64,000 nucleotides of DNA from an uncultured Clostridia bacterium (GTDB lineage: Bacteria; Bacillota; Clostridia; Oscillospirales; Acutalibacteraceae): positions 310,001 through 374,000 of the forward strand of contig CANQFC010000001.1 of NCBI GenBank assembly GCA_947598155.1, given 5' to 3'. Below are positions 1-64,000 of the stretch, in pieces. The first letter of the stretch is position 1. Each line of letters begins with the position of its first letter. A program made the translations under genes and the position numbers. The notes below the pieces were generated by a model that worked only from the letters and a program-made list of their open reading frames with translations, ran no database searches and was not told the origin of the DNA.

Positions 1-372
1 ATACTTGATACGCCTAAGACTTTATCGTCTCAAAGAGAAATTCCCATATCTGATGCTTTAAAAAGAGTTATGCTCAAGGCGTATGCAAACAGCAATTCAG
101 GTTTTGTAATCTCAAAAAACAATAATTTTATTGGCACAAGAACCTTTGATTATCAGTACAGGAATATGTTAAAAGCGCACAATCTGCCTGTAATGAATTT
201 TCATATTTTGCGTCACACCTTTGCCACACGGTGTGCAGAATCGGGCATGGATGCCAAAACGCTGAGCCGTTTATTGGGTCATGCTTCCGCAAATATATCT
301 TTGAATGTATATGTGCATCCGTCCATAGATACTATGAAAAAACAGCTTGATTCACTGTACACTTCTGCTTAA
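1..372 (+). CDS. Tyrosine recombinase/phage-type integrase, C-terminal part (5' end outside window)
   Basis: Frame is open from base 1 (ILDTPKTLSSQREIPISDALKR...) into the listed ORF; HILRHTFATRCAESGMDAKTLSRLLGHAS...Y matches the HxLRHT...LGH...Y catalytic motifs. Confidence 0.9.
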   Translation: MLDTPKTLSSQREIPISDALKRVMLKAYANSNSGFVISKNNNFIGTRTFDYQYRNMLKAHNLPVMNFHILRHTFATRCAESGMDAKTLSRLLGHASANISLNVYVHPSIDTMKKQLDSLYTSA

Positions 373-564
373 AATGGTCAAAATTATGGTCCAAGGAACA
401 CAAAAGCCTATACACATAAATACGCCGACTGTCTTTTTAACAGAACTGTTAGTTCTACGAAAATAATATTTTTAGCAAAACTGTCTGTAATTATTCGCGT
501 AAAGATGTGAACGGTAATTTGCCGATTACATATAAAAACAAATTCAATGCAGAGGAGTAAAAAA

Positions 565-2262
565 ATGAAAATTAAAGAAACAAAGAGACGCCGATTTATC
601 AGTCGTGTTATCGCAATTGTAATGGCATTTTGTCTTATGTTCAGCGCAGTCATTACCGTAAATGCGGCGGAGGCTAACGAGCGTGTGCATGACGCAAAAA
701 GCGGCGTTGTTCAGATTCAGGTTTGGTTTTATGATGTAGAAGCCGCACATGAAGAGTTTGTGCACTCGGGAACAGGTTTCCTTATCAATGAAAATACGAT
801 TGTTACATGTCAGCATGTAGCTAACGGCTATTCAGATGAAGAGTATTTATACTGGACTCAGATGATAAATGAAGCTTTAGGCGGAAACCGCACTGTTGCT
901 GAGGTTAAAGATAAGTTAGAGTTGCGCGTAAGTGTTTACCGCGATGTTTATGTTAAAGCCACAGTTAAAAAGGCAAGTACCGAAATGGACTATGCAGTTC
1001 TGACCTTAAACGAGCCCATCAAAGACCGCGTTCCGTTAAAACTCCGCGACAGTTCAACACTCCGTCAGACAGAGGATGTTTTTGCATTAGGTTTTCCTGG
1101 AGAAATGGTAAATCTTGAGAACGCCAAGTATTACGATGTTTCATCTGTTGAAATCACCGGCGGCAAGGTAAATAGAATCGCCGATATGAGCTTTGATGTC
1201 AAAGACAGTTACGGGGAAATAACCGGCCGTTATAACAGTGTAAACTGTGTTGAACACGGCGCAATTATTTCAGGCGGCAATTCAGGCGGCCCGTTGGTTG
1301 ATGCTGACGGCAATGTTGTCGGTATTAATGCGGTGGGCAGCAACACGCGAAATATTGCAATCGCCAGTAAACAGCTTATTGATGTATTAGATGCGCTCGG
1401 AATCTCTTATACATCGGCAGATGCTCAACCGTCTGAATCACCTTCGGAAAATGTCAGCAGTGAAGCGCCGCAAGTGGATACAGGCAGACTGTCAGGATTG
1501 ATTACAGATGCAGAAGCTGTGAATGCTAATGATTACAGCGAAGAGTCATACAAAAATCTTAAAAATGCTATCACAGCGGCTAAATCTGCTTTAACCTCCG
1601 ACTCACAAAGCGAAATTGACAAAGCAGCATCAGAGCTTAAAAATGCAATTGACGCATTAGAAAATAATAAAGCAAAATCTCCTATGGGGAAATACGGTCT
1701 GATTATTGTAATTGCTCTGGTTGCAGTTGCAATTATAGCGGTGGTAATCGTTCTTGTTGTTCTCGGAAAGAAAAAGTCAAAGCCTCAGGCGGCGCAGGCA
1801 GTTCCTGCTTCTGCACCCGTGGTTCAAGCTCCCGCTTCGAAGCCTGTTGCTTCTGCAAAGCCCGCAGCGCCTGCATCTTCGGAAACTACGGTTCTTTCAC
1901 AGGGCTCAAGCGAGACAACCGTTCTTTCGCAGGGAGCAGGGGAAACTACTGTTCTTTCTCAGAATGTACATGGCGGTACTCTGGTGCGTTTAAGCAATAA
2001 TGAGCGTATTCCGATTTGCGCCGCTGAATTTACAGTGGGCAGAGAGCGCAGCAGTGTAGATTACTGCGTAGGCGGAAATACAAATATCAGCCGTGTTCAC
2101 GCAAGATTTGTTGTCCGTGACGGCGCTACATACATTGTAGACAACAAAGCGGCAAACGGCACCTTTGTAAACGGCGTAAAGGCACGCGCAGGACAGGAAA
2201 TTCAGCTTAAAAACGGTGACAAGATTGTTCTTGCCGACGAAAAGTTTGAATTTAATAAGTAA
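565..2262 (+). CDS. Membrane-anchored trypsin-like serine protease with cytoplasmic FHA domain
   Basis: ORF 547..2262; start at 565 preferred (GAGGAG SD upstream). Signal peptide, GTGFLINENTIVTCQHV and GNSGGPLVDADGNVVGINAVG protease motifs, FIVAR-like segment, one TM (YGLIIVIALVAVAIIAVVIVLVVLG), C-terminal FHA (FTVGRERSSVDYCV...ISRVHARF...NGTFVNG). Confidence 0.88.
   Translation: MKIKETKRRRFISRVIAIVMAFCLMFSAVITVNAAEANERVHDAKSGVVQIQVWFYDVEAAHEEFVHSGTGFLINENTIVTCQHVANGYSDEEYLYWTQMINEALGGNRTVAEVKDKLELRVSVYRDVYVKATVKKASTEMDYAVLTLNEPIKDRVPLKLRDSSTLRQTEDVFALGFPGEMVNLENAKYYDVSSVEITGGKVNRIADMSFDVKDSYGEITGRYNSVNCVEHGAIISGGNSGGPLVDADGNVVGINAVGSNTRNIAIASKQLIDVLDALGISYTSADAQPSESPSENVSSEAPQVDTGRLSGLITDAEAVNANDYSEESYKNLKNAITAAKSALTSDSQSEIDKAASELKNAIDALENNKAKSPMGKYGLIIVIALVAVAIIAVVIVLVVLGKKKSKPQAAQAVPASAPVVQAPASKPVASAKPAAPASSETTVLSQGSSETTVLSQGAGETTVLSQNVHGGTLVRLSNNERIPICAAEFTVGRERSSVDYCVGGNTNISRVHARFVVRDGATYIVDNKAANGTFVNGVKARAGQEIQLKNGDKIVLADEKFEFNK
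1882..1962 (+). repeat. Three tandem 10-aa repeats (ETTVLSQ-G/N) before the FHA domain
   Basis: Translation ETTVLSQGSS-ETTVLSQGAG-ETTVLSQN, 30-nt period starting at 1882, 1912, 1942. Confidence 0.95.
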
Positions 2263-2292
2263 TTCAAATAAAGGCATTGAATTTATTCATTC

Positions 2293-2327
2293 AGAGCAAG
2301 GGCGGCTGTTGCTGCCGCCTTTGTTCT
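2293..2327 (+). terminator. Intra-operon hairpin, possible weak/partial terminator
   Basis: AGAGCAAGGGCGGC-TGTT-GCTGCCGCCTTTGTTCT, followed by a T-rich stretch, between the FHA protein and the phosphatase. Confidence 0.5.
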
Positions 2328-2384
2328 GTTATTGATTTTTGTATTTAGTATATGGCACAAATATTTGTTTAGGGAGTTGCATTT

Positions 2385-3152
2385 ATGAATTTTCTCGTTT
2401 CGGCAAATACAGATATCGGTATTGTTAAAGACACCAATCAGGACGGCTTGTCCGTAAAGGTTATTAACACGTCTCAGGGTAAAATGATATTTGCAATTCT
2501 GTGTGACGGAATGGGTGGCCTTTCAAACGGCGAGGTTGCAAGCACCACAGTAATATCAGCATTTAATGAATGGGTTTTTAATGAGCTTCCCGTGCTGTGC
2601 AGTTCCTCCATTGAGGATTCGACAATAAGAACACAGTGGGAGAATATTGTGATAAAGCAAAATGAGATTATTAAAGCATACGGTGAAAGGCAGGGCATAC
2701 GGCTCGGCACCACTGTTGTTGCAATGTTGATTACCCAAAACAGATTTTACATTTTAAATATAGGCGATTCCCGTGCGTATGAAATTTTTGATACAATTCA
2801 TCAGCTGACAGAAGACCAGACATTTGTTGCCCGTGAAATACAGCTGGGCAGAATGACACCCGAAGAGGCTAAGACCGATTCCCGAAAAAACGTTCTTCTT
2901 CAATGCGTCGGCGCGTCGGAGGAGGTCTATCCGGATATGTTTTTCGGAGAAGTCAAAAAAGATGCAGTTTATATGCTGTGCTCAGACGGCTTTAGACATG
3001 AGATAACACCTGATGAAATATATGAGAAATTTAAACCGGGCGCTCTGACAGATACTGCTGTTATGGATAATAATACAAAACAGCTTATTGAGTTAAACAA
3101 ACAGCGCGCAGAACGGGATAATATCTCGGTTGTGCTTGTCAGAACATATTAA
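2385..3152 (+). CDS. PP2C-family (Stp/PrpC-like) Ser/Thr protein phosphatase
   Basis: DTNQDG, LCDGMGG, LNIGDSRAYE, CSDGF, RDNISVVLV motifs. Confidence 0.93.
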   Translation: MNFLVSANTDIGIVKDTNQDGLSVKVINTSQGKMIFAILCDGMGGLSNGEVASTTVISAFNEWVFNELPVLCSSSIEDSTIRTQWENIVIKQNEIIKAYGERQGIRLGTTVVAMLITQNRFYILNIGDSRAYEIFDTIHQLTEDQTFVAREIQLGRMTPEEAKTDSRKNVLLQCVGASEEVYPDMFFGEVKKDAVYMLCSDGFRHEITPDEIYEKFKPGALTDTAVMDNNTKQLIELNKQRAERDNISVVLVRTY

Positions 3153-3163
3153 GGGGTAAAGGT

Positions 3164-4873
3164 ATGTTAGAGGTAGGTTCACTTGTTGACGGAAAATATA
3201 AAATATTAAATAAAGTAGGACAGGGCGGAATGAGCGTTGTTTATCTCGCTATGAACGAAAGAGCGAATAAGCAATGGGCAGTTAAAGAGGTGCGCAAGGA
3301 CGGCACTTTGAATTTTGAGGCGGTAAAGCAGGGCCTTATCGCGGAGACAGACATTCTCAAAAAGCTTAAGCATCCGCATCTGCCGAGCATCGCAGATATT
3401 ATTGATACCGAAGATTCGTTCATTATCATAATGGACTATATTCAGGGCAATTCCCTTGATAAAGCAATTCGTGATTTCGGAGCACAGCCCGAAGAGGCGG
3501 TAATTGATTGGGCAAAACAGCTTTGCGATGTTCTCGGATATTTACACAGCCTTAATCCGCCGATTATTTACCGTGATATGAAACCGGCTAACGTAATGCT
3601 TCAGCCGAACACAAGCGATAAATATCCTTGGGGCGAAATATCGCTTATCGATTTCGGCACGGCAAGAGAGTATAAGAATTTTAAAGCCGAAGACACCAAA
3701 AACCTCGGCACACTTGATTATGCCGCTCCGGAGCAGTTCGGCGGCAACGGTCAGACAGACGCCAGAACCGATATTTTTGCTTTGGGCAAAACAATCTATC
3801 ATCTTGTTACGGGGCTTTCTCCGCGCAGTCCTCAAACCGAGTATGATATGCTGCCCATAAGGCAGTTAAATCCTCAGCTTTCAAGCGGTCTTGAAAAAAT
3901 TATTATTAAATGTACACAGCAAAACCGTAACGACCGTTATCAATCCTGTGCGGAACTTCTGTATGATTTGGATCATTACAGAGACCTTGAAGATGAGCAC
4001 ATAAAACAGCAAAAAAATAAAATAAAGCTGTTTGCCGCATCTGCAACACTCACGCTGATTTTTGCAATTGTTTCCGTTTTCGGTTTTTTCTCCGCCGAGG
4101 GGGCAAAAAAAGCAAATTACGAATATTTGCTGGCTAATGCCGACAGCGTAGAAAAATATTATGAAACCATTTTAACCGACCCTACGCGCACAGAGGCGTA
4201 TCTCGGTACAGACGATTTTGACGGCTTAATAGATTATTTGATAGCAGACGGCGAGCTGTCTGCGGAAGACAGCGCAGTTCTTGCTAAGCTGAAGGTGGGT
4301 ATTGAAAAGAGCGACAGTAAAGGTTATAACAGCACGGTTGACGTGCTCAATCAGTTAAAAAAGGATAATCCCGACGGCTTTGAGCAGGTTTGCTATGAAA
4401 TCGGCGAAACATATCTTTTCTACTACAATATAGGCGTGGCAAAGGATAAATATCAGACAGCAACCTCTTGGCTGAAGGACTCGGTTGAGAGTTATCCCGT
4501 GTCTAAAATTTACTGCGATATTTCCAACTGTCTGCAAAATGTATATAAGTATGCTAAGGCAAATCAAACCGCAAAGCTTTATGAAGAATATGGAAACCTT
4601 TGGAATGAGGTCGTTATTTTGCATGATGAGACTGTGGATTTGGAAGATGATCTTAAAATTCAGGTATGGAATGAAATTGTCAATATGGTAAATACCAACT
4701 GTAAAGAATTTTGCGAGGTTACAGCTCCTTCCGAGATTAACTCCATGATGAACAGAATACTATCCGAATCCTCAGGTGTTACCAATACTTTCCTTAAAGA
4801 AAATGTTACCAAATTACAGACGAATATTGAGACAACGCTGTCAAAAATCAGTACGGTTGAAAGCCAAAAATAA
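3164..4873 (+). CDS. Transmembrane Ser/Thr protein kinase (PknB-like kinase domain, one TM, extracytoplasmic helical/TPR-like C-terminus)
   Basis: VGQGGMSVVYLA glycine loop, AVKEV lysine, YRDMKPANVML catalytic loop, DFGTARE; TM KLFAASATLTLIFAIVSVFGFF. Confidence 0.93.
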   Translation: MLEVGSLVDGKYKILNKVGQGGMSVVYLAMNERANKQWAVKEVRKDGTLNFEAVKQGLIAETDILKKLKHPHLPSIADIIDTEDSFIIIMDYIQGNSLDKAIRDFGAQPEEAVIDWAKQLCDVLGYLHSLNPPIIYRDMKPANVMLQPNTSDKYPWGEISLIDFGTAREYKNFKAEDTKNLGTLDYAAPEQFGGNGQTDARTDIFALGKTIYHLVTGLSPRSPQTEYDMLPIRQLNPQLSSGLEKIIIKCTQQNRNDRYQSCAELLYDLDHYRDLEDEHIKQQKNKIKLFAASATLTLIFAIVSVFGFFSAEGAKKANYEYLLANADSVEKYYETILTDPTRTEAYLGTDDFDGLIDYLIADGELSAEDSAVLAKLKVGIEKSDSKGYNSTVDVLNQLKKDNPDGFEQVCYEIGETYLFYYNIGVAKDKYQTATSWLKDSVESYPVSKIYCDISNCLQNVYKYAKANQTAKLYEEYGNLWNEVVILHDETVDLEDDLKIQVWNEIVNMVNTNCKEFCEVTAPSEINSMMNRILSESSGVTNTFLKENVTKLQTNIETTLSKISTVESQK

Positions 4874-4887
4874 GGAGGGGACAAGAA

Positions 4888-5343
4888 ATGTCTTATGATA
4901 TGTATAGATATATTTTTATCGGCGGTCTTGCTCTTTCCGCAGTAATGTTGATTACAACTATTATACTGTTTTTCCTTTTAAATATAAAAGCGGCTGTCGG
5001 CGATATAACAGGCTCAAGTAAACGTAAAGAAATTGAAAATATTCGCAATAAGAATGTTTCGTCAAATCCCGACCAAAAGGCCGAAGGCAAGCTAAATAAA
5101 AAGAATAAAACGGTTTACGAAAATCAGGAAGAAGAGTTCGGCGAAACATCTAAAATCAGTCTTCAGGACCGTTATGACAACTTAGCATCCGAAACATCCC
5201 TATTGAACGAAGAAGAGGATGAAATAAATTATGAAGAAAAATCACAGCCGGTTTTGGAAAGCGATGATATGAAAAACAGTAATTCAAATTTTTATATTGA
5301 GACTGACATAACCTTCGTGCATTCAAATGAGGTTGTAAGATGA
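4888..5343 (+). CDS. Small single-TM protein with charged tail, function unknown
   Basis: ORF with N-terminal TM, start shortly after the kinase stop, SD GGAGGGG. Confidence 0.7.
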   Translation: MSYDMYRYIFIGGLALSAVMLITTIILFFLLNIKAAVGDITGSSKRKEIENIRNKNVSSNPDQKAEGKLNKKNKTVYENQEEEFGETSKISLQDRYDNLASETSLLNEEEDEINYEEKSQPVLESDDMKNSNSNFYIETDITFVHSNEVVR

Positions 5344-5816
5344 ATTTAATATCGCGTTATATACTTGGTTTAAGAGCTTCTGTAATATGCTCTGTGCTTT
5401 CATCATCAGCAGTTCTTATCAGCTTAGCAGGGGTTTATAGACCTAACAATTTTGCAGTTAAGATTTTGGCTCCTTTACTGTTTTGGGGCGGTCTGATAGC
5501 AGAGCAAATACTAATATGGAAATCTAATAAAAGCCGCAAAGTAATAGAAAGCAGTCAGAAAGGGCGGAAAATTCAAGGCCTGCCGGGCATTTTTTCATTC
5601 TTTAAAACAAAAGCCGGCTTTGCCGCAGATGTAATTTTCATTTTTTCGGCGCTGATATATCTTGTTTTGGCTGTTTGCAATACGGGAGTAAAATACGCGC
5701 AGTATATATTCATTTTTCTTACGGTTTTAACCTTCAGGCTGCACTGCATTCTGAATGGAAAAAACTTCAGATACAAAAATAATTTAGCGAAGAGAAAGGT
5801 GTTAAATGATGTTTAG
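5340..5816 (+). CDS. Small multi-pass membrane protein, function unknown
   Basis: Overlaps upstream stop (5340/5343) and downstream start (5806/5816); several hydrophobic segments. Confidence 0.7.
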   Translation: MNLISRYILGLRASVICSVLSSSAVLISLAGVYRPNNFAVKILAPLLFWGGLIAEQILIWKSNKSRKVIESSQKGRKIQGLPGIFSFFKTKAGFAADVIFIFSALIYLVLAVCNTGVKYAQYIFIFLTVLTFRLHCILNGKNFRYKNNLAKRKVLNDV

Positions 5817-8800
5817 AGATTTAAAGAAATCAACATCAAGAATAACGGCAGTTGTTTTGAGTGTAGTAATGCTTTTAACAGTGATACCGTTTGGTACGCT
5901 TATTAACGCTTTTGCTGTAACTGTGGACAGCTATACCGTTACTTTAACTGACGGCTCATCAGCTATTAATCTTGATGGGGTTGAGATTACCCTTACAAAT
6001 AAAGCTGATGCTTCGAAAAGTTCTGTACAAAACACTTCAAATGGTGTAGCAATCTTTGAAAACTTTGTAGAGGAGGAAGAAACATATACAGTTTCTGTTG
6101 CTGAAAAAACAGGCTATGAATCTGTAGCTGATTTTGAAATTACTCCTGCAAGCGGGGAAAACAACTATGATGTTACTTATGTGGCAATCCCCGAAATTGA
6201 ACTTCAGGGAACAGTTATTGATGAAAACGGCGCTCCTTACAAGGGCGCTACGGTCGAGGTAACTGGTTATATAACCGAAACGGCAGTAACCGGTGATGAT
6301 GGTAAATATAGTTTTACAGCTTATAAAGGAAAAGACTATACTGTTACAGCAACGGCTAAAGAAGAAAAATATGAAAAGGTTTCAACTGAGATTACTAATT
6401 TAAGTGAAACCCAGCCTGCAAGCGAACTAAAGTTTAAAGTAAAGGAATTTAATATTTCCACAGCTGCAACTGATTCTAACGGAACGATTTCAGAATCAGG
6501 TAATGTTAAGTATGGTGAAAGCAAGACAATTACCGCAACTGCAAATGATGGATATTGTATTGATAGCTTTAAGGTTGACGATGTTGAACAACCAAATGCA
6601 ACCTCTAAAAAAGAATTTACATACTCTTTTTCTAACATTACAGATTCACATTCTGTAAGCGTATCTTTCAAAGTACAAAAATATAAAATCTCCTTTACCG
6701 TTGATGAAAACGGTAAGGTTGAATATACCGAAGGCTCAAAGCGAGAGGAAGTAGGCGGCTCTGTTAAGATTGATAAAGAATTTAATGAATCGGAAGATCC
6801 TTTAAATCCTACAAAAGTAATTGTTGATGCTATTCCTAATGACACATATCGCGTTTCCAAAATCGTGGTTGACGGAGCAGAACAAACATTTACAGAGAAT
6901 GATAAAAAGGTCGAAGGAACAGAATTTATAATGACAAAAGATCACACTTTTGTTGTTGAGTTTAGTCGTAATCAATACTCTGTAAAAATCAATAATGGTA
7001 AAAATGGTACAGCGACAGTCGATAACGAAATTGTTGAATACAATGGCGCGGCTACTGTGACAATTATTCCTGATGATGGTTATGAAATTTCATCATTAAA
7101 ATTAAATGGAGTTGAAGTTGATCCGGAAGGTGAAGATTTTGCTCAAAGCTATACTTTATATGTAGACAATATAACAGCAAATCAAACTATTGATATAGAA
7201 TATGCGCTTATTCAATCTTCAACAGTATTTGATAAAATTGATAATGATTATTATACCATTACTTTTAACAAGGACGGAGATACTTTTAATCCGGTTATTA
7301 TTGGTAATAAGTATATAGTTCCTGACGGCACTATTATTCAAGTACATCCAAAAGCCCCTTATGTTCGTACATCAATTAACTATAATGTAAAATATACTGC
7401 TTCGGTATCAACTATTAAACAACCCATAACAATTGATGAAATAGATGTTGATAAAGATAATAAGATTGGTGGATGGAATCGAATCAAAAATATAAATATC
7501 GAAATAATTTTTGATACAAAATCTCCATCAATTCCTAAAATAACTAAAGAACCTGACAAAGATTTTAATAATTATGAGTACACTATTTCTGCTGCTGTAA
7601 CAGATGACATTGCAGGTGTAGATAAGGTATATTATTCTGCAACCAATGATTTTTCAACAGCTGCAGAGGCAGAGTTCAATTCGGAAACCAATACAGCGCA
7701 ATTCAAAACAGATAGTGCAGAAAATAATTACGAATATTTTATTTGGGCAGTAGATAAAGTAGGAAATTTAACAGCAGGAGATGATGTGAAATCAATTCCT
7801 GTTGCAATTGATAAGTCAGAACCGACAATTGATAAATTCGATTTTTCAAGTAGCTCTCTTAATGTTTGTGAATTTGGCACTTTTAGTAACGAGAATATAA
7901 AGGTTCTTATCACCGCAAGCGATACAAAGAGTGAAACTACAAATTCAGGAATTGCAAGCATTACCTTTAACGGTCAAACTGTTGAGGCTAAGGATTTTAA
8001 AGACGGTAAGGCTGAATTTACTTTAAATGCAAATGATTTTTCTGCGACTAAAGAAGTAAGTGCAACAGCCACAGATAATGCAGGAAATGTAAGCCAAACT
8101 ACAATTCCTACAAGCGAAAACTCAAATATTAAAAGTAATAAAATTACGATTTCTAATGTTAAGGCCACTATTGTATCCGAAAGAAAATACGATGCGAAAT
8201 ATATCAACGGCGAAGAATACTGGTATGATGGCGACACTGATTTCACAGTAAAAGTAACAGATGAATTCGGAATCCAATCAGTTGTCATAAAAATGAACGG
8301 CGTTGAAGTATTAAATAAGAATTATAATAACAGTGCAAATGCCGTTAAGGAAAAAGAATATACTGTTAATACTTCTGAAAACCCGAATGATGGTAAGAAT
8401 GAAATAAGTGTAGAGGTAGTAAATGTAAATAACAATTCGTCAAGCGATAACAAATCGTTATACATTGATACCACAGCGCCCGATGTAGTTGCCTTTAATA
8501 TAACAAAAGTCGGCGAAACACCGCTTGATAAGGTGCTTAATATCTTAACCTTCGGTATTTTCTTTAACGAAAAGGTTGAAATTACAGTAACGGCTAATGA
8601 CAAAAATGCAACCTCAGGTATAGATTCAATTACACTTTACGCAGGCGAAGAATCCCTTGGCACAGAGAATGTCAATAAAGATAATAAGGCAACATTCACC
8701 GTACCCACAGAAGATATTACCGATGAAGCAAAATATTTTGACAAAGTTCTTTCAGCCGTTGCCACGGATAATGTAGGCAACATAACCGAAAATAGGGTAG

Positions 8801-11745
8801 AGCCTACAACAGACAATTCAGACATTCTGAACAGCAATTTAATGATTGAAACAGTTAAACCTACCGTTTCCGTTGAATATATTGCTGCCGCAAATGAAAA
8901 GAATACAGACACAGCAGATGAAAACGACTGGTATAATAAAGATATTGATTTCAATATTAAAATCAATGACGCTGATTCAGGAATCAGAAATGTATCTGTG
9001 AAGATTAACGGCGCCGATATTGTTCTTGATAAAGACAATAAAAATATTGACGCTAAATTCTATGAGAAAGACGAAAAAACAACTGACCTTACCTTCACAG
9101 TGAATACAAATCAGGCAACACGCAATGAAGACGGCTCATATACTATTGAAATTTCGGTTACCGATAATGCGGGGAATGTATCCGAACCTTACAAAAAGAC
9201 AATTTACAAGGATACCGATAATCCCTACATCACTAAATTTGATTTTGAGCCTGAAAATTTTGCCGAGGGCAGTAACACTGATTTAAAGCTTGAGGTTACC
9301 GATTACGGTTTCTACTTTAAGGAAGATACAAAAGTGACAATCTCTTCAAGGGATGACAAACCTTCATCGGGAATTAAGTCAATTACATATTATACAGTTG
9401 ACAAGGACAGCAAAAACAGTGCAGAGATTACTGCGCCCGTAAATGCTGACGGGCAGGTAAGCTTTATTATCAAGGCTAATTTTAAGGGTCAGATTTATGC
9501 AAAGGCTACGGATAATGTAGACAATGTTCAGGAGAATTTTGTAAATCCGAACAGCGCAATTATTGAAGATGAAACAAAGCACAGAGAAGAAGAGCATATT
9601 GCATTTGAAAAAGACAGCACGGCAAATAAAACTCAAAGCGGTTCAGAGCTTTATAAAAATGATGTTCCTGTAACAATTACGGTAACAGACACTTATTCAG
9701 GCATCCGTGAAATTGAATGGTCGGTTGTTGCTCCTTATGACAAAGATAGCAATCAGAGCGGAAAGGTTACCGTAGATAACAAGAAAACCTTCACTGATGA
9801 CAGCGATTCAGGCTGGCGGCAGACAAAGACTGAGGCGAATCTTGTAACGGAAATGGAAAAAACCATTACTGTAAATAACAACAGTAACGATATTGTTGTT
9901 AAAGTAAAAATGACTGACAGAGCAGGAAATACCTCTGAAAAATCAATCAGCTTCTGCATAGATAAAACCAAACCCACAATTGAAGTTACCTACGATAATA
10001 ATACGCCTGACGAAAAATATACAAATATTTACAAGGCAAACCGTACCGCAACAATTAAGGTAACAGAGAGAAATTTTGACAGTAAGAATATCGTTTATAA
10101 CATCACGAATACCGACGGCGTAATTCCGAAACTGTCCGATTGGAAGGAATATAAAAATACCGATAATCCCGATGAAACATACTACATTGCATCAATTGCA
10201 TATACAGCAGACGGGGATTATACATTTGACATAAGCTATTCCGACCGCGCAGGAAATGCGGCTGATAAATTTGCACAGCACAAATTTACAATTGACAAAA
10301 CAAAGCCGATTGTAACTGTTTCTTACGATAACAATTCAGCAAGCAACGGTATTTACTATAAGGCGGACAGAACAGCTACCATTACAATTGTTGAGCATAA
10401 TTTTGATGCTGAGCGTGTAGCAATTCTTGAATCAGCGCCTTCAATCAGCGCTTGGAAGAGTGTCGGCGATACGCATACCGCAACTATTAGTTACAAAACA
10501 GACGGTAAATACACGCTTGATATAGAATTTACCGATATGGCAGGAAACAGCATTGACGATTTTGCCGCTCAGAATTTCTATATAGATAAAACAAATCCTG
10601 TTTTATCTATTTCAGGCATTGCAGATAAATCTGCAAATAACGACAGCGGAAACATCGGCTTTACTGTTACGGCTACTGATGATAACTTCGACGTATTTGT
10701 ACCCGTATTGTCTGCGGTTATAATGAAAGACGGTAAATTTGAATCCCAAAATCTTACTATCGGCAATACTGAGGATATAGAAAAAGGCAAGAGATATACT
10801 GTCACCAATATAAATACCGACGGTATATACAGCATTACCTGTACCGTAACAGACAAGGCGGGAAATGCATACAGCGAGGTAATATTAGAGAATGCTAACG
10901 GGAAAAACTATGTTGAAAAACGCTCAGGCTCAGATAAACTGGTAACATTCTCAGTTAACCGCGGTGGCTCTGTGTTCTCACCCAATGCCTTTACCGAAAA
11001 TCTTTTGAAGACTTATTACGTAAAGAATATTACAGAAAATGTTACGTTAATCGAAATTAACGCAGACCCGATTTTAGAAAATACAGTAACTCTTAACGGT
11101 AAAAAGCTTGTTGAAAATACCGATTACACCGTTACTGCCGACAACAGCGCAGGCTCGTGGTATAAGTATTCTTACAGCATCAATAAGGCTCTGTTTGAGG
11201 GCGAAAGCGAATATATCGTTGTTATATCGTCTAAGGATAAAGCCGGTAACGAGGCATTCAGCGATGTTAAGGGAATTTCAGCTAAATTTGTTGTTGATAG
11301 AACGGCGCCCATAGTTACAGTAGCAGGTATTAAAACAAACGGCAGATATCAAGTCGAAAAGCAAGTTGTTACTGTTGTACCGACAGATGACGGCGGTTCG
11401 CTGAAAAGCCTTATTGTACGCACGGTAGATAAAAACGGCGCGGTGATTAAGGAGTTAATTAACCTTTCAGGCGAAGATTTAGTTAATGCAATTGCAGCCG
11501 GAAATATTACGTTTGAACTTAGCGAGGGTCTTTATCAGAATGTTCAGATTATCTGTGAGGATTACGCAGGCAACATAAGCGGTGCCAAGACAGATGAAAT
11601 TTATTCTAATGTATCTATTTCTTCAAGTGCAATAATGATTTTCTGGGCGAATAAGCCTCTTCGCTGGGGCTCTATTGCAGGGGTAATTCTGTTAACAGCG
11701 GCAATTATATTTGCGGTTATCCGTAAAAAACGCAAAGAAGAATAA
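5806..11745 (+). CDS. Very large secreted/tail-anchored Ig-like repeat protein (1979 aa)
   Basis: N-terminal signal sequence, repeated TATDNAGNVSQ / ITVTANDK..SGIDSITLY / DKTKPTI-type Ig-like modules, C-terminal TM plus basic tail (WGSIAGVILLTAAIIFAVIRKKRKEE); no LPXTG seen. Confidence 0.88.
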   Translation: MMFRDLKKSTSRITAVVLSVVMLLTVIPFGTLINAFAVTVDSYTVTLTDGSSAINLDGVEITLTNKADASKSSVQNTSNGVAIFENFVEEEETYTVSVAEKTGYESVADFEITPASGENNYDVTYVAIPEIELQGTVIDENGAPYKGATVEVTGYITETAVTGDDGKYSFTAYKGKDYTVTATAKEEKYEKVSTEITNLSETQPASELKFKVKEFNISTAATDSNGTISESGNVKYGESKTITATANDGYCIDSFKVDDVEQPNATSKKEFTYSFSNITDSHSVSVSFKVQKYKISFTVDENGKVEYTEGSKREEVGGSVKIDKEFNESEDPLNPTKVIVDAIPNDTYRVSKIVVDGAEQTFTENDKKVEGTEFIMTKDHTFVVEFSRNQYSVKINNGKNGTATVDNEIVEYNGAATVTIIPDDGYEISSLKLNGVEVDPEGEDFAQSYTLYVDNITANQTIDIEYALIQSSTVFDKIDNDYYTITFNKDGDTFNPVIIGNKYIVPDGTIIQVHPKAPYVRTSINYNVKYTASVSTIKQPITIDEIDVDKDNKIGGWNRIKNINIEIIFDTKSPSIPKITKEPDKDFNNYEYTISAAVTDDIAGVDKVYYSATNDFSTAAEAEFNSETNTAQFKTDSAENNYEYFIWAVDKVGNLTAGDDVKSIPVAIDKSEPTIDKFDFSSSSLNVCEFGTFSNENIKVLITASDTKSETTNSGIASITFNGQTVEAKDFKDGKAEFTLNANDFSATKEVSATATDNAGNVSQTTIPTSENSNIKSNKITISNVKATIVSERKYDAKYINGEEYWYDGDTDFTVKVTDEFGIQSVVIKMNGVEVLNKNYNNSANAVKEKEYTVNTSENPNDGKNEISVEVVNVNNNSSSDNKSLYIDTTAPDVVAFNITKVGETPLDKVLNILTFGIFFNEKVEITVTANDKNATSGIDSITLYAGEESLGTENVNKDNKATFTVPTEDITDEAKYFDKVLSAVATDNVGNITENRVEPTTDNSDILNSNLMIETVKPTVSVEYIAAANEKNTDTADENDWYNKDIDFNIKINDADSGIRNVSVKINGADIVLDKDNKNIDAKFYEKDEKTTDLTFTVNTNQATRNEDGSYTIEISVTDNAGNVSEPYKKTIYKDTDNPYITKFDFEPENFAEGSNTDLKLEVTDYGFYFKEDTKVTISSRDDKPSSGIKSITYYTVDKDSKNSAEITAPVNADGQVSFIIKANFKGQIYAKATDNVDNVQENFVNPNSAIIEDETKHREEEHIAFEKDSTANKTQSGSELYKNDVPVTITVTDTYSGIREIEWSVVAPYDKDSNQSGKVTVDNKKTFTDDSDSGWRQTKTEANLVTEMEKTITVNNNSNDIVVKVKMTDRAGNTSEKSISFCIDKTKPTIEVTYDNNTPDEKYTNIYKANRTATIKVTERNFDSKNIVYNITNTDGVIPKLSDWKEYKNTDNPDETYYIASIAYTADGDYTFDISYSDRAGNAADKFAQHKFTIDKTKPIVTVSYDNNSASNGIYYKADRTATITIVEHNFDAERVAILESAPSISAWKSVGDTHTATISYKTDGKYTLDIEFTDMAGNSIDDFAAQNFYIDKTNPVLSISGIADKSANNDSGNIGFTVTATDDNFDVFVPVLSAVIMKDGKFESQNLTIGNTEDIEKGKRYTVTNINTDGIYSITCTVTDKAGNAYSEVILENANGKNYVEKRSGSDKLVTFSVNRGGSVFSPNAFTENLLKTYYVKNITENVTLIEINADPILENTVTLNGKKLVENTDYTVTADNSAGSWYKYSYSINKALFEGESEYIVVISSKDKAGNEAFSDVKGISAKFVVDRTAPIVTVAGIKTNGRYQVEKQVVTVVPTDDGGSLKSLIVRTVDKNGAVIKELINLSGEDLVNAIAAGNITFELSEGLYQNVQIICEDYAGNISGAKTDEIYSNVSISSSAIMIFWANKPLRWGSIAGVILLTAAIIFAVIRKKRKEE

Positions 11746-11810
11746 TACAAATTTTATCTGTAAATGCTTAGAGCATTACTTGATGATTTGAATTATTCTT
11801 AAAAAACTAA

Positions 11811-11867
11811 AACACTCCTTCTTGATTTTTAAGCGATGACTTAGAATTAAGAAGGAGTGTTATTTTT
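11811..11867 (+). terminator. Rho-independent terminator of the signalling/surface-protein operon
   Basis: AACACTCCTTCTT...AAGAAGGAGTGTT followed by ATTTTT. Confidence 0.85.
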
Positions 11868-11940
11868 ACTTAAAAATATCTAATATATTTTTCGTAATGC
11901 AATGAAAGAAATAATTGAAATGAAAAAAATGATAGGTTTC

Positions 11941-11957
11941 AATCACTTATATATCAA
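11941..11957. repeat. Putative att-like direct repeat, copy 1 (AATCACTTATATATCAA)
   Basis: 16/17 match to AATCCCTTATATATCAA at 12071..12087. Confidence 0.5.
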
Positions 11958-12048
11958 AAGTTTTTGATTCCTTTGACCCCCATCTGACCCCCATTTTTAT
12001 AAAATTCTGTGTGCTTTTATGCCTGTTTACAGGAAAAAGCACATAAAA
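11947..12048 (-). pseudogene. Candidate remnant of an integrase C-terminus
   Basis: Minus-strand frame YVLFPVNRHKSTQNFIKMGVRWGSKESKTFDI* with no upstream gene (in-frame TGA at 12049-12051); stop lies inside a direct repeat. Confidence 0.45.
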
Positions 12049-12054
12049 TCAAAA

Positions 12055-12104
12055 AATAAAAAAGTCTTGAAATCCCTTATATATCAAGGAATTACAAGAC
12101 TTTT
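12055..12104 (-). terminator. Terminator of tRNA-Trp
   Basis: AAGTCTTG...CAAGACTT stem (12062-12069 / 12095-12102), T run on the minus strand. Confidence 0.75.
12071..12087. repeat. Putative att-like direct repeat, copy 2 (AATCCCTTATATATCAA), inside the tRNA-Trp terminator
   Basis: 16/17 match to 11941..11957, same orientation, 130 bp apart. Confidence 0.5.
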
Positions 12105-12108
12105 CTTT

Positions 12109-12184
12109 TGGCAGGGGCAGAAGGACTTGAACCCTCGGCACGCGGTTTTGGAGACCGCTGCTCTACCAACTGAGCTATACCCCT
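12109..12184 (-). tRNA. tRNA-Trp (anticodon CCA), encoded CCA tail
   Basis: Minus strand AGGGGTATAGCTCAGTTGGTAGAGCAGCGGTCTCCAAAACCGCGTGCCGAGGGTTCAAGTCCTTCTGCCCCTGCCA folds as a cloverleaf. Confidence 0.97.
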
Positions 12185-12293
12185 ATATTTATTTTTGCAT
12201 AAAGACTGTTTTTACCCGCCGCAGGCAACCCGAGCATTGTATTTTGCTCTATTTGGCGGGACAAGTGTGTTTACCTCTTAAAAGCACTGTTCT

Positions 12294-12322
12294 ATTATAC
12301 ATATAACTTGCCTTTTTGTCAA
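12294..12322 (-). promoter_or_regulatory. SigA-type promoter for tRNA-Trp
   Basis: TTGACA-17-TATAAT on minus strand (12317-12322 / 12294-12299). Confidence 0.75.
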
Positions 12323-12563
12323 CTCTTATTTTATATCGTATTTACAATAATTATGGACTATCGGGAGTTTTTTGCAGATGAATATACGCTCTGCCGCATC
12401 CGCACCGCCTTATTTTACAATTTTTCGCCTGTCAAAAGGGACTTTGAGAGACAATCGTTAAAAATCAGCTTTAAAAGTACCGTTAATTTGTATGCCGCAG
12501 TGCTGATATTGAGGTAAATAGCATAATGACGGGCAAGTCTCTTATTGAATTTATTTAAAACAA

Positions 12564-12610
12564 TAAAAAGCGCTCTCAAAGGATTTTGATTTTTTGAGAC
12601 CGCTTTTTTC
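12564..12610 (-). terminator. Bidirectional terminator downstream of the DUF5696-like gene
   Basis: AAAAAGCGCTCTCAAA...TTTTGAGACCGCTTTTTT. Confidence 0.75.
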
Positions 12611-12617
12611 TGATAAA

Positions 12618-14810
12618 TTATGAAATCTTTACGCAGTCGTTCGCGTTTACTGTGATGCCGTTTATTTTTACATCCTCTTCGGTGTAGTTGACATAAACCT
12701 TTGCGCTGTTGTTGTATTCCGTGCAGAATACGCCTGTACGCGCCTCATAGTGAGACGTCATTCGCGCGTCTCGCAGGTCAGCAAGAATATCGCTTGCTTT
12801 AACGCAATAGGACACGATTTCGTTTATGTTTTTGTTGTAGTCGTATTTATCGTTTTCTTCCGTTCCCAAGCAATACCAATCGGCGGAGGGTAAAGCGCCG
12901 TATTCAACAGAGCGCAGAAACGCTTTTTTCGGGTCTTCGCTGAGGTTAATGCCGCCAAAGCTGTAATCGTATGTGCCGTGAAGAATCAGCGAAGTAAAAG
13001 GAATTGAACGATACGCCTCATTTTCCTCGCGTGATACGGCTCCTTGCGGAATATATAAAATAACGCTCGCATTTTTCAGCGAATAAAAATTACCGTTGCA
13101 TATCATAACGGGCTTGTTTGAGGAAAGAACGGGGATAAGAGCGGCAATCTCTTTTTTACTGCTTTCTCTTGGATAAAAGTCTGAAGAATAGTCCGAATAA
13201 AGCGCCGTGCCGATGTCGTTCAATGCGAATCCGTCAAAAGAAACGTCTGCGGAATCGTTTAAAAGATTCTCAATTTTGTCTTCAAGCTCGGATATTTTAA
13301 GATACCCGCGCTTTGAGGACGGCATATTAAGATGAGCTTGCGTATTAGGATACGTTGTTTTATTGCCGTAAAGGTTTTTTGCCTTGTCACCCGAGGATTT
13401 TTTGACCGAGAGGACTGGCGTGTCAATGTAAATAGGAAAATTCTGTGTTTTCATATAAGAATAAAGTGCGTCGTAATCTTCTTTTGAGCCGAGCTGTTTA
13501 AGAAAACTGCCGAAATCGCCGCTTTCACCGTTATTTGCGTCGGTAAACAGCCCGCTTGCGTGCAGATAAACGCTGTTAACGCCTTTTGCTTTTAATAGAG
13601 ACATCAGCGCCTGCGCCTGTTCAAAGGTGGATTTTACCGCAAATTTGCCGTTGGAGTCAAAAAACCCAAATTGAAGATTTACTATCAGCGGAAGTGAAGA
13701 ATTTTCGGCGGTTACGGATTTTGAAGAAATAACAGAATTTCTTATAAGATTTTCCCGGCAGGCGGCGGCCATACCGGAATATGTAGCCGATTGCCCCGAA
13801 AGGAAACGGTAACAAAGGCGTATTTCACCGCCGTATTCGCCGCCTAATGTTTTAACCTGCTTTGATTTTTTTGAGACGGTTGAAGAGTCGGTAACGGCAA
13901 ATTCCGCGCCTACGCTGTTAAGCGAAGTGTCTGACAGCCTGTACGCGTTAATATCGGCAACGGATTCACCGCTTTCTATAATGCAGAGGAACGCCCCCTT
14001 GCCGTGCTTAATTCCGAACGCGCCGAGCGGAGCTGAGGCCTTGCCTTTGGCGACAGAGGGGTCGTCGCCGTAAACCTTGAGCGTTATCGGAGAAAAATCC
14101 GGGTTGGAAACGCCCGTTTTTATAATTGCGCCGCTCCCGTCGGGGACAAATATGAAGTCGTCTTTGTCTTGGTCGCTGTAAGCGCCGAAAGAATTTAAAA
14201 ACTTGATTTTTTCAACATATACGCCGTCCGAAAGCTGTAAGTTATTCATATTTACCGAGGCGTAGAACGACCCGTCCGAAAGAATGTATGAAACGGTGGC
14301 GTCGACCCGAACAGATTCTTCGGGGAGGGTGTTTATATCCGCTTTGCCGCTGTCAGCGTCAAGAGAGAGCGAGTATTTAACATTTACGCCGTTGTTTGTA
14401 TTCTCAAAAACGAAATTTCCGAAAGAAACTGAATTGTCCTGCGTATTTAAAACGTACTGTTTGCCGCTTTCGGTTAAAAGAGTTATTTCAAGCGGAGCAT
14501 ATAGAAGAGATTTTTTCTCTTCGTCGGAGGGGAGGGAGCTCCAGAAAATATTTGAAGAAGAGTCGAGTATTCCGACTGAAGTGGTCGTTTTATCAAAAAA
14601 CATTTCAATAAGACCCGACTTGCAGACGGATTCGTAAGAACTGCGTTTTACCTTGTGGTAAGCGTCGCCTGCGTTTTCGGGGTAAATATTTTCAAATTCG
14701 GCGCTCTTTATTTTTACAAGAGTTACGGGCGCGCAGGAGGAAAAAAGCAGAGATAGGGCAAGGCTGATTGCCGTGACCGTAAGGATAATGCCGAGCCTTC
14801 TTTTGTTCAT
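12618..14810 (-). CDS. Predicted lipoprotein, DUF5696-like
   Basis: ORF 12618..14840; MNKRRLGIILTVTAISLALSLLFSSCAP lipobox-type signal; later segments suggest a carbohydrate-active barrel fold. Start at 14810 or 14822. Confidence 0.7.
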   Translation of the reverse strand: MNKRRLGIILTVTAISLALSLLFSSCAPVTLVKIKSAEFENIYPENAGDAYHKVKRSSYESVCKSGLIEMFFDKTTTSVGILDSSSNIFWSSLPSDEEKKSLLYAPLEITLLTESGKQYVLNTQDNSVSFGNFVFENTNNGVNVKYSLSLDADSGKADINTLPEESVRVDATVSYILSDGSFYASVNMNNLQLSDGVYVEKIKFLNSFGAYSDQDKDDFIFVPDGSGAIIKTGVSNPDFSPITLKVYGDDPSVAKGKASAPLGAFGIKHGKGAFLCIIESGESVADINAYRLSDTSLNSVGAEFAVTDSSTVSKKSKQVKTLGGEYGGEIRLCYRFLSGQSATYSGMAAACRENLIRNSVISSKSVTAENSSLPLIVNLQFGFFDSNGKFAVKSTFEQAQALMSLLKAKGVNSVYLHASGLFTDANNGESGDFGSFLKQLGSKEDYDALYSYMKTQNFPIYIDTPVLSVKKSSGDKAKNLYGNKTTYPNTQAHLNMPSSKRGYLKISELEDKIENLLNDSADVSFDGFALNDIGTALYSDYSSDFYPRESSKKEIAALIPVLSSNKPVMICNGNFYSLKNASVILYIPQGAVSREENEAYRSIPFTSLILHGTYDYSFGGINLSEDPKKAFLRSVEYGALPSADWYCLGTEENDKYDYNKNINEIVSYCVKASDILADLRDARMTSHYEARTGVFCTEYNNSAKVYVNYTEEDVKINGITVNANDCVKIS

Positions 14811-14822
14811 AAAAATCGTCAT

Positions 14823-14882
14823 ACGGTACTGCGGTTTCAAAGACTTTTATTAAGCTCTTGAAATTACGGTACCGCTCCTTTC
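14823..14882 (-). promoter_or_regulatory. SD-hairpin-start architecture upstream of the DUF5696-like gene
   Basis: Minus strand GAAAGGAG then stem GCGGTAC (14875-14869) / GTACCGT (14829-14823), then ATG. Confidence 0.5.
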
Positions 14883-15105
14883 TCATTTTTCGCGGTGAGC
14901 GGTTTTCGAATAATATTCGGTTAATACAGAAAACAAGTATAACACATATTTACGAAAAATACAAATTTTGGCGTAATTGTTCAAAAAGTATCGAAAAAAT
15001 ATTTGCGGCTGTATGCTGACAGAATATAGATATTTGAATTTTCATATGATAAAATAGGTATCATTTGAGGCGGTATTTATTTCTGTTACGACGGCAGAAA
15101 CACAA

Positions 15106-15165
15106 CGGTTCCGAAAAAATGGAACCCGCCTCAGGAGGCGGGGGACATCTCTTGCCTAAGTTATA
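15106..15165 (-). ncRNA. Candidate structured leader/RNA motif, copy A
   Basis: Minus strand TATAACTTAGGCAAGAGATGTCCCCCGCCTCCTGAGGCGGGTTCC...GGAACC; 22/23 identity to 17420..17442 at its 5' end, followed by two stems. Confidence 0.45.
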
Positions 15166-15257
15166 CGGTCATAAGCTATATTGCATAACGCGCTTTTTCA
15201 GCGATATTTTACAGTTCGGAAAAATATATGCACTTTCGCCGAAAGAAAGCGATTTGC

Positions 15258-15464
15258 CTAATCGTCTTCGGGAATGTATTCCGCAATATCCTCTAACCTG
15301 CAATTTAAAACACGGCAGAGCTTATCGAGCGTTTTTGTTTCGATATTGTCGTTGCTTTTTAAGCGCCTGACGGTTTTGCTGTCTATGCCGCTTTTTTCTC
15401 TGAGATAATATGTGGTAATATTTTTCTTTTTCATCGTTTCCCAAAGTCTGTCAAATTTTATCAT
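15258..15464 (-). CDS. Small XRE/Cro-CI family HTH regulator (68 aa)
   Basis: MIKFDRLWETMKKKNITTYYLREKSGIDSKTVRRLKSNDNIETKTLDKLCRVLNCRLEDIAEYIPEDD; SD GGGGGAA before ATG at 15464. The 150-aa ORF extension is unlikely. Confidence 0.88.
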   Translation of the reverse strand: MIKFDRLWETMKKKNITTYYLREKSGIDSKTVRRLKSNDNIETKTLDKLCRVLNCRLEDIAEYIPEDD

Positions 15465-15477
15465 AATAAATTCCCCC

Positions 15478-15506
15478 TTGACATTTAATATTATGGGGGT
15501 TATAAT
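15478..15506 (+). promoter_or_regulatory. Consensus SigA-type promoter, divergent from the XRE gene
   Basis: TTGACA (15478-15483), 17-bp spacer, TATAAT (15501-15506). Confidence 0.75.
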
Positions 15507-15518
15507 CTCTTGATATAA

Positions 15519-15533
15519 GGGGATATAATCCCC
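15519..15533. promoter_or_regulatory. Palindromic operator candidate GGGGATATAATCCCC
   Basis: Perfect 6-bp arms (GGGGAT/ATCCCC) with a 3-bp centre; related GGGGGTTATAATC overlaps the -10. Confidence 0.55.
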
Positions 15534-15610
15534 ATATATTCTTTTAATAATTTTACTGTTTATCCTAAAAAAGATAAAATAAATAAAAAAGTGAGGATTA
15601 GGAGAAGAAA

Positions 15611-15682
15611 ATGACAGAAAACCGATTGATTTCAGCATTAAAACAGTTTCCCGATATTTTAAGCTATGCCCACCCTTGGTAA
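15611..15682 (+). CDS. Candidate 23-aa microprotein MTENRLISALKQFPDILSYAHPW
   Basis: ATG preceded by AGGAGAAGAAA SD, between a consensus promoter and a strong terminator; below the ORF-track cutoff. Confidence 0.45.
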   Translation: MTENRLISALKQFPDILSYAHPW

Positions 15683-15768
15683 ATAGATTACGTGGAACCC
15701 CCGCCGCCATTCCCGAAAGACGGGCAAAAACTTAAATTTTTTCTGTTGCAAATCAGCTTCAATAAACT

Positions 15769-15800
15769 AACGGGCAGGGTGACCTGTCCGTTTTGTTTTT
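15769..15800 (+). terminator. Terminator AACGGGCAGG-GTGA-CCTGTCCGTT-TTGTTTTT
   Basis: 10-bp stem with one G-U pair and T-rich tail. Confidence 0.8.
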
Positions 15801-15844
15801 GGTATTTAAAATTTTATTTTGCGGTTAAGCGTTTCGGCGGGTTT

Positions 15845-16492
15845 TTACCCAGTCAATTTACTCCTCAGCTGTCTTAAAATGATTTTTTCGCGCCTTGACA
15901 CCTGCACCTGCGAAATGCCGAGTACCTTGGCCGTTTTGCTTTGGGTAAGCTCGTCAAAATATCTTAAACGGATTAGCTTTTTATCGTTTTCCGGCAGTGC
16001 GTCAATCGCCCGCTGAAGTGATATTTTATTGTCGATTGCCGAATAAATATCGTAATCGGGAATGTCGGTCTGGCGTTCGCCGTCGCTGTCGGTGAGCGAT
16101 ATGACAGGGTAGGCGGCGCATAAAAGCTCCGCCGTTTCGGCGTCGTCGATTCCAAGAATCTTTGAAAGCTCCGATACAGTCGGCACAGTTCCGTTTTCCT
16201 TTTCAAATTTTTCCGCCGTCAGCCGAAGCATTCTCGCCCGTTCTTTTAGACTTCGGCTTATTTTAACCGACCCTTCGTCACGAAAAATTCGCTTAATTTC
16301 GCCCAAAATCGCCGGTACGGCATATGTGGAAAAAGCAAATCCCAATTTTTCGTTAAATCTGTCCGCGGCGTGAATAAGCCCTACGCACCCTGCGGAGTAA
16401 AGGTCCTCATATTCAACGCCTTTACCGAGAAACCGTGAGGCGCAGCTTCCGACAAGACCGAGATTTTCGGTTATTAGCTCGTCACGGGTCAT
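15845..16492 (-). CDS. sigF: Sporulation-type RNA polymerase sigma factor (SigF-like)
   Basis: YEDLYSAGCVGLIHAADRF, FAFSTYAVPAILGEIKRIFRDEG, LTQSKTAKVLGISQVQVSRREK; follows spoIIAB-like gene. Confidence 0.88.
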   Translation of the reverse strand: MTRDELITENLGLVGSCASRFLGKGVEYEDLYSAGCVGLIHAADRFNEKLGFAFSTYAVPAILGEIKRIFRDEGSVKISRSLKERARMLRLTAEKFEKENGTVPTVSELSKILGIDDAETAELLCAAYPVISLTDSDGERQTDIPDYDIYSAIDNKISLQRAIDALPENDKKLIRLRYFDELTQSKTAKVLGISQVQVSRREKIILRQLRSKLTG

Positions 16493-16926
16493 TTGGAGCG
16501 ACCGAAAATCAGTTTATACAGCGTAACGGTTGTACCCCTGCCGACGCTTGAGCGGACGGTGAGCTTGTCCGTAAAGCTTTCCATAACCGAAAATCCAAGT
16601 CCCGCTCTGTCGCTGCCGCCCGTTGTGAACAGCGGCTCTCTTGCTTTTTTTATGTCCTCAATGCCGACGCCTCTGTCTTTTATCGTAATAAGTACCGCGG
16701 ATTCGCTTTTTATCCTTACCGTTATGAAAATTTTGCCGACGCTGTTTTTGTACCCGTGAACTATGCAGTTTGTAACCGCTTCGCTGACCGCTGTTTTAAT
16801 ATCGTTTATCTCTTCAAGCGTGGGGTCAAGCTGAGCGGCGAACGCGGCTACGGCCGTTCGGGCAAACGCCTCGTTTACTGAACGGGAATCGACTGTCATT
16901 TTAAATTCATTTACTACTACGCTCAT
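16489..16926 (-). CDS. spoIIAB: Anti-sigma F factor (SpoIIAB-like GHKL kinase)
   Basis: IKTAVSEAVTNCIVHGY, ITIKDRGVGIEDI, DRAGLGFSVMESFTD; ATGA overlap with sigF. Confidence 0.9.
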   Translation of the reverse strand: MSVVVNEFKMTVDSRSVNEAFARTAVAAFAAQLDPTLEEINDIKTAVSEAVTNCIVHGYKNSVGKIFITVRIKSESAVLITIKDRGVGIEDIKKAREPLFTTGGSDRAGLGFSVMESFTDKLTVRSSVGRGTTVTLYKLIFGRSK

Positions 16927-17245
16927 TTTTAACGCCTCCTTTTTTTATGCTTGCGATATTTGAAAGGCCCGCAAGCTTCATAACCTTGTAAGAAGAATCT
17001 GAAAGTCCGCAAACGGTAAGAGTTCCCTCATACTGTGAGCAAAGCTTGTACCTGCCCATAACAAGCCCGATGCCCGAGCTGTCCATAAACGTTACGTCGG
17101 TAAAATCAAGAATGGTATGTTTCGGCCTTGAATTTTCAATTTTATCGTCAATTTCAAGCCGAATTGCAAAGCTTGAATGGTGGTCGATTTCTCCGCTTAA
17201 AAAGCAATATAATGTTTCGTCATTGAATTCTGTTTTAACACTCAT
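16907..17245 (-). CDS. spoIIAA: Anti-anti-sigma factor (SpoIIAA-like STAS protein)
   Basis: GEIDHHSSFAIRLEIDDKI, LDFTDVTFMDSSGIGLVMGRYK; ATG at 17245 preferred over TTG at 17263. Confidence 0.88.
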   Translation of the reverse strand: MSVKTEFNDETLYCFLSGEIDHHSSFAIRLEIDDKIENSRPKHTILDFTDVTFMDSSGIGLVMGRYKLCSQYEGTLTVCGLSDSSYKVMKLAGLSNIASIKKGGVKNERSSK

Positions 17246-17315
17246 TTCAGCAATGCGATACAATGTGCCGTAAAACGCCGTTTAAGCCGACGTTTCGCGC
17301 GGTATCGCTCCTTTC
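17246..17315 (-). promoter_or_regulatory. SD-hairpin-start architecture upstream of spoIIAA
   Basis: Minus strand GAAAGGAG, stem GCGATAC (17308-17302) / GTATCGC (17261-17255), then 9 nt to ATG. Confidence 0.5.
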
Positions 17316-17396
17316 TTTTTATTTTTACATCAGCGCTTTTCGCGTTTTTATTATAAATCCCCTGCGCCGCAAAACTTGTCGTATTCTGAAAGCTGA

Positions 17397-17425
17397 TTGC
17401 TAAAACAAGTTTTTTCTGATATAAT
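17397..17425 (+). promoter_or_regulatory. Promoter for structured leader and alpha/beta hydrolase
   Basis: TTGCTA (17397-17402), 17-bp spacer, TATAAT (17420-17425). Confidence 0.55.
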
Positions 17426-17533
17426 TTAGGCAAGAGATGTCCACTGCCTTATAGGCGGCGGGTTACGTTTTGGGAATCAGCAGGGGATTCGGTCTCCGCT
17501 GACTCCTCAACGCGGTTTACACCGCGCCTTGCC
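17426..17533 (+). ncRNA. Candidate structured leader/RNA motif, copy B
   Basis: GGCAAG (17429-17434) can pair with CTTGCC (17528-17533), enclosing hairpins GCCTTATAGGC, GGAATCAGC/GCTGACTCC and CGCGGTTTACACCGCG. Confidence 0.45.
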
Positions 17534-17581
17534 GCGCCGCTTGACGGTGCAGGCCTTATTGAATTCAACAGAGGTGTTTTT

Positions 17582-18379
17582 ATGAACTGTGAAATTAAAA
17601 CTTATACCGATAAAAACGGACTCAAAACGGACTATGCCGTTTTCGGGCGGGGCAAAAGGGTGTTTGTGATAATTCCGGGTCTGAGCGTTAAGCCAGTCAC
17701 CGAGTCGGCGGATGCGGTTGCAAAAGCTTACAGTATGTTTACGGAAAATTACACGGTTTATCTTTTCGACCGACCGAGAGAAATAAGCGAAGATATGACC
17801 GTCTTTGATATTGCGGAAAATCTTTATGAAGTTTTAATCGGTTTGAATATTGAAAAAGCGTATTTTTTCGGAGCGTCGCAGGGCGGTATGATATTGCTGT
17901 CGCTTATGATAAATCACCCCGGAATAATAAAAAAAGCCGTTCTCGGTTCAACTTCGCCGAGAGCGGACAAAAATATAAAAGATAAAATAGACGGCTGGGT
18001 AAGCCTCGCTGAGAGCGGGGAAAACGAAAAACTCCATATAAGATTTTTTACCGATATTTATTCGGAAGAAATGATAAACTCATTAAAAAGCGGGATTTAT
18101 TCGCTTATCCCCGAATGTACCGCGCGGGAGCTAAACAGATTTTGTATTCTGGCAAGAATGTGTAAGGGTTTTGACGTATATGATAAATTAAACGAAATTG
18201 ACTGCCGCGTTCTGGTAATAGGCTCCGAAAACGACAAAATAATGTGTAAGGAAAGGCAAACGGAGCTGGCGGAGAAAACAGGCGCGGAGCTGTTTTTGTA
18301 TTCCGGGTTTGGCCACGCGGTTTATGACGAGGCGCCGGATTGTAAGCAAAGAATATCGGATTTTTTTGAAAATGACTGA
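17582..18379 (+). CDS. Alpha/beta hydrolase
   Basis: GASQGGM nucleophile elbow, VIGSENDKI, GFGHAVYDEAP. Confidence 0.88.
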   Translation: MNCEIKTYTDKNGLKTDYAVFGRGKRVFVIIPGLSVKPVTESADAVAKAYSMFTENYTVYLFDRPREISEDMTVFDIAENLYEVLIGLNIEKAYFFGASQGGMILLSLMINHPGIIKKAVLGSTSPRADKNIKDKIDGWVSLAESGENEKLHIRFFTDIYSEEMINSLKSGIYSLIPECTARELNRFCILARMCKGFDVYDKLNEIDCRVLVIGSENDKIMCKERQTELAEKTGAELFLYSGFGHAVYDEAPDCKQRISDFFEND

Positions 18380-18384
18380 AAATT

Positions 18385-18422
18385 AAAATCACCTGAAGAT
18401 ACAAAACTTCAGGTGATTTTTT
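18385..18422. terminator. Bidirectional terminator
   Basis: AAAATCACCTGAAG...CTTCAGGTGATTTTTT. Confidence 0.9.
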
Positions 18423-18433
18423 CGTAACAGACT

Positions 18434-21598
<3,165 letters not shown>

Positions 21599-21701
21599 CT
21601 AATCCCCAACAAATCCTATACAATTTAATATTATAAAGGAAAAGAATATTTTTTCAATAGATATACGGAAAATAAAAAATAAATAAATGTAAATTTTTTT
21701 C

Positions 21702-21730
21702 TTGACAAGTTGACTTGACAGTAGTATAAT
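21702..21730 (+). promoter_or_regulatory. Consensus SigA-type promoter of rpoB
   Basis: TTGACA (21702-21707), 17 bp, TATAAT (21725-21730). Confidence 0.8.
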
Positions 21731-21736
21731 TTTAAA

Positions 21737-21880
21737 CTGCTATTAAAGTGGGAATGTGTACTTTTGCCTAATTTTTATTGATTGCGCGTACACCCCGTTT
21801 CCGCTTTAAAATCAAGCGGGAACAGCAAAAATCGTTAATCTCCAAGCGGGGCTTCGGCTCTGCTTTAAGGATAAAATAAG
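21737..21880 (+). promoter_or_regulatory. Structured rpoB 5' leader
   Basis: Stem GTTTCCGCTT (21797-21806) / AAGCGGGAAC (21814-21823); second hairpin AAGCGGGGC-TTCG-GCTCTGCTT; GTGTAC/GTACAC pair further upstream. Confidence 0.5.
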
Positions 21881-21888
21881 AACGGAGA

Positions 21889-24800
21889 GTGATAAGCCCT
21901 ATGGTAAATGTCAAACCTATCCAACTTGGCAGAAACACCCGTATGAGTTTCTCTAAAATAAATGAGGTTATGCAGATGCCCAACCTCATTGAGGTACAGA
22001 AAAACTCCTATCGCTGGTTCCTTGAAACGGGACTTAAAGAGGTATTCCGTGATATTGACGCTATTACGGATTATACGGGAAATCTTGAACTGACTTTCGT
22101 TGATTATCGTATGGACGATAAGCCGAAATACACGGTTAAAGAATGTAAAGAAAGAGACGTAACTTACGCGGCGCCGCTTCGTGTTACCGCACGCCTTCTC
22201 AACAAAGAGACGGGTGAGGTAAAGGAAAACGAGGTATATATGGGCGATTTTCCGCTGATGACAGACAGCGGTACATTCGTAATTAACGGCGCTGAGCGTG
22301 TTATTATTTCTCAGCTTGTCCGTTCTCCGAGCGTTTATTACGGTATGACTCACGATAAAACAGGTAAAGAGCTTTATACGACCACGGTAATTCCCAACCG
22401 CGGCGCTTGGCTTGAGTACGAAACCGATATGAACGACCTTTTCTATGTCAGAATCGACAAGAACAGGAAGATTTATATTACTACGTTTATACGCGCGTTA
22501 GGTCTCAGCTCCAATGCGGATATTCTTGACTTTTTCGGCTATGACGACAGAATTAAGGCCACTTTGGAAAAGGATACGACCGTCAACACGGAGCAGGCTC
22601 TTATTGAGGTATATAAAAGACTGCGCCCGGGCGAGCCGCCGGCGCTTGAAACAGCGCAGGCTCACATTGACAGCTTATTCTTTGACGCTCACCGTTATGA
22701 CCTTTCAAGAGTCGGCAGGTACAAATACAACAAAAAGCTCGGCATAGCGCAGAGAATTGCAGGATTTATAACAAAAGAACCGATTGTCAGCGCTCTTACG
22801 GGCGAAATTCTTGCGGACGCGGGCGAGCTTATTTCAAAAGAAAAAGCCTACCGTATGGAGCAGGAGGGCGTTCAGTCGGTAGTGCTCGATATTGACGGCA
22901 AAGAGGTCAAAGTATTCTCAAACGGTATGGTTGACTGTTTGGAATATCTCCCCGATTTCACCGAAAAAGAGCTCGAGGAAATCGGCGTAAACGAAAAGGT
23001 TCGTTTTTCTGTTCTTACCGAAATTCTTGACAAGTGCGGCAACGATAAAGAGGCTCTCAAAGAAGAGCTTGCGCTGCGCGTAGACGACCTTATTCCCAAA
23101 CATATTATAATAGACGATATTTTTGCGTCAATAAACTATCTTAACGGCCTTGCGTCAGGCGTAGGCGTAATTGACGATATTGACCATTTGGGCAACCGCC
23201 GTATCCGTTCCGTCGGCGAGCTTCTTCAAAATCAGTTCAGAATTGGTTTCGCGAGGATGGAGCGTGTAGTTAAGGAGCGTATGACTCTTCAGGGTCAGGA
23301 GCCCGACAAGGTAACGCCCGCGGCGCTTATCAACATCCGCCCCGTTATGGCGGCGATTAAGGAATTTTTCGGTTCATCTCCGCTTTCTCAGTTTATGGAT
23401 CAGACCAACCCCCTTGCCGAGCTCACCCACAAGAGAAGGCTTTCGGCTCTGGGCCCAGGCGGTCTTTCACGTGACAGAGCGGGTTTTGAGGTTCGTGACG
23501 TTCACTACTCGCATTACGGCAGAATGTGCCCGATAGAAACTCCCGAAGGTCCTAACATCGGATTGATTTCATATCTTGCGTCTTTCGCTAAAATCAATAA
23601 ATACGGCTTTATCGAGGCCCCGTACCGCAAGATTGACAAAAAGACGGGCACCGTGCTTGAAACCGTTGAATATATGACTGCCGACGTTGAGGATAATTAT
23701 AAGGTAGCGCAGGCCAACTCTCCTATTGATGAAAACGGTAAATTTATAAATAAAAAGGTCACAATACGCGAGCGCGACAACTTCAGAGAGGTTCCGGCTT
23801 CGGAGGCCGATTATATGGACGTATCTCCGAGAATGCTCGTATCCGTTGCTACTGCTATGATTCCGTTCCTTGAAAACGACGACGCCAACCGCGCGTTGAT
23901 GGGCTCGAATATGCAGAGGCAGGCAGTTCCGCTTCTCACTACCGAATCGCCTATTGTCGGCACGGGTATGGAGTATAAAGCGGCCGTTGACTCGGGAACC
24001 GTTGTGCTTGCAAAGCGCGCGGGCAAGGTTACAAAGGTTGACGCGCAGAGAATAGTTATCACTGCCGAAAACGGTGAGACGGACGAATATGAGCTTATCA
24101 AGTTTATGCGTTCAAACCAGGGCACCTGCATAAATCAGCGCCCCATAGTTACGGTAGGTCAGGATATTCTCGAAAATGAGGTCATTGCAGACGGACCGGC
24201 AACCTCAAACGGCGAAATTTCTCTCGGCAAAAACGCGCTTATCGGCTTTATGACGTGGGAAGGCTACAACTATGAGGACGCCGTTCTTATAAATGAAAAG
24301 TTAGTCAGAGATGACGTTTACACATCTATTCATATAGAAGAATACGAAATTGAGGCAAGAGATACCAAGCTCGGGCCGGAAGATATTACCCGTGACATTC
24401 CCAACGTCGGTGACGACGCTCTGCGCGACCTTGACGAAAACGGTATTATACGCATTGGCGCGGAGGTTCATTCGGGCGATATTCTTGTCGGCAAGGTAAC
24501 TCCTAAGGGCGAAACCGACGTCGCCACGGCGGAGGAGAGAATTTTGCGCGCTATCTTTGGCGAAAAGGCAAAAGAAGTTCGTGACACATCTTTAAGAGTG
24601 CCTCATGGCGAATACGGCATTGTTGTCGACGTTGAAGTTTTCACAAGAGAGAACAGCGATGAATTAAGCCCCGGCGTAAATAAAGTTGTCCGTTGCTATA
24701 TTGCCCAGAAGAGAAAGCTCTCCGTCGGCGATAAGATGGCGGGCCGCCACGGCAACAAGGGTGTTGTATCGCGTATTTTGCCTCAGGAGGATATGCCTTT

Positions 24801-25641
24801 CCTTGATGACGGCACTCCGCTTGACATTGTTCTTAACCCGCTCGGCGTTCCGTCCCGTATGAATATCGGACAGGTACTTGAGGTTCATCTCGGCTTTGCT
24901 TACAGAAAGCTCGGTCAGAAGATAGCTACTCCTGTATTTGACGGTGCGCATGAGGAGGATATTCGCGAAGCATTGAAAGAGGCGGGCTACCGCGAGGACG
25001 GTAAATCAATCCTTACCGACGGCAGAACAGGTCTTAAATTTGACAATCCCGTTACTGTCGGCGTTATGTATTACCTCAAGCTCCACCACCTTGTTGACGA
25101 TAAGATTCACGCCCGTTCAATAGGCCCGTATTCGCTTGTTACTCAGCAGCCCTTGGGCGGTAAAGCTCAGTTCGGCGGCCAGCGTTTCGGAGAAATGGAA
25201 GTTTGGGCGCTTGAAGCTTACGGCGCGGCCTATACTCTTCAGGAAATTCTTACGGTTAAATCAGACGACCTTACGGGCCGCCGCAAGACTTATGAAGCAA
25301 TAGTTAAGGGGCACAACATACCGACGCCGGGTGTTCCCGAATCCTTTAAGGTTCTTATTAAGGAGCTCCAGTCATTGGCTCTCGATGTACAGGTTCTTGA
25401 CGAAGACGGCAACCAAATAGACCTTAAACAGAGCTTTGACAATGACGACGCGGACTTTGTTCCCGCAAGCACCGAAACAGAGTTTGAAGAAATTAACGAC
25501 GCTTCTTATGAAGACGGATTTATTCCCGACCGGGAAGACGAATACGACTCGTATTTGAATGACGGTTTGGATTCCGAAGAGGAACTTTCCGATGAGGAAG
25601 CGTACAGCGAAACTTTCGTAACAGAAGACGATTTTGAATAA
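21889..25641 (+). CDS. rpoB: DNA-directed RNA polymerase subunit beta
   Basis: [54 protein letters not shown] and other RpoB motifs; start GTG 21889 or ATG 21901. Confidence 0.98.
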
Positions 25642-25680
25642 ACTCAAACATTATTAAGTAAGGAAGAAGGGCTACCTTAA

Positions 25681-28600
25681 ATGGAAAATAAGACATTTGA
25701 CGCAATTAAAATCGGTCTTGCCTCTCCCGACCAGATAAGAGAATGGTCGTACGGCGAGGTAAAAAAGCCTGAAACTATAAACTACCGCACGCTTAAACCC
25801 GAAAAAGACGGTCTTTTCTGCGAAAGGATTTTCGGGCCGCAGAAAGACCTTGAGTGCCACTGCGGAAAATATAAGAAACTCCGTTATAAGGGCAAAATCT
25901 GCGAGCGCTGTGGTGTTGAGGTTACACGGAAGGAAGTTCGCCGTGAACGTATGGGCCATATAGAGCTTGTAACCCCCGTTTCGCATATATGGTATTTCAA
26001 AGGCATTCCTTCAAGAATGGGCTTGATTCTTGATATATCTCCGAGAGACCTTGAAAAAGTTCTCTATTTTGCGAAATACATTGTTATCGACCCCGGCGAC
26101 ACAGAGCTTGAAAAGCTTCAGATACTCAATGAAAAAGAGTATGCCGATATGAAAGAAAAATACGAGGACGATTTCAGAGCAGGTATGGGCGCGGAGGCTA
26201 TTAAAGAGCTTCTTGAGGAAATCGACGTCGAAGAACTTTCAAAACAGCTTCGTGAAGAGCTTGACACGGCAACAGGCCAAAAAAAGACTAAAATTCTTAA
26301 AAGACTTGAGGTTGCCGAGGCATTTAAACAGTCCGGCAACCGTCCGGAATGGATGATTCTTGACGTTATTCCCGTTATTCCGCCGGATATTCGTCCTATG
26401 GTTCAGCTTGACGGCGGCAGGTTTGCAACGTCGGATCTTAACGACCTTTACAGACGCGTTATCAACAGAAATAACCGTTTGGCAAGGCTTTTGGAACTGA
26501 ATGCGCCCGAAATTATTGTCAGAAACGAGAAGAGAATGCTGCAAGAGGCGGTTGACGCTCTTATCGACAACGGCAGACGCGGCAGGCCGGTAACAGGGCC
26601 AAATAACCGCGCTCTTAAATCCCTTTCCGATATGCTTAAAGGTAAGCAGGGGCGTTTTCGCCAGAATTTGCTCGGTAAACGTGTTGACTACTCGGGCCGT
26701 TCGGTTATCGTTGTAGGGCCGGAACTGAAAATATATCAGTGTGGCTTGCCGAAAGAAATGGCGCTTGAGCTTTTTAAACCGTTTGTTATGAAAAACCTTG
26801 TTGAAAACGGCATAGCAAACAATATGAAATCCGCAAAGAAAATGGTTGAGCGCGCAAAGACCGAGGTTTGGGACTCGCTTGAAAAGGTCATTAAAGACCA
26901 TCCCGTAATGCTTAACCGCGCGCCGACTCTTCACAGGCTTGGTATTCAGGCATTTGAACCCGTACTTGTCGAGGGCAGAGCAATTAAGCTTCACCCGCTT
27001 GTTTGTACGGCGTTTAACGCCGACTTTGACGGCGACCAGATGGCGGTTCACGTTCCGCTTTCGGCGGAGGCGCAGGCTGAGGCGAGAATTTTGATGCTTG
27101 CCGCGAACAACCTCTTAAAGCCGTCGGACGGCAAACCCGTTGCTGTTCCCACGCAGGATATGATTCTCGGCTCGTATTATCTTACAATGGATAAAGAGGG
27201 CGAGCCCGGAGAAGGAAAAGTATTCCGTGACGTCAACGAGGCCTTAATGGCATATGACGAGGGCGATATAGGCCTTCATTCAAAAATACGCGTCCGTATG
27301 GAAAAGCAGATAGACGGCGAAACCGCTTCAAAGATTATTGAAACGACACTCGGCAAAATCATATTCAACAATCCTATTCCGCAGGATTTGGGCTTTGTTG
27401 ACAGAACCGACCCCGAAAATGCGTTTAAGCTTGAGGTTGACTTCCTTGTAACGAAGAAAACGCTCGGTAAAATCATTGACAGGTGCATTAAAGTCCATGG
27501 TACGGCGATAGCCGCCGAAATGCTTGACGCTATAAAGGCTCAGGGTTATAAATATTCTACAAAATCGGGTATTACCGTCGCGGTATGCGACGCTACTATT
27601 CCGCCGCAGAAAGCCGATTTGCTTAAAGACGCCGAGGCGAAGGTAGATGAAATTAACGATTACTACAATATAGGCCTTTACAGCAACGATGAGCGCTCCC
27701 GCGCCGTTATTAAGGTTTGGGAAGAGTGCACCAATAAGGTGGCTTCGGGTCTTAAGGACAATTTGGGCAAATACAATCCTATTTATATGATGGTTGACTC
27801 CGGCGCCCGTGGTTCAGAGGCACAGCTCCGCCAGCTTGCGGGTATGCGCGGACTTATCGCCAATACGGCAGGTAAAACAATCGAGGTTCCTATTCGCGCA
27901 AATTACCGTGAGGGACTTAACGTACTTGAATACTTCATTTCTTCCAGAGGCGCACGTAAAGGACTTGCCGATACGGCTTTGCGTACTGCCGACTCGGGTT
28001 ATCTTACAAGACGTCTTGTCGATGTTTCTCAGGAAGTTATTATCCGTGAGTACGACTGCCACTGCCACGACGGTATTGAGGTTTACGATATTAAAGACGG
28101 CAATGAGCTTATCGAGCCTCTTTCCGAGCGCCTTACAGGCCGTTATCTTCTTGAAGATTTCACCGATGAGAACGGCAATTTAATCGCGTCTAAAGACGAT
28201 ATGATTACTGACGAAAAGGCAAAAGAAATTGCCGATATTGTCAACGCGCGGGAAAATGAGGAAGACAGAAAGGTTAAAATCCGTTCGCTTCTCACCTGTG
28301 AATCCGAACAGGGCGTATGTATTAAGTGCTATGGCGCTAACCTTGCGAGCGGCAAGCCCGTCACGGTAGGCGAGGCGGTCGGTATTATCGCCGCCCAGTC
28401 CATAGGCGAACCCGGCACGCAGCTTACAATGCGTACCTTCCACACAGGCGGTATTGCGTCAAGTCAGGATATTACGCAGGGTCTTCCGCGTGTTGAAGAG
28501 CTGTTTGAGGCAAGAAAGCCCAAGACGTTTGCTATTCTTTCCGAAATTGACGGCGTTATTTCGTTCAGAGAAATTAAAGGCAATGAAAACATTGTTGTAA

Positions 28601-29256
28601 CTAACCCCGAAACGCTTGAAGAGCGCGCGTATATGATTCCCTACGGTTTCCATAAGAAATATAATTCGGAAACCGATGACGACGGCAACCCAATCTTTAT
28701 AAAGAAGGGAACCGCACTTACAGAGGGTTCGCCCAATCCCAACGACATTCTCGCTATCAGCGGCGTTCACGCAGTTCACGATTACCTTATAAAAGAGGTT
28801 CAGAGAACGTACCGTATGCAGGGCGTTGACATCAACGATAAGCACATTGAGGTCATTGTACGCCAAATGATGAGAAAACTTAAAGTAGTCGATGCCGGCT
28901 CTACTTCTCTTCTTCCGGGAGCCACTACCGACAAAGCCGAGTTTAATCAGGCGAATGAGAAAGCAAAGGCTGCCGCCGAAGAGAAAGGCGAGGAGTTTAT
29001 TCCGGCAACCTGCACGCCTATACTGCTCGGTATCACAAAGGCTTCTTTGGCAACGGATTCATTCCTTTCCGCGGCGTCATTCCAAGAAACTACCAGAGTT
29101 CTTACCGATGCCGCCATTAAGGGCAAGGTTGACCCGCTTGTCGGTCTTAAAGAAAACGTTATTATCGGCAAAATTCTTCCCTCGGGTACGGGTATGAAAT
29201 GTTACAGCGATGTTGAGCTTGAAAAAACCGCTCCCGACGCGGCTTTAGACGCGTAA
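25681..29256 (+). CDS. rpoC: DNA-directed RNA polymerase subunit beta'
   Basis: [16 protein letters not shown] catalytic motif; [23 protein letters not shown] zinc ribbon. Confidence 0.98.
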
Positions 29257-29280
29257 ACATTAAATAAAATAATATTTTTG

Positions 29281-29309
29281 CTTGGGGCTTAGTCAGCCCC
29301 AAGTTTTTT
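29281..29309 (+). terminator. Terminator after rpoC
   Basis: CTTGGGGCT-TAGTC-AGCCCCAAG-TTTTTT. Confidence 0.9.
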
Positions 29310-29329
29310 GTGAAAATGTAAAAAAATGC

Positions 29330-29359
29330 TTGACAATAATTGTGCATTAGTGGTAAACT
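29330..29359 (+). promoter_or_regulatory. Promoter of rpsL operon
   Basis: TTGACA-18-TAAACT. Confidence 0.6.
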
Positions 29360-29412
29360 ATTCAAGCATGTGGACTTCTGTCCATTATATTTTAATATTG
29401 GAGGTGAAAATT

Positions 29413-29835
29413 TTGCCAACCTTTAACCAGCTCGTTCGCAACGGAAGACAGACGGTTGAGAAAAAGTCAAAAGCTCCTGCTCTGGGTAAGGGACTTAACT
29501 CAAAGAAGAATGTTATGACAAATAACAATTCTCCTCAAAAGAGAGGCGTTTGCACTGTTGTTAAGACAGACACGCCGAAAAAGCCGAACTCGGCTCTTCG
29601 TAAACTTGCCAGAGTACGTCTTACAAACGGAATTGAAGTATCAGCTTATATTCCGGGCGTAGGTCACAATCTTCAGGAACACTCGGTTGTTCTTATCCGC
29701 GGCGGCCGTGTTAAGGACCTTCCCGGTGTGCGTTACCACATTATCCGCGGCACGCTTGATACTCAGGGCGTTAACGGAAGAATGCAGGCGCGCTCAAAGT
29801 ACGGAGCAAAGCGTCCTAAGGCTGCTAAAAAATAA
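29413..29835 (+). CDS. rpsL: Ribosomal protein S12
   Basis: TTG start after GGAGGTG SD: (M)[12 protein letters not shown]...[20 protein letters not shown]...[17 protein letters not shown]. Confidence 0.97.
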
Positions 29836-29918
29836 TAGGTTTAACCAAGATTACAGACAGAATCTTCTTGTATAGGCAATATTTTTTGAATATTTGTCCA
29901 ACGAGAGTGTATATATAA

Positions 29919-30470
<552 letters not shown>

Positions 30471-30497
30471 TTCAGCAAAAGTTAAGTGGAGGATATT

Positions 30498-32579
30498 ATG
30501 CCAAGAAAAGTATCTCTTGAAAAAACAAGAAATATTGGTATTATGGCTCATATCGACGCCGGTAAAACAACCACTACCGAAAGAATACTGTTTTACACAG
30601 GCGTTAACCATAAAATAGGCGAAACACATGACGGTTCAGCCACGATGGACTGGATGGAACAGGAGCAGGAAAGAGGTATTACCATCACTTCTGCCGCTAC
30701 CACTTGTTTCTGGAAAGAGCATCGTATCAATATTATCGACACTCCCGGCCACGTTGACTTTACTGTTGAAGTTCAGCGTTCGCTCCGCGTTCTTGACGGT
30801 TCGGTAACCGTTTTGTGCGCTAAGGGCGGCGTTGAGCCTCAGTCAGAAACAGTTTGGCGCCAGGCCGACGAGTATAAAGTTCCCAGAATGATTTTCGTCA
30901 ATAAGATGGACATTATGGGCGCGGATTTTTACCGTGTTCTCGACATGGTAAAAGAACGCTTTAACTGCAACGCAGTTCCGATTCAGCTGCCTATCGGCGC
31001 CGAGGCGGATTTTAAGGGAATTATTGACCTTCTTGCAATGGACGCTGAGGTTTATTACGATGACCTCGGCAAAGATATAAGACATGAACCTATCCCTGAC
31101 GATATGAAAGAGCTTGCGGAGAAGTATCATACAAATCTTTTGGAGTCCGTTGCAGAGCTTGACGAAGACCTTATGATGCAGTATCTTGAGGGCGAAGAGC
31201 TTGCGATTGACGACATTAAGAGAGTTATCCGTAAGGCAACGCTTGCCAATGAGATGGTTCCGATTTGCTGCGGCACAGCTTACCGCAACAAGGGCATTCA
31301 GCCCCTGCTCGACGCTATTGTTGACTTTATGCCCGCACCCACGGATATTGAGGCAATTAAGGGTATAAACCCCGATACCGACGAGGAGGAGGACAGACAT
31401 TCCTCTGACTCCGAGCCGTTTGCGGCTCTCGCGTTTAAGATTGCTACCGACCCGTATGTAGGTAAGCTTTGCTTCTTCCGCGTTTACTCAGGTACCGTCA
31501 ACGCCGGCGCAACCGTTTATAACTCTGTTAAAGACACCAGAGAAAGAATGGGGCGTATTCTGCAAATGCACGCTAATCACCGTGAAGACCTTGAGGTCGT
31601 TTATTCGGGCGATATAGCCGCCGCCGTAGGTCTTAAAAATACCACAACGGGCGACACGCTTTGCGATGAAAAACACCCGATTATACTTGAATCAATGAAT
31701 TTCCCCGACCCGGTTATACGTGTAGCTATTGAGCCTAAGACAAAAGCCGGTCAGGAAAAAATGGGTATCGGTCTTCAGAAACTTGCCGAAGAAGATCCGA
31801 CTTTCAAGTGCTATACAGACGAGGAAACGGGTCAAACCATTATAGCCGGTATGGGCGAGCTGCACCTTGAAATTATTGTTGACAGGCTTCTGCGTGAATT
31901 TAAGGTTGAGGCAAATGTAGGTAAACCGCAGGTTGCTTACAAAGAAACAATTCGTACAAAGGTTGACCAGGAAACCAAATATAAACGTCAGTCCGGCGGT
32001 TCAGGCCAGTACGGTCACGTTAAAATTATTCTTGAACCCAATGAGCCGGGTAAGGGCTATGAATTTATCAATGCCGTTACAGGCGGTTCTATTCCCAAGG
32101 AGTTTATCGCTCCCGTTGACCAGGGTATTCAGGGCGCTCTCAATTCGGGCGTGCTCGCAAATTATCCCGTTGTCGACGTTAAGGTAACTCTTTATGACGG
32201 TTCATATCATGAAGTTGACTCTTCCGAAATGGCGTTCAAGATTGCGGGTTCAATGGCGTTTAAAGAGGCCGCGAGAAAAGCGGATCCGATTCTTCTTGAA
32301 CCTATAATGAAGGTTGTTGTTATTGTTCCCGACGATTATTTCGGCACGGTTCAGGGCAACCTTATCGCCCGCCGCGGCGAAATTCAGGGATTTGAGGACC
32401 GTTCGGGCCTTAAGCAGATAAGCGCGCGCGTTCCGCTTGCGGAAATGTTCGGCTATGCAACCGATCTTCGTTCACAGACTCAGGGGCGCGGTCAGTATGT
32501 AATGGAACCCGACGGCTATAAGCCGGTTCCGAAAAATGTTGCGGAAAAAATTATCAGCGACAGAGCCAAAAAGGACTGA
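30498..32579 (+). CDS. fusA: Elongation factor G
   Basis: [48 protein letters not shown]. Confidence 0.98.
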
Positions 32580-32683
32580 AAAATCTTATAAAACCCTTGA
32601 AATTTTTCAAGATAGTTGATACAATATGTATCGGCGTAAAAATTTAGTAATTTATTTTCTCAAAATAAAGGAGGACTATTACA

Positions 32684-33883
32684 ATGGCAAAGGCAAAATT
32701 TGAAAGAACTAAACCCCACGTTAATATTGGTACTATCGGTCACGTTGACCATGGTAAGACAACATTAACGGCTGCTATCACAAAGACTCTTGCAATGAAA
32801 GGCTATGCTAAGTTTGAAGCATACGACATGATCGACAAAGCTCCCGAAGAGAGAGAGCGCGGAATTACAATCAACACAGCTCACGTTGAGTATGAAACCG
32901 ACAAGCGTCACTATGCTCACGTTGACTGCCCCGGCCACGCCGACTATATTAAGAATATGATTACAGGTGCCGCTCAGATGGACGGTGCTATCATCGTTAT
33001 CGCTGCAACAGACGGCCCCATGGCTCAGACAAAGGAGCACCTTCTTCTTGCACGTCAGGTTGGCGTTCCGGCAATCATCGTTTTCATGAACAAGGTTGAC
33101 CAGGTAGACGACCCCGAGCTTCTTGAGCTTGTTGAAATGGAAATCCGTGAAACTCTTGCCGAGTATGAGTTTGATGAGGACTGCCCCATCATCAAGGGTT
33201 CTGCTCTTAAAGCTCTTGAGTATTCGGGCGATGACATCAACGCTCCCGAGCTTGCTCCCATTTGGGAACTTATGGACGCTGTTGACTCTTATATTCCCAC
33301 TCCCGACCGTAAGGCGGATCAGCCGTTCCTTATGCCTGTTGAGGACGTATTCACAATCACAGGCCGCGGCACAGTTGCCACCGGCAGAGTTGAGAGAGGT
33401 CAGCTTAAGCTTTCAGAGGAAGTTGAAATCGTTGGTCTTAAAGAAGAGAAGCAGAAGACAGTTGTTACAGGTATTGAAATGTTCAGAAAGCTTCTTGACT
33501 ATGCAGAAGCAGGCGACAACATCGGCGCTCTTCTTCGCGGTATTGACAGAAAGGGCATTGAGCGCGGTCAGGTTCTCGCTAAACCCGGTTCAATTCACCC
33601 CCATACAAACTTTAAGGGTCAGGTTTATGTTTTGACAAAGGATGAAGGCGGCCGTCATACACCGTTCTTCAACAATTACCGTCCGCAGTTCTATTTCAGA
33701 ACAACAGACGTTACAGGTACAATCACTCTTCCTGAAGGAACAGAGATGTGCATGCCCGGCGATAACGTACAGATGGATGTTGAGCTTATCACTCCTATCG
33801 CTATCGAAGAAGGGCTTCGCTTCGCTATCCGTGAAGGCGGCAGAACTGTTGGTTCAGGCGTTGTTACTGCTATCAACGAATAA
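32684..33883 (+). CDS. tuf: Elongation factor Tu
   Basis: [58 protein letters not shown]. Confidence 0.98.
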
Positions 33884-33898
33884 TTAAAAACAATTTTT

Positions 33899-33935
33899 CT
33901 CCCTCGCTTTGCGGGGGAGTTTTTTTATATCTGTT
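33899..33935 (+). terminator. Terminator after tuf
   Basis: CTCCCTCGC-TTT-GCGGGGGAG-TTTTTTT. Confidence 0.85.
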
Positions 33936-33964
33936 TATTAAGAGAAATTTCGGTTAAAGTATTC

Positions 33965-33992
33965 TTGACAAATCATACTCTTGTGTTATAAT
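33965..33992 (+). promoter_or_regulatory. Promoter of copA operon
   Basis: TTGACA-16-TATAAT. Confidence 0.65.
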
Positions 33993-34015
33993 AATTCATA
34001 GAAATTTAGTAGGAG

Positions 34016-36235
34016 TTGTTGGACTTGAAAAAAAAGACTAATGTTTTAATCGACGGAATGTCCTGCGCCGCCTGCGCAAGGGGGGTGGAACGTTCCGTTT
34101 CCAAGGTTGATGGCGTGCTTGACGTTGCGGTTAATCTCACTACCAATTCCGCCGCAGTAGCATATGAGAGCAAACAGTGCAGTCTGTCCGATATTGAGGC
34201 GGCGGTTGTGCGGGCAGGGTTTAAGGTTGTAAAAAATCAGCAAACCGCCAATGAAAACGCGGCTAAAAATGAGAAAATGTCCAAAATAAACCTTGCTTTG
34301 GCTCTTGCTTTCGGAATACCTCTGTTCATTGTCTCAATGGGCAGTATGTTAGGCTTAAAACTTCCGAACGCAGTTTCTCCCGAAATTTATCCCGCACGCT
34401 TTGCAATATTACAGCTTTGCCTTGTGATACCCGTGCTTTTTGCGGGCAGAAAATTTTTTATAAACGGCGTTCGCGCTGTTTTCCATAAAAATCCGAATAT
34501 GGATACGCTCGTTGCTATGGGTTCGTCGTCGGCGTTTATATACAGCCTTGTTATGACGGCAAAAATTATCGCGGATAAGGGTGCGCATACTCATCATCTT
34601 TATTATGAGTCTGCGGGAATGATAATAACATTTATTCTTATAGGAAAAATGCTTGAGGCTGTTTCAAAAAAAAGGACGACAGACGCAGTCGGCAAGCTTC
34701 GTTCACTTGTGCCCGATACTGCGGAAATAATAAGAAACGGAGAAAAAATGACAGTAAAGACCGCTGAAATACAGATAGGCGATATTTTTACAGTCGTTCC
34801 CGGCAGCTCTGTCGCGGCAGACGGCAAAGTCATTTCCGGCAGCACCTCTGTGGATGAAAGTATGATAACAGGAGAGAGTATGCCTGTCGGCAAACAGGTG
34901 GGCGACGTCGTTTTCGGAGGAACATTGAATAAAAACGGCACCGTTCAGGTCGAGGTAACGGCTGTGTACGGCGAAACTGTTTTGTCACAGATAATCCGTT
35001 CGGTTGAGGACGCCGGAGCGTCCAAGGCTCCGATAGCAACTCTGGCCGATAAAATATCGGGAGTTTTTGTTCCGTCGGTTTTCGCAATAGCTCTTTTGAG
35101 CGCGGTTATCTGGGCGCTGACGGGTAAGGATTTCGCGTTTGTGCTGAACGTATTTATTTCGGTGCTCGTAATTGCCTGCCCCTGCGCGCTTGGGCTTGCG
35201 ACTCCGACAGCTATAATGGTTGCCACGGGCAAGGGAGCGCAGAACGGCATACTCTTTAAAGGCGGCGAACCTCTGGAGGCGCTGAGCCGTACCGATACCG
35301 TTGTATTCGATAAAACCGGCACTCTTACGAAGGGCGACCCACAGGTGACGGACGTTTTGCCTGTCTCTCTTTCTCAGGAAGAACTTTTGAAATACTGCGC
35401 CTCCGCCGAAAAAAACAGCGAGCATCTTTTAGGCGAGGCAATCGTTAAAAAGTATGACGGAGAATACTTTGACGTAACCGATTTTGAGGCTCTTTCGGGT
35501 TTGGGACTTAAGGCAAACGTAAACGGCAGGCAGGTTTTAATAGGCAACAGGGAGCTTATGAGTAAAAACGGAATAAACGAAAGCGTAACCGAAAGTATAG
35601 GAGAGCCGCTCTCAAATGAGGGAAAAACCGTCGTCTATATTTCAATCGACGGCGATTTCGCCGGGGCGGTAGCAATAGCCGACGTGCTTAAAGACGACGC
35701 CGCCGCAACCGTAAAGGCGCTGAACGGATTAGGAATTGAAACGGTTATGTTGACGGGCGACAACAGAAAAACCGCAAAAGCAATAGCGTCAAAGGCAAAA
35801 ATTAAAACAGTTTTCGCCGAGGTATTGCCTAAAGACAAACAAAATGTTATAATTGATTTGCAAAAGCAGGGGAAAAAGGTTTGTATGGTAGGCGACGGTA
35901 TAAACGACGCGCCGGCGCTCGTTTCCGCCGATGTAGGCGTTGCGGTAGCTTCGGGTACCGACATCGCGGTGGAATCTGCCGATATAGTCCTTATGAACGG
36001 CGAAACAGAATCACTTCACAAGGCGATAAAACTTTCGCAAAAAACACTGCGCAAAATAAAGCAAAACCTTTTTTGGGCGTTTGCATATAACACTGTCGGA
36101 ATCCCTATTGCCGCGGGTCTTCTTTATGCGTTTGGCGGCAGTCTTTTGGACCCGATGTTCGCCGCTGCGGCAATGAGCCTTTCCTCTGTAACGGTAGTAA
36201 CAAATTCATTACTTTTAAGGAGATATAAATTATGA
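34016..36235 (+). CDS. copA: Copper-type P1B ATPase with N-terminal HMA domain
   Basis: GMSCAACARGVE metal motif, CPCALGLATP, DKTGTLTKGDP, GDGINDAPAL. Start is a TTG (34016, 34019 or 34025). Confidence 0.94.
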   Translation: MLDLKKKTNVLIDGMSCAACARGVERSVSKVDGVLDVAVNLTTNSAAVAYESKQCSLSDIEAAVVRAGFKVVKNQQTANENAAKNEKMSKINLALALAFGIPLFIVSMGSMLGLKLPNAVSPEIYPARFAILQLCLVIPVLFAGRKFFINGVRAVFHKNPNMDTLVAMGSSSAFIYSLVMTAKIIADKGAHTHHLYYESAGMIITFILIGKMLEAVSKKRTTDAVGKLRSLVPDTAEIIRNGEKMTVKTAEIQIGDIFTVVPGSSVAADGKVISGSTSVDESMITGESMPVGKQVGDVVFGGTLNKNGTVQVEVTAVYGETVLSQIIRSVEDAGASKAPIATLADKISGVFVPSVFAIALLSAVIWALTGKDFAFVLNVFISVLVIACPCALGLATPTAIMVATGKGAQNGILFKGGEPLEALSRTDTVVFDKTGTLTKGDPQVTDVLPVSLSQEELLKYCASAEKNSEHLLGEAIVKKYDGEYFDVTDFEALSGLGLKANVNGRQVLIGNRELMSKNGINESVTESIGEPLSNEGKTVVYISIDGDFAGAVAIADVLKDDAAATVKALNGLGIETVMLTGDNRKTAKAIASKAKIKTVFAEVLPKDKQNVIIDLQKQGKKVCMVGDGINDAPALVSADVGVAVASGTDIAVESADIVLMNGETESLHKAIKLSQKTLRKIKQNLFWAFAYNTVGIPIAAGLLYAFGGSLLDPMFAAAAMSLSSVTVVTNSLLLRRYKL

Positions 36236-36441
36236 TTAAAACAGTAAAAATCGAAGGTATGTCATGCGGTCACTGCACCGCTCGTGTTGCCGCGGCTCTT
36301 ATGGGGCTTGACGGCGTTGAAAACGCCGAAATGAGCCTTGAAAATAAGACGGCCGTTCTCACTCTTTCCAAAGACGTCTCCGATGACGCCATAAGAGAAA
36401 CAGTCGATGAAACAGGTTTTGACGTAGTCGGAATTGAATAA
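36232..36441 (+). CDS. copZ: Heavy-metal-associated (CopZ-like) chaperone
   Basis: IEGMSCGHCTARVAAAL; ATGA overlap with copA. Confidence 0.88.
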   Translation: MIKTVKIEGMSCGHCTARVAAALMGLDGVENAEMSLENKTAVLTLSKDVSDDAIRETVDETGFDVVGIE

Positions 36442-36647
36442 TGGAGCAGAGCAAAATAGACAGAATAAATTTTCTTGCAAAAAAATCACGGACAGAGGAG
36501 CTGAGCCCCGAAGAAAAAGAAGAGCAGGACGCCCTTCGCCGTGAGTACATAGACAGCTTTAAAAGAAGTCTTATCGGCCAACTTGAAAATACATATATAG
36601 TTGACGAAAAAGGAAGAAAGAAAAAAGTCGAACGCAGGAAAAAGTAA
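36441..36647 (+). CDS. DUF896 (YnzC-like) small protein
   Basis: IDRINFLAKKSRTEELSPEEKEEQDALRREYIDSFKRSL; overlaps copZ stop. Confidence 0.85.
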   Translation: MEQSKIDRINFLAKKSRTEELSPEEKEEQDALRREYIDSFKRSLIGQLENTYIVDEKGRKKKVERRKK

Positions 36648-36679
36648 TCGAATATTTTGGGCATTGTAATTCGTAAGCC

Positions 36680-36709
36680 TTGACTAAACCGCTAAATATA
36701 GTGTATAAT
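36680..36709 (+). promoter_or_regulatory. Promoter of the divergent topoisomerase operon
   Basis: TTGACT-18-TATAAT. Confidence 0.6.
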
Positions 36710-36733
36710 TTAAAGGCGGAGCAGGCTGACGGT

Positions 36734-36782
36734 TTAAACCGCGTCGGGCAGAACGGCTCTGCTTTGAGCGGTTTAATTTTTT
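36734..36782 (+). terminator. Leader terminator/attenuator candidate upstream of the topoisomerase B gene
   Basis: TTAAACCGC (36734-36742) / GCGGTTTAA (36768-36776) enclosing GCAGAACGGCTCTGC, then TTTTTT; alternative upstream pairing GACGGT...ACCGCGTC. Confidence 0.6.
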
Positions 36783-36803
36783 ATTGTAAAAAGGATGTAA
36801 AAT

Positions 36804-38789
36804 ATGGCTAAAAAAGCAGAATATACCGAGGAGAGTATTTCTCAGCTAAAAGGGGCTGACCGTGTTCGCAAAAGACCTGCGGTCATTTTCGGTTCGGACG
36901 GCATAGAGGGCTGTGAACACGCGGTCTTTGAGATACTTTCAAATTCAATCGACGAGGCGAGGGAAGGTTTCGGTAAAGAAATTGTCGTTACGCGGTTTCT
37001 TGACGGCTCAATAGAAGTCCTTGACCACGGCAGAGGTATGCCGATGGATTACAACAAAAATGAGGATCGGTATAACTGGGAACTGCTTTTCTGCGAGATG
37101 TATGCAGGCAGTAAATACAACACAAACAGCGGCGGTAGCTATGAGTATTCGCTCGGCCTTAACGGATTAGGGCTTTGCGCCACACAGTACGCCTCCGAGT
37201 ATATGGAGGCTGAAGTCCACACGAACGGCTATTGCTATAAAATGAATTTTAAGAGCGGAGAACCTGTCGGCACACTGCAAAAGGAAGAATACAGCAAAAG
37301 GGACACAGGTACTCGCATCCGCTGGAAACCCGATTTAAAGGTGTTTACCGATATAAACATTCCGCTTGAATACTACAAGGATACGATTAAGCGGCAGTCC
37401 GTTGTAAATGAGGGCGTTAAGTTTATTCTTAAAGACCAAATCGGAGCAAATTCCTTTGAGAAATACGAGTACTTTTATGAAAACGGTATAATTGATTACG
37501 TTAAAGAAATCGCAGGGGATAACGCGTTTTCAGGCGTTCAGTTCTGGCAGGCGGAGCGCAAGGGCAGGGACAGAGCTGATATGCCCGATTACAAGGTGAA
37601 AATAAACGTCGCTCTTTGCTTTTCCAATAAAATTCAGTTTAAAGAGTATTACCACAATTCAAGCTATCTTGAACACGGAGGCGCGCCCGAAAAAGCGGTT
37701 AAGAGCGCCTTTGTAGCGCAAATTGATTCTTATTTAAAAACAAACGGTAAATACCTTAAATCCGACTCTAAAATTACGTTTCAGGATATTGACGACTGCT
37801 TGGTACTTGTAATTTCTTCTTTCTCAACGCAGACGTCTTATGAAAATCAGACTAAAAAAGCCATTACCAACAAATTTATACAAGAGGCAATGACGGATTT
37901 TTTAAAGCACAGCTTAGAGGTCTATTTTATTGAAAATAAGCTCGAGGCAGACAAAATAGCGGAGCAAGTGCTGATAAATATGCGTTCGCGCGTCAGGGCG
38001 GAGAGTACAAGGCTCAATATCAAAAAAACGCTTCAGTCCGGCAACAGTATGACGGACAGAATAGAAAAATTCGTTGACTGCCGTTCAAAGGATGTAAACG
38101 AGAGGGAAATATTTATCGTGGAGGGCGATTCTGCTCTCGGCGCGTGCAAGCAGGCAAGGGATTCCGCGTTTCAGGCTATAATGCCCGTCAGAGGCAAAAT
38201 CCTTAACTGCTTAAAGGCCGAATATTCAAAGGTGTTTAAGTCGGATATAATAACCGATTTAATTAAAGTGCTCGGTTGCGGCGTTGAGGTAAACGCTAAG
38301 TCAAATAAAAATCTGTCGCTGTTCAGTATGGAAAATCTGCGCTGGAGCAAGGTAATAATCTGTACCGACGCCGATGTTGACGGCTTTCAGATAAGGGCGC
38401 TTATTCTCACTATGATTTACAGGCTTATGCCCACCTTAATAAGAGAGGGCAAGGTGTTTATAGCCGAATCTCCGCTCTATGAAATCAACACTAAGGACGA
38501 AACATGGTTTTGCTATACCGAGAGGGAAAAGGCGCAGGCTCTTGAGGAGATAGGCGATAAAAAATACACAATTCAGCGCTCAAAAGGACTCGGCGAAAAC
38601 GAGCCGGAGATGATGTGGCTTACTACTATGAACCCCAAAACCCGCCGCCTTATAAAGGTTGAGCCTGATTTTGACCCTCAGGCCGTTGCGGACAAGTTTG
38701 ATTTGCTTTTGGGCGACAATCTTCAGGGCAGAAAAGACTATATAGCTGAAAACGGATATAAATATATTGATATGACGGATTTGTCATAA
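36804..38789 (+). CDS. Type IIA DNA topoisomerase ATPase/TOPRIM subunit, divergent (ParE/GyrB-like)
   Basis: VRKRPAVIFG, NSIDEA, LDHGRGMP, VEGDSALGACKQARDSAFQAIMPVRGKILN, CTDADVDGFQIRALIL. Confidence 0.88.
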   Translation: MAKKAEYTEESISQLKGADRVRKRPAVIFGSDGIEGCEHAVFEILSNSIDEAREGFGKEIVVTRFLDGSIEVLDHGRGMPMDYNKNEDRYNWELLFCEMYAGSKYNTNSGGSYEYSLGLNGLGLCATQYASEYMEAEVHTNGYCYKMNFKSGEPVGTLQKEEYSKRDTGTRIRWKPDLKVFTDINIPLEYYKDTIKRQSVVNEGVKFILKDQIGANSFEKYEYFYENGIIDYVKEIAGDNAFSGVQFWQAERKGRDRADMPDYKVKINVALCFSNKIQFKEYYHNSSYLEHGGAPEKAVKSAFVAQIDSYLKTNGKYLKSDSKITFQDIDDCLVLVISSFSTQTSYENQTKKAITNKFIQEAMTDFLKHSLEVYFIENKLEADKIAEQVLINMRSRVRAESTRLNIKKTLQSGNSMTDRIEKFVDCRSKDVNEREIFIVEGDSALGACKQARDSAFQAIMPVRGKILNCLKAEYSKVFKSDIITDLIKVLGCGVEVNAKSNKNLSLFSMENLRWSKVIICTDADVDGFQIRALILTMIYRLMPTLIREGKVFIAESPLYEINTKDETWFCYTEREKAQALEEIGDKKYTIQRSKGLGENEPEMMWLTTMNPKTRRLIKVEPDFDPQAVADKFDLLLGDNLQGRKDYIAENGYKYIDMTDLS

Positions 38790-38809
38790 CCAAAACCGGG
38801 AGAAAGAAT

Positions 38810-41053
38810 ATGGCGAAGAAAAAGAAAAACGAAATAGACCATTCGGAGGAAGAACTAAATTTAAACGCCCATATTTCGGGCGCGGGCGATGTAGTTAATC
38901 AGTATATTACCGATACTCTTGAGTTAAACTATATGCCCTACGCCATGAGCAGTATTATGTCCAGAGCCATTCCCGAAATTGACGGTTTTAAGCCCTCGCA
39001 CAGGAAATTGCTCTATACCATGTATAAAATGGGGCTTTTGACCGGCGGCACAATTAAGAGCGCAAACATAGTGGGCCGTACAATGCAGTTAAACCCTCAC
39101 GGCGACGCCGCAATTTACGAGACGATGATACGCCTTGCAAGGGGCAATGAGTGCCTGCTTCACCCGTATGTTGAGTCAAAGGGAAACTTCGGTAAGGCGT
39201 ATTCAAAAAATATGCAGTATGCGGCTTCCCGTTATACCGAGGCAAAACTCGCTCCCATAGCGGCGGAGCTTTTTAAGGAGATCGACAAGGACACAGTCGA
39301 TTTTGTGCCAAATTACGACAACACAATGCAGGAGCCAACGCTTTTCCCTGTAACCTTTCCCTCGGTACTGGTAAACGCCAACACAGGCATAGCGGTCGGA
39401 ATGGCGTCAAATATATGTTCGTTTAATTTGGGAGAGGTCTGCAATACCGCAATAGAGCTCATCAAAAACCCCGACGCCGATATTATGGAGACGCTTAAAG
39501 CGCCCGATTTTATAGGCGGAGGTCAGATTTTATATAACGAGGCGCAAATGCGGGATATATATTCTACCGGCAGAGGTAGCTTTAAGCTGAGGGCAAAATA
39601 CAATTACGACAAGCAAAGTAATTGTATCGATGTTTACGAAATTCCTGCAACCACAACAAGCGAGGCCATTATTGACAAAATAATAGAGCTTGCAAAGTCG
39701 GGAAAGGTCAGGGAAATATCCGACATCAGAGATGAAACCGACAAAAAAGGTCTTAAAATCACAATAGATTTAAAGCGCGGAACAGACCCGGATAAGCTGA
39801 TGAAAAAACTTTTTAAAACAACTCCGCTTGAAGATTCCTTCGGCTGTAATTTTAACGTGCTTATTGCCGGTACGCCGAGGGTGCTGGGGGTTCGTGAGCT
39901 TTTGCTCGAATGGATAGCGTTCAGAACGGAATGCGTCAACCGCAGAGTGTATTTTGATATGCAAAAGTCTAAGGATAGGCTCCATTTGCTTGAGGGTTTG
40001 CAAAAAATATTGCTCGATATTGACAGGGCAATTAAAATAATACGCTCAACGGACGAGGAATCCGAGGTTGTGCCGAATTTGATGATAGGCTTTGGCATCG
40101 ACAAAATCCAAGCCGAGTACGTTGCGGAAATTAAACTGCGCCACCTTAACCGCGAATACATTTTAAAGCGCACCGCCGATATTGAACAGCTAAGAAAAGA
40201 TATTGAGGATATGGAGGATATACTCTCCTCAAAATCAAGAGTAAAAAAGATAATCGTAAACGAATTAAAGGAAGTTGCCGAAAAGTATGACAAGCCCAGG
40301 CGCACCGAGATTATCTATTCCGAGGAAATTGAGGACGATGCCGATGAAACCGAGACAGTTCCCGATTATCCCGTAAACCTTTTCTTTACCAAAGAGGGCT
40401 ATTTTAAGAAAATAACGCCGCTGTCACTCCGTATGAGCGGCGAACAAAAGCTAAAAGAGGGCGACAGTATCGCAATTTCTTTGGATTCAACAAATTCTGC
40501 GGAAATTTTGTTCTTTACCAATAAATGTCAGGTCTATAAATCGCGCGCCGCCGATTTTGACGATACAAAAGCGAGCGCGCTCGGCGACTTCGTAGGCTCA
40601 AAACTTTTAATGGAAGAGGGCGAAACCGCCGTTTCAATGGCTTGCCTTAAAGAGTACAGCGGGTATATGCTGTTTTTCTTCCAAAACGGCAAAGTAGCCA
40701 AAATAAATATGAGCGCCTATGAGACAAAACAGAACAGGAAAAAGCTTATCAAGGCGTATTCCGACAAAAGCCCGCTCGTTTCCGCCGTTTATATTGAGGA
40801 CGACAGGGAATTTCTCATACGCTCGTCGGCCGGCCGTTATCTTCTATTTAATTCAGGCGCGATTTCGGCGAAAACCACTAAGGACAGCCAAGGCGTCAGC
40901 GTAATGTCGCTTAAAAGGGGACACCGGGTGGAAGAGGTCGCCGAGTATAAGGAGGGCACATTTGCCAAGGCGGCGCGTTATCGTACCAAAAATTTGCCGG
41001 GCGCAGGCGCTGTTCTCAGCGCGGATGACCAGGGCGAACAGCTTAAAATATAA
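38810..41053 (+). CDS. Type IIA DNA topoisomerase cleavage subunit, divergent (ParC/GyrA-like)
   Basis: SRAIPEIDGFKPSHRKLLYTM, NPHGDAAIYETMIRLARG, AASRYTEAKLAPIA (active-site Tyr); no GyrA-box QRRGGKG seen. Confidence 0.9.
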   Translation: MAKKKKNEIDHSEEELNLNAHISGAGDVVNQYITDTLELNYMPYAMSSIMSRAIPEIDGFKPSHRKLLYTMYKMGLLTGGTIKSANIVGRTMQLNPHGDAAIYETMIRLARGNECLLHPYVESKGNFGKAYSKNMQYAASRYTEAKLAPIAAELFKEIDKDTVDFVPNYDNTMQEPTLFPVTFPSVLVNANTGIAVGMASNICSFNLGEVCNTAIELIKNPDADIMETLKAPDFIGGGQILYNEAQMRDIYSTGRGSFKLRAKYNYDKQSNCIDVYEIPATTTSEAIIDKIIELAKSGKVREISDIRDETDKKGLKITIDLKRGTDPDKLMKKLFKTTPLEDSFGCNFNVLIAGTPRVLGVRELLLEWIAFRTECVNRRVYFDMQKSKDRLHLLEGLQKILLDIDRAIKIIRSTDEESEVVPNLMIGFGIDKIQAEYVAEIKLRHLNREYILKRTADIEQLRKDIEDMEDILSSKSRVKKIIVNELKEVAEKYDKPRRTEIIYSEEIEDDADETETVPDYPVNLFFTKEGYFKKITPLSLRMSGEQKLKEGDSIAISLDSTNSAEILFFTNKCQVYKSRAADFDDTKASALGDFVGSKLLMEEGETAVSMACLKEYSGYMLFFFQNGKVAKINMSAYETKQNRKKLIKAYSDKSPLVSAVYIEDDREFLIRSSAGRYLLFNSGAISAKTTKDSQGVSVMSLKRGHRVEEVAEYKEGTFAKAARYRTKNLPGAGAVLSADDQGEQLKI

Positions 41054-41324
41054 TAACGGAACAAGCCTCTTATTGAAAAATCAAACGAAAATGATATGTA
41101 TGTCCGAAAACAAAAACCGACCTCAAAGAGGTCGGTACAAACAGATTCGGCAAACGCACGCTGAACATTCTGTTTGCAAAATTATTATGCACATATAATA
41201 AATAAATATTCATAATAAAAAATATGCGGAAAATAATAATAATTTCAAAAAAAGGCTTGCATTTTGAGAAAACCTGTGATAGAATATCAAGGCGTTAAAA
41301 ATGTAAGGTTTGGAGGTATGTGAA

Positions 41325-41573
41325 ATGACACCTGTACAAATAGTTTTCGGAGTAATTCTTACGTTATTGGCAATCGTAATAATAATCCTTATTATGAAAC
41401 AGGAAGGTAACGAACAGGGTCTTGGTGCTATTTCCGGCGGTTCTTCTGAATCTTTTTTCGGCAGAAATAAGGGCAAGACAAATGAGGCAAGAATCGGTTT
41501 TGTAACAAAAATTTGCGTTGCAATATTCTGCGTTTTGGCTCTCGTTGCCGTAGTTGTAATGCTTTTCGTATAA
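41325..41573 (+). CDS. secG: Preprotein translocase subunit SecG
   Basis: Two TM helices around KQEGNEQGLGAISGGSSESFFGRNKGKT; next to a tRNA. Confidence 0.88.
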   Translation: MTPVQIVFGVILTLLAIVIIILIMKQEGNEQGLGAISGGSSESFFGRNKGKTNEARIGFVTKICVAIFCVLALVAVVVMLFV

Positions 41574-41607
41574 AATAATAAATAACCGGCTTGTTGGCCG
41601 GTAATAT

Positions 41608-41683
41608 GATTCACTAGCTCAGTTGGCAGAGCACTTGACTTTTAATCAAGGTGTCCGGGGTTCGAATCCCCGGTGGATCACCA
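41608..41683 (+). tRNA. tRNA-Lys (anticodon TTT), encoded CCA tail
   Basis: GATTCACTAGCTCAGTTGGCAGAGCACTTGACTTTTAATCAAGGTGTCCGGGGTTCGAATCCCCGGTGGATCACCA. Confidence 0.97.
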
Positions 41684-41684
41684 C

Positions 41685-41720
41685 ATTGCGGTAAGCCTTT
41701 TGGTTTGCCGCAATTTTTTT
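41685..41720 (+). terminator. Terminator after tRNA-Lys
   Basis: TTGCGGTAAGCC-TTTT-GGTTTGCCGCAA-TTTTTTT. Confidence 0.85.
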
Positions 41721-41855
41721 GAAAATTCTGCCTTTATTTTACTTGATATTTATCTGTTTTTACATACTGATTTATTTAATATGAAAATAATATTAAAAAA
41801 GTGTGAATTTTTAATAAAGTACTTGATTTTTTGGAAAAATGTGGCTAAAATATAT

Positions 41856-41882
41856 TTAGCACTCAAAAGAGTAGAGTGCTAA
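41856..41882. promoter_or_regulatory. CIRCE element (HrcA operator)
   Basis: TTAGCACTC-AAAAGAGTA-GAGTGCTAA, perfect TTAGCACTC-N9-GAGTGCTAA. Confidence 0.97.
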
Positions 41883-41910
41883 ATAAACATTCAATTTTTT
41901 CAGGAGGTAA

Positions 41911-43853
<1,943 letters not shown>

Positions 43854-43868
43854 ACCGTAAATGATTTT

Positions 43869-43900
43869 TAAAACGCTCCTCTTTTGAGGGGCGTTTTTTG
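43869..43900 (+). terminator. Terminator after groEL
   Basis: AAAACGCTCCTC-TTTT-GAGGGGCGTTTTTT. Confidence 0.85.
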
Positions 43901-43954
43901 TTGGTAATACAATAACGTGGCAAGCCCCTTTAAAAAATACGCGATTACACATTA

Positions 43955-43983
43955 TTGACAACGCAAAGCGAATATAATATAAT
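43955..43983 (+). promoter_or_regulatory. Consensus promoter of the putative sulfoglycolysis operon
   Basis: TTGACA (43955-43960), 17 bp, TATAAT (43978-43983). Confidence 0.75.
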
Positions 43984-44013
43984 TGATTAAAAGGTTTAAT
44001 TAAAAGGCGTTGG

Positions 44014-46023
44014 GTGGTAAATATGTTAAAATTTGTATCTGCCGGTAACGGCATTGACATTCAAAGGGACGGCAAAAACATTTTTTCACTGCGCCCCGGC
44101 GGGCAATATGTGTGCGTCGGATTCGGTGAAAACGAATACAAAATGAAACACGGAAGTTTTAAAATTAAGGAAACCGCCTCCAAGCCCGTTCCCGTAGAAA
44201 TTCTCTCTGTCGAATTATCGGAAAACGGCAAAGCAGTAGCAAGGTCGGGCGAGGGTATGTTCACGCTCACCTTGACAAATGAAAACCATATTGACGTTCA
44301 TATTGACGGCTTTGAACGGTACAACAGGCTTTACATAAAGCTCCCGGCGGAAAAAGACGAGCATGTTTATGGCACGGGCGAAATATTTACTGAATTTGAC
44401 TTGCGCGGTCAAAAGATAAATTGCTGGGTGGCAGAGCATATAAACGCCCTTCAGGTGGGCAAAAAGCTTGTAAAACAGATTTTCGGAATAAAAAATACCA
44501 CCCGCAGGAAAAATATTTCAAATTATGAAACGTATTACGCTCAGCCCACTTTTTTGAGCTCTAAAAAGTATTATTTTCACTCATTTGCCTTGGCGCGCTC
44601 GGAATTTGATTTTAGAAACGAAAGCGCGCATTTAATAAAAATTGATGAAATTGCCGATTTTTGTCTCGGATTCGGCAATACTTTTGAAGAAACGATGTTT
44701 GATTTGTCCGAAACATTGGGCAGACAGCCCCTTCTTCCCGATTGGGTCTATAACGGTGAGATTCTCGGAATACAAGGCGGTACGGATATAATGATGCAAA
44801 AGACTGAAACCGCGTTAAATCACAACACTGCGGTGAGCGGCGTTTGGATTCAGGATTGGGAGGGCAGGCGCGTAACGGCCGTCGGAAAACAGCTTTACTG
44901 GAATTGGGAGGTCGATGGCGAACTGTACTTTGACCTTGCTCAGAAGATTAAGGAGTTAAATGAGAAGAATATAAAAGTGCTCGGCTATTGCAATACGTTT
45001 TTGGCTGTTGAAAAGCCGCTTTACAAAGAGGCAAGCGAGAAAGGCTATTGCGTAAAAAATAAAGAGGGAACGGATTATTACGTTACTATTACTACTTTTC
45101 CCGCCGCAATAGTGGACCTTACAAATCCCGACGCGGTCAGGTGGCTCAAAAATATTATAAAGAAAAATATGATTGATTTGGGCTTTTCGGGCTGGATGGC
45201 GGATTTCGGAGAATATCTTCCGACCGATTCCGTGCTTTTCAGCGGCGAGGACGCTCAGCTCGTTCACAATACTTGGCCCGCGCTTTGGGCAAAGCTTAAC
45301 CGCGAAGCGGTTGAAGAAGCCGGCAAATTAGGTGAAATAATGTTTTTTACAAGGGCAGGGTACAGCGAAACGCCGAAATACTCCACTATGATGTGGAACG
45401 GCGATAATCACGTTGACTATTCGGTAGATTACGGTCTCCCGTCCGTTATACCGGCAATGCTCTCGCTTACTTGCATCGGATTCGGACTTTCACATTCCGA
45501 TATAGGCGGATATACAACCTTTTTCAATTTAAAACGCAGTGAGGAACTGTTTATGCGTTGGTTTGAGATGAACGCATTTTCACCTCTTTTGCGCGGGCAT
45601 GAGGGGTTAAATCCCGATTTAAACGTTCAGTTTGACTCAAGCGAAAGGGTTTTAACCCATGGAGCAAAATTCAGCCGAATACACAAAGCCTTAAAGCCGT
45701 ATCTTAAAGACGCGGTTGCATATAACGCGGAAAAGGGCGTGGGCGCAGTAAGACCGCTGTTCTTTTATTATGATGAAGAAAGAGCGTACACCGAGCGCTA
45801 TGAGTATTTACTCGGCCGCGATATTTTGGTCGCCCCTGTAATAAGGGCTAAAGCTGTTTCGCGTAAAGTATATCTGCCTAACGATGTATGGGTTCATTTA
45901 TGGTCAGGCCGCGAATACGGCGGCGGTGAATATGAAATCCCCGCGCCGATAGGCGAAATACCCGTGTTTATAAGAAAAGAAAGCTACTTTAAAGAATCGT
46001 TTTTAAATCTTAAAAAGGAGTAA
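44014..46023 (+). CDS. GH31 glycosidase, probable sulfoquinovosidase (YihQ/SQase-like)
   Basis: GVWIQDWEGRRVTAVGKQLYWNWEVD, LGFSGWMADFGEYLP (nucleophile), TRAGYSETPKYSTMMWNGDNHVD (acid/base region), SHSDIGGYTT; context with sulfoglycolysis-type genes. Confidence 0.8.
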   Translation: MVNMLKFVSAGNGIDIQRDGKNIFSLRPGGQYVCVGFGENEYKMKHGSFKIKETASKPVPVEILSVELSENGKAVARSGEGMFTLTLTNENHIDVHIDGFERYNRLYIKLPAEKDEHVYGTGEIFTEFDLRGQKINCWVAEHINALQVGKKLVKQIFGIKNTTRRKNISNYETYYAQPTFLSSKKYYFHSFALARSEFDFRNESAHLIKIDEIADFCLGFGNTFEETMFDLSETLGRQPLLPDWVYNGEILGIQGGTDIMMQKTETALNHNTAVSGVWIQDWEGRRVTAVGKQLYWNWEVDGELYFDLAQKIKELNEKNIKVLGYCNTFLAVEKPLYKEASEKGYCVKNKEGTDYYVTITTFPAAIVDLTNPDAVRWLKNIIKKNMIDLGFSGWMADFGEYLPTDSVLFSGEDAQLVHNTWPALWAKLNREAVEEAGKLGEIMFFTRAGYSETPKYSTMMWNGDNHVDYSVDYGLPSVIPAMLSLTCIGFGLSHSDIGGYTTFFNLKRSEELFMRWFEMNAFSPLLRGHEGLNPDLNVQFDSSERVLTHGAKFSRIHKALKPYLKDAVAYNAEKGVGAVRPLFFYYDEERAYTERYEYLLGRDILVAPVIRAKAVSRKVYLPNDVWVHLWSGREYGGGEYEIPAPIGEIPVFIRKESYFKESFLNLKKE

Positions 46024-46029
46024 AAATAT

Positions 46030-46716
46030 ATGAAATACTTTTTAGACAGCGCGAAGATTGATGAAATCCGCAAGGCTTACGATACCTTCGGAATTGACGG
46101 AATCACAACAAATCCTAATCATATTATGAATTCCGGCAAGCCGTTTTATAAAGTGATAAGCGAGCTCGCGGATTTTGTAAAAGAAAAAAATATTGAGGGT
46201 TGGGAGAATTTTCCCATATCGGTTGAAATCAATCCGCACATAGAAAATACAAATGAAATGATGGAAATGGCTGAAAAAATTTCATCTGTTTGTAAAAACT
46301 TTGTAATAAAAATTCCCTGCACGCAATCGGGTATCGCCGCCGCGAAACGCCTTGAGCAAAAGGGCGTCAGAACAAATCTTACGCTTGTATTTTCGCCGAC
46401 TCAGGCGCTTATTGCCGCCAAAAACGGTTCGCTTTTCGTCTCTCCGTTTATAGGCTGGAAAGAGAACAGCGGAGAGGACTGCACGCAGTACATTCAGGAT
46501 ATTGTTAATATATATAAAAATTACGGATATTACGGTAAAACTCAGATTATTTGCGCGGCGGTGCGCAACGGCAAGCAAATAACCGACTGCGCGGCGGCAG
46601 GGGCGGATATTGTAACGGCGGGACTTCAGGTGTTCTGCGACAGCTTTTATCATCCGTTTACGGATTACGGGCTTAAAAAGTTTCAGGACGCTTGGGATAA
46701 CACAGTAATTGAATAA
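46030..46716 (+). CDS. Transaldolase/FSA-family aldolase, probable 6-deoxy-6-sulfofructose transaldolase
   Basis: KYFLDSAKIDEI, FVIKIPCT (Schiff-base Lys), GVRTNLTLVFSPTQALIAAKNGSLFVSPFIGW; context. Confidence 0.8.
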   Translation: MKYFLDSAKIDEIRKAYDTFGIDGITTNPNHIMNSGKPFYKVISELADFVKEKNIEGWENFPISVEINPHIENTNEMMEMAEKISSVCKNFVIKIPCTQSGIAAAKRLEQKGVRTNLTLVFSPTQALIAAKNGSLFVSPFIGWKENSGEDCTQYIQDIVNIYKNYGYYGKTQIICAAVRNGKQITDCAAAGADIVTAGLQVFCDSFYHPFTDYGLKKFQDAWDNTVIE

Positions 46717-47587
46717 AGGAGAAATTTTTATGAAAATCGGATTTATAGGTCTTGGCATAATGGGCGAGTCAATGTGTGAGAACATCGTAAAAAAGCATAA
46801 CGATAAGGTATATGTTTCAGACCGCAAAAGAGAGCAGGTTGAAAAGCTCGCGGCAGTCGGCGCGGTACCGTGTGAAAATAATACCGAGGTGGCAAAAAAC
46901 GCCGATATAATCATTACGATGGTGCCAAAATCGGAAAATGTAAAAGAGGTTTACACCGAGATACTGCCTGTAATCGACAGCACTAAAATATGTATTGATA
47001 TGAGTACAATAGACCCCGCGGTTTCGGTTGAATGCGCAAATATGGTAAAAGCAAAGGGCGCTCAGTTCTCCGATTGCCCCGTTGTTAAAAGCAAGCCTGC
47101 CGCCATTGACGGAACGCTGGGCATTTTAATAGGCGCAGACGAAGAGCTTGTTCCCGTGATTCGTCCTGTACTTGAATATATGGGGAGCAACATAAAATAT
47201 ATGGGCGGCAACGGCAGGGGACTTGTTATGAAAATCTGCTCGAACGCAATGGTTGCCGCGGTTCAAAACGGAGTTAACGAAACAATGGCGCTTGCCCAGA
47301 AATGGGGAGTTGAAATTGACGATTACGCCGAGGCAATTTCATACGGCGGCGGTAAGAATTTTTATCTTGAACTTCAAAAGGACAATATAAAAAATGAAAA
47401 TTGGACAACCGCGTTTTCACTTGAAAACGAGCATAAGGATTTGGGCATTTGCGAAAGAATGGCAAAAGAAGTAGGGTTTGAAATGCCTGGTCTGAAGGTT
47501 TGCAAAAGCGTTTATGACAAGGGTATGGATAAAGGTATGGGAAAGCTCGATTTCCGTTCTACCTATAAAATAGTAAAGGGTGAGTAA
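46709..47587 (+). CDS. Beta-hydroxyacid dehydrogenase family, probable sulfolactaldehyde reductase (YihU-like)
   Basis: IGFIGLGIMGESMCENI Rossmann motif, DCPVVKSKPAA, MGGNGRGLVMKICSN; overlaps the transaldolase gene. Confidence 0.78.
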   Translation: MNKGEIFMKIGFIGLGIMGESMCENIVKKHNDKVYVSDRKREQVEKLAAVGAVPCENNTEVAKNADIIITMVPKSENVKEVYTEILPVIDSTKICIDMSTIDPAVSVECANMVKAKGAQFSDCPVVKSKPAAIDGTLGILIGADEELVPVIRPVLEYMGSNIKYMGGNGRGLVMKICSNAMVAAVQNGVNETMALAQKWGVEIDDYAEAISYGGGKNFYLELQKDNIKNENWTTAFSLENEHKDLGICERMAKEVGFEMPGLKVCKSVYDKGMDKGMGKLDFRSTYKIVKGE

Positions 47588-48251
47588 TTTGCTCGAACGG
47601 TTAAACCGTGTAAACGATGTAAAAATATATTCTGTGCTGAGCGGCGAATTTTTGCATTACGGCAGGATTCTTTCGGGCTGTGATTTCAGCGATTTAATTC
47701 AATATTCCGTTGAAAAAACCGAAATTCCCGAAAACGGAAACATTTATGTTCCGTCTGTTCCGGAAATGGAAGAATACCCTGTCTGCGGAACGGTAAAAAA
47801 TACCGTTTTCGGCGGCGGTGAAATTCAGGTCGGCTACTGCAACGGCAAAAACACAACATACAACGGCTTTGAATATCATAAATCTCCCGAAATAAATATA
47901 GCCGTAACGGATTTTATGCTCGTTTTGGGCAAATGTTTTGAAATAGAAAACAACACATATGATATTTCAAGGGCAAAGGTCTTTTTTGTGCCTAAGGGGG
48001 CGGCAGTAGAAATGTTCGGCACAACGCTCCATCTGTCGCCGTGCAGAACAAACGACGAGGGCTTTAAAGACATCGTTATTTTGCCAAAAGGCACAAATAT
48101 GCCTCTTGAAAAAAGGGAAATCACCGACGAAGAGTCAAAATTGCTTTTGTGTAGAAGCAAGTGGGTAATCGCGCACCCGGAGCGCGAACAGCTGATAAGG
48201 CAGGGCGCAGTCGCGGGCGTTATCGGTGAAAACAAAGAATTAAAATACTGA
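47580..48251 (+). CDS. DUF4867-like, possibly cupin-fold protein
   Basis: YHKSPEINIAVTDFMLVLGKCFEI...AKVFFVPKGAAVEMFGTTLHLSPCRTNDEGFKDIVILPKGTN; overlaps upstream gene. Confidence 0.6.
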   Translation: MSNLLERLNRVNDVKIYSVLSGEFLHYGRILSGCDFSDLIQYSVEKTEIPENGNIYVPSVPEMEEYPVCGTVKNTVFGGGEIQVGYCNGKNTTYNGFEYHKSPEINIAVTDFMLVLGKCFEIENNTYDISRAKVFFVPKGAAVEMFGTTLHLSPCRTNDEGFKDIVILPKGTNMPLEKREITDEESKLLLCRSKWVIAHPEREQLIRQGAVAGVIGENKELKY

Positions 48252-48259
48252 GGGAAATT

Positions 48260-49600
48260 ATGAGAAAATTTAATGTAGCTTACGTGCCGATAGGCGTGCC
48301 GACTTTTCACATACCGTCGGCTCAACAGGAATTTGACAAATCGGTTATACTTTTAAAATCACTGACCGATTCCGTCAGCGTGCCGGGCGAAATGCTGTTG
48401 ACTCTTGAAAAATTAAACGGTTTTTTGGACGAAATAAACCCCGATTTAATAGTACTGCAAAATGTAACTTTCGCAAATTCGGCTTATACTGCCGCGGTTT
48501 TGAGAAAATTTAAGTGTCCCGTACTCTTGTGGACGCTCCGCGAACCTGTAATAGACGGCGGACGTTTAAGGCTGAATTCGCTTACCGGCGCGTATTCGGC
48601 GGCAAATACTATAAAACAACTGCGTGACGAGCCTTTACAGTATGTTTACGGTTCTCCCGAAGAAAACGGAGTAAAAACGCAGATAAAAGCTGTGATAAAG
48701 GCGGCTAAATTAAAAAAAGAGCTTGAAAATCTAAATATCGCGTCAATAGGGCACACTCCCGAGGGCTTTGGTTTCGGCAGGGCGCTTGACAACGAACTGC
48801 TCAAAGTGTTCGGAGCGCGTCTTATTTCGATTGAGGCAAGAGAGCTTATTGAAACGGCAAAATCTTATTCGGACAGCGAAATTGAGGAATACTTAAAAGA
48901 CGCCGAAAGCCGCACCGTTGGGCTTGAGAACACTCCCGAGCGGAACAGAAAAGATTTTGCCCGGCTTTACAAGGCGTATGATGAATTTGTGCGCCAAAAC
49001 AATATAGGCGCTCTGTCGTCACGGTGCTGGCCGGATTTCTTTACATCGTTCGGAACGCCCGTTTGCGCCGTACTCGCGATGCTAAACGATTTGGGCGTTG
49101 CCGCCGCGTGTGAGGCGGACGCCTTTGGCGCGCTGTCGATGTATATAGGTATGTATTTTACCGGCAGAGCCGTATTTTTCGGAGACCCCGTGTCGCTGAA
49201 CGAACAAGAGAATACAATAACGTTTTGGCACTGCGGAACGGCCGCGTGCTCTTTGGCAAGAGAGGCGCAAGGCGCCGAAATAGGCGTTCACTGCAACAGA
49301 AAAATCGGACCTACACTTGAATTTGGCTGTAAGCCGTGCGAAAATGTAACGGTTTTCAGAATAGGGAAGGCTCCTAAAGGCGGTTTCAGAGCGTTTATTT
49401 GCGGCGGCGAGGCTCTTGATAAGCCCAAACAGTTTAACGGCACGTCTGTTGTTGTTAAGACCGATAATTCTGCCGAAAATATAGTGAAATCAAGCGTAAA
49501 AGCGGGCTTTGAGCCGCACTTTGCCGTAATTTACGGCGATGTTACGGCAGAAATTTCTGCTCTTTGCGAAATGCTCGGAATTGAAATTTGCGAATACTGA
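48260..49600 (+). CDS. L-fucose/L-arabinose isomerase-like protein, candidate sugar isomerase
   Basis: ALSSRCWPDFFTSFGTPVCAVLAMLNDLGVAAACEADAFGALSMYI and TFWHCGTAACSLA resemble FucI-like isomerase motifs. Confidence 0.7.
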   Translation: MRKFNVAYVPIGVPTFHIPSAQQEFDKSVILLKSLTDSVSVPGEMLLTLEKLNGFLDEINPDLIVLQNVTFANSAYTAAVLRKFKCPVLLWTLREPVIDGGRLRLNSLTGAYSAANTIKQLRDEPLQYVYGSPEENGVKTQIKAVIKAAKLKKELENLNIASIGHTPEGFGFGRALDNELLKVFGARLISIEARELIETAKSYSDSEIEEYLKDAESRTVGLENTPERNRKDFARLYKAYDEFVRQNNIGALSSRCWPDFFTSFGTPVCAVLAMLNDLGVAAACEADAFGALSMYIGMYFTGRAVFFGDPVSLNEQENTITFWHCGTAACSLAREAQGAEIGVHCNRKIGPTLEFGCKPCENVTVFRIGKAPKGGFRAFICGGEALDKPKQFNGTSVVVKTDNSAENIVKSSVKAGFEPHFAVIYGDVTAEISALCEMLGIEICEY

Positions 49601-49606
49601 TGCAAT

Positions 49607-50338
49607 ATGCTTAATAAAATTTTATTTTTAATCGTAGTTTTTTTCTCAAATGTAATTCAGTGTATAACCGGCTTTGCGGGAACAGTGCTCGCAATGCCCT
49701 TTTCCGTAATGCTTGTCGGATTTGACGCGGCAAGACCGATTTTAAACGTACTCGGTCTTTTGGCCTCGGTATTTGTTTTAACCGTAGGATTCCGCTATGT
49801 TGATAAAAGAGAGTTTGTAAAAATAAGCTCCGTTACGGCTGTCGGCATCGTTTTGGGAGTGTTCCTTAAAGATATGCTCTCCTGGTTTGACCGGGCGCTT
49901 TACATAATGCTGGGAATCATTGTTATCGCGTTTGCGGTGATAAACGCCGTTTCTTTCTACTCAAAAAAAGAGCGTAAAAAAACAAATCCGATATTTGAGA
50001 CACTCATACTTATTGCGGCGGGAACAGTGCATGGTATTTTTGTCTGCGGAGGGCCGCTGTTAGTAGCCTACGCCTCGAAAAAATTGCCTGATAAGGAGCG
50101 TTTTCGCTCAACCCTTTCGGCTGTTTGGATTATACTTAACGGAATAATAGCCGTGAGTGACGTGCTGGGCGGCTCGTTTACCGGCGAAACGCTGACTCTT
50201 ACCTTTTGGAGCGTTGCCGCGCTTGCGGCGGCTATGCTCGTCGGCAATCTCATATACAAAAAAATGAGCAGAAAAGCGTTTTTGAATTTAACATACGTTT
50301 TAATGATAATCAGCGGAATCTCTCTTTTGTTAAAGTAG
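49607..50338 (+). CDS. TauE/SafE-family permease, candidate sulfonate exporter
   Basis: ITGFAGTVLAMPFSVML and HGIFVCGGPLLVAYASKKL motifs, multiple TM segments. Confidence 0.8.
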   Translation: MLNKILFLIVVFFSNVIQCITGFAGTVLAMPFSVMLVGFDAARPILNVLGLLASVFVLTVGFRYVDKREFVKISSVTAVGIVLGVFLKDMLSWFDRALYIMLGIIVIAFAVINAVSFYSKKERKKTNPIFETLILIAAGTVHGIFVCGGPLLVAYASKKLPDKERFRSTLSAVWIILNGIIAVSDVLGGSFTGETLTLTFWSVAALAAAMLVGNLIYKKMSRKAFLNLTYVLMIISGISLLLK

Positions 50339-50345
50339 GTGAAAT

Positions 50346-51434
50346 ATGAAAACAGGACTTAATATGCGCTCCGTCAAGACCGAAAACAGAAGTTTGATTT
50401 TACGATTGTTACAGCAGTACGGCGCTTTGAGCCGAAAAGAGCTTGCCGAAAAATCGTCGCTTACGCCCGCCGCGTTGACAATAATTTGCAGTGAGCTAAT
50501 AAGCAAAGGAAAAATACGCGAAACGGGAGAAATCGAAAAAAACGGCAAGGGCAGGAAAGAGATACTTTTGTCTCTTTCCTACGGAGATAAATATGTGCTT
50601 TGCATTAACGCGGAAACAACCCATATTACTTATTCGGTTTGCTCGTTTTCGGGTGAAAAAATCGCGTTAAAGACAGAAAAATTCACAAATAATAACGGCA
50701 TAATACTTGAGCATACAGAAAAATTATTATATTATAATAACATATCGTTAAATAAAATTTGCGCCGCCGGCGTTTGCGTTGTCGGTTCGGTTTCGGGTGA
50801 AAAGTACGGCCTGTGGGACTGCGCAGAGCTTTGCGCCGGGATAGAGAAAAAATATTCCGTTCCCGTAATTGCCGAAAATAATGTCAGAGCGTTTGCCATA
50901 AGCGATATGCTTTACTCGGGCGGGTACGGCTCTGGGCCTGTTTTGTTTTTTAAATGGGGACCGGGCATAGGCTCTGCCGTCGGAGCCGAAGGAGAGATTT
51001 TTTCCGGCAATGACAAAGGCGTTGCGGAGATAGGGCATTACATTGTAAATCCTGCGGGAAAGAAATGCCGCTGCGGCCGCCGCGGCTGTCTTGAAACCGA
51101 GGCCGGCGAAGAGGCTCTTGTTTCACTTACGGGCCGTCCGTTTTCCGATATTATAAACAGCAGCGATAAAAACATTATAAATATTCTCGATGAAAAAATT
51201 GATATTGCCGCGCTGGCTCTTACAAACACTGCAACGATTTTGAACGCGGAAAAAATAGTGCTTTTCGGTTCAGTTTTTCAAAATGAATCCGTTACCGAAA
51301 AGCTGAAGAGGCAGTGCGTAAGATATAACGGCAATATGTCGCTTGATATGATAGTCAAATCAAAATTAAATAAAAAAATAGGGTATTCAGGCCCTGCCGC
51401 AATATGCGCAAAGAAATATTTCTTTGATTCGTAG
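50346..51434 (+). CDS. ROK-family transcriptional regulator (NagC/XylR type)
   Basis: N-terminal wHTH (LLQQYGALSRKELAEKSSLTPAALTIICSELISKG) plus ROK motifs GHYIVNPAGKKCRCGRRGCLETEAG. Confidence 0.9.
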   Translation: MKTGLNMRSVKTENRSLILRLLQQYGALSRKELAEKSSLTPAALTIICSELISKGKIRETGEIEKNGKGRKEILLSLSYGDKYVLCINAETTHITYSVCSFSGEKIALKTEKFTNNNGIILEHTEKLLYYNNISLNKICAAGVCVVGSVSGEKYGLWDCAELCAGIEKKYSVPVIAENNVRAFAISDMLYSGGYGSGPVLFFKWGPGIGSAVGAEGEIFSGNDKGVAEIGHYIVNPAGKKCRCGRRGCLETEAGEEALVSLTGRPFSDIINSSDKNIINILDEKIDIAALALTNTATILNAEKIVLFGSVFQNESVTEKLKRQCVRYNGNMSLDMIVKSKLNKKIGYSGPAAICAKKYFFDS

Positions 51435-51465
51435 GGCAATTTATAAATGAAAAAGGGGATTTAAA

Positions 51466-52896
51466 ATGGAAGAAAAATCTTTAACTCACGGCATCAAACT
51501 CAAAGACCGAGTGGGATACGCCCTCGGCGATACGGCAGGTCTTTTGACCTTTTCGCTTATCGGCGCGTTCCAAAACAAATTTTACACCGACGCTTTGGGG
51601 CTTGACCCTAAAAAAATCGTAGTGCTTATTCTTATAGCGAGAATTTGGGACGCAATTAACGACCCGCTTTGGGGCGCATTCGTTCAGTCGCGTAAGCCTA
51701 ACCCGAAAGGTCAGTTCAGACCGTGGATTTTGGGCTTTTCAATTCCTCTTGCGATTTCTGCGGCGCTTATGTTTTTAAAAATCCCGGGTCTTTCCGAGGG
51801 CAAATATCTTATCTATGCCTATGTTACATATATTCTTTACGGAATGATGTATACGGCGGTAAATATTCCCTATGGTTCGCTTGCCTCCGTCGTTACCGAT
51901 GACGAGCTTGAGCGTTCGTCGCTTTCAATGTGGCGGTCTATCGGCGCAGGCATCGGCGGTCTTCCCGGAACGATTATTCTCCCGATGATTGTTTACACAA
52001 CGACAGGCAAATACGCAAACGGAACGGATATTAAGGCTCTTGACGAAACAAAGCTCTTTTGGTGTGTGCTTATACTGTCCGTAATATCCGTTGCGGTGTA
52101 TTTTGCGCATTACAAGCTCACAAAAGAGCGTATTGCTCCGCAAAAGAGGGAGAGCGGCGAAAAATATAACGCAATGTCAACGCTTAAAGCACTTCTTAAA
52201 AACAGACCGTTTGTAATGCTTTGCTTTGCGTCAATGCTTCTTATAGCGTTCCAGTTCTACTATCAGTCCACCTACACCTATCTGTTTACGGATTATTACG
52301 GTAAGCCGGGGCTTTACGCAATGGTAACAATATGCACTTATGTGCCGATGGCAATCTTTATTCCCGTTATGAACAAGCTAATTGTAAAATTCGGCAAAAA
52401 AGAGCTTTGCGCAGTCGGTATGGTTTTTGCAGCCGTTATAAATATTGTGCTTTTCGCTTTAAGAGGGACTTCCCTTGCGATGAACCCGACCGTATTTCTT
52501 GTGTTCACGTTTTTCTCAGGAATGGGTCAAACCTTCTTGGTGCTTGAGGTTTGGGCTCTTGTTATGGACGTTATTGACTACCACGAGCTCAGAACCGGCA
52601 AAAGGGAAGAGAGTATGGCGTATGCCTTTTTCTCATTTACAAGAAAACTCGGGCAAACTCTTGCGGGCGTTGGGCTTAACATTCTTTTGTCCGCAATTAA
52701 ATATGACGGAGAGCTCTCCAAAAATGGTATTGCCCTGAGTGAAACGGTGCTTTCGCGTCTTTATGACATTTCAACGATTGTACCCGCCGTTATGCTCGCT
52801 TTAATGGCTGTAATTCTATTGTTCGGCTATAATCTTTCCAAAAAGAATCTTGAAGAAATGCATAAACAGCTTGATGCAAAGCGAACGGAGAATTAA
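51466..52896 (+). CDS. MFS sugar:cation symporter, GPH family (MelB/YihO/YihP-like)
   Basis: GYALGDTAGLLTFSLIGAFQNKFYTDALGL, RIWDAINDPLWGAFVQSR, 12 TM-type profile. Confidence 0.85.
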   Translation: MEEKSLTHGIKLKDRVGYALGDTAGLLTFSLIGAFQNKFYTDALGLDPKKIVVLILIARIWDAINDPLWGAFVQSRKPNPKGQFRPWILGFSIPLAISAALMFLKIPGLSEGKYLIYAYVTYILYGMMYTAVNIPYGSLASVVTDDELERSSLSMWRSIGAGIGGLPGTIILPMIVYTTTGKYANGTDIKALDETKLFWCVLILSVISVAVYFAHYKLTKERIAPQKRESGEKYNAMSTLKALLKNRPFVMLCFASMLLIAFQFYYQSTYTYLFTDYYGKPGLYAMVTICTYVPMAIFIPVMNKLIVKFGKKELCAVGMVFAAVINIVLFALRGTSLAMNPTVFLVFTFFSGMGQTFLVLEVWALVMDVIDYHELRTGKREESMAYAFFSFTRKLGQTLAGVGLNILLSAIKYDGELSKNGIALSETVLSRLYDISTIVPAVMLALMAVILLFGYNLSKKNLEEMHKQLDAKRTEN

Positions 52897-52899
52897 ATT

Positions 52900-55395
52900 A
52901 TGAATAAGGTTCATATAGCTTTCGGATTTCATGTCAACTGTTATCACTCTTACCGCGGCGATACGGCGGATAATTTAGGATTTGGCTCTGACATACGCAT
53001 TATACGTAAAATAATAGGCGCGCTTGACGCCCTCAACAGCGAGGGCGTGCCCGTTAAAGGCACTTGGGACTGTGAAAATTTCTTTTCGCTTGAAAAGATT
53101 TTGCCGCAGTTCGCACCCGATATTATTGAGAATATGAAAAGGCGTACAGCGCAAAACGGCGACGAGCAGATTATTATGGGCTATTCAAACGGAGCGCTTG
53201 CCCCTATGACTCAGGAAGAGCTGGAGGCGTCGGTAAATCTTGCCGTTACAAATCCCGAAGGCTCCGGGCTTTTAGACATTTTCGGCAAGTGCGAAATGCT
53301 TGTCCGTCCGCAGGAGGTAATGTTTACCCCATCGCAGGTGCCCGTATATAACAAACTGGGCGTAAAGGCTCTCTGCCTTTATTATTCCTGCGTTCCGTTT
53401 GACGCGTTCCGCACAATAGTTCCCGTATTGCCGGATGAGCTGGCTTTTAATCCGTTGACTTATACTTATAAAGGCGACAGTATAACCGTTCTGCCTACAT
53501 ACAATAACTCTGATATTTGCGACGCAGGCTGTCTGCGCGCGTGGGTCAAGGAGCTTCATAAAAAGCAGGAGTCGGGCGAAATAAAACACGACGTCCTGAT
53601 ATTCGTCAATATGGACGCCGACGCTATCTTTTGGGAAAGTATGAATCTGCCCGTCGTTCGCAATAAAATAGCTAACACAGACGGCATAAACGGACTTGTG
53701 AGAGAAATAGCGGACTTGCCGTTTATTGAGTTCGACACGCCCGGGAATTACATTAAAACGCACGAGGCTTTGGGCAATATTGAATTTACGCAGGACACCG
53801 CAGACGGCAATTTTACAGGCTACGCCTCTTGGGCGGAAAAGCCGTATAACCGCAAAATCTGGACCGCCGTTGACCGTTCAAGGGCTTTGGCAAAGGCGAA
53901 CGGTAAGGACGACAGAAAATCCGCCTCATTCCGAGACAGAGTGCTTTTGCTCTCCACAACGCATTTCGGGCTTGCGACGCCCGTGCTTAATATCCGCCGT
54001 GAGGAAAAGGCCGACGAGCTCGCGCTTTCCGTTGTCAATTCCGAAAAACTCAAGCTGAAAAAATACAAAAAAATTGCCGTATATAACACCGCAAAGAGTA
54101 ATTTTCAGTGCGTTCAGATGTCCGTCAATGAAAAAATCGCCTCTGCCTCTCAAATTGAAATAAGCGGCGCGGGGCTTAAGGATTACACGGTTATTCCGAC
54201 CTCCGGCGACTTATCGTCTGTGTTTGTAATGATGCGTTTTGACGCGATAAAGGACAAATATTTTGTCGAGGCGAAAATCGGCGAATCTAAGAAACCCTCT
54301 AACGAAGATGAGCTTGAGCTTCACGGAAAGGGAATAACGCTTAAATTTTCAAAATACGGCAAGCTGTATAAGGTCATTTACAACAAAAAAGAAATCGGCG
54401 GAACGGATTTTCTTAAAAGCTTTATCACCTTTGACGGCAGGGAGTATGAATTTGAAAACGTAACCTGTGAGGCACTGTCTTTAGGCGGAAACGGAAAGGG
54501 TATTCGCTCAAAGGGTGAAATACATTTGCCGAATGAAAAAGAAAAAGGCGAGTTTACGTTTGATTTTATAGCGGTCGACTACTCAAAAGGTATTTTTGTC
54601 CATACGGATATTAAATATCCGTACACGCCGGAGTATGACTCGATTTCAACGGAAAATTCCTCCTTGGGAAGATATTCCGATATGAAATGGGAGGAGGCCG
54701 TGCCGTTCCAAATCACACCGTCTTTAGACGGCGATATTTCAGTCGTAAAGCGCAACTTTATGGGCGATATTTCCTCTTACAGAACGAAGAGCTTTTCCGA
54801 ATGCGACCCCAAAAACGTCAAATTAGACTCGTTTAACAACCATCTTACGGCAGGTCTTATTGCGCTGACAGACGGGCATACGGGCGTTGCGGTTGCGAAT
54901 GCCCGTAATGTGCTCGGCTCAATGGCTCATTGTCCTATGCGTATGCTTCCCGACGGCAAGGTACAAATGAATCCTTTCGGCACTTATTACGGCAAACAGC
55001 GCCACCATTGGAGCAGAGCCAACGGCGAAATACTTGACACCTATGTATATGTTACTCCTCAAGGCAAGTCGATAGCCCCGGCTTACAACGGCGCGCGCGA
55101 ATGCGCTATGATGGCTCTTTTCGGGTTTGAGGGGGCGGAGCCGACAGGCAAAACGCTTTGCGACATAACGTCTTTTGCCGATGGCGCCGTGGTTTCGTGT
55201 CCGGAAAATTCTGTTTTGGGCGAATATTATCTTGACAACGCTGTGCCGCATAAGCCGGAGGCTCAAAGCGTTGACGAGAAAAAGCTGAAAAATCCGATAG
55301 CCTCAGGTCTTTCCGGCAACCTCGGAAAGTACATTACTCTCGGCTCAAGGGCTGTTTTTCACATTGTCAAGGCGCAAATCAAATCAAGAAAATAA
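52900..55395 (+). CDS. Large putative glycoside hydrolase, GH38/GH57-like fold, function unknown
   Basis: N-terminal GFHVNCYHSYRGDT...GTWDCENFFSLEKILPQ...GYSNGALAPMTQEE plus a long C-terminal beta-rich region; last gene of the operon. Confidence 0.5.
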   Translation: MNKVHIAFGFHVNCYHSYRGDTADNLGFGSDIRIIRKIIGALDALNSEGVPVKGTWDCENFFSLEKILPQFAPDIIENMKRRTAQNGDEQIIMGYSNGALAPMTQEELEASVNLAVTNPEGSGLLDIFGKCEMLVRPQEVMFTPSQVPVYNKLGVKALCLYYSCVPFDAFRTIVPVLPDELAFNPLTYTYKGDSITVLPTYNNSDICDAGCLRAWVKELHKKQESGEIKHDVLIFVNMDADAIFWESMNLPVVRNKIANTDGINGLVREIADLPFIEFDTPGNYIKTHEALGNIEFTQDTADGNFTGYASWAEKPYNRKIWTAVDRSRALAKANGKDDRKSASFRDRVLLLSTTHFGLATPVLNIRREEKADELALSVVNSEKLKLKKYKKIAVYNTAKSNFQCVQMSVNEKIASASQIEISGAGLKDYTVIPTSGDLSSVFVMMRFDAIKDKYFVEAKIGESKKPSNEDELELHGKGITLKFSKYGKLYKVIYNKKEIGGTDFLKSFITFDGREYEFENVTCEALSLGGNGKGIRSKGEIHLPNEKEKGEFTFDFIAVDYSKGIFVHTDIKYPYTPEYDSISTENSSLGRYSDMKWEEAVPFQITPSLDGDISVVKRNFMGDISSYRTKSFSECDPKNVKLDSFNNHLTAGLIALTDGHTGVAVANARNVLGSMAHCPMRMLPDGKVQMNPFGTYYGKQRHHWSRANGEILDTYVYVTPQGKSIAPAYNGARECAMMALFGFEGAEPTGKTLCDITSFADGAVVSCPENSVLGEYYLDNAVPHKPEAQSVDEKKLKNPIASGLSGNLGKYITLGSRAVFHIVKAQIKSRK

Positions 55396-55450
55396 AACAG
55401 CCCGCGCAGACTTCAGTTTAGCGGGGTAACATTCCGCAGTTTCACCGCAA

Positions 55451-55535
55451 ATTCATAAATATACATAAAAATATGAATAAAATTCGCGTAATATTCATTA
55501 TTATGCGGATTTTTTTATAAAATACGAATAAAACT
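55451..55535. promoter_or_regulatory. Candidate ArgR/AhrC-box cluster upstream of argG
   Basis: ATTCATAAATAT, ATGAATAAAATTCG, ATATTCAT and ACGAATAAAA resemble ARG-box half sites. Confidence 0.4.
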
Positions 55536-55545
55536 TAATTTTCTA

Positions 55546-55574
55546 TTGACATTTTATTTCCGATTGGTTATACT
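55546..55574 (+). promoter_or_regulatory. Promoter of argG
   Basis: TTGACA-17-TATACT. Confidence 0.7.
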
Positions 55575-55604
55575 TTTATCTGTTAATTATTGGGAGGTAA
55601 AGTT

Positions 55605-56840
55605 ATGAATAAAGAAAATATAAAAAAAGTTGTTTTGGCATATTCCGGCGGTCTTGATACGTCAATCATAATTCCGTGGCTTAAAGAAAATTATAATAAC
55701 TGTGAGGTAATCGCCGTTTCAGGCGACGTCGGTCAGGGAACCGAGCTTGACGGACTTGAAGAAAAGGCAATTAAAACAGGCGCGTCAAAGCTTTATATAC
55801 TTGACTTGAAACAAGAGTATGTTGAGGAATATATTTGGCCCTGCCTTAAAGCCGGCGCCGATTACGAAACTTATCTTCTCGGCACATCTCACGCGCGCCC
55901 CTGCATTGCTAAGGGCCTTGCCGAAATAGCAAAAAAAGAAGGCGCGGACGCTATTTGCCACGGCTGTACGGGCAAGGGCAACGACCAAGTACGTTTTGAG
56001 CTTACTCTTAAGGCGTTTGCTCCCGAAATGCAGATAATTGCTCCTTGGCGCGAGTGGGATATTAAATCCCGCGAGGAGGAAATTGAGTACGCCGAGGCAC
56101 ACAATATCCCGCTTAAAATTAACCGTGAAACAAACTATTCAAAAGATAAAAACGTTTGGCACCTCTCACATGAGGGACTTGACCTTGAAGACCCCGCAAA
56201 CGAACCGATGTATTCAAAAGAGGGCTTTCTTGAAATGGGAGTATCTCCCGAACAGGCGCCGGATTCTCCGACATACGTTAACATTCACTTTGAAAAGGGC
56301 GTTCCCACAGCTATTGACGGCGTTGAAATGACAGGACTTCAAATTGTTGAAACTCTCAATAAAATCGGCGGTAAAAACGGTATCGGCCTTTTGGACATCG
56401 TTGAAAACCGTCTTGTAGGTATGAAATCCCGCGGAGTTTATGAAACTCCCGGCGGAACGATTCTTTATAAAGCCCACGAAATGCTTGAAACGATAACTCT
56501 TGACCGCGACACACAGCATTATAAAAAGCTTGTTTCGCAGAAATTCGGAGAGCTCGTTTATTTCGGCCAGTGGTTCACTCCTTTGCGTGAGGCTCTTTCC
56601 GCGTTCGTTGACAAAACGCAGGAAACGGTTACAGGCGATGTAAAGGTAAAGCTTTACAAGGGCAATGTTATAAACGCGGGCATTACATCTCCTTACACTC
56701 TTTATGATGAAAACGTAGCGTCGTTCGGCGAGGACGGCGGCGCGTACAATCAGGCGGATTCGGCAGGCTTTATCAACCTTTTCGGTTTGCCGATTAAAGT
56801 TAAGGCACTTCTTGACTCAAAAAGAGAAGGCATTGAATAA
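55605..56840 (+). CDS. argG: Argininosuccinate synthase
   Basis: [38 protein letters not shown] at 55605 after GGGAGG. Confidence 0.97.
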
Positions 56841-56913
56841 ACCGCAAAAAATTCAGGGCGGGGGCTTGCTCCCGCCGTTTAATCTTTAAGCTCATCTTGA
56901 AAGGACAGTATTT

Positions 56914-58293
56914 ATGGCAAAAATGTGGGAGGGCAGAACTTCAGGCGAAACAAGCAAAATCGCCGATGATTTTAATTCGTCGATAAAATTTGACTCAAAG
57001 ATGTACCGTCAGGACATAACGGGCAGTATGGCGCACGCCGCAATGCTGTCGGCGCAGAATATTATTTCGGCGGAAGAATCCGAGAAAATTATAGACTGTC
57101 TCGGCGAAATCCTTGCGGAAATTGAATCGGGCAAGCTCTCTGTCGATATGACGGCTGAGGATATACATATGTTTGTCGAGCAGATTCTTACCGAAAGAAT
57201 AGGCGACACAGGCAAAAAACTGCACACCGCAAGGAGCCGTAATGACCAAGTCGCTCTGGATATAAGAATGTATCTGCGTGACGAGGCGGAGGAAATTTCC
57301 AATCTTACAAAGGAGTTAATAAGCGTTATTGCCGACAAAGCGGATGAGTACAAGGACGCCATTATGCCGGGATATACACACCTTCAAAGGGCTCAGCCCA
57401 TAACATTCGGGCATCATTTAATGGCGTACACTATGATGCTCCTGCGTGACATTGACCGTATTGCGGACTGTAAAAAGAGAATGAACATTTCTCCGATAGG
57501 TTCTTGCGCTCTCGCGGGAACGACTTATAATACAGACCGTGATTTTGAGGCGGGTAAGCTCGGCTTTGACGGTATATGCTTAAATTCCATAGACGGAGTT
57601 TCCGACCGTGATTTTTGCGCGGAACTGCTCGGCGCTCTTTCAATTCTTATGATGCATTTGTCCCGTTTTTCTGAGGAAATTGTCCTTTGGTCAAGCTGGG
57701 AGTTTAAATTTATTGAGCTTTCCGACGCGTTCACAACAGGCTCTTCCATAATGCCTCAGAAAAAAAATCCCGATATGGCGGAGCTTATAAGGGGCAAAAC
57801 GGGCAGGGTTTACGGCGATTTAATAGGTCTTTTAACAACGCTTAAAGGGCTTCCTCTCGCTTACAATAAAGATATGCAGGAGGATAAGGAATCCGTTTTT
57901 GACGCTTGCGACACAGCAAAAATGTGCCTGCGGGTGATGACCGGAATGGTTTCAACAATGACGGCTGTCCCAGAAAATATGAAAAAGGCCGCTCAGAGCG
58001 GCTTCATAAACGCTACGGATATGGCCGATTATCTTGTAAATAAAGGCCTGCCGTTCCGTGACGCGTATAAAATTTCAGGCAGAATAGTGGCCGAATGTAT
58101 AAAAACTGGCGAGGTGCTTGAAACACTGCCGCTCAGCGTATATAAATCATTCAGCGATAAATTTGACGAAGGGATATACGCCGCGGTTGACCTTGGTTCC
58201 TGTGTTAACCGCAGAATTTCAGCGGGAGGAACGTCCGTCGCATCGGTTGAATCTCAGATAGCGTTTGTAAAATCAATGCTTAAAAACGAATAA
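56914..58293 (+). CDS. argH: Argininosuccinate lyase
   Basis: WEGRTSGETSKIADDFNSSI, HTARSRNDQVALD, GSSIMPQKKNPDMAELIRGK. Confidence 0.97.
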   Translation: MAKMWEGRTSGETSKIADDFNSSIKFDSKMYRQDITGSMAHAAMLSAQNIISAEESEKIIDCLGEILAEIESGKLSVDMTAEDIHMFVEQILTERIGDTGKKLHTARSRNDQVALDIRMYLRDEAEEISNLTKELISVIADKADEYKDAIMPGYTHLQRAQPITFGHHLMAYTMMLLRDIDRIADCKKRMNISPIGSCALAGTTYNTDRDFEAGKLGFDGICLNSIDGVSDRDFCAELLGALSILMMHLSRFSEEIVLWSSWEFKFIELSDAFTTGSSIMPQKKNPDMAELIRGKTGRVYGDLIGLLTTLKGLPLAYNKDMQEDKESVFDACDTAKMCLRVMTGMVSTMTAVPENMKKAAQSGFINATDMADYLVNKGLPFRDAYKISGRIVAECIKTGEVLETLPLSVYKSFSDKFDEGIYAAVDLGSCVNRRISAGGTSVASVESQIAFVKSMLKNE

Positions 58294-58303
58294 GAAAAGA
58301 AAA

Positions 58304-58335
58304 AACGGATACCCGAAAAGGTATCCGTTAATTTT
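58304..58335. terminator. Bidirectional terminator between argH and rpmB
   Basis: AACGGATAC-CCGAAAAG-GTATCCGTT-AATTTT. Confidence 0.8.
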
Positions 58336-58346
58336 CATTGAATTTC

Positions 58347-58535
58347 TCAGACAGCTCTTGTGACCTTGCCTGAACGAAGGCAGCGAGTGCAGGCATAAAC
58401 TCTCTTAGGAGAGCCGTTTACGATTGCCTTAACTCTTTTTACATTAGGCTTCCAAGTTCTGTTGGAACGTCTGTGAGAGTGGGAAACTTTAATTCCGAAA
58501 GATACGTCTTTACCGCAAAATTCACATTTCGCCAT
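58347..58535 (-). CDS. rpmB: Ribosomal protein L28
   Basis: MAKCEFCGKDVSFGIKVSHSHRRSNRTWKPNVKRVKA. Confidence 0.97.
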   Translation of the reverse strand: MAKCEFCGKDVSFGIKVSHSHRRSNRTWKPNVKRVKAIVNGSPKRVYACTRCLRSGKVTRAV

Positions 58536-58660
58536 TTAAGGCACCTCCTTGATAACAATAAATTATGAATCCAATCACAACAGATGATATTATAACCGAT
58601 ACAAATAAATTTTGCAAGGGTTTTTTACAAAAAAAATAGTGTAAAAAATCGAAAAAACTA

Positions 58661-58713
58661 TTGCAATTATAAAAAAAATAATATATAATACTATCAAAAC
58701 GAACAAATGTACG
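58661..58713 (+). promoter_or_regulatory. recA promoter with DinR/LexA-type SOS box
   Basis: TTGCAA-17-TATAAT (58684-58689) then CGAACAAATGTACG (58700-58713), close to CGAACRNRYGTTYC. Confidence 0.7.
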
Positions 58714-58729
58714 ATTGCGAGGTATAAAA

Positions 58730-59830
58730 ATGGCTGATAAGAAAAAAGCATTGGAAACTGCTCTGCTGCAAATTGAAAAGAGCTACGGCAAAGGCGCCGT
58801 AATGCGTTTGGGCGAAACGGGTTCGCTTAATGTTGAGGCAATTTCGACTGGCTCTATTTCTCTTGACAGCGCAACGGGCATCGGCGGATTTCCAAGGGGC
58901 AGAATAGTTGAGATTTACGGTCCTGAATCGTCAGGTAAAACGACTCTTGCCTTACAGGTCGTTGCGGAGGCGCAGAAAAACGGCGGAGAGGCGGCGTTTA
59001 TCGACGCCGAGCACGCGCTTGACCCCGAGTACGCTCAGAATTTGGGCGTTGACGTCAATTCACTACTTGTTTCTCAGCCTGACAACGGCGAACAGGCGCT
59101 TGAAATTGCGGAGGCTTTGGCTCGCTCCGGCGCTATTGACGTAATCGTTATCGACTCTGTTGCCGCGCTTGTTCCCAAGGCCGAAATTGAGGGCGATATG
59201 GGCGACAGCCACGTGGGGCTTCATGCCCGCCTTATGTCGCAGGCTCTGAGAAAACTTGCAGGCGTAATCAACAAGTCAAATACCCTTGTAATTTTTATTA
59301 ACCAGCTCCGTGAAAAGGTAGGCGTAATGTACGGTAACCCTGAGGTTACAACAGGCGGCAGAGCCCTAAAGTTCTATGCCTCAGTACGCGTTGACGTTCG
59401 CCGTATTGAGCAGTTAAAGGGTCAGAATAACGAATTTATCGGTTCTCGCACCCGCGCGAAAATTGTTAAAAATAAAGTTGCTCCGCCGTTTAAAGAGGCA
59501 GAATTTGACATTATGTACGGCGAGGGCATTTCAAAAATAGGCGAAATCGTCGATTTGGGCGTAAAATTCGGTATAATTCAAAAAAGCGGAGCGTGGTATT
59601 ATTTCGGTGAGGAAAGGCTCGGCCAAGGCAGAGAAAACGTTAAAATTCTCTTTAAACAGCAGCCCGATTTCGCCGAGGGTATCGAAAAGCAAATCCGTGA
59701 AAAGATGAAAGAGGCCATTGAGGCTAAAAAAACAGGTACGGAATCCTCGGCTCCCGAGCTTGTCAAGGTGCCGACGACAAAAGCCGCCGCCAAAGCTGTG
59801 CTTGACATTGCCGTTGACGACGAAGAATGA
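58730..59830 (+). CDS. recA: Recombinase RecA
   Basis: [44 protein letters not shown]. Confidence 0.98.
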
Positions 59831-60453
59831 AAATTTCGGTAAAGGAAGGCAGAGGCGGCAAGGTACATATTTATATCGACGGCGAGTACAAAACTACCGT
59901 TGATAAATCTTGGTGGTATTCCGAAAAATACCGCGAAATTGAAAATATAAACGAAGGGGAGCTGACGGAGTTTTTAAACTCGGTCAGTTTTCGCCGTGCT
60001 TATAACAAGGGGCTTGACCTTCTTTCACGCAGACCGTATTCTGAAAAGGAGCTGTCAAGAAAACTTTATGAAAAAAATTTTTCTGATGAGGCAATTAAAA
60101 GCGCCGTGCAAAGACTGAAAGAGCTTTCCCTGCTTAATGATGAAAGTTACGCGCAAATGCTTTGCGAACACCTTTACACCAACAAGCATTACGGCGCAAA
60201 AAGAATTATGCAGGAGCTAAGCTCACGGGGTATTGACCGTGTAACGGCGCAAAATGCAGTTCTCGCACTTGACAAAGACGAAATAAATAGTATAGTATTA
60301 TTGCTTGAAAATAAGTTTAAAGATAAAATCAAGGATGAAAAGGGTAAACAGCGCACAGTTGCCGCGCTGTTAAGGTACGGTTATTCGTATTCCGATATTA
60401 AATCTGCGTTTAACACTGTGACCGAAAATTCAGAGGAGGAATTTTATGAGTAA
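59827..60453 (+). CDS. recX: Regulatory protein RecX
   Basis: [41 protein letters not shown]; overlaps recA. Confidence 0.9.
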
Positions 60454-61771
60454 AAAAATCGGTCTGATTTCTCTTGGGTGTCCCAAAAATCAGGCAGATG
60501 CCGAAATAATGCTCTCTAAGCTTCAAAACGGCGGTTACGAAATAGTAGACGACCCGGGCGAAGCGGATTTAATAATAGTCAATACGTGCGCATTTATTGA
60601 GAGCGCCAAAAAAGAATCTATTGAAAATATTCTCGATATGGCGTCTTATAAAGAGGACAACCCGTCTGTTAAATTGCTTGTAACGGGTTGCCTTGCCGAG
60701 CGCTACCGCTCTGAAATATTTGCCGAAATTCCCGAAGTTGACGGAGTTATAGGCATCGGCGCCGATAATGATATTCTCGATGTTTGCGACAGAATATTAT
60801 CGCTTGAAAAGGTTGAAGAATACCCTCCGAAAGAAAATCTTTGCTTTGACGGGGACAGAGTGCTCACAACTCCTCCTTATTCCGCATACCTTAAAATAGC
60901 GGAAGGCTGTTCAAATAAATGCACCTATTGCGCTATCCCGTCTATAAGGGGTGAATACCGCAGCAGACCTGCCGAAAGCATTTTGGCGGAGGCGGAAAAG
61001 CTTGCTCGTAACGGTGTAAAGGAGCTTATAATCGTAGCTCAGGATACCACCCGTTACGGTGAAGATTTGTACGGCAAAAGAGCGCTTTCGCCGCTACTGC
61101 GTTCGCTCTGCAAAATCGACGGAGTTGAGTGGATACGCCTTTTGTATCTATATCCCGAAAGAATTGACGATGAGCTTATAAATACAATAGCTGAAGAGGG
61201 CAAAATAGTAAAATATATGGATATACCCGTTCAGCACTGCTCTGCGAGGGTGCTTAAAAGAATGAACAGACAGGGCGACAGGCAGTCTTTGACGGCTCTT
61301 TTTGGTAAAATCAGAGAAAAAATTCCCGGCGTAACTCTGCGCACCACGTTTATTGCAGGTTTCCCCGGAGAAACGGAAGAGGAATTTGAGGAGCTTTGCG
61401 GCTTTATTTCCGAAATGAAGTTTGAGCGTATGGGCTGTTTCGCATATTCCGAGGAGGAGGGTACGCCCGCCGCGAATCTTGACGGAATGCTCCCCGAAGA
61501 AGAGAGAGCGCGCCGAGCAGATATAATTAACGATATGCAAAACGAAATTCTTGACTCTGTCAATGAATCGCTTATCGGCAAGGAAATTCGGGTAATTGTT
61601 GAGGATTATGACGGCTATACCGATTCTTACTACGGCAGAACTGTTATGGACGCGCCTGAAATTGACACGCAGATTTGCTTTACTTGCGGTTATGAGTTAA
61701 ATGACGGTGATATAGTTTCTGTTGAGGTCATAAACTGTGTTGACGGCTTTTTGACCGGCGAAGTGATTTAA
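60446..61771 (+). CDS. rimO: Ribosomal protein S12 methylthiotransferase
   Basis: ISLGCPKNQADAE, VNTCAFI, AEGCSNKCTYCAIPSIRGEYRSRP radical-SAM motif, TRAM-like C-terminus. Confidence 0.96.
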   Translation: MSKKIGLISLGCPKNQADAEIMLSKLQNGGYEIVDDPGEADLIIVNTCAFIESAKKESIENILDMASYKEDNPSVKLLVTGCLAERYRSEIFAEIPEVDGVIGIGADNDILDVCDRILSLEKVEEYPPKENLCFDGDRVLTTPPYSAYLKIAEGCSNKCTYCAIPSIRGEYRSRPAESILAEAEKLARNGVKELIIVAQDTTRYGEDLYGKRALSPLLRSLCKIDGVEWIRLLYLYPERIDDELINTIAEEGKIVKYMDIPVQHCSARVLKRMNRQGDRQSLTALFGKIREKIPGVTLRTTFIAGFPGETEEEFEELCGFISEMKFERMGCFAYSEEEGTPAANLDGMLPEEERARRADIINDMQNEILDSVNESLIGKEIRVIVEDYDGYTDSYYGRTVMDAPEIDTQICFTCGYELNDGDIVSVEVINCVDGFLTGEVI

Positions 61772-61785
61772 GAGAAAGGAACGGA

Positions 61786-62406
61786 TTGCGCACAGCGCCG
61801 AACACAACTTATATGAAATTAAATACACCGAATAGACTTACGATAGTGCGGATGTTAATTGCTCCGTTATTTCTTGCGGTTATTATGAAGGATAATTTGC
61901 CGCACAGATTTTTGTGGGCGGCTGTTATTTTTGTTGCGGCGTCAGTTACGGACGCTATTGACGGTATGCTTGCAAGGAAAAACGATCAGGTAACAAATTT
62001 CGGCAGGCTTCTTGACCCCATCGCGGATAAAGTCCTCACCACCGCCGCTCTTTTAGCGTTTATGAAATTGGGGATTTGCAATATTTGGATAGTGATGATA
62101 GTTCTTGCGAGAGAATTTACGATAGCCTCAATCCGTATGATAGCCGCTTCAAACGGGGTCGTGATACCCGCGAATATTTGGGGCAAGCTCAAAACGGTGA
62201 GCCAAATGGTCTTTACCGTAATTATTATGATTTTAGGTGAGGTATATCAATACGCGGAAAATATTGTGCCGGGCGTAACCGCGCCGTATTATTTTACGCT
62301 TTCCAATATTTCTAACACGCTTTTGTGGATAACGGCGGTTCTTGCGGTAATTTCCGGCGTTATTTACATAAAAGACAGTAAAAATGCCATAGATTATTCA
62401 AAATAA
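61786..62406 (+). CDS. pgsA: CDP-diacylglycerol-glycerol-3-phosphate 3-phosphatidyltransferase
   Basis: NRLTIVRMLIAP; DAIDGMLARKNDQVTNFGRLLDPIADK CDP-alcohol phosphotransferase motif; start may be ATG 61813. Confidence 0.95.
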   Translation: MRTAPNTTYMKLNTPNRLTIVRMLIAPLFLAVIMKDNLPHRFLWAAVIFVAASVTDAIDGMLARKNDQVTNFGRLLDPIADKVLTTAALLAFMKLGICNIWIVMIVLAREFTIASIRMIAASNGVVIPANIWGKLKTVSQMVFTVIIMILGEVYQYAENIVPGVTAPYYFTLSNISNTLLWITAVLAVISGVIYIKDSKNAIDYSK

Positions 62407-62454
62407 CAGTAGATTTTTTAAAAAATTGTGATATACTGTAATAAAATAAATGCG

Positions 62455-62680
62455 TTGATTAAGAAGAGTAGCAATTTTTTTCCTTTCAGAGAGAAGGCGC
62501 CGTCGGCTGAAAGCGCCTTTAAGTCGGATTTTTGCGAAGTGCGCTTATGAGCAGGCAGGGGGAACTTAGTATCTCTGCACGGGTGATTCCGTTATTTATC
62601 TTTGAGTTACAAAACGAAGTGGAACCGCGATTATTCGCCTTCGGGGTCTTTATCGGCCCTGAGGGCTTTTTATTTTTCGG
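62455..62680 (+). promoter_or_regulatory. T-box riboswitch (tRNA-Cys responsive)
   Basis: AGAGAG motif, specifier TGC (62540-62542), T-box GTGGAACCGCG (62619-62629), terminator GCCTTCGGGGTC...GGCCCTGAGGGC-TTTTTA. Confidence 0.93.
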
Positions 62681-62695
62681 ATTTGAGGAGTTGAT

Positions 62696-63355
62696 ATGAT
62701 GTTTGAACAGTTAAAAGAGGATATTGCGACCGTTAAAGAGAGGGACCCTGCGGCAAAATCAAGCGCGGAAATTCTTTTTCTGTATCCCGGTCTTAAAGCC
62801 ATAAGAATGCACAGAAAGGCGTATTGGTTCTGGACTCATAATCATAAATTTATTGCACGCGCCATTTCACAGAGGGCGGTAAAAAAGACGGGAATTGAAA
62901 TTCACCCTGCCGCCAAAATCGGCAAACGCTTTTTTATTGACCACGGAACGGGCGTTGTAATAGGTGAGACAACCGAAATAGGCGACGATGTTACTATTTA
63001 TCAGGGCGTTACCCTCGGCGGTACCGGCAAAGATGTCGGCAAACGCCACCCGACAATAGGCAACGGGGTTTTGATTGGCTCAGGCGCGAAGGTCTTAGGC
63101 CCGTTTAAAGTAGGGGATAACACAAATATTGCGGCAGGCGCCGTTGTACTTGACGAAATCCCTCCGAATTCAACTGCGGTCGGCGTACCCGCAAGGGTAG
63201 TAAAGCAGGGAGGCGTTCGCGTAGATAAACTCGACCAAGTTCATATTCCCGACCCCGTATCGCAGGAACTTTGTAAAATGGCAATAAGAATCGACAACCT
63301 GGAAAAAGAACTCAAAGCATATAAGGATAAGGAGAAAAAAGATGAAAATATATAA
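62696..63355 (+). CDS. cysE: Serine O-acetyltransferase
   Basis: Hexapeptide-repeat protein: [48 protein letters not shown]. Confidence 0.96.
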
Positions 63356-64000
63356 TACCCTTACAAGAAAAAAAGAAGAGCTTAAAACCATAAATGAGGG
63401 CGAAGTTAAAATTTACGCCTGCGGACCAACCGTTTATAATTTCATTCATATTGGCAACGCGAGGCCGCTGTGCGTTTTTGACACTCTTCGCCGTTATCTT
63501 GAATACAGAGGCTACAACGTAAGATTTGTACAGAATTTTACCGATATTGACGATAAAATAATTAAAAAAGCTATCGAGGAAAATTCCGATTACAAAACCG
63601 TTTCGGAAAAATATATAAAAGAGTTTTGGAAAGACGTTAAGGGGATGAATTTTAAAGAGGCGACCGTTCACCCGAAGGCAACCGAGAATATTGACGAGAT
63701 TATAAGTATTATCAGTACGCTTGTTGAAAAAGGATACGCCTACGCGGTTGAAAACGGCGACGTTTATTTCAGCCCGAGCAAATTTAAGGATTACGGCAAG
63801 CTGTCGCATCAGCCTCTTGAGGATTTGGAGGCAGGCGCAAGAATAAATATAGGCGAGCTTAAAAAAGAGCCAATGGACTTTGCCCTTTGGAAAGGCGCAA
63901 AGCCCGGCGAGCCCTACTGGGATTCGCCTTGGGGCAAAGGCAGACCGGGCTGGCATATTGAGTGCTCCGCTATGGTACGGCGCTATCTCGGAGAAACTAT
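63342..64000 (+). CDS. cysS: Cysteinyl-tRNA synthetase, N-terminal part (3' end outside window)
   Basis: ATG at 63342: [42 protein letters not shown]...FTDIDDKII...WHIECSAM; absent from ORF track because it runs off the window. Confidence 0.96.

Follow-up and report, generated by a model that had tools for sequence, protein, structure and literature searches.

The 831-residue protein encoded at the end of a sulfoquinovose (SQ) operon in an uncultured Clostridia bacterium, here called X831, belongs to a family that is outside both GH57 and GH38 by sequence, and its linkage to SQ genes is real but optional. We favor, with modest confidence, the reading that X831 is a cytoplasmic retaining alpha-glycosidase or transglycosylase of a new family, acting on an alpha-glycoside imported by a GPH transporter and co-opted into some SQ operons; the terms "alpha" and "retaining" are carried over from existing knowledge of GH57, GH38, and GH31 enzymes, and the cytoplasmic location and the substrate class are inferred.

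The operon and the sequence family

The window, which is the whole 64,000-nucleotide stretch of DNA that was analyzed, carries X831 as the last gene of a sulfo-transaldolase operon in which the upstream genes overlap or are separated by gaps of at most 31 nt (Table 1). The ATG of X831 is preceded by GGAG and the stop codon of the GPH importer lies 3 nt before the gene, which bears out the original prediction that X831 closes the SQ operon. The best NCBIfam match of the SftI-like isomerase is NF048012 (SftI; 5.7e-123, 411 bits), which falls below the cut-off of 700, and an internal ATG near 46730 is the likely start of the SftR-type reductase. The start of argG lies ~0.2 kb downstream of X831, and the interval ahead of it (55450-55574) contains a near-consensus promoter (55546-55574) along with AT-rich repeated motifs that look like ArgR boxes, which suggests that the operon terminates at X831. 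The GPH importer (51466-52896) is only 63% identical to the GPH proteins of the closely related loci L024, L026, and L051, the other operon genes of which are 69-92% identical, and 86% identical to those of L023, L025, and L027; from this mismatch in identity, the transporter seems to have been swapped.

Table 1 Coordinates of the operon genes and of the candidate active-site codons of X831 in the window
Feature	Position	Strand	Basis or remark
GH31 sulfoquinovosidase, YihQ/SftG type	44014..46023	+	NF007746, 768 bits (cut-off 553)
Transaldolase, SftT type	46030..46716	+	PF00923
Sulfolactaldehyde-reductase-like dehydrogenase, SftR type	46709..47587	+	PF03446/PF14833
DUF4867 protein, SftX	47580..48251	+	PF16161; PMC11968277
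SftI-like sulfoquinovose isomerase	48260..49600	+	NF048012 and operon context
TauE/SafE exporter, SftE type	49607..50338	+	PF01925
ROK regulator	50346..51434	+	PF00480, N-terminal HTH
GPH (MelB-type) importer	51466..52896	+	TIGR00792, 307 bits (cut-off 231)
X831	52900..55395	+	831-aa ORF, ATG start; enzyme of an unnamed family with predicted GH57/GH38 fold
His11-Val-Asn13 codons	52930..52938	+	Putative counterpart of GH38 His-x-Asp, Asp to Asn
Glu139 codon, candidate nucleophile	53314..53316	+	VRPQEVMF, right after predicted beta4 (132-136)
Asp239 codon, candidate acid/base	53614..53616	+	NMDADAIFWE, right after predicted beta7 (232-238)
His355 codon	53962..53964	+	STTHFG; putative counterpart of SpGH38 His351; weak hhalign to GH38

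The three motifs that had first drawn attention to the protein were confirmed at residues 9-22, 54-62, and 94-103. Since the motif residues are unchanged in all 76 sequences (the window and 75 relatives) and dN/dS among close relatives is ~0.06, X831 is a real gene rather than a chance ORF. PMC11968277 gives the same core genes for the sft operon of E. rectale, including SftX of unknown role; compared with described sulfo-SFT operons such as this one (available text of PMC11968277 and PMC13219744), the window shares the core and X831 is an extra gene. The claim that no such enzyme occurs in described sulfoglycolysis clusters held for the SQ literature searched, and a search for GH57 or GH38 together with sulfoquinovose returned no paper combining sulfoquinovose with either family. 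Because the operon already encodes a YihQ-type enzyme, no missing sulfoglycolysis step needs X831, which has no sequence match to the GH31 (YihQ) or GH188 sulfoquinovosidases, although a GH31 enzyme may share its operon.

Searches of Pfam, NCBIfam, and PDB sequences with the protein and with a profile of 31 sequences yielded no meaningful match. In the Pfam search, the GH57 profile PF03065 did not match X831 even at E 10 and the GH38 profile PF01074 did not match it at all, and DUF5054, considered as a bridge family, was uninformative, as it gave zero matches, control genomes included. The genome of the window itself (G000) contains three genuine GH38 (PF01074) proteins (C4:137700, C4:38693, and C1:188663), none of them near the SQ operon. 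Relatives of X831 were found as 92 encoding stretches in species genomes, of which 80 were kept, all from Clostridia MAGs and many of these of rumen or hindgut origin. The genome search detected X831 in 21 of 99 relatives; in the wider sets it was present in 7 of 200 genomes of the family and 1 of 392 of the class, this last being the window's own genome. The X831 family is narrow, though its members are numerous.

Predicted fold and candidate active site

The AlphaFold2 model of the full chain (pLDDT 82.7, pTM 0.87) predicts a (beta/alpha)7 barrel at residues ~1-302, a helical region at 303-389, and a beta-sandwich at ~390-708 followed by a variable part; several active-site loops have pLDDT below 50 (16-29, 163-172, 240-243, 303-310, and 356-363). 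The top Foldseek matches of the whole model were all GH38 alpha-mannosidases (3lvt, E 1.3e-20), which cover the model along its length, followed by GH57. A model of the barrel (residues 1-389, 53 sequences, pLDDT 80.3) instead matched GH57 first (4-alpha-glucanotransferase 1k1x, E 2.8e-12), with GH38 from ~4e-8. Identity to the GH38 and GH57 structures among these matches was ~11-14%, and a viral fold library gave no useful match. Given that GH38 leads for the whole chain and GH57 for the barrel, the predicted barrel is GH57-like and the predicted architecture GH38-like; these predictions confirm the initial guess of a GH38/57-like fold and agree with the long beta-rich part expected after the N-terminal domain.

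The X831 profile aligned by hhalign to 29 GH57 sequences with E 3e-4 and a score of 45.5, compared with a maximum of 33.0 in 30 controls whose columns had been shuffled or reversed. Repeating the alignment with nine GH57 anchor sequences gave E <0.001 each time; the GH57 profile probability was only 25-40%. In this alignment, VRPQEVMF with Glu139 falls on the nucleophile motif WLPE, and NMDADAIFWE with Asp239 falls on the acid/base motif. As GH57 enzymes carry a Glu after beta4 and an Asp after beta7 (PMC6037648), a pattern that the profile alignment and predicted secondary structure reproduce in X831, we propose Glu139 as the nucleophile and Asp239 as the acid/base. Ser145, tried as a stand-in for the GH57 nucleophile, was dropped, since the profile alignment puts that position at Glu139. 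X831 further resembles the GH57 enzymes (1k1x of Thermococcus litoralis and the amylopullulanases), its best barrel match, in the helical region behind the barrel; it differs in lacking PF03065, in its ~13% identity, in a His replaced by Asn (Asn97), in its large beta-sandwich, and in its gene contexts. Of the five sequence regions conserved in GH57, those that bear the catalytic pair align with X831, and the His-containing ones differ.

The likeness to the GH38 alpha-mannosidases (SpGH38, 2wyi; E. faecalis, 5kbp) lies in the full-length architecture and length, in His at two metal-ligand positions, and in Asp at the acid/base position. The metal ligands of SpGH38 are His13, Asp15, Asp125, and His351, with Asp125 also serving as nucleophile and Asp232 as acid/base (PMC2815779), and the X831 residues in that order are His11, Asn13, Gln138-Glu139, His355, and Asp239, each of them unchanged in 76 of 76 sequences. 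X831 lacks both a PF01074 match and the GH38 metal site of His-x-Asp, Asp, and His, with His-x-Asn in place of His-x-Asp and Gln138-Glu139 with no Asp nucleophile. Because hhalign to GH38 is weak (probability 0.4-5%), this mapping is inferred mainly from order and motif; with these substitutions, a metal site is possible but would be altered.

These departures raise the possibility that X831 is an inactive or non-hydrolytic relative, such as a pseudo-enzyme, a lectin, or a deacetylase-like protein, as it is missing the Asp nucleophile of GH38 along with one of the Asp metal ligands, a GH57 His position is occupied by Asn97, and ArnD, of the polysaccharide-deacetylase fold, is also among the Foldseek matches. 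We nonetheless regard this as very improbable, because the full acid pair is at the GH57 positions and, together with His11, Asn13, Asp205, Asp208, and His355, is invariant in 76/76 sequences, and conservation along the protein is highest in the barrel.

Linkage to sulfoquinovose genes

The original prediction raised the idea that X831 sets SQ free from a conjugate resistant to the GH31 enzyme, i.e., that it is a dedicated second sulfoquinovosidase, and co-occurrence with transaldolase/SQase clusters was checked accordingly. SQ operon genes flank X831 in ~12 of the 80 loci, several of which end at a contig edge, and they do so in two arrangements: in the first, X831 is at the 3' end behind the GPH gene (the window, L024, L026, L028, L032-L034, L036, L039, and L051), and in the second it precedes GH31 at the 5' end (L090 and L224, which is the counterpart of L090 in the genome collection). 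The spacing between GPH and X831 in most linked loci is at most 10 nt or the genes overlap. Among the 99 relatives, X831 is co-present with an SQase (Fisher p 7e-6); the association arises in part because both are mainly found in one genus, and inside the genus it drops to p 0.046, or 0.19 with strict counts. In G023, G031, G036, and G054, X831 and SftI are both present on separate contigs.

The linkage that would speak for a second sulfoquinovosidase is offset by its many exceptions. At about 60 of the 80 loci, the genes within reach include none of the SQ set, 10 relatives carry X831 without a detected SQase, and the linked copies are scattered over the tree in no single clade. Conversely, no X831 or remnant of it was found behind the GPH gene in the SQ operons of the same layout at L215 and L216, nor in the SQ operons of L217, L211, L212, and L213; the L214 operon stops at the contig end, and that genome is without any X831. 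In G024, a C-terminal X831 remnant of ~100 residues is present (L226, 7284-7574), and the SQ genes are kept on another contig. X831 does not show the conserved linkage expected of a dedicated sulfoglycolysis enzyme.

Comparison of the enzymes and the fate of X831 after loss of the SQ core bear on the same question. Linked and unlinked copies are 74% identical in the barrel and 48% in the beta-sandwich, and the sole column separating the two groups is Lys482, in the beta-sandwich; none of the residues in the catalytic domain separates them, which makes it less likely that linked copies have an active site specific for SQ. At L041, L091, and L223, a GPH-X831 pair occurs without the SQ core. Three species have lost the SQ core and kept an intact set of reductase, importer, and enzyme (SLAR-GPH-X831 at L023, L025, and L027). 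This set sits behind groEL, at the site that the window operon occupies, and no SftI or YihQ-type GH31 was found genome-wide in their counterparts (G009-G011). Among these three loci, X831 has dN ~0.03-0.04, dS ~0.5, and dN/dS ~0.06, indicative of strong purifying selection, and the values for the reductase and GPH are similar; X831 is therefore used without sulfoglycolysis. A dedicated second sulfoquinovosidase is accordingly an improbable reading. Release of SQ from a GH31-resistant conjugate was not supported, and the alternative substrate raised with it, a co-imported glycan, fits better.

GH31 genes make up 11 of 113 genes adjacent to unlinked X831 and 3 of 482 genes further out (Fisher p 1.7e-6, a value that overstates independence because related copies are partly syntenic), they occur in several different arrangements, and the GPH importers near unlinked X831 are mostly within four genes. 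These GH31 proteins were ruled out as SQases, as their scores against the YihQ model were 78-221 bits and the cut-off is 553. At L042, L045, L063, and L095, an operon of AP_endonuc_2 (sugar-isomerase-like), GPH, and a 704-aa protein without a Pfam or PDB match lies near X831, joined in L042 and L095 by a 2-hydroxyacid dehydrogenase. In most unlinked loci, X831 stands alone in varied surroundings, which leaves these loci without an identifiable importer or partner. This, and the occurrence of the SQ operon without X831, could indicate a passenger or general gene behind a strong operon, with a job unrelated to the operon's imported substrate, e.g., turnover of internal alpha-glucan or glycoconjugates. 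We consider such a role unlikely given the tight pairing with GPH in separate lineages, the excess of GH31 genes at positions adjacent to unlinked X831, and the retention of exactly the reductase, importer, and X831 once the SQ core is gone.

Proposed role and implications

As X831 recurs with sugar importers and has no fixed tie to sulfoquinovose, its cleavage target is probably a different alpha-linked sugar that the cell imports. In the mechanism we propose, X831 would represent a glycoside hydrolase family, as yet uncurated, whose catalytic barrel resembles that of GH57 and is set in a GH38-like architecture; the GPH importer encoded alongside would bring in an alpha-linked glycoside, which X831 would process in the cytoplasm with Glu139 serving as the nucleophile and Asp239 as the acid/base, often with a GH31 alpha-glycosidase working beside it. 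The family would not be SQ-specific and would have been joined to the sulfo-transaldolase operon in some gut Clostridia, probably for a glycoside that arrives with sulfoquinovosyl glycerol or through the same importer. A bolder version, which we hold to be a long shot, is that X831 founds a new GH family linking GH57 and GH38 that frees SQ or another sugar, in linked and unlinked species alike, from a plant glycoconjugate beyond the described sulfoquinovosidases.

The X831 family is well conserved in gut and rumen Clostridia and was unrecognized by the protein-family libraries searched. A structure could show how the GH57 and GH38 retaining enzymes relate to one another and could reveal if loss or alteration of the metal site of GH38 is possible. 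For research on sulfoquinovose, the family is a caution that position in an operon does not by itself assign a gene to sulfoglycolysis, and for these bacteria, X831 points to an additional, testable substrate.
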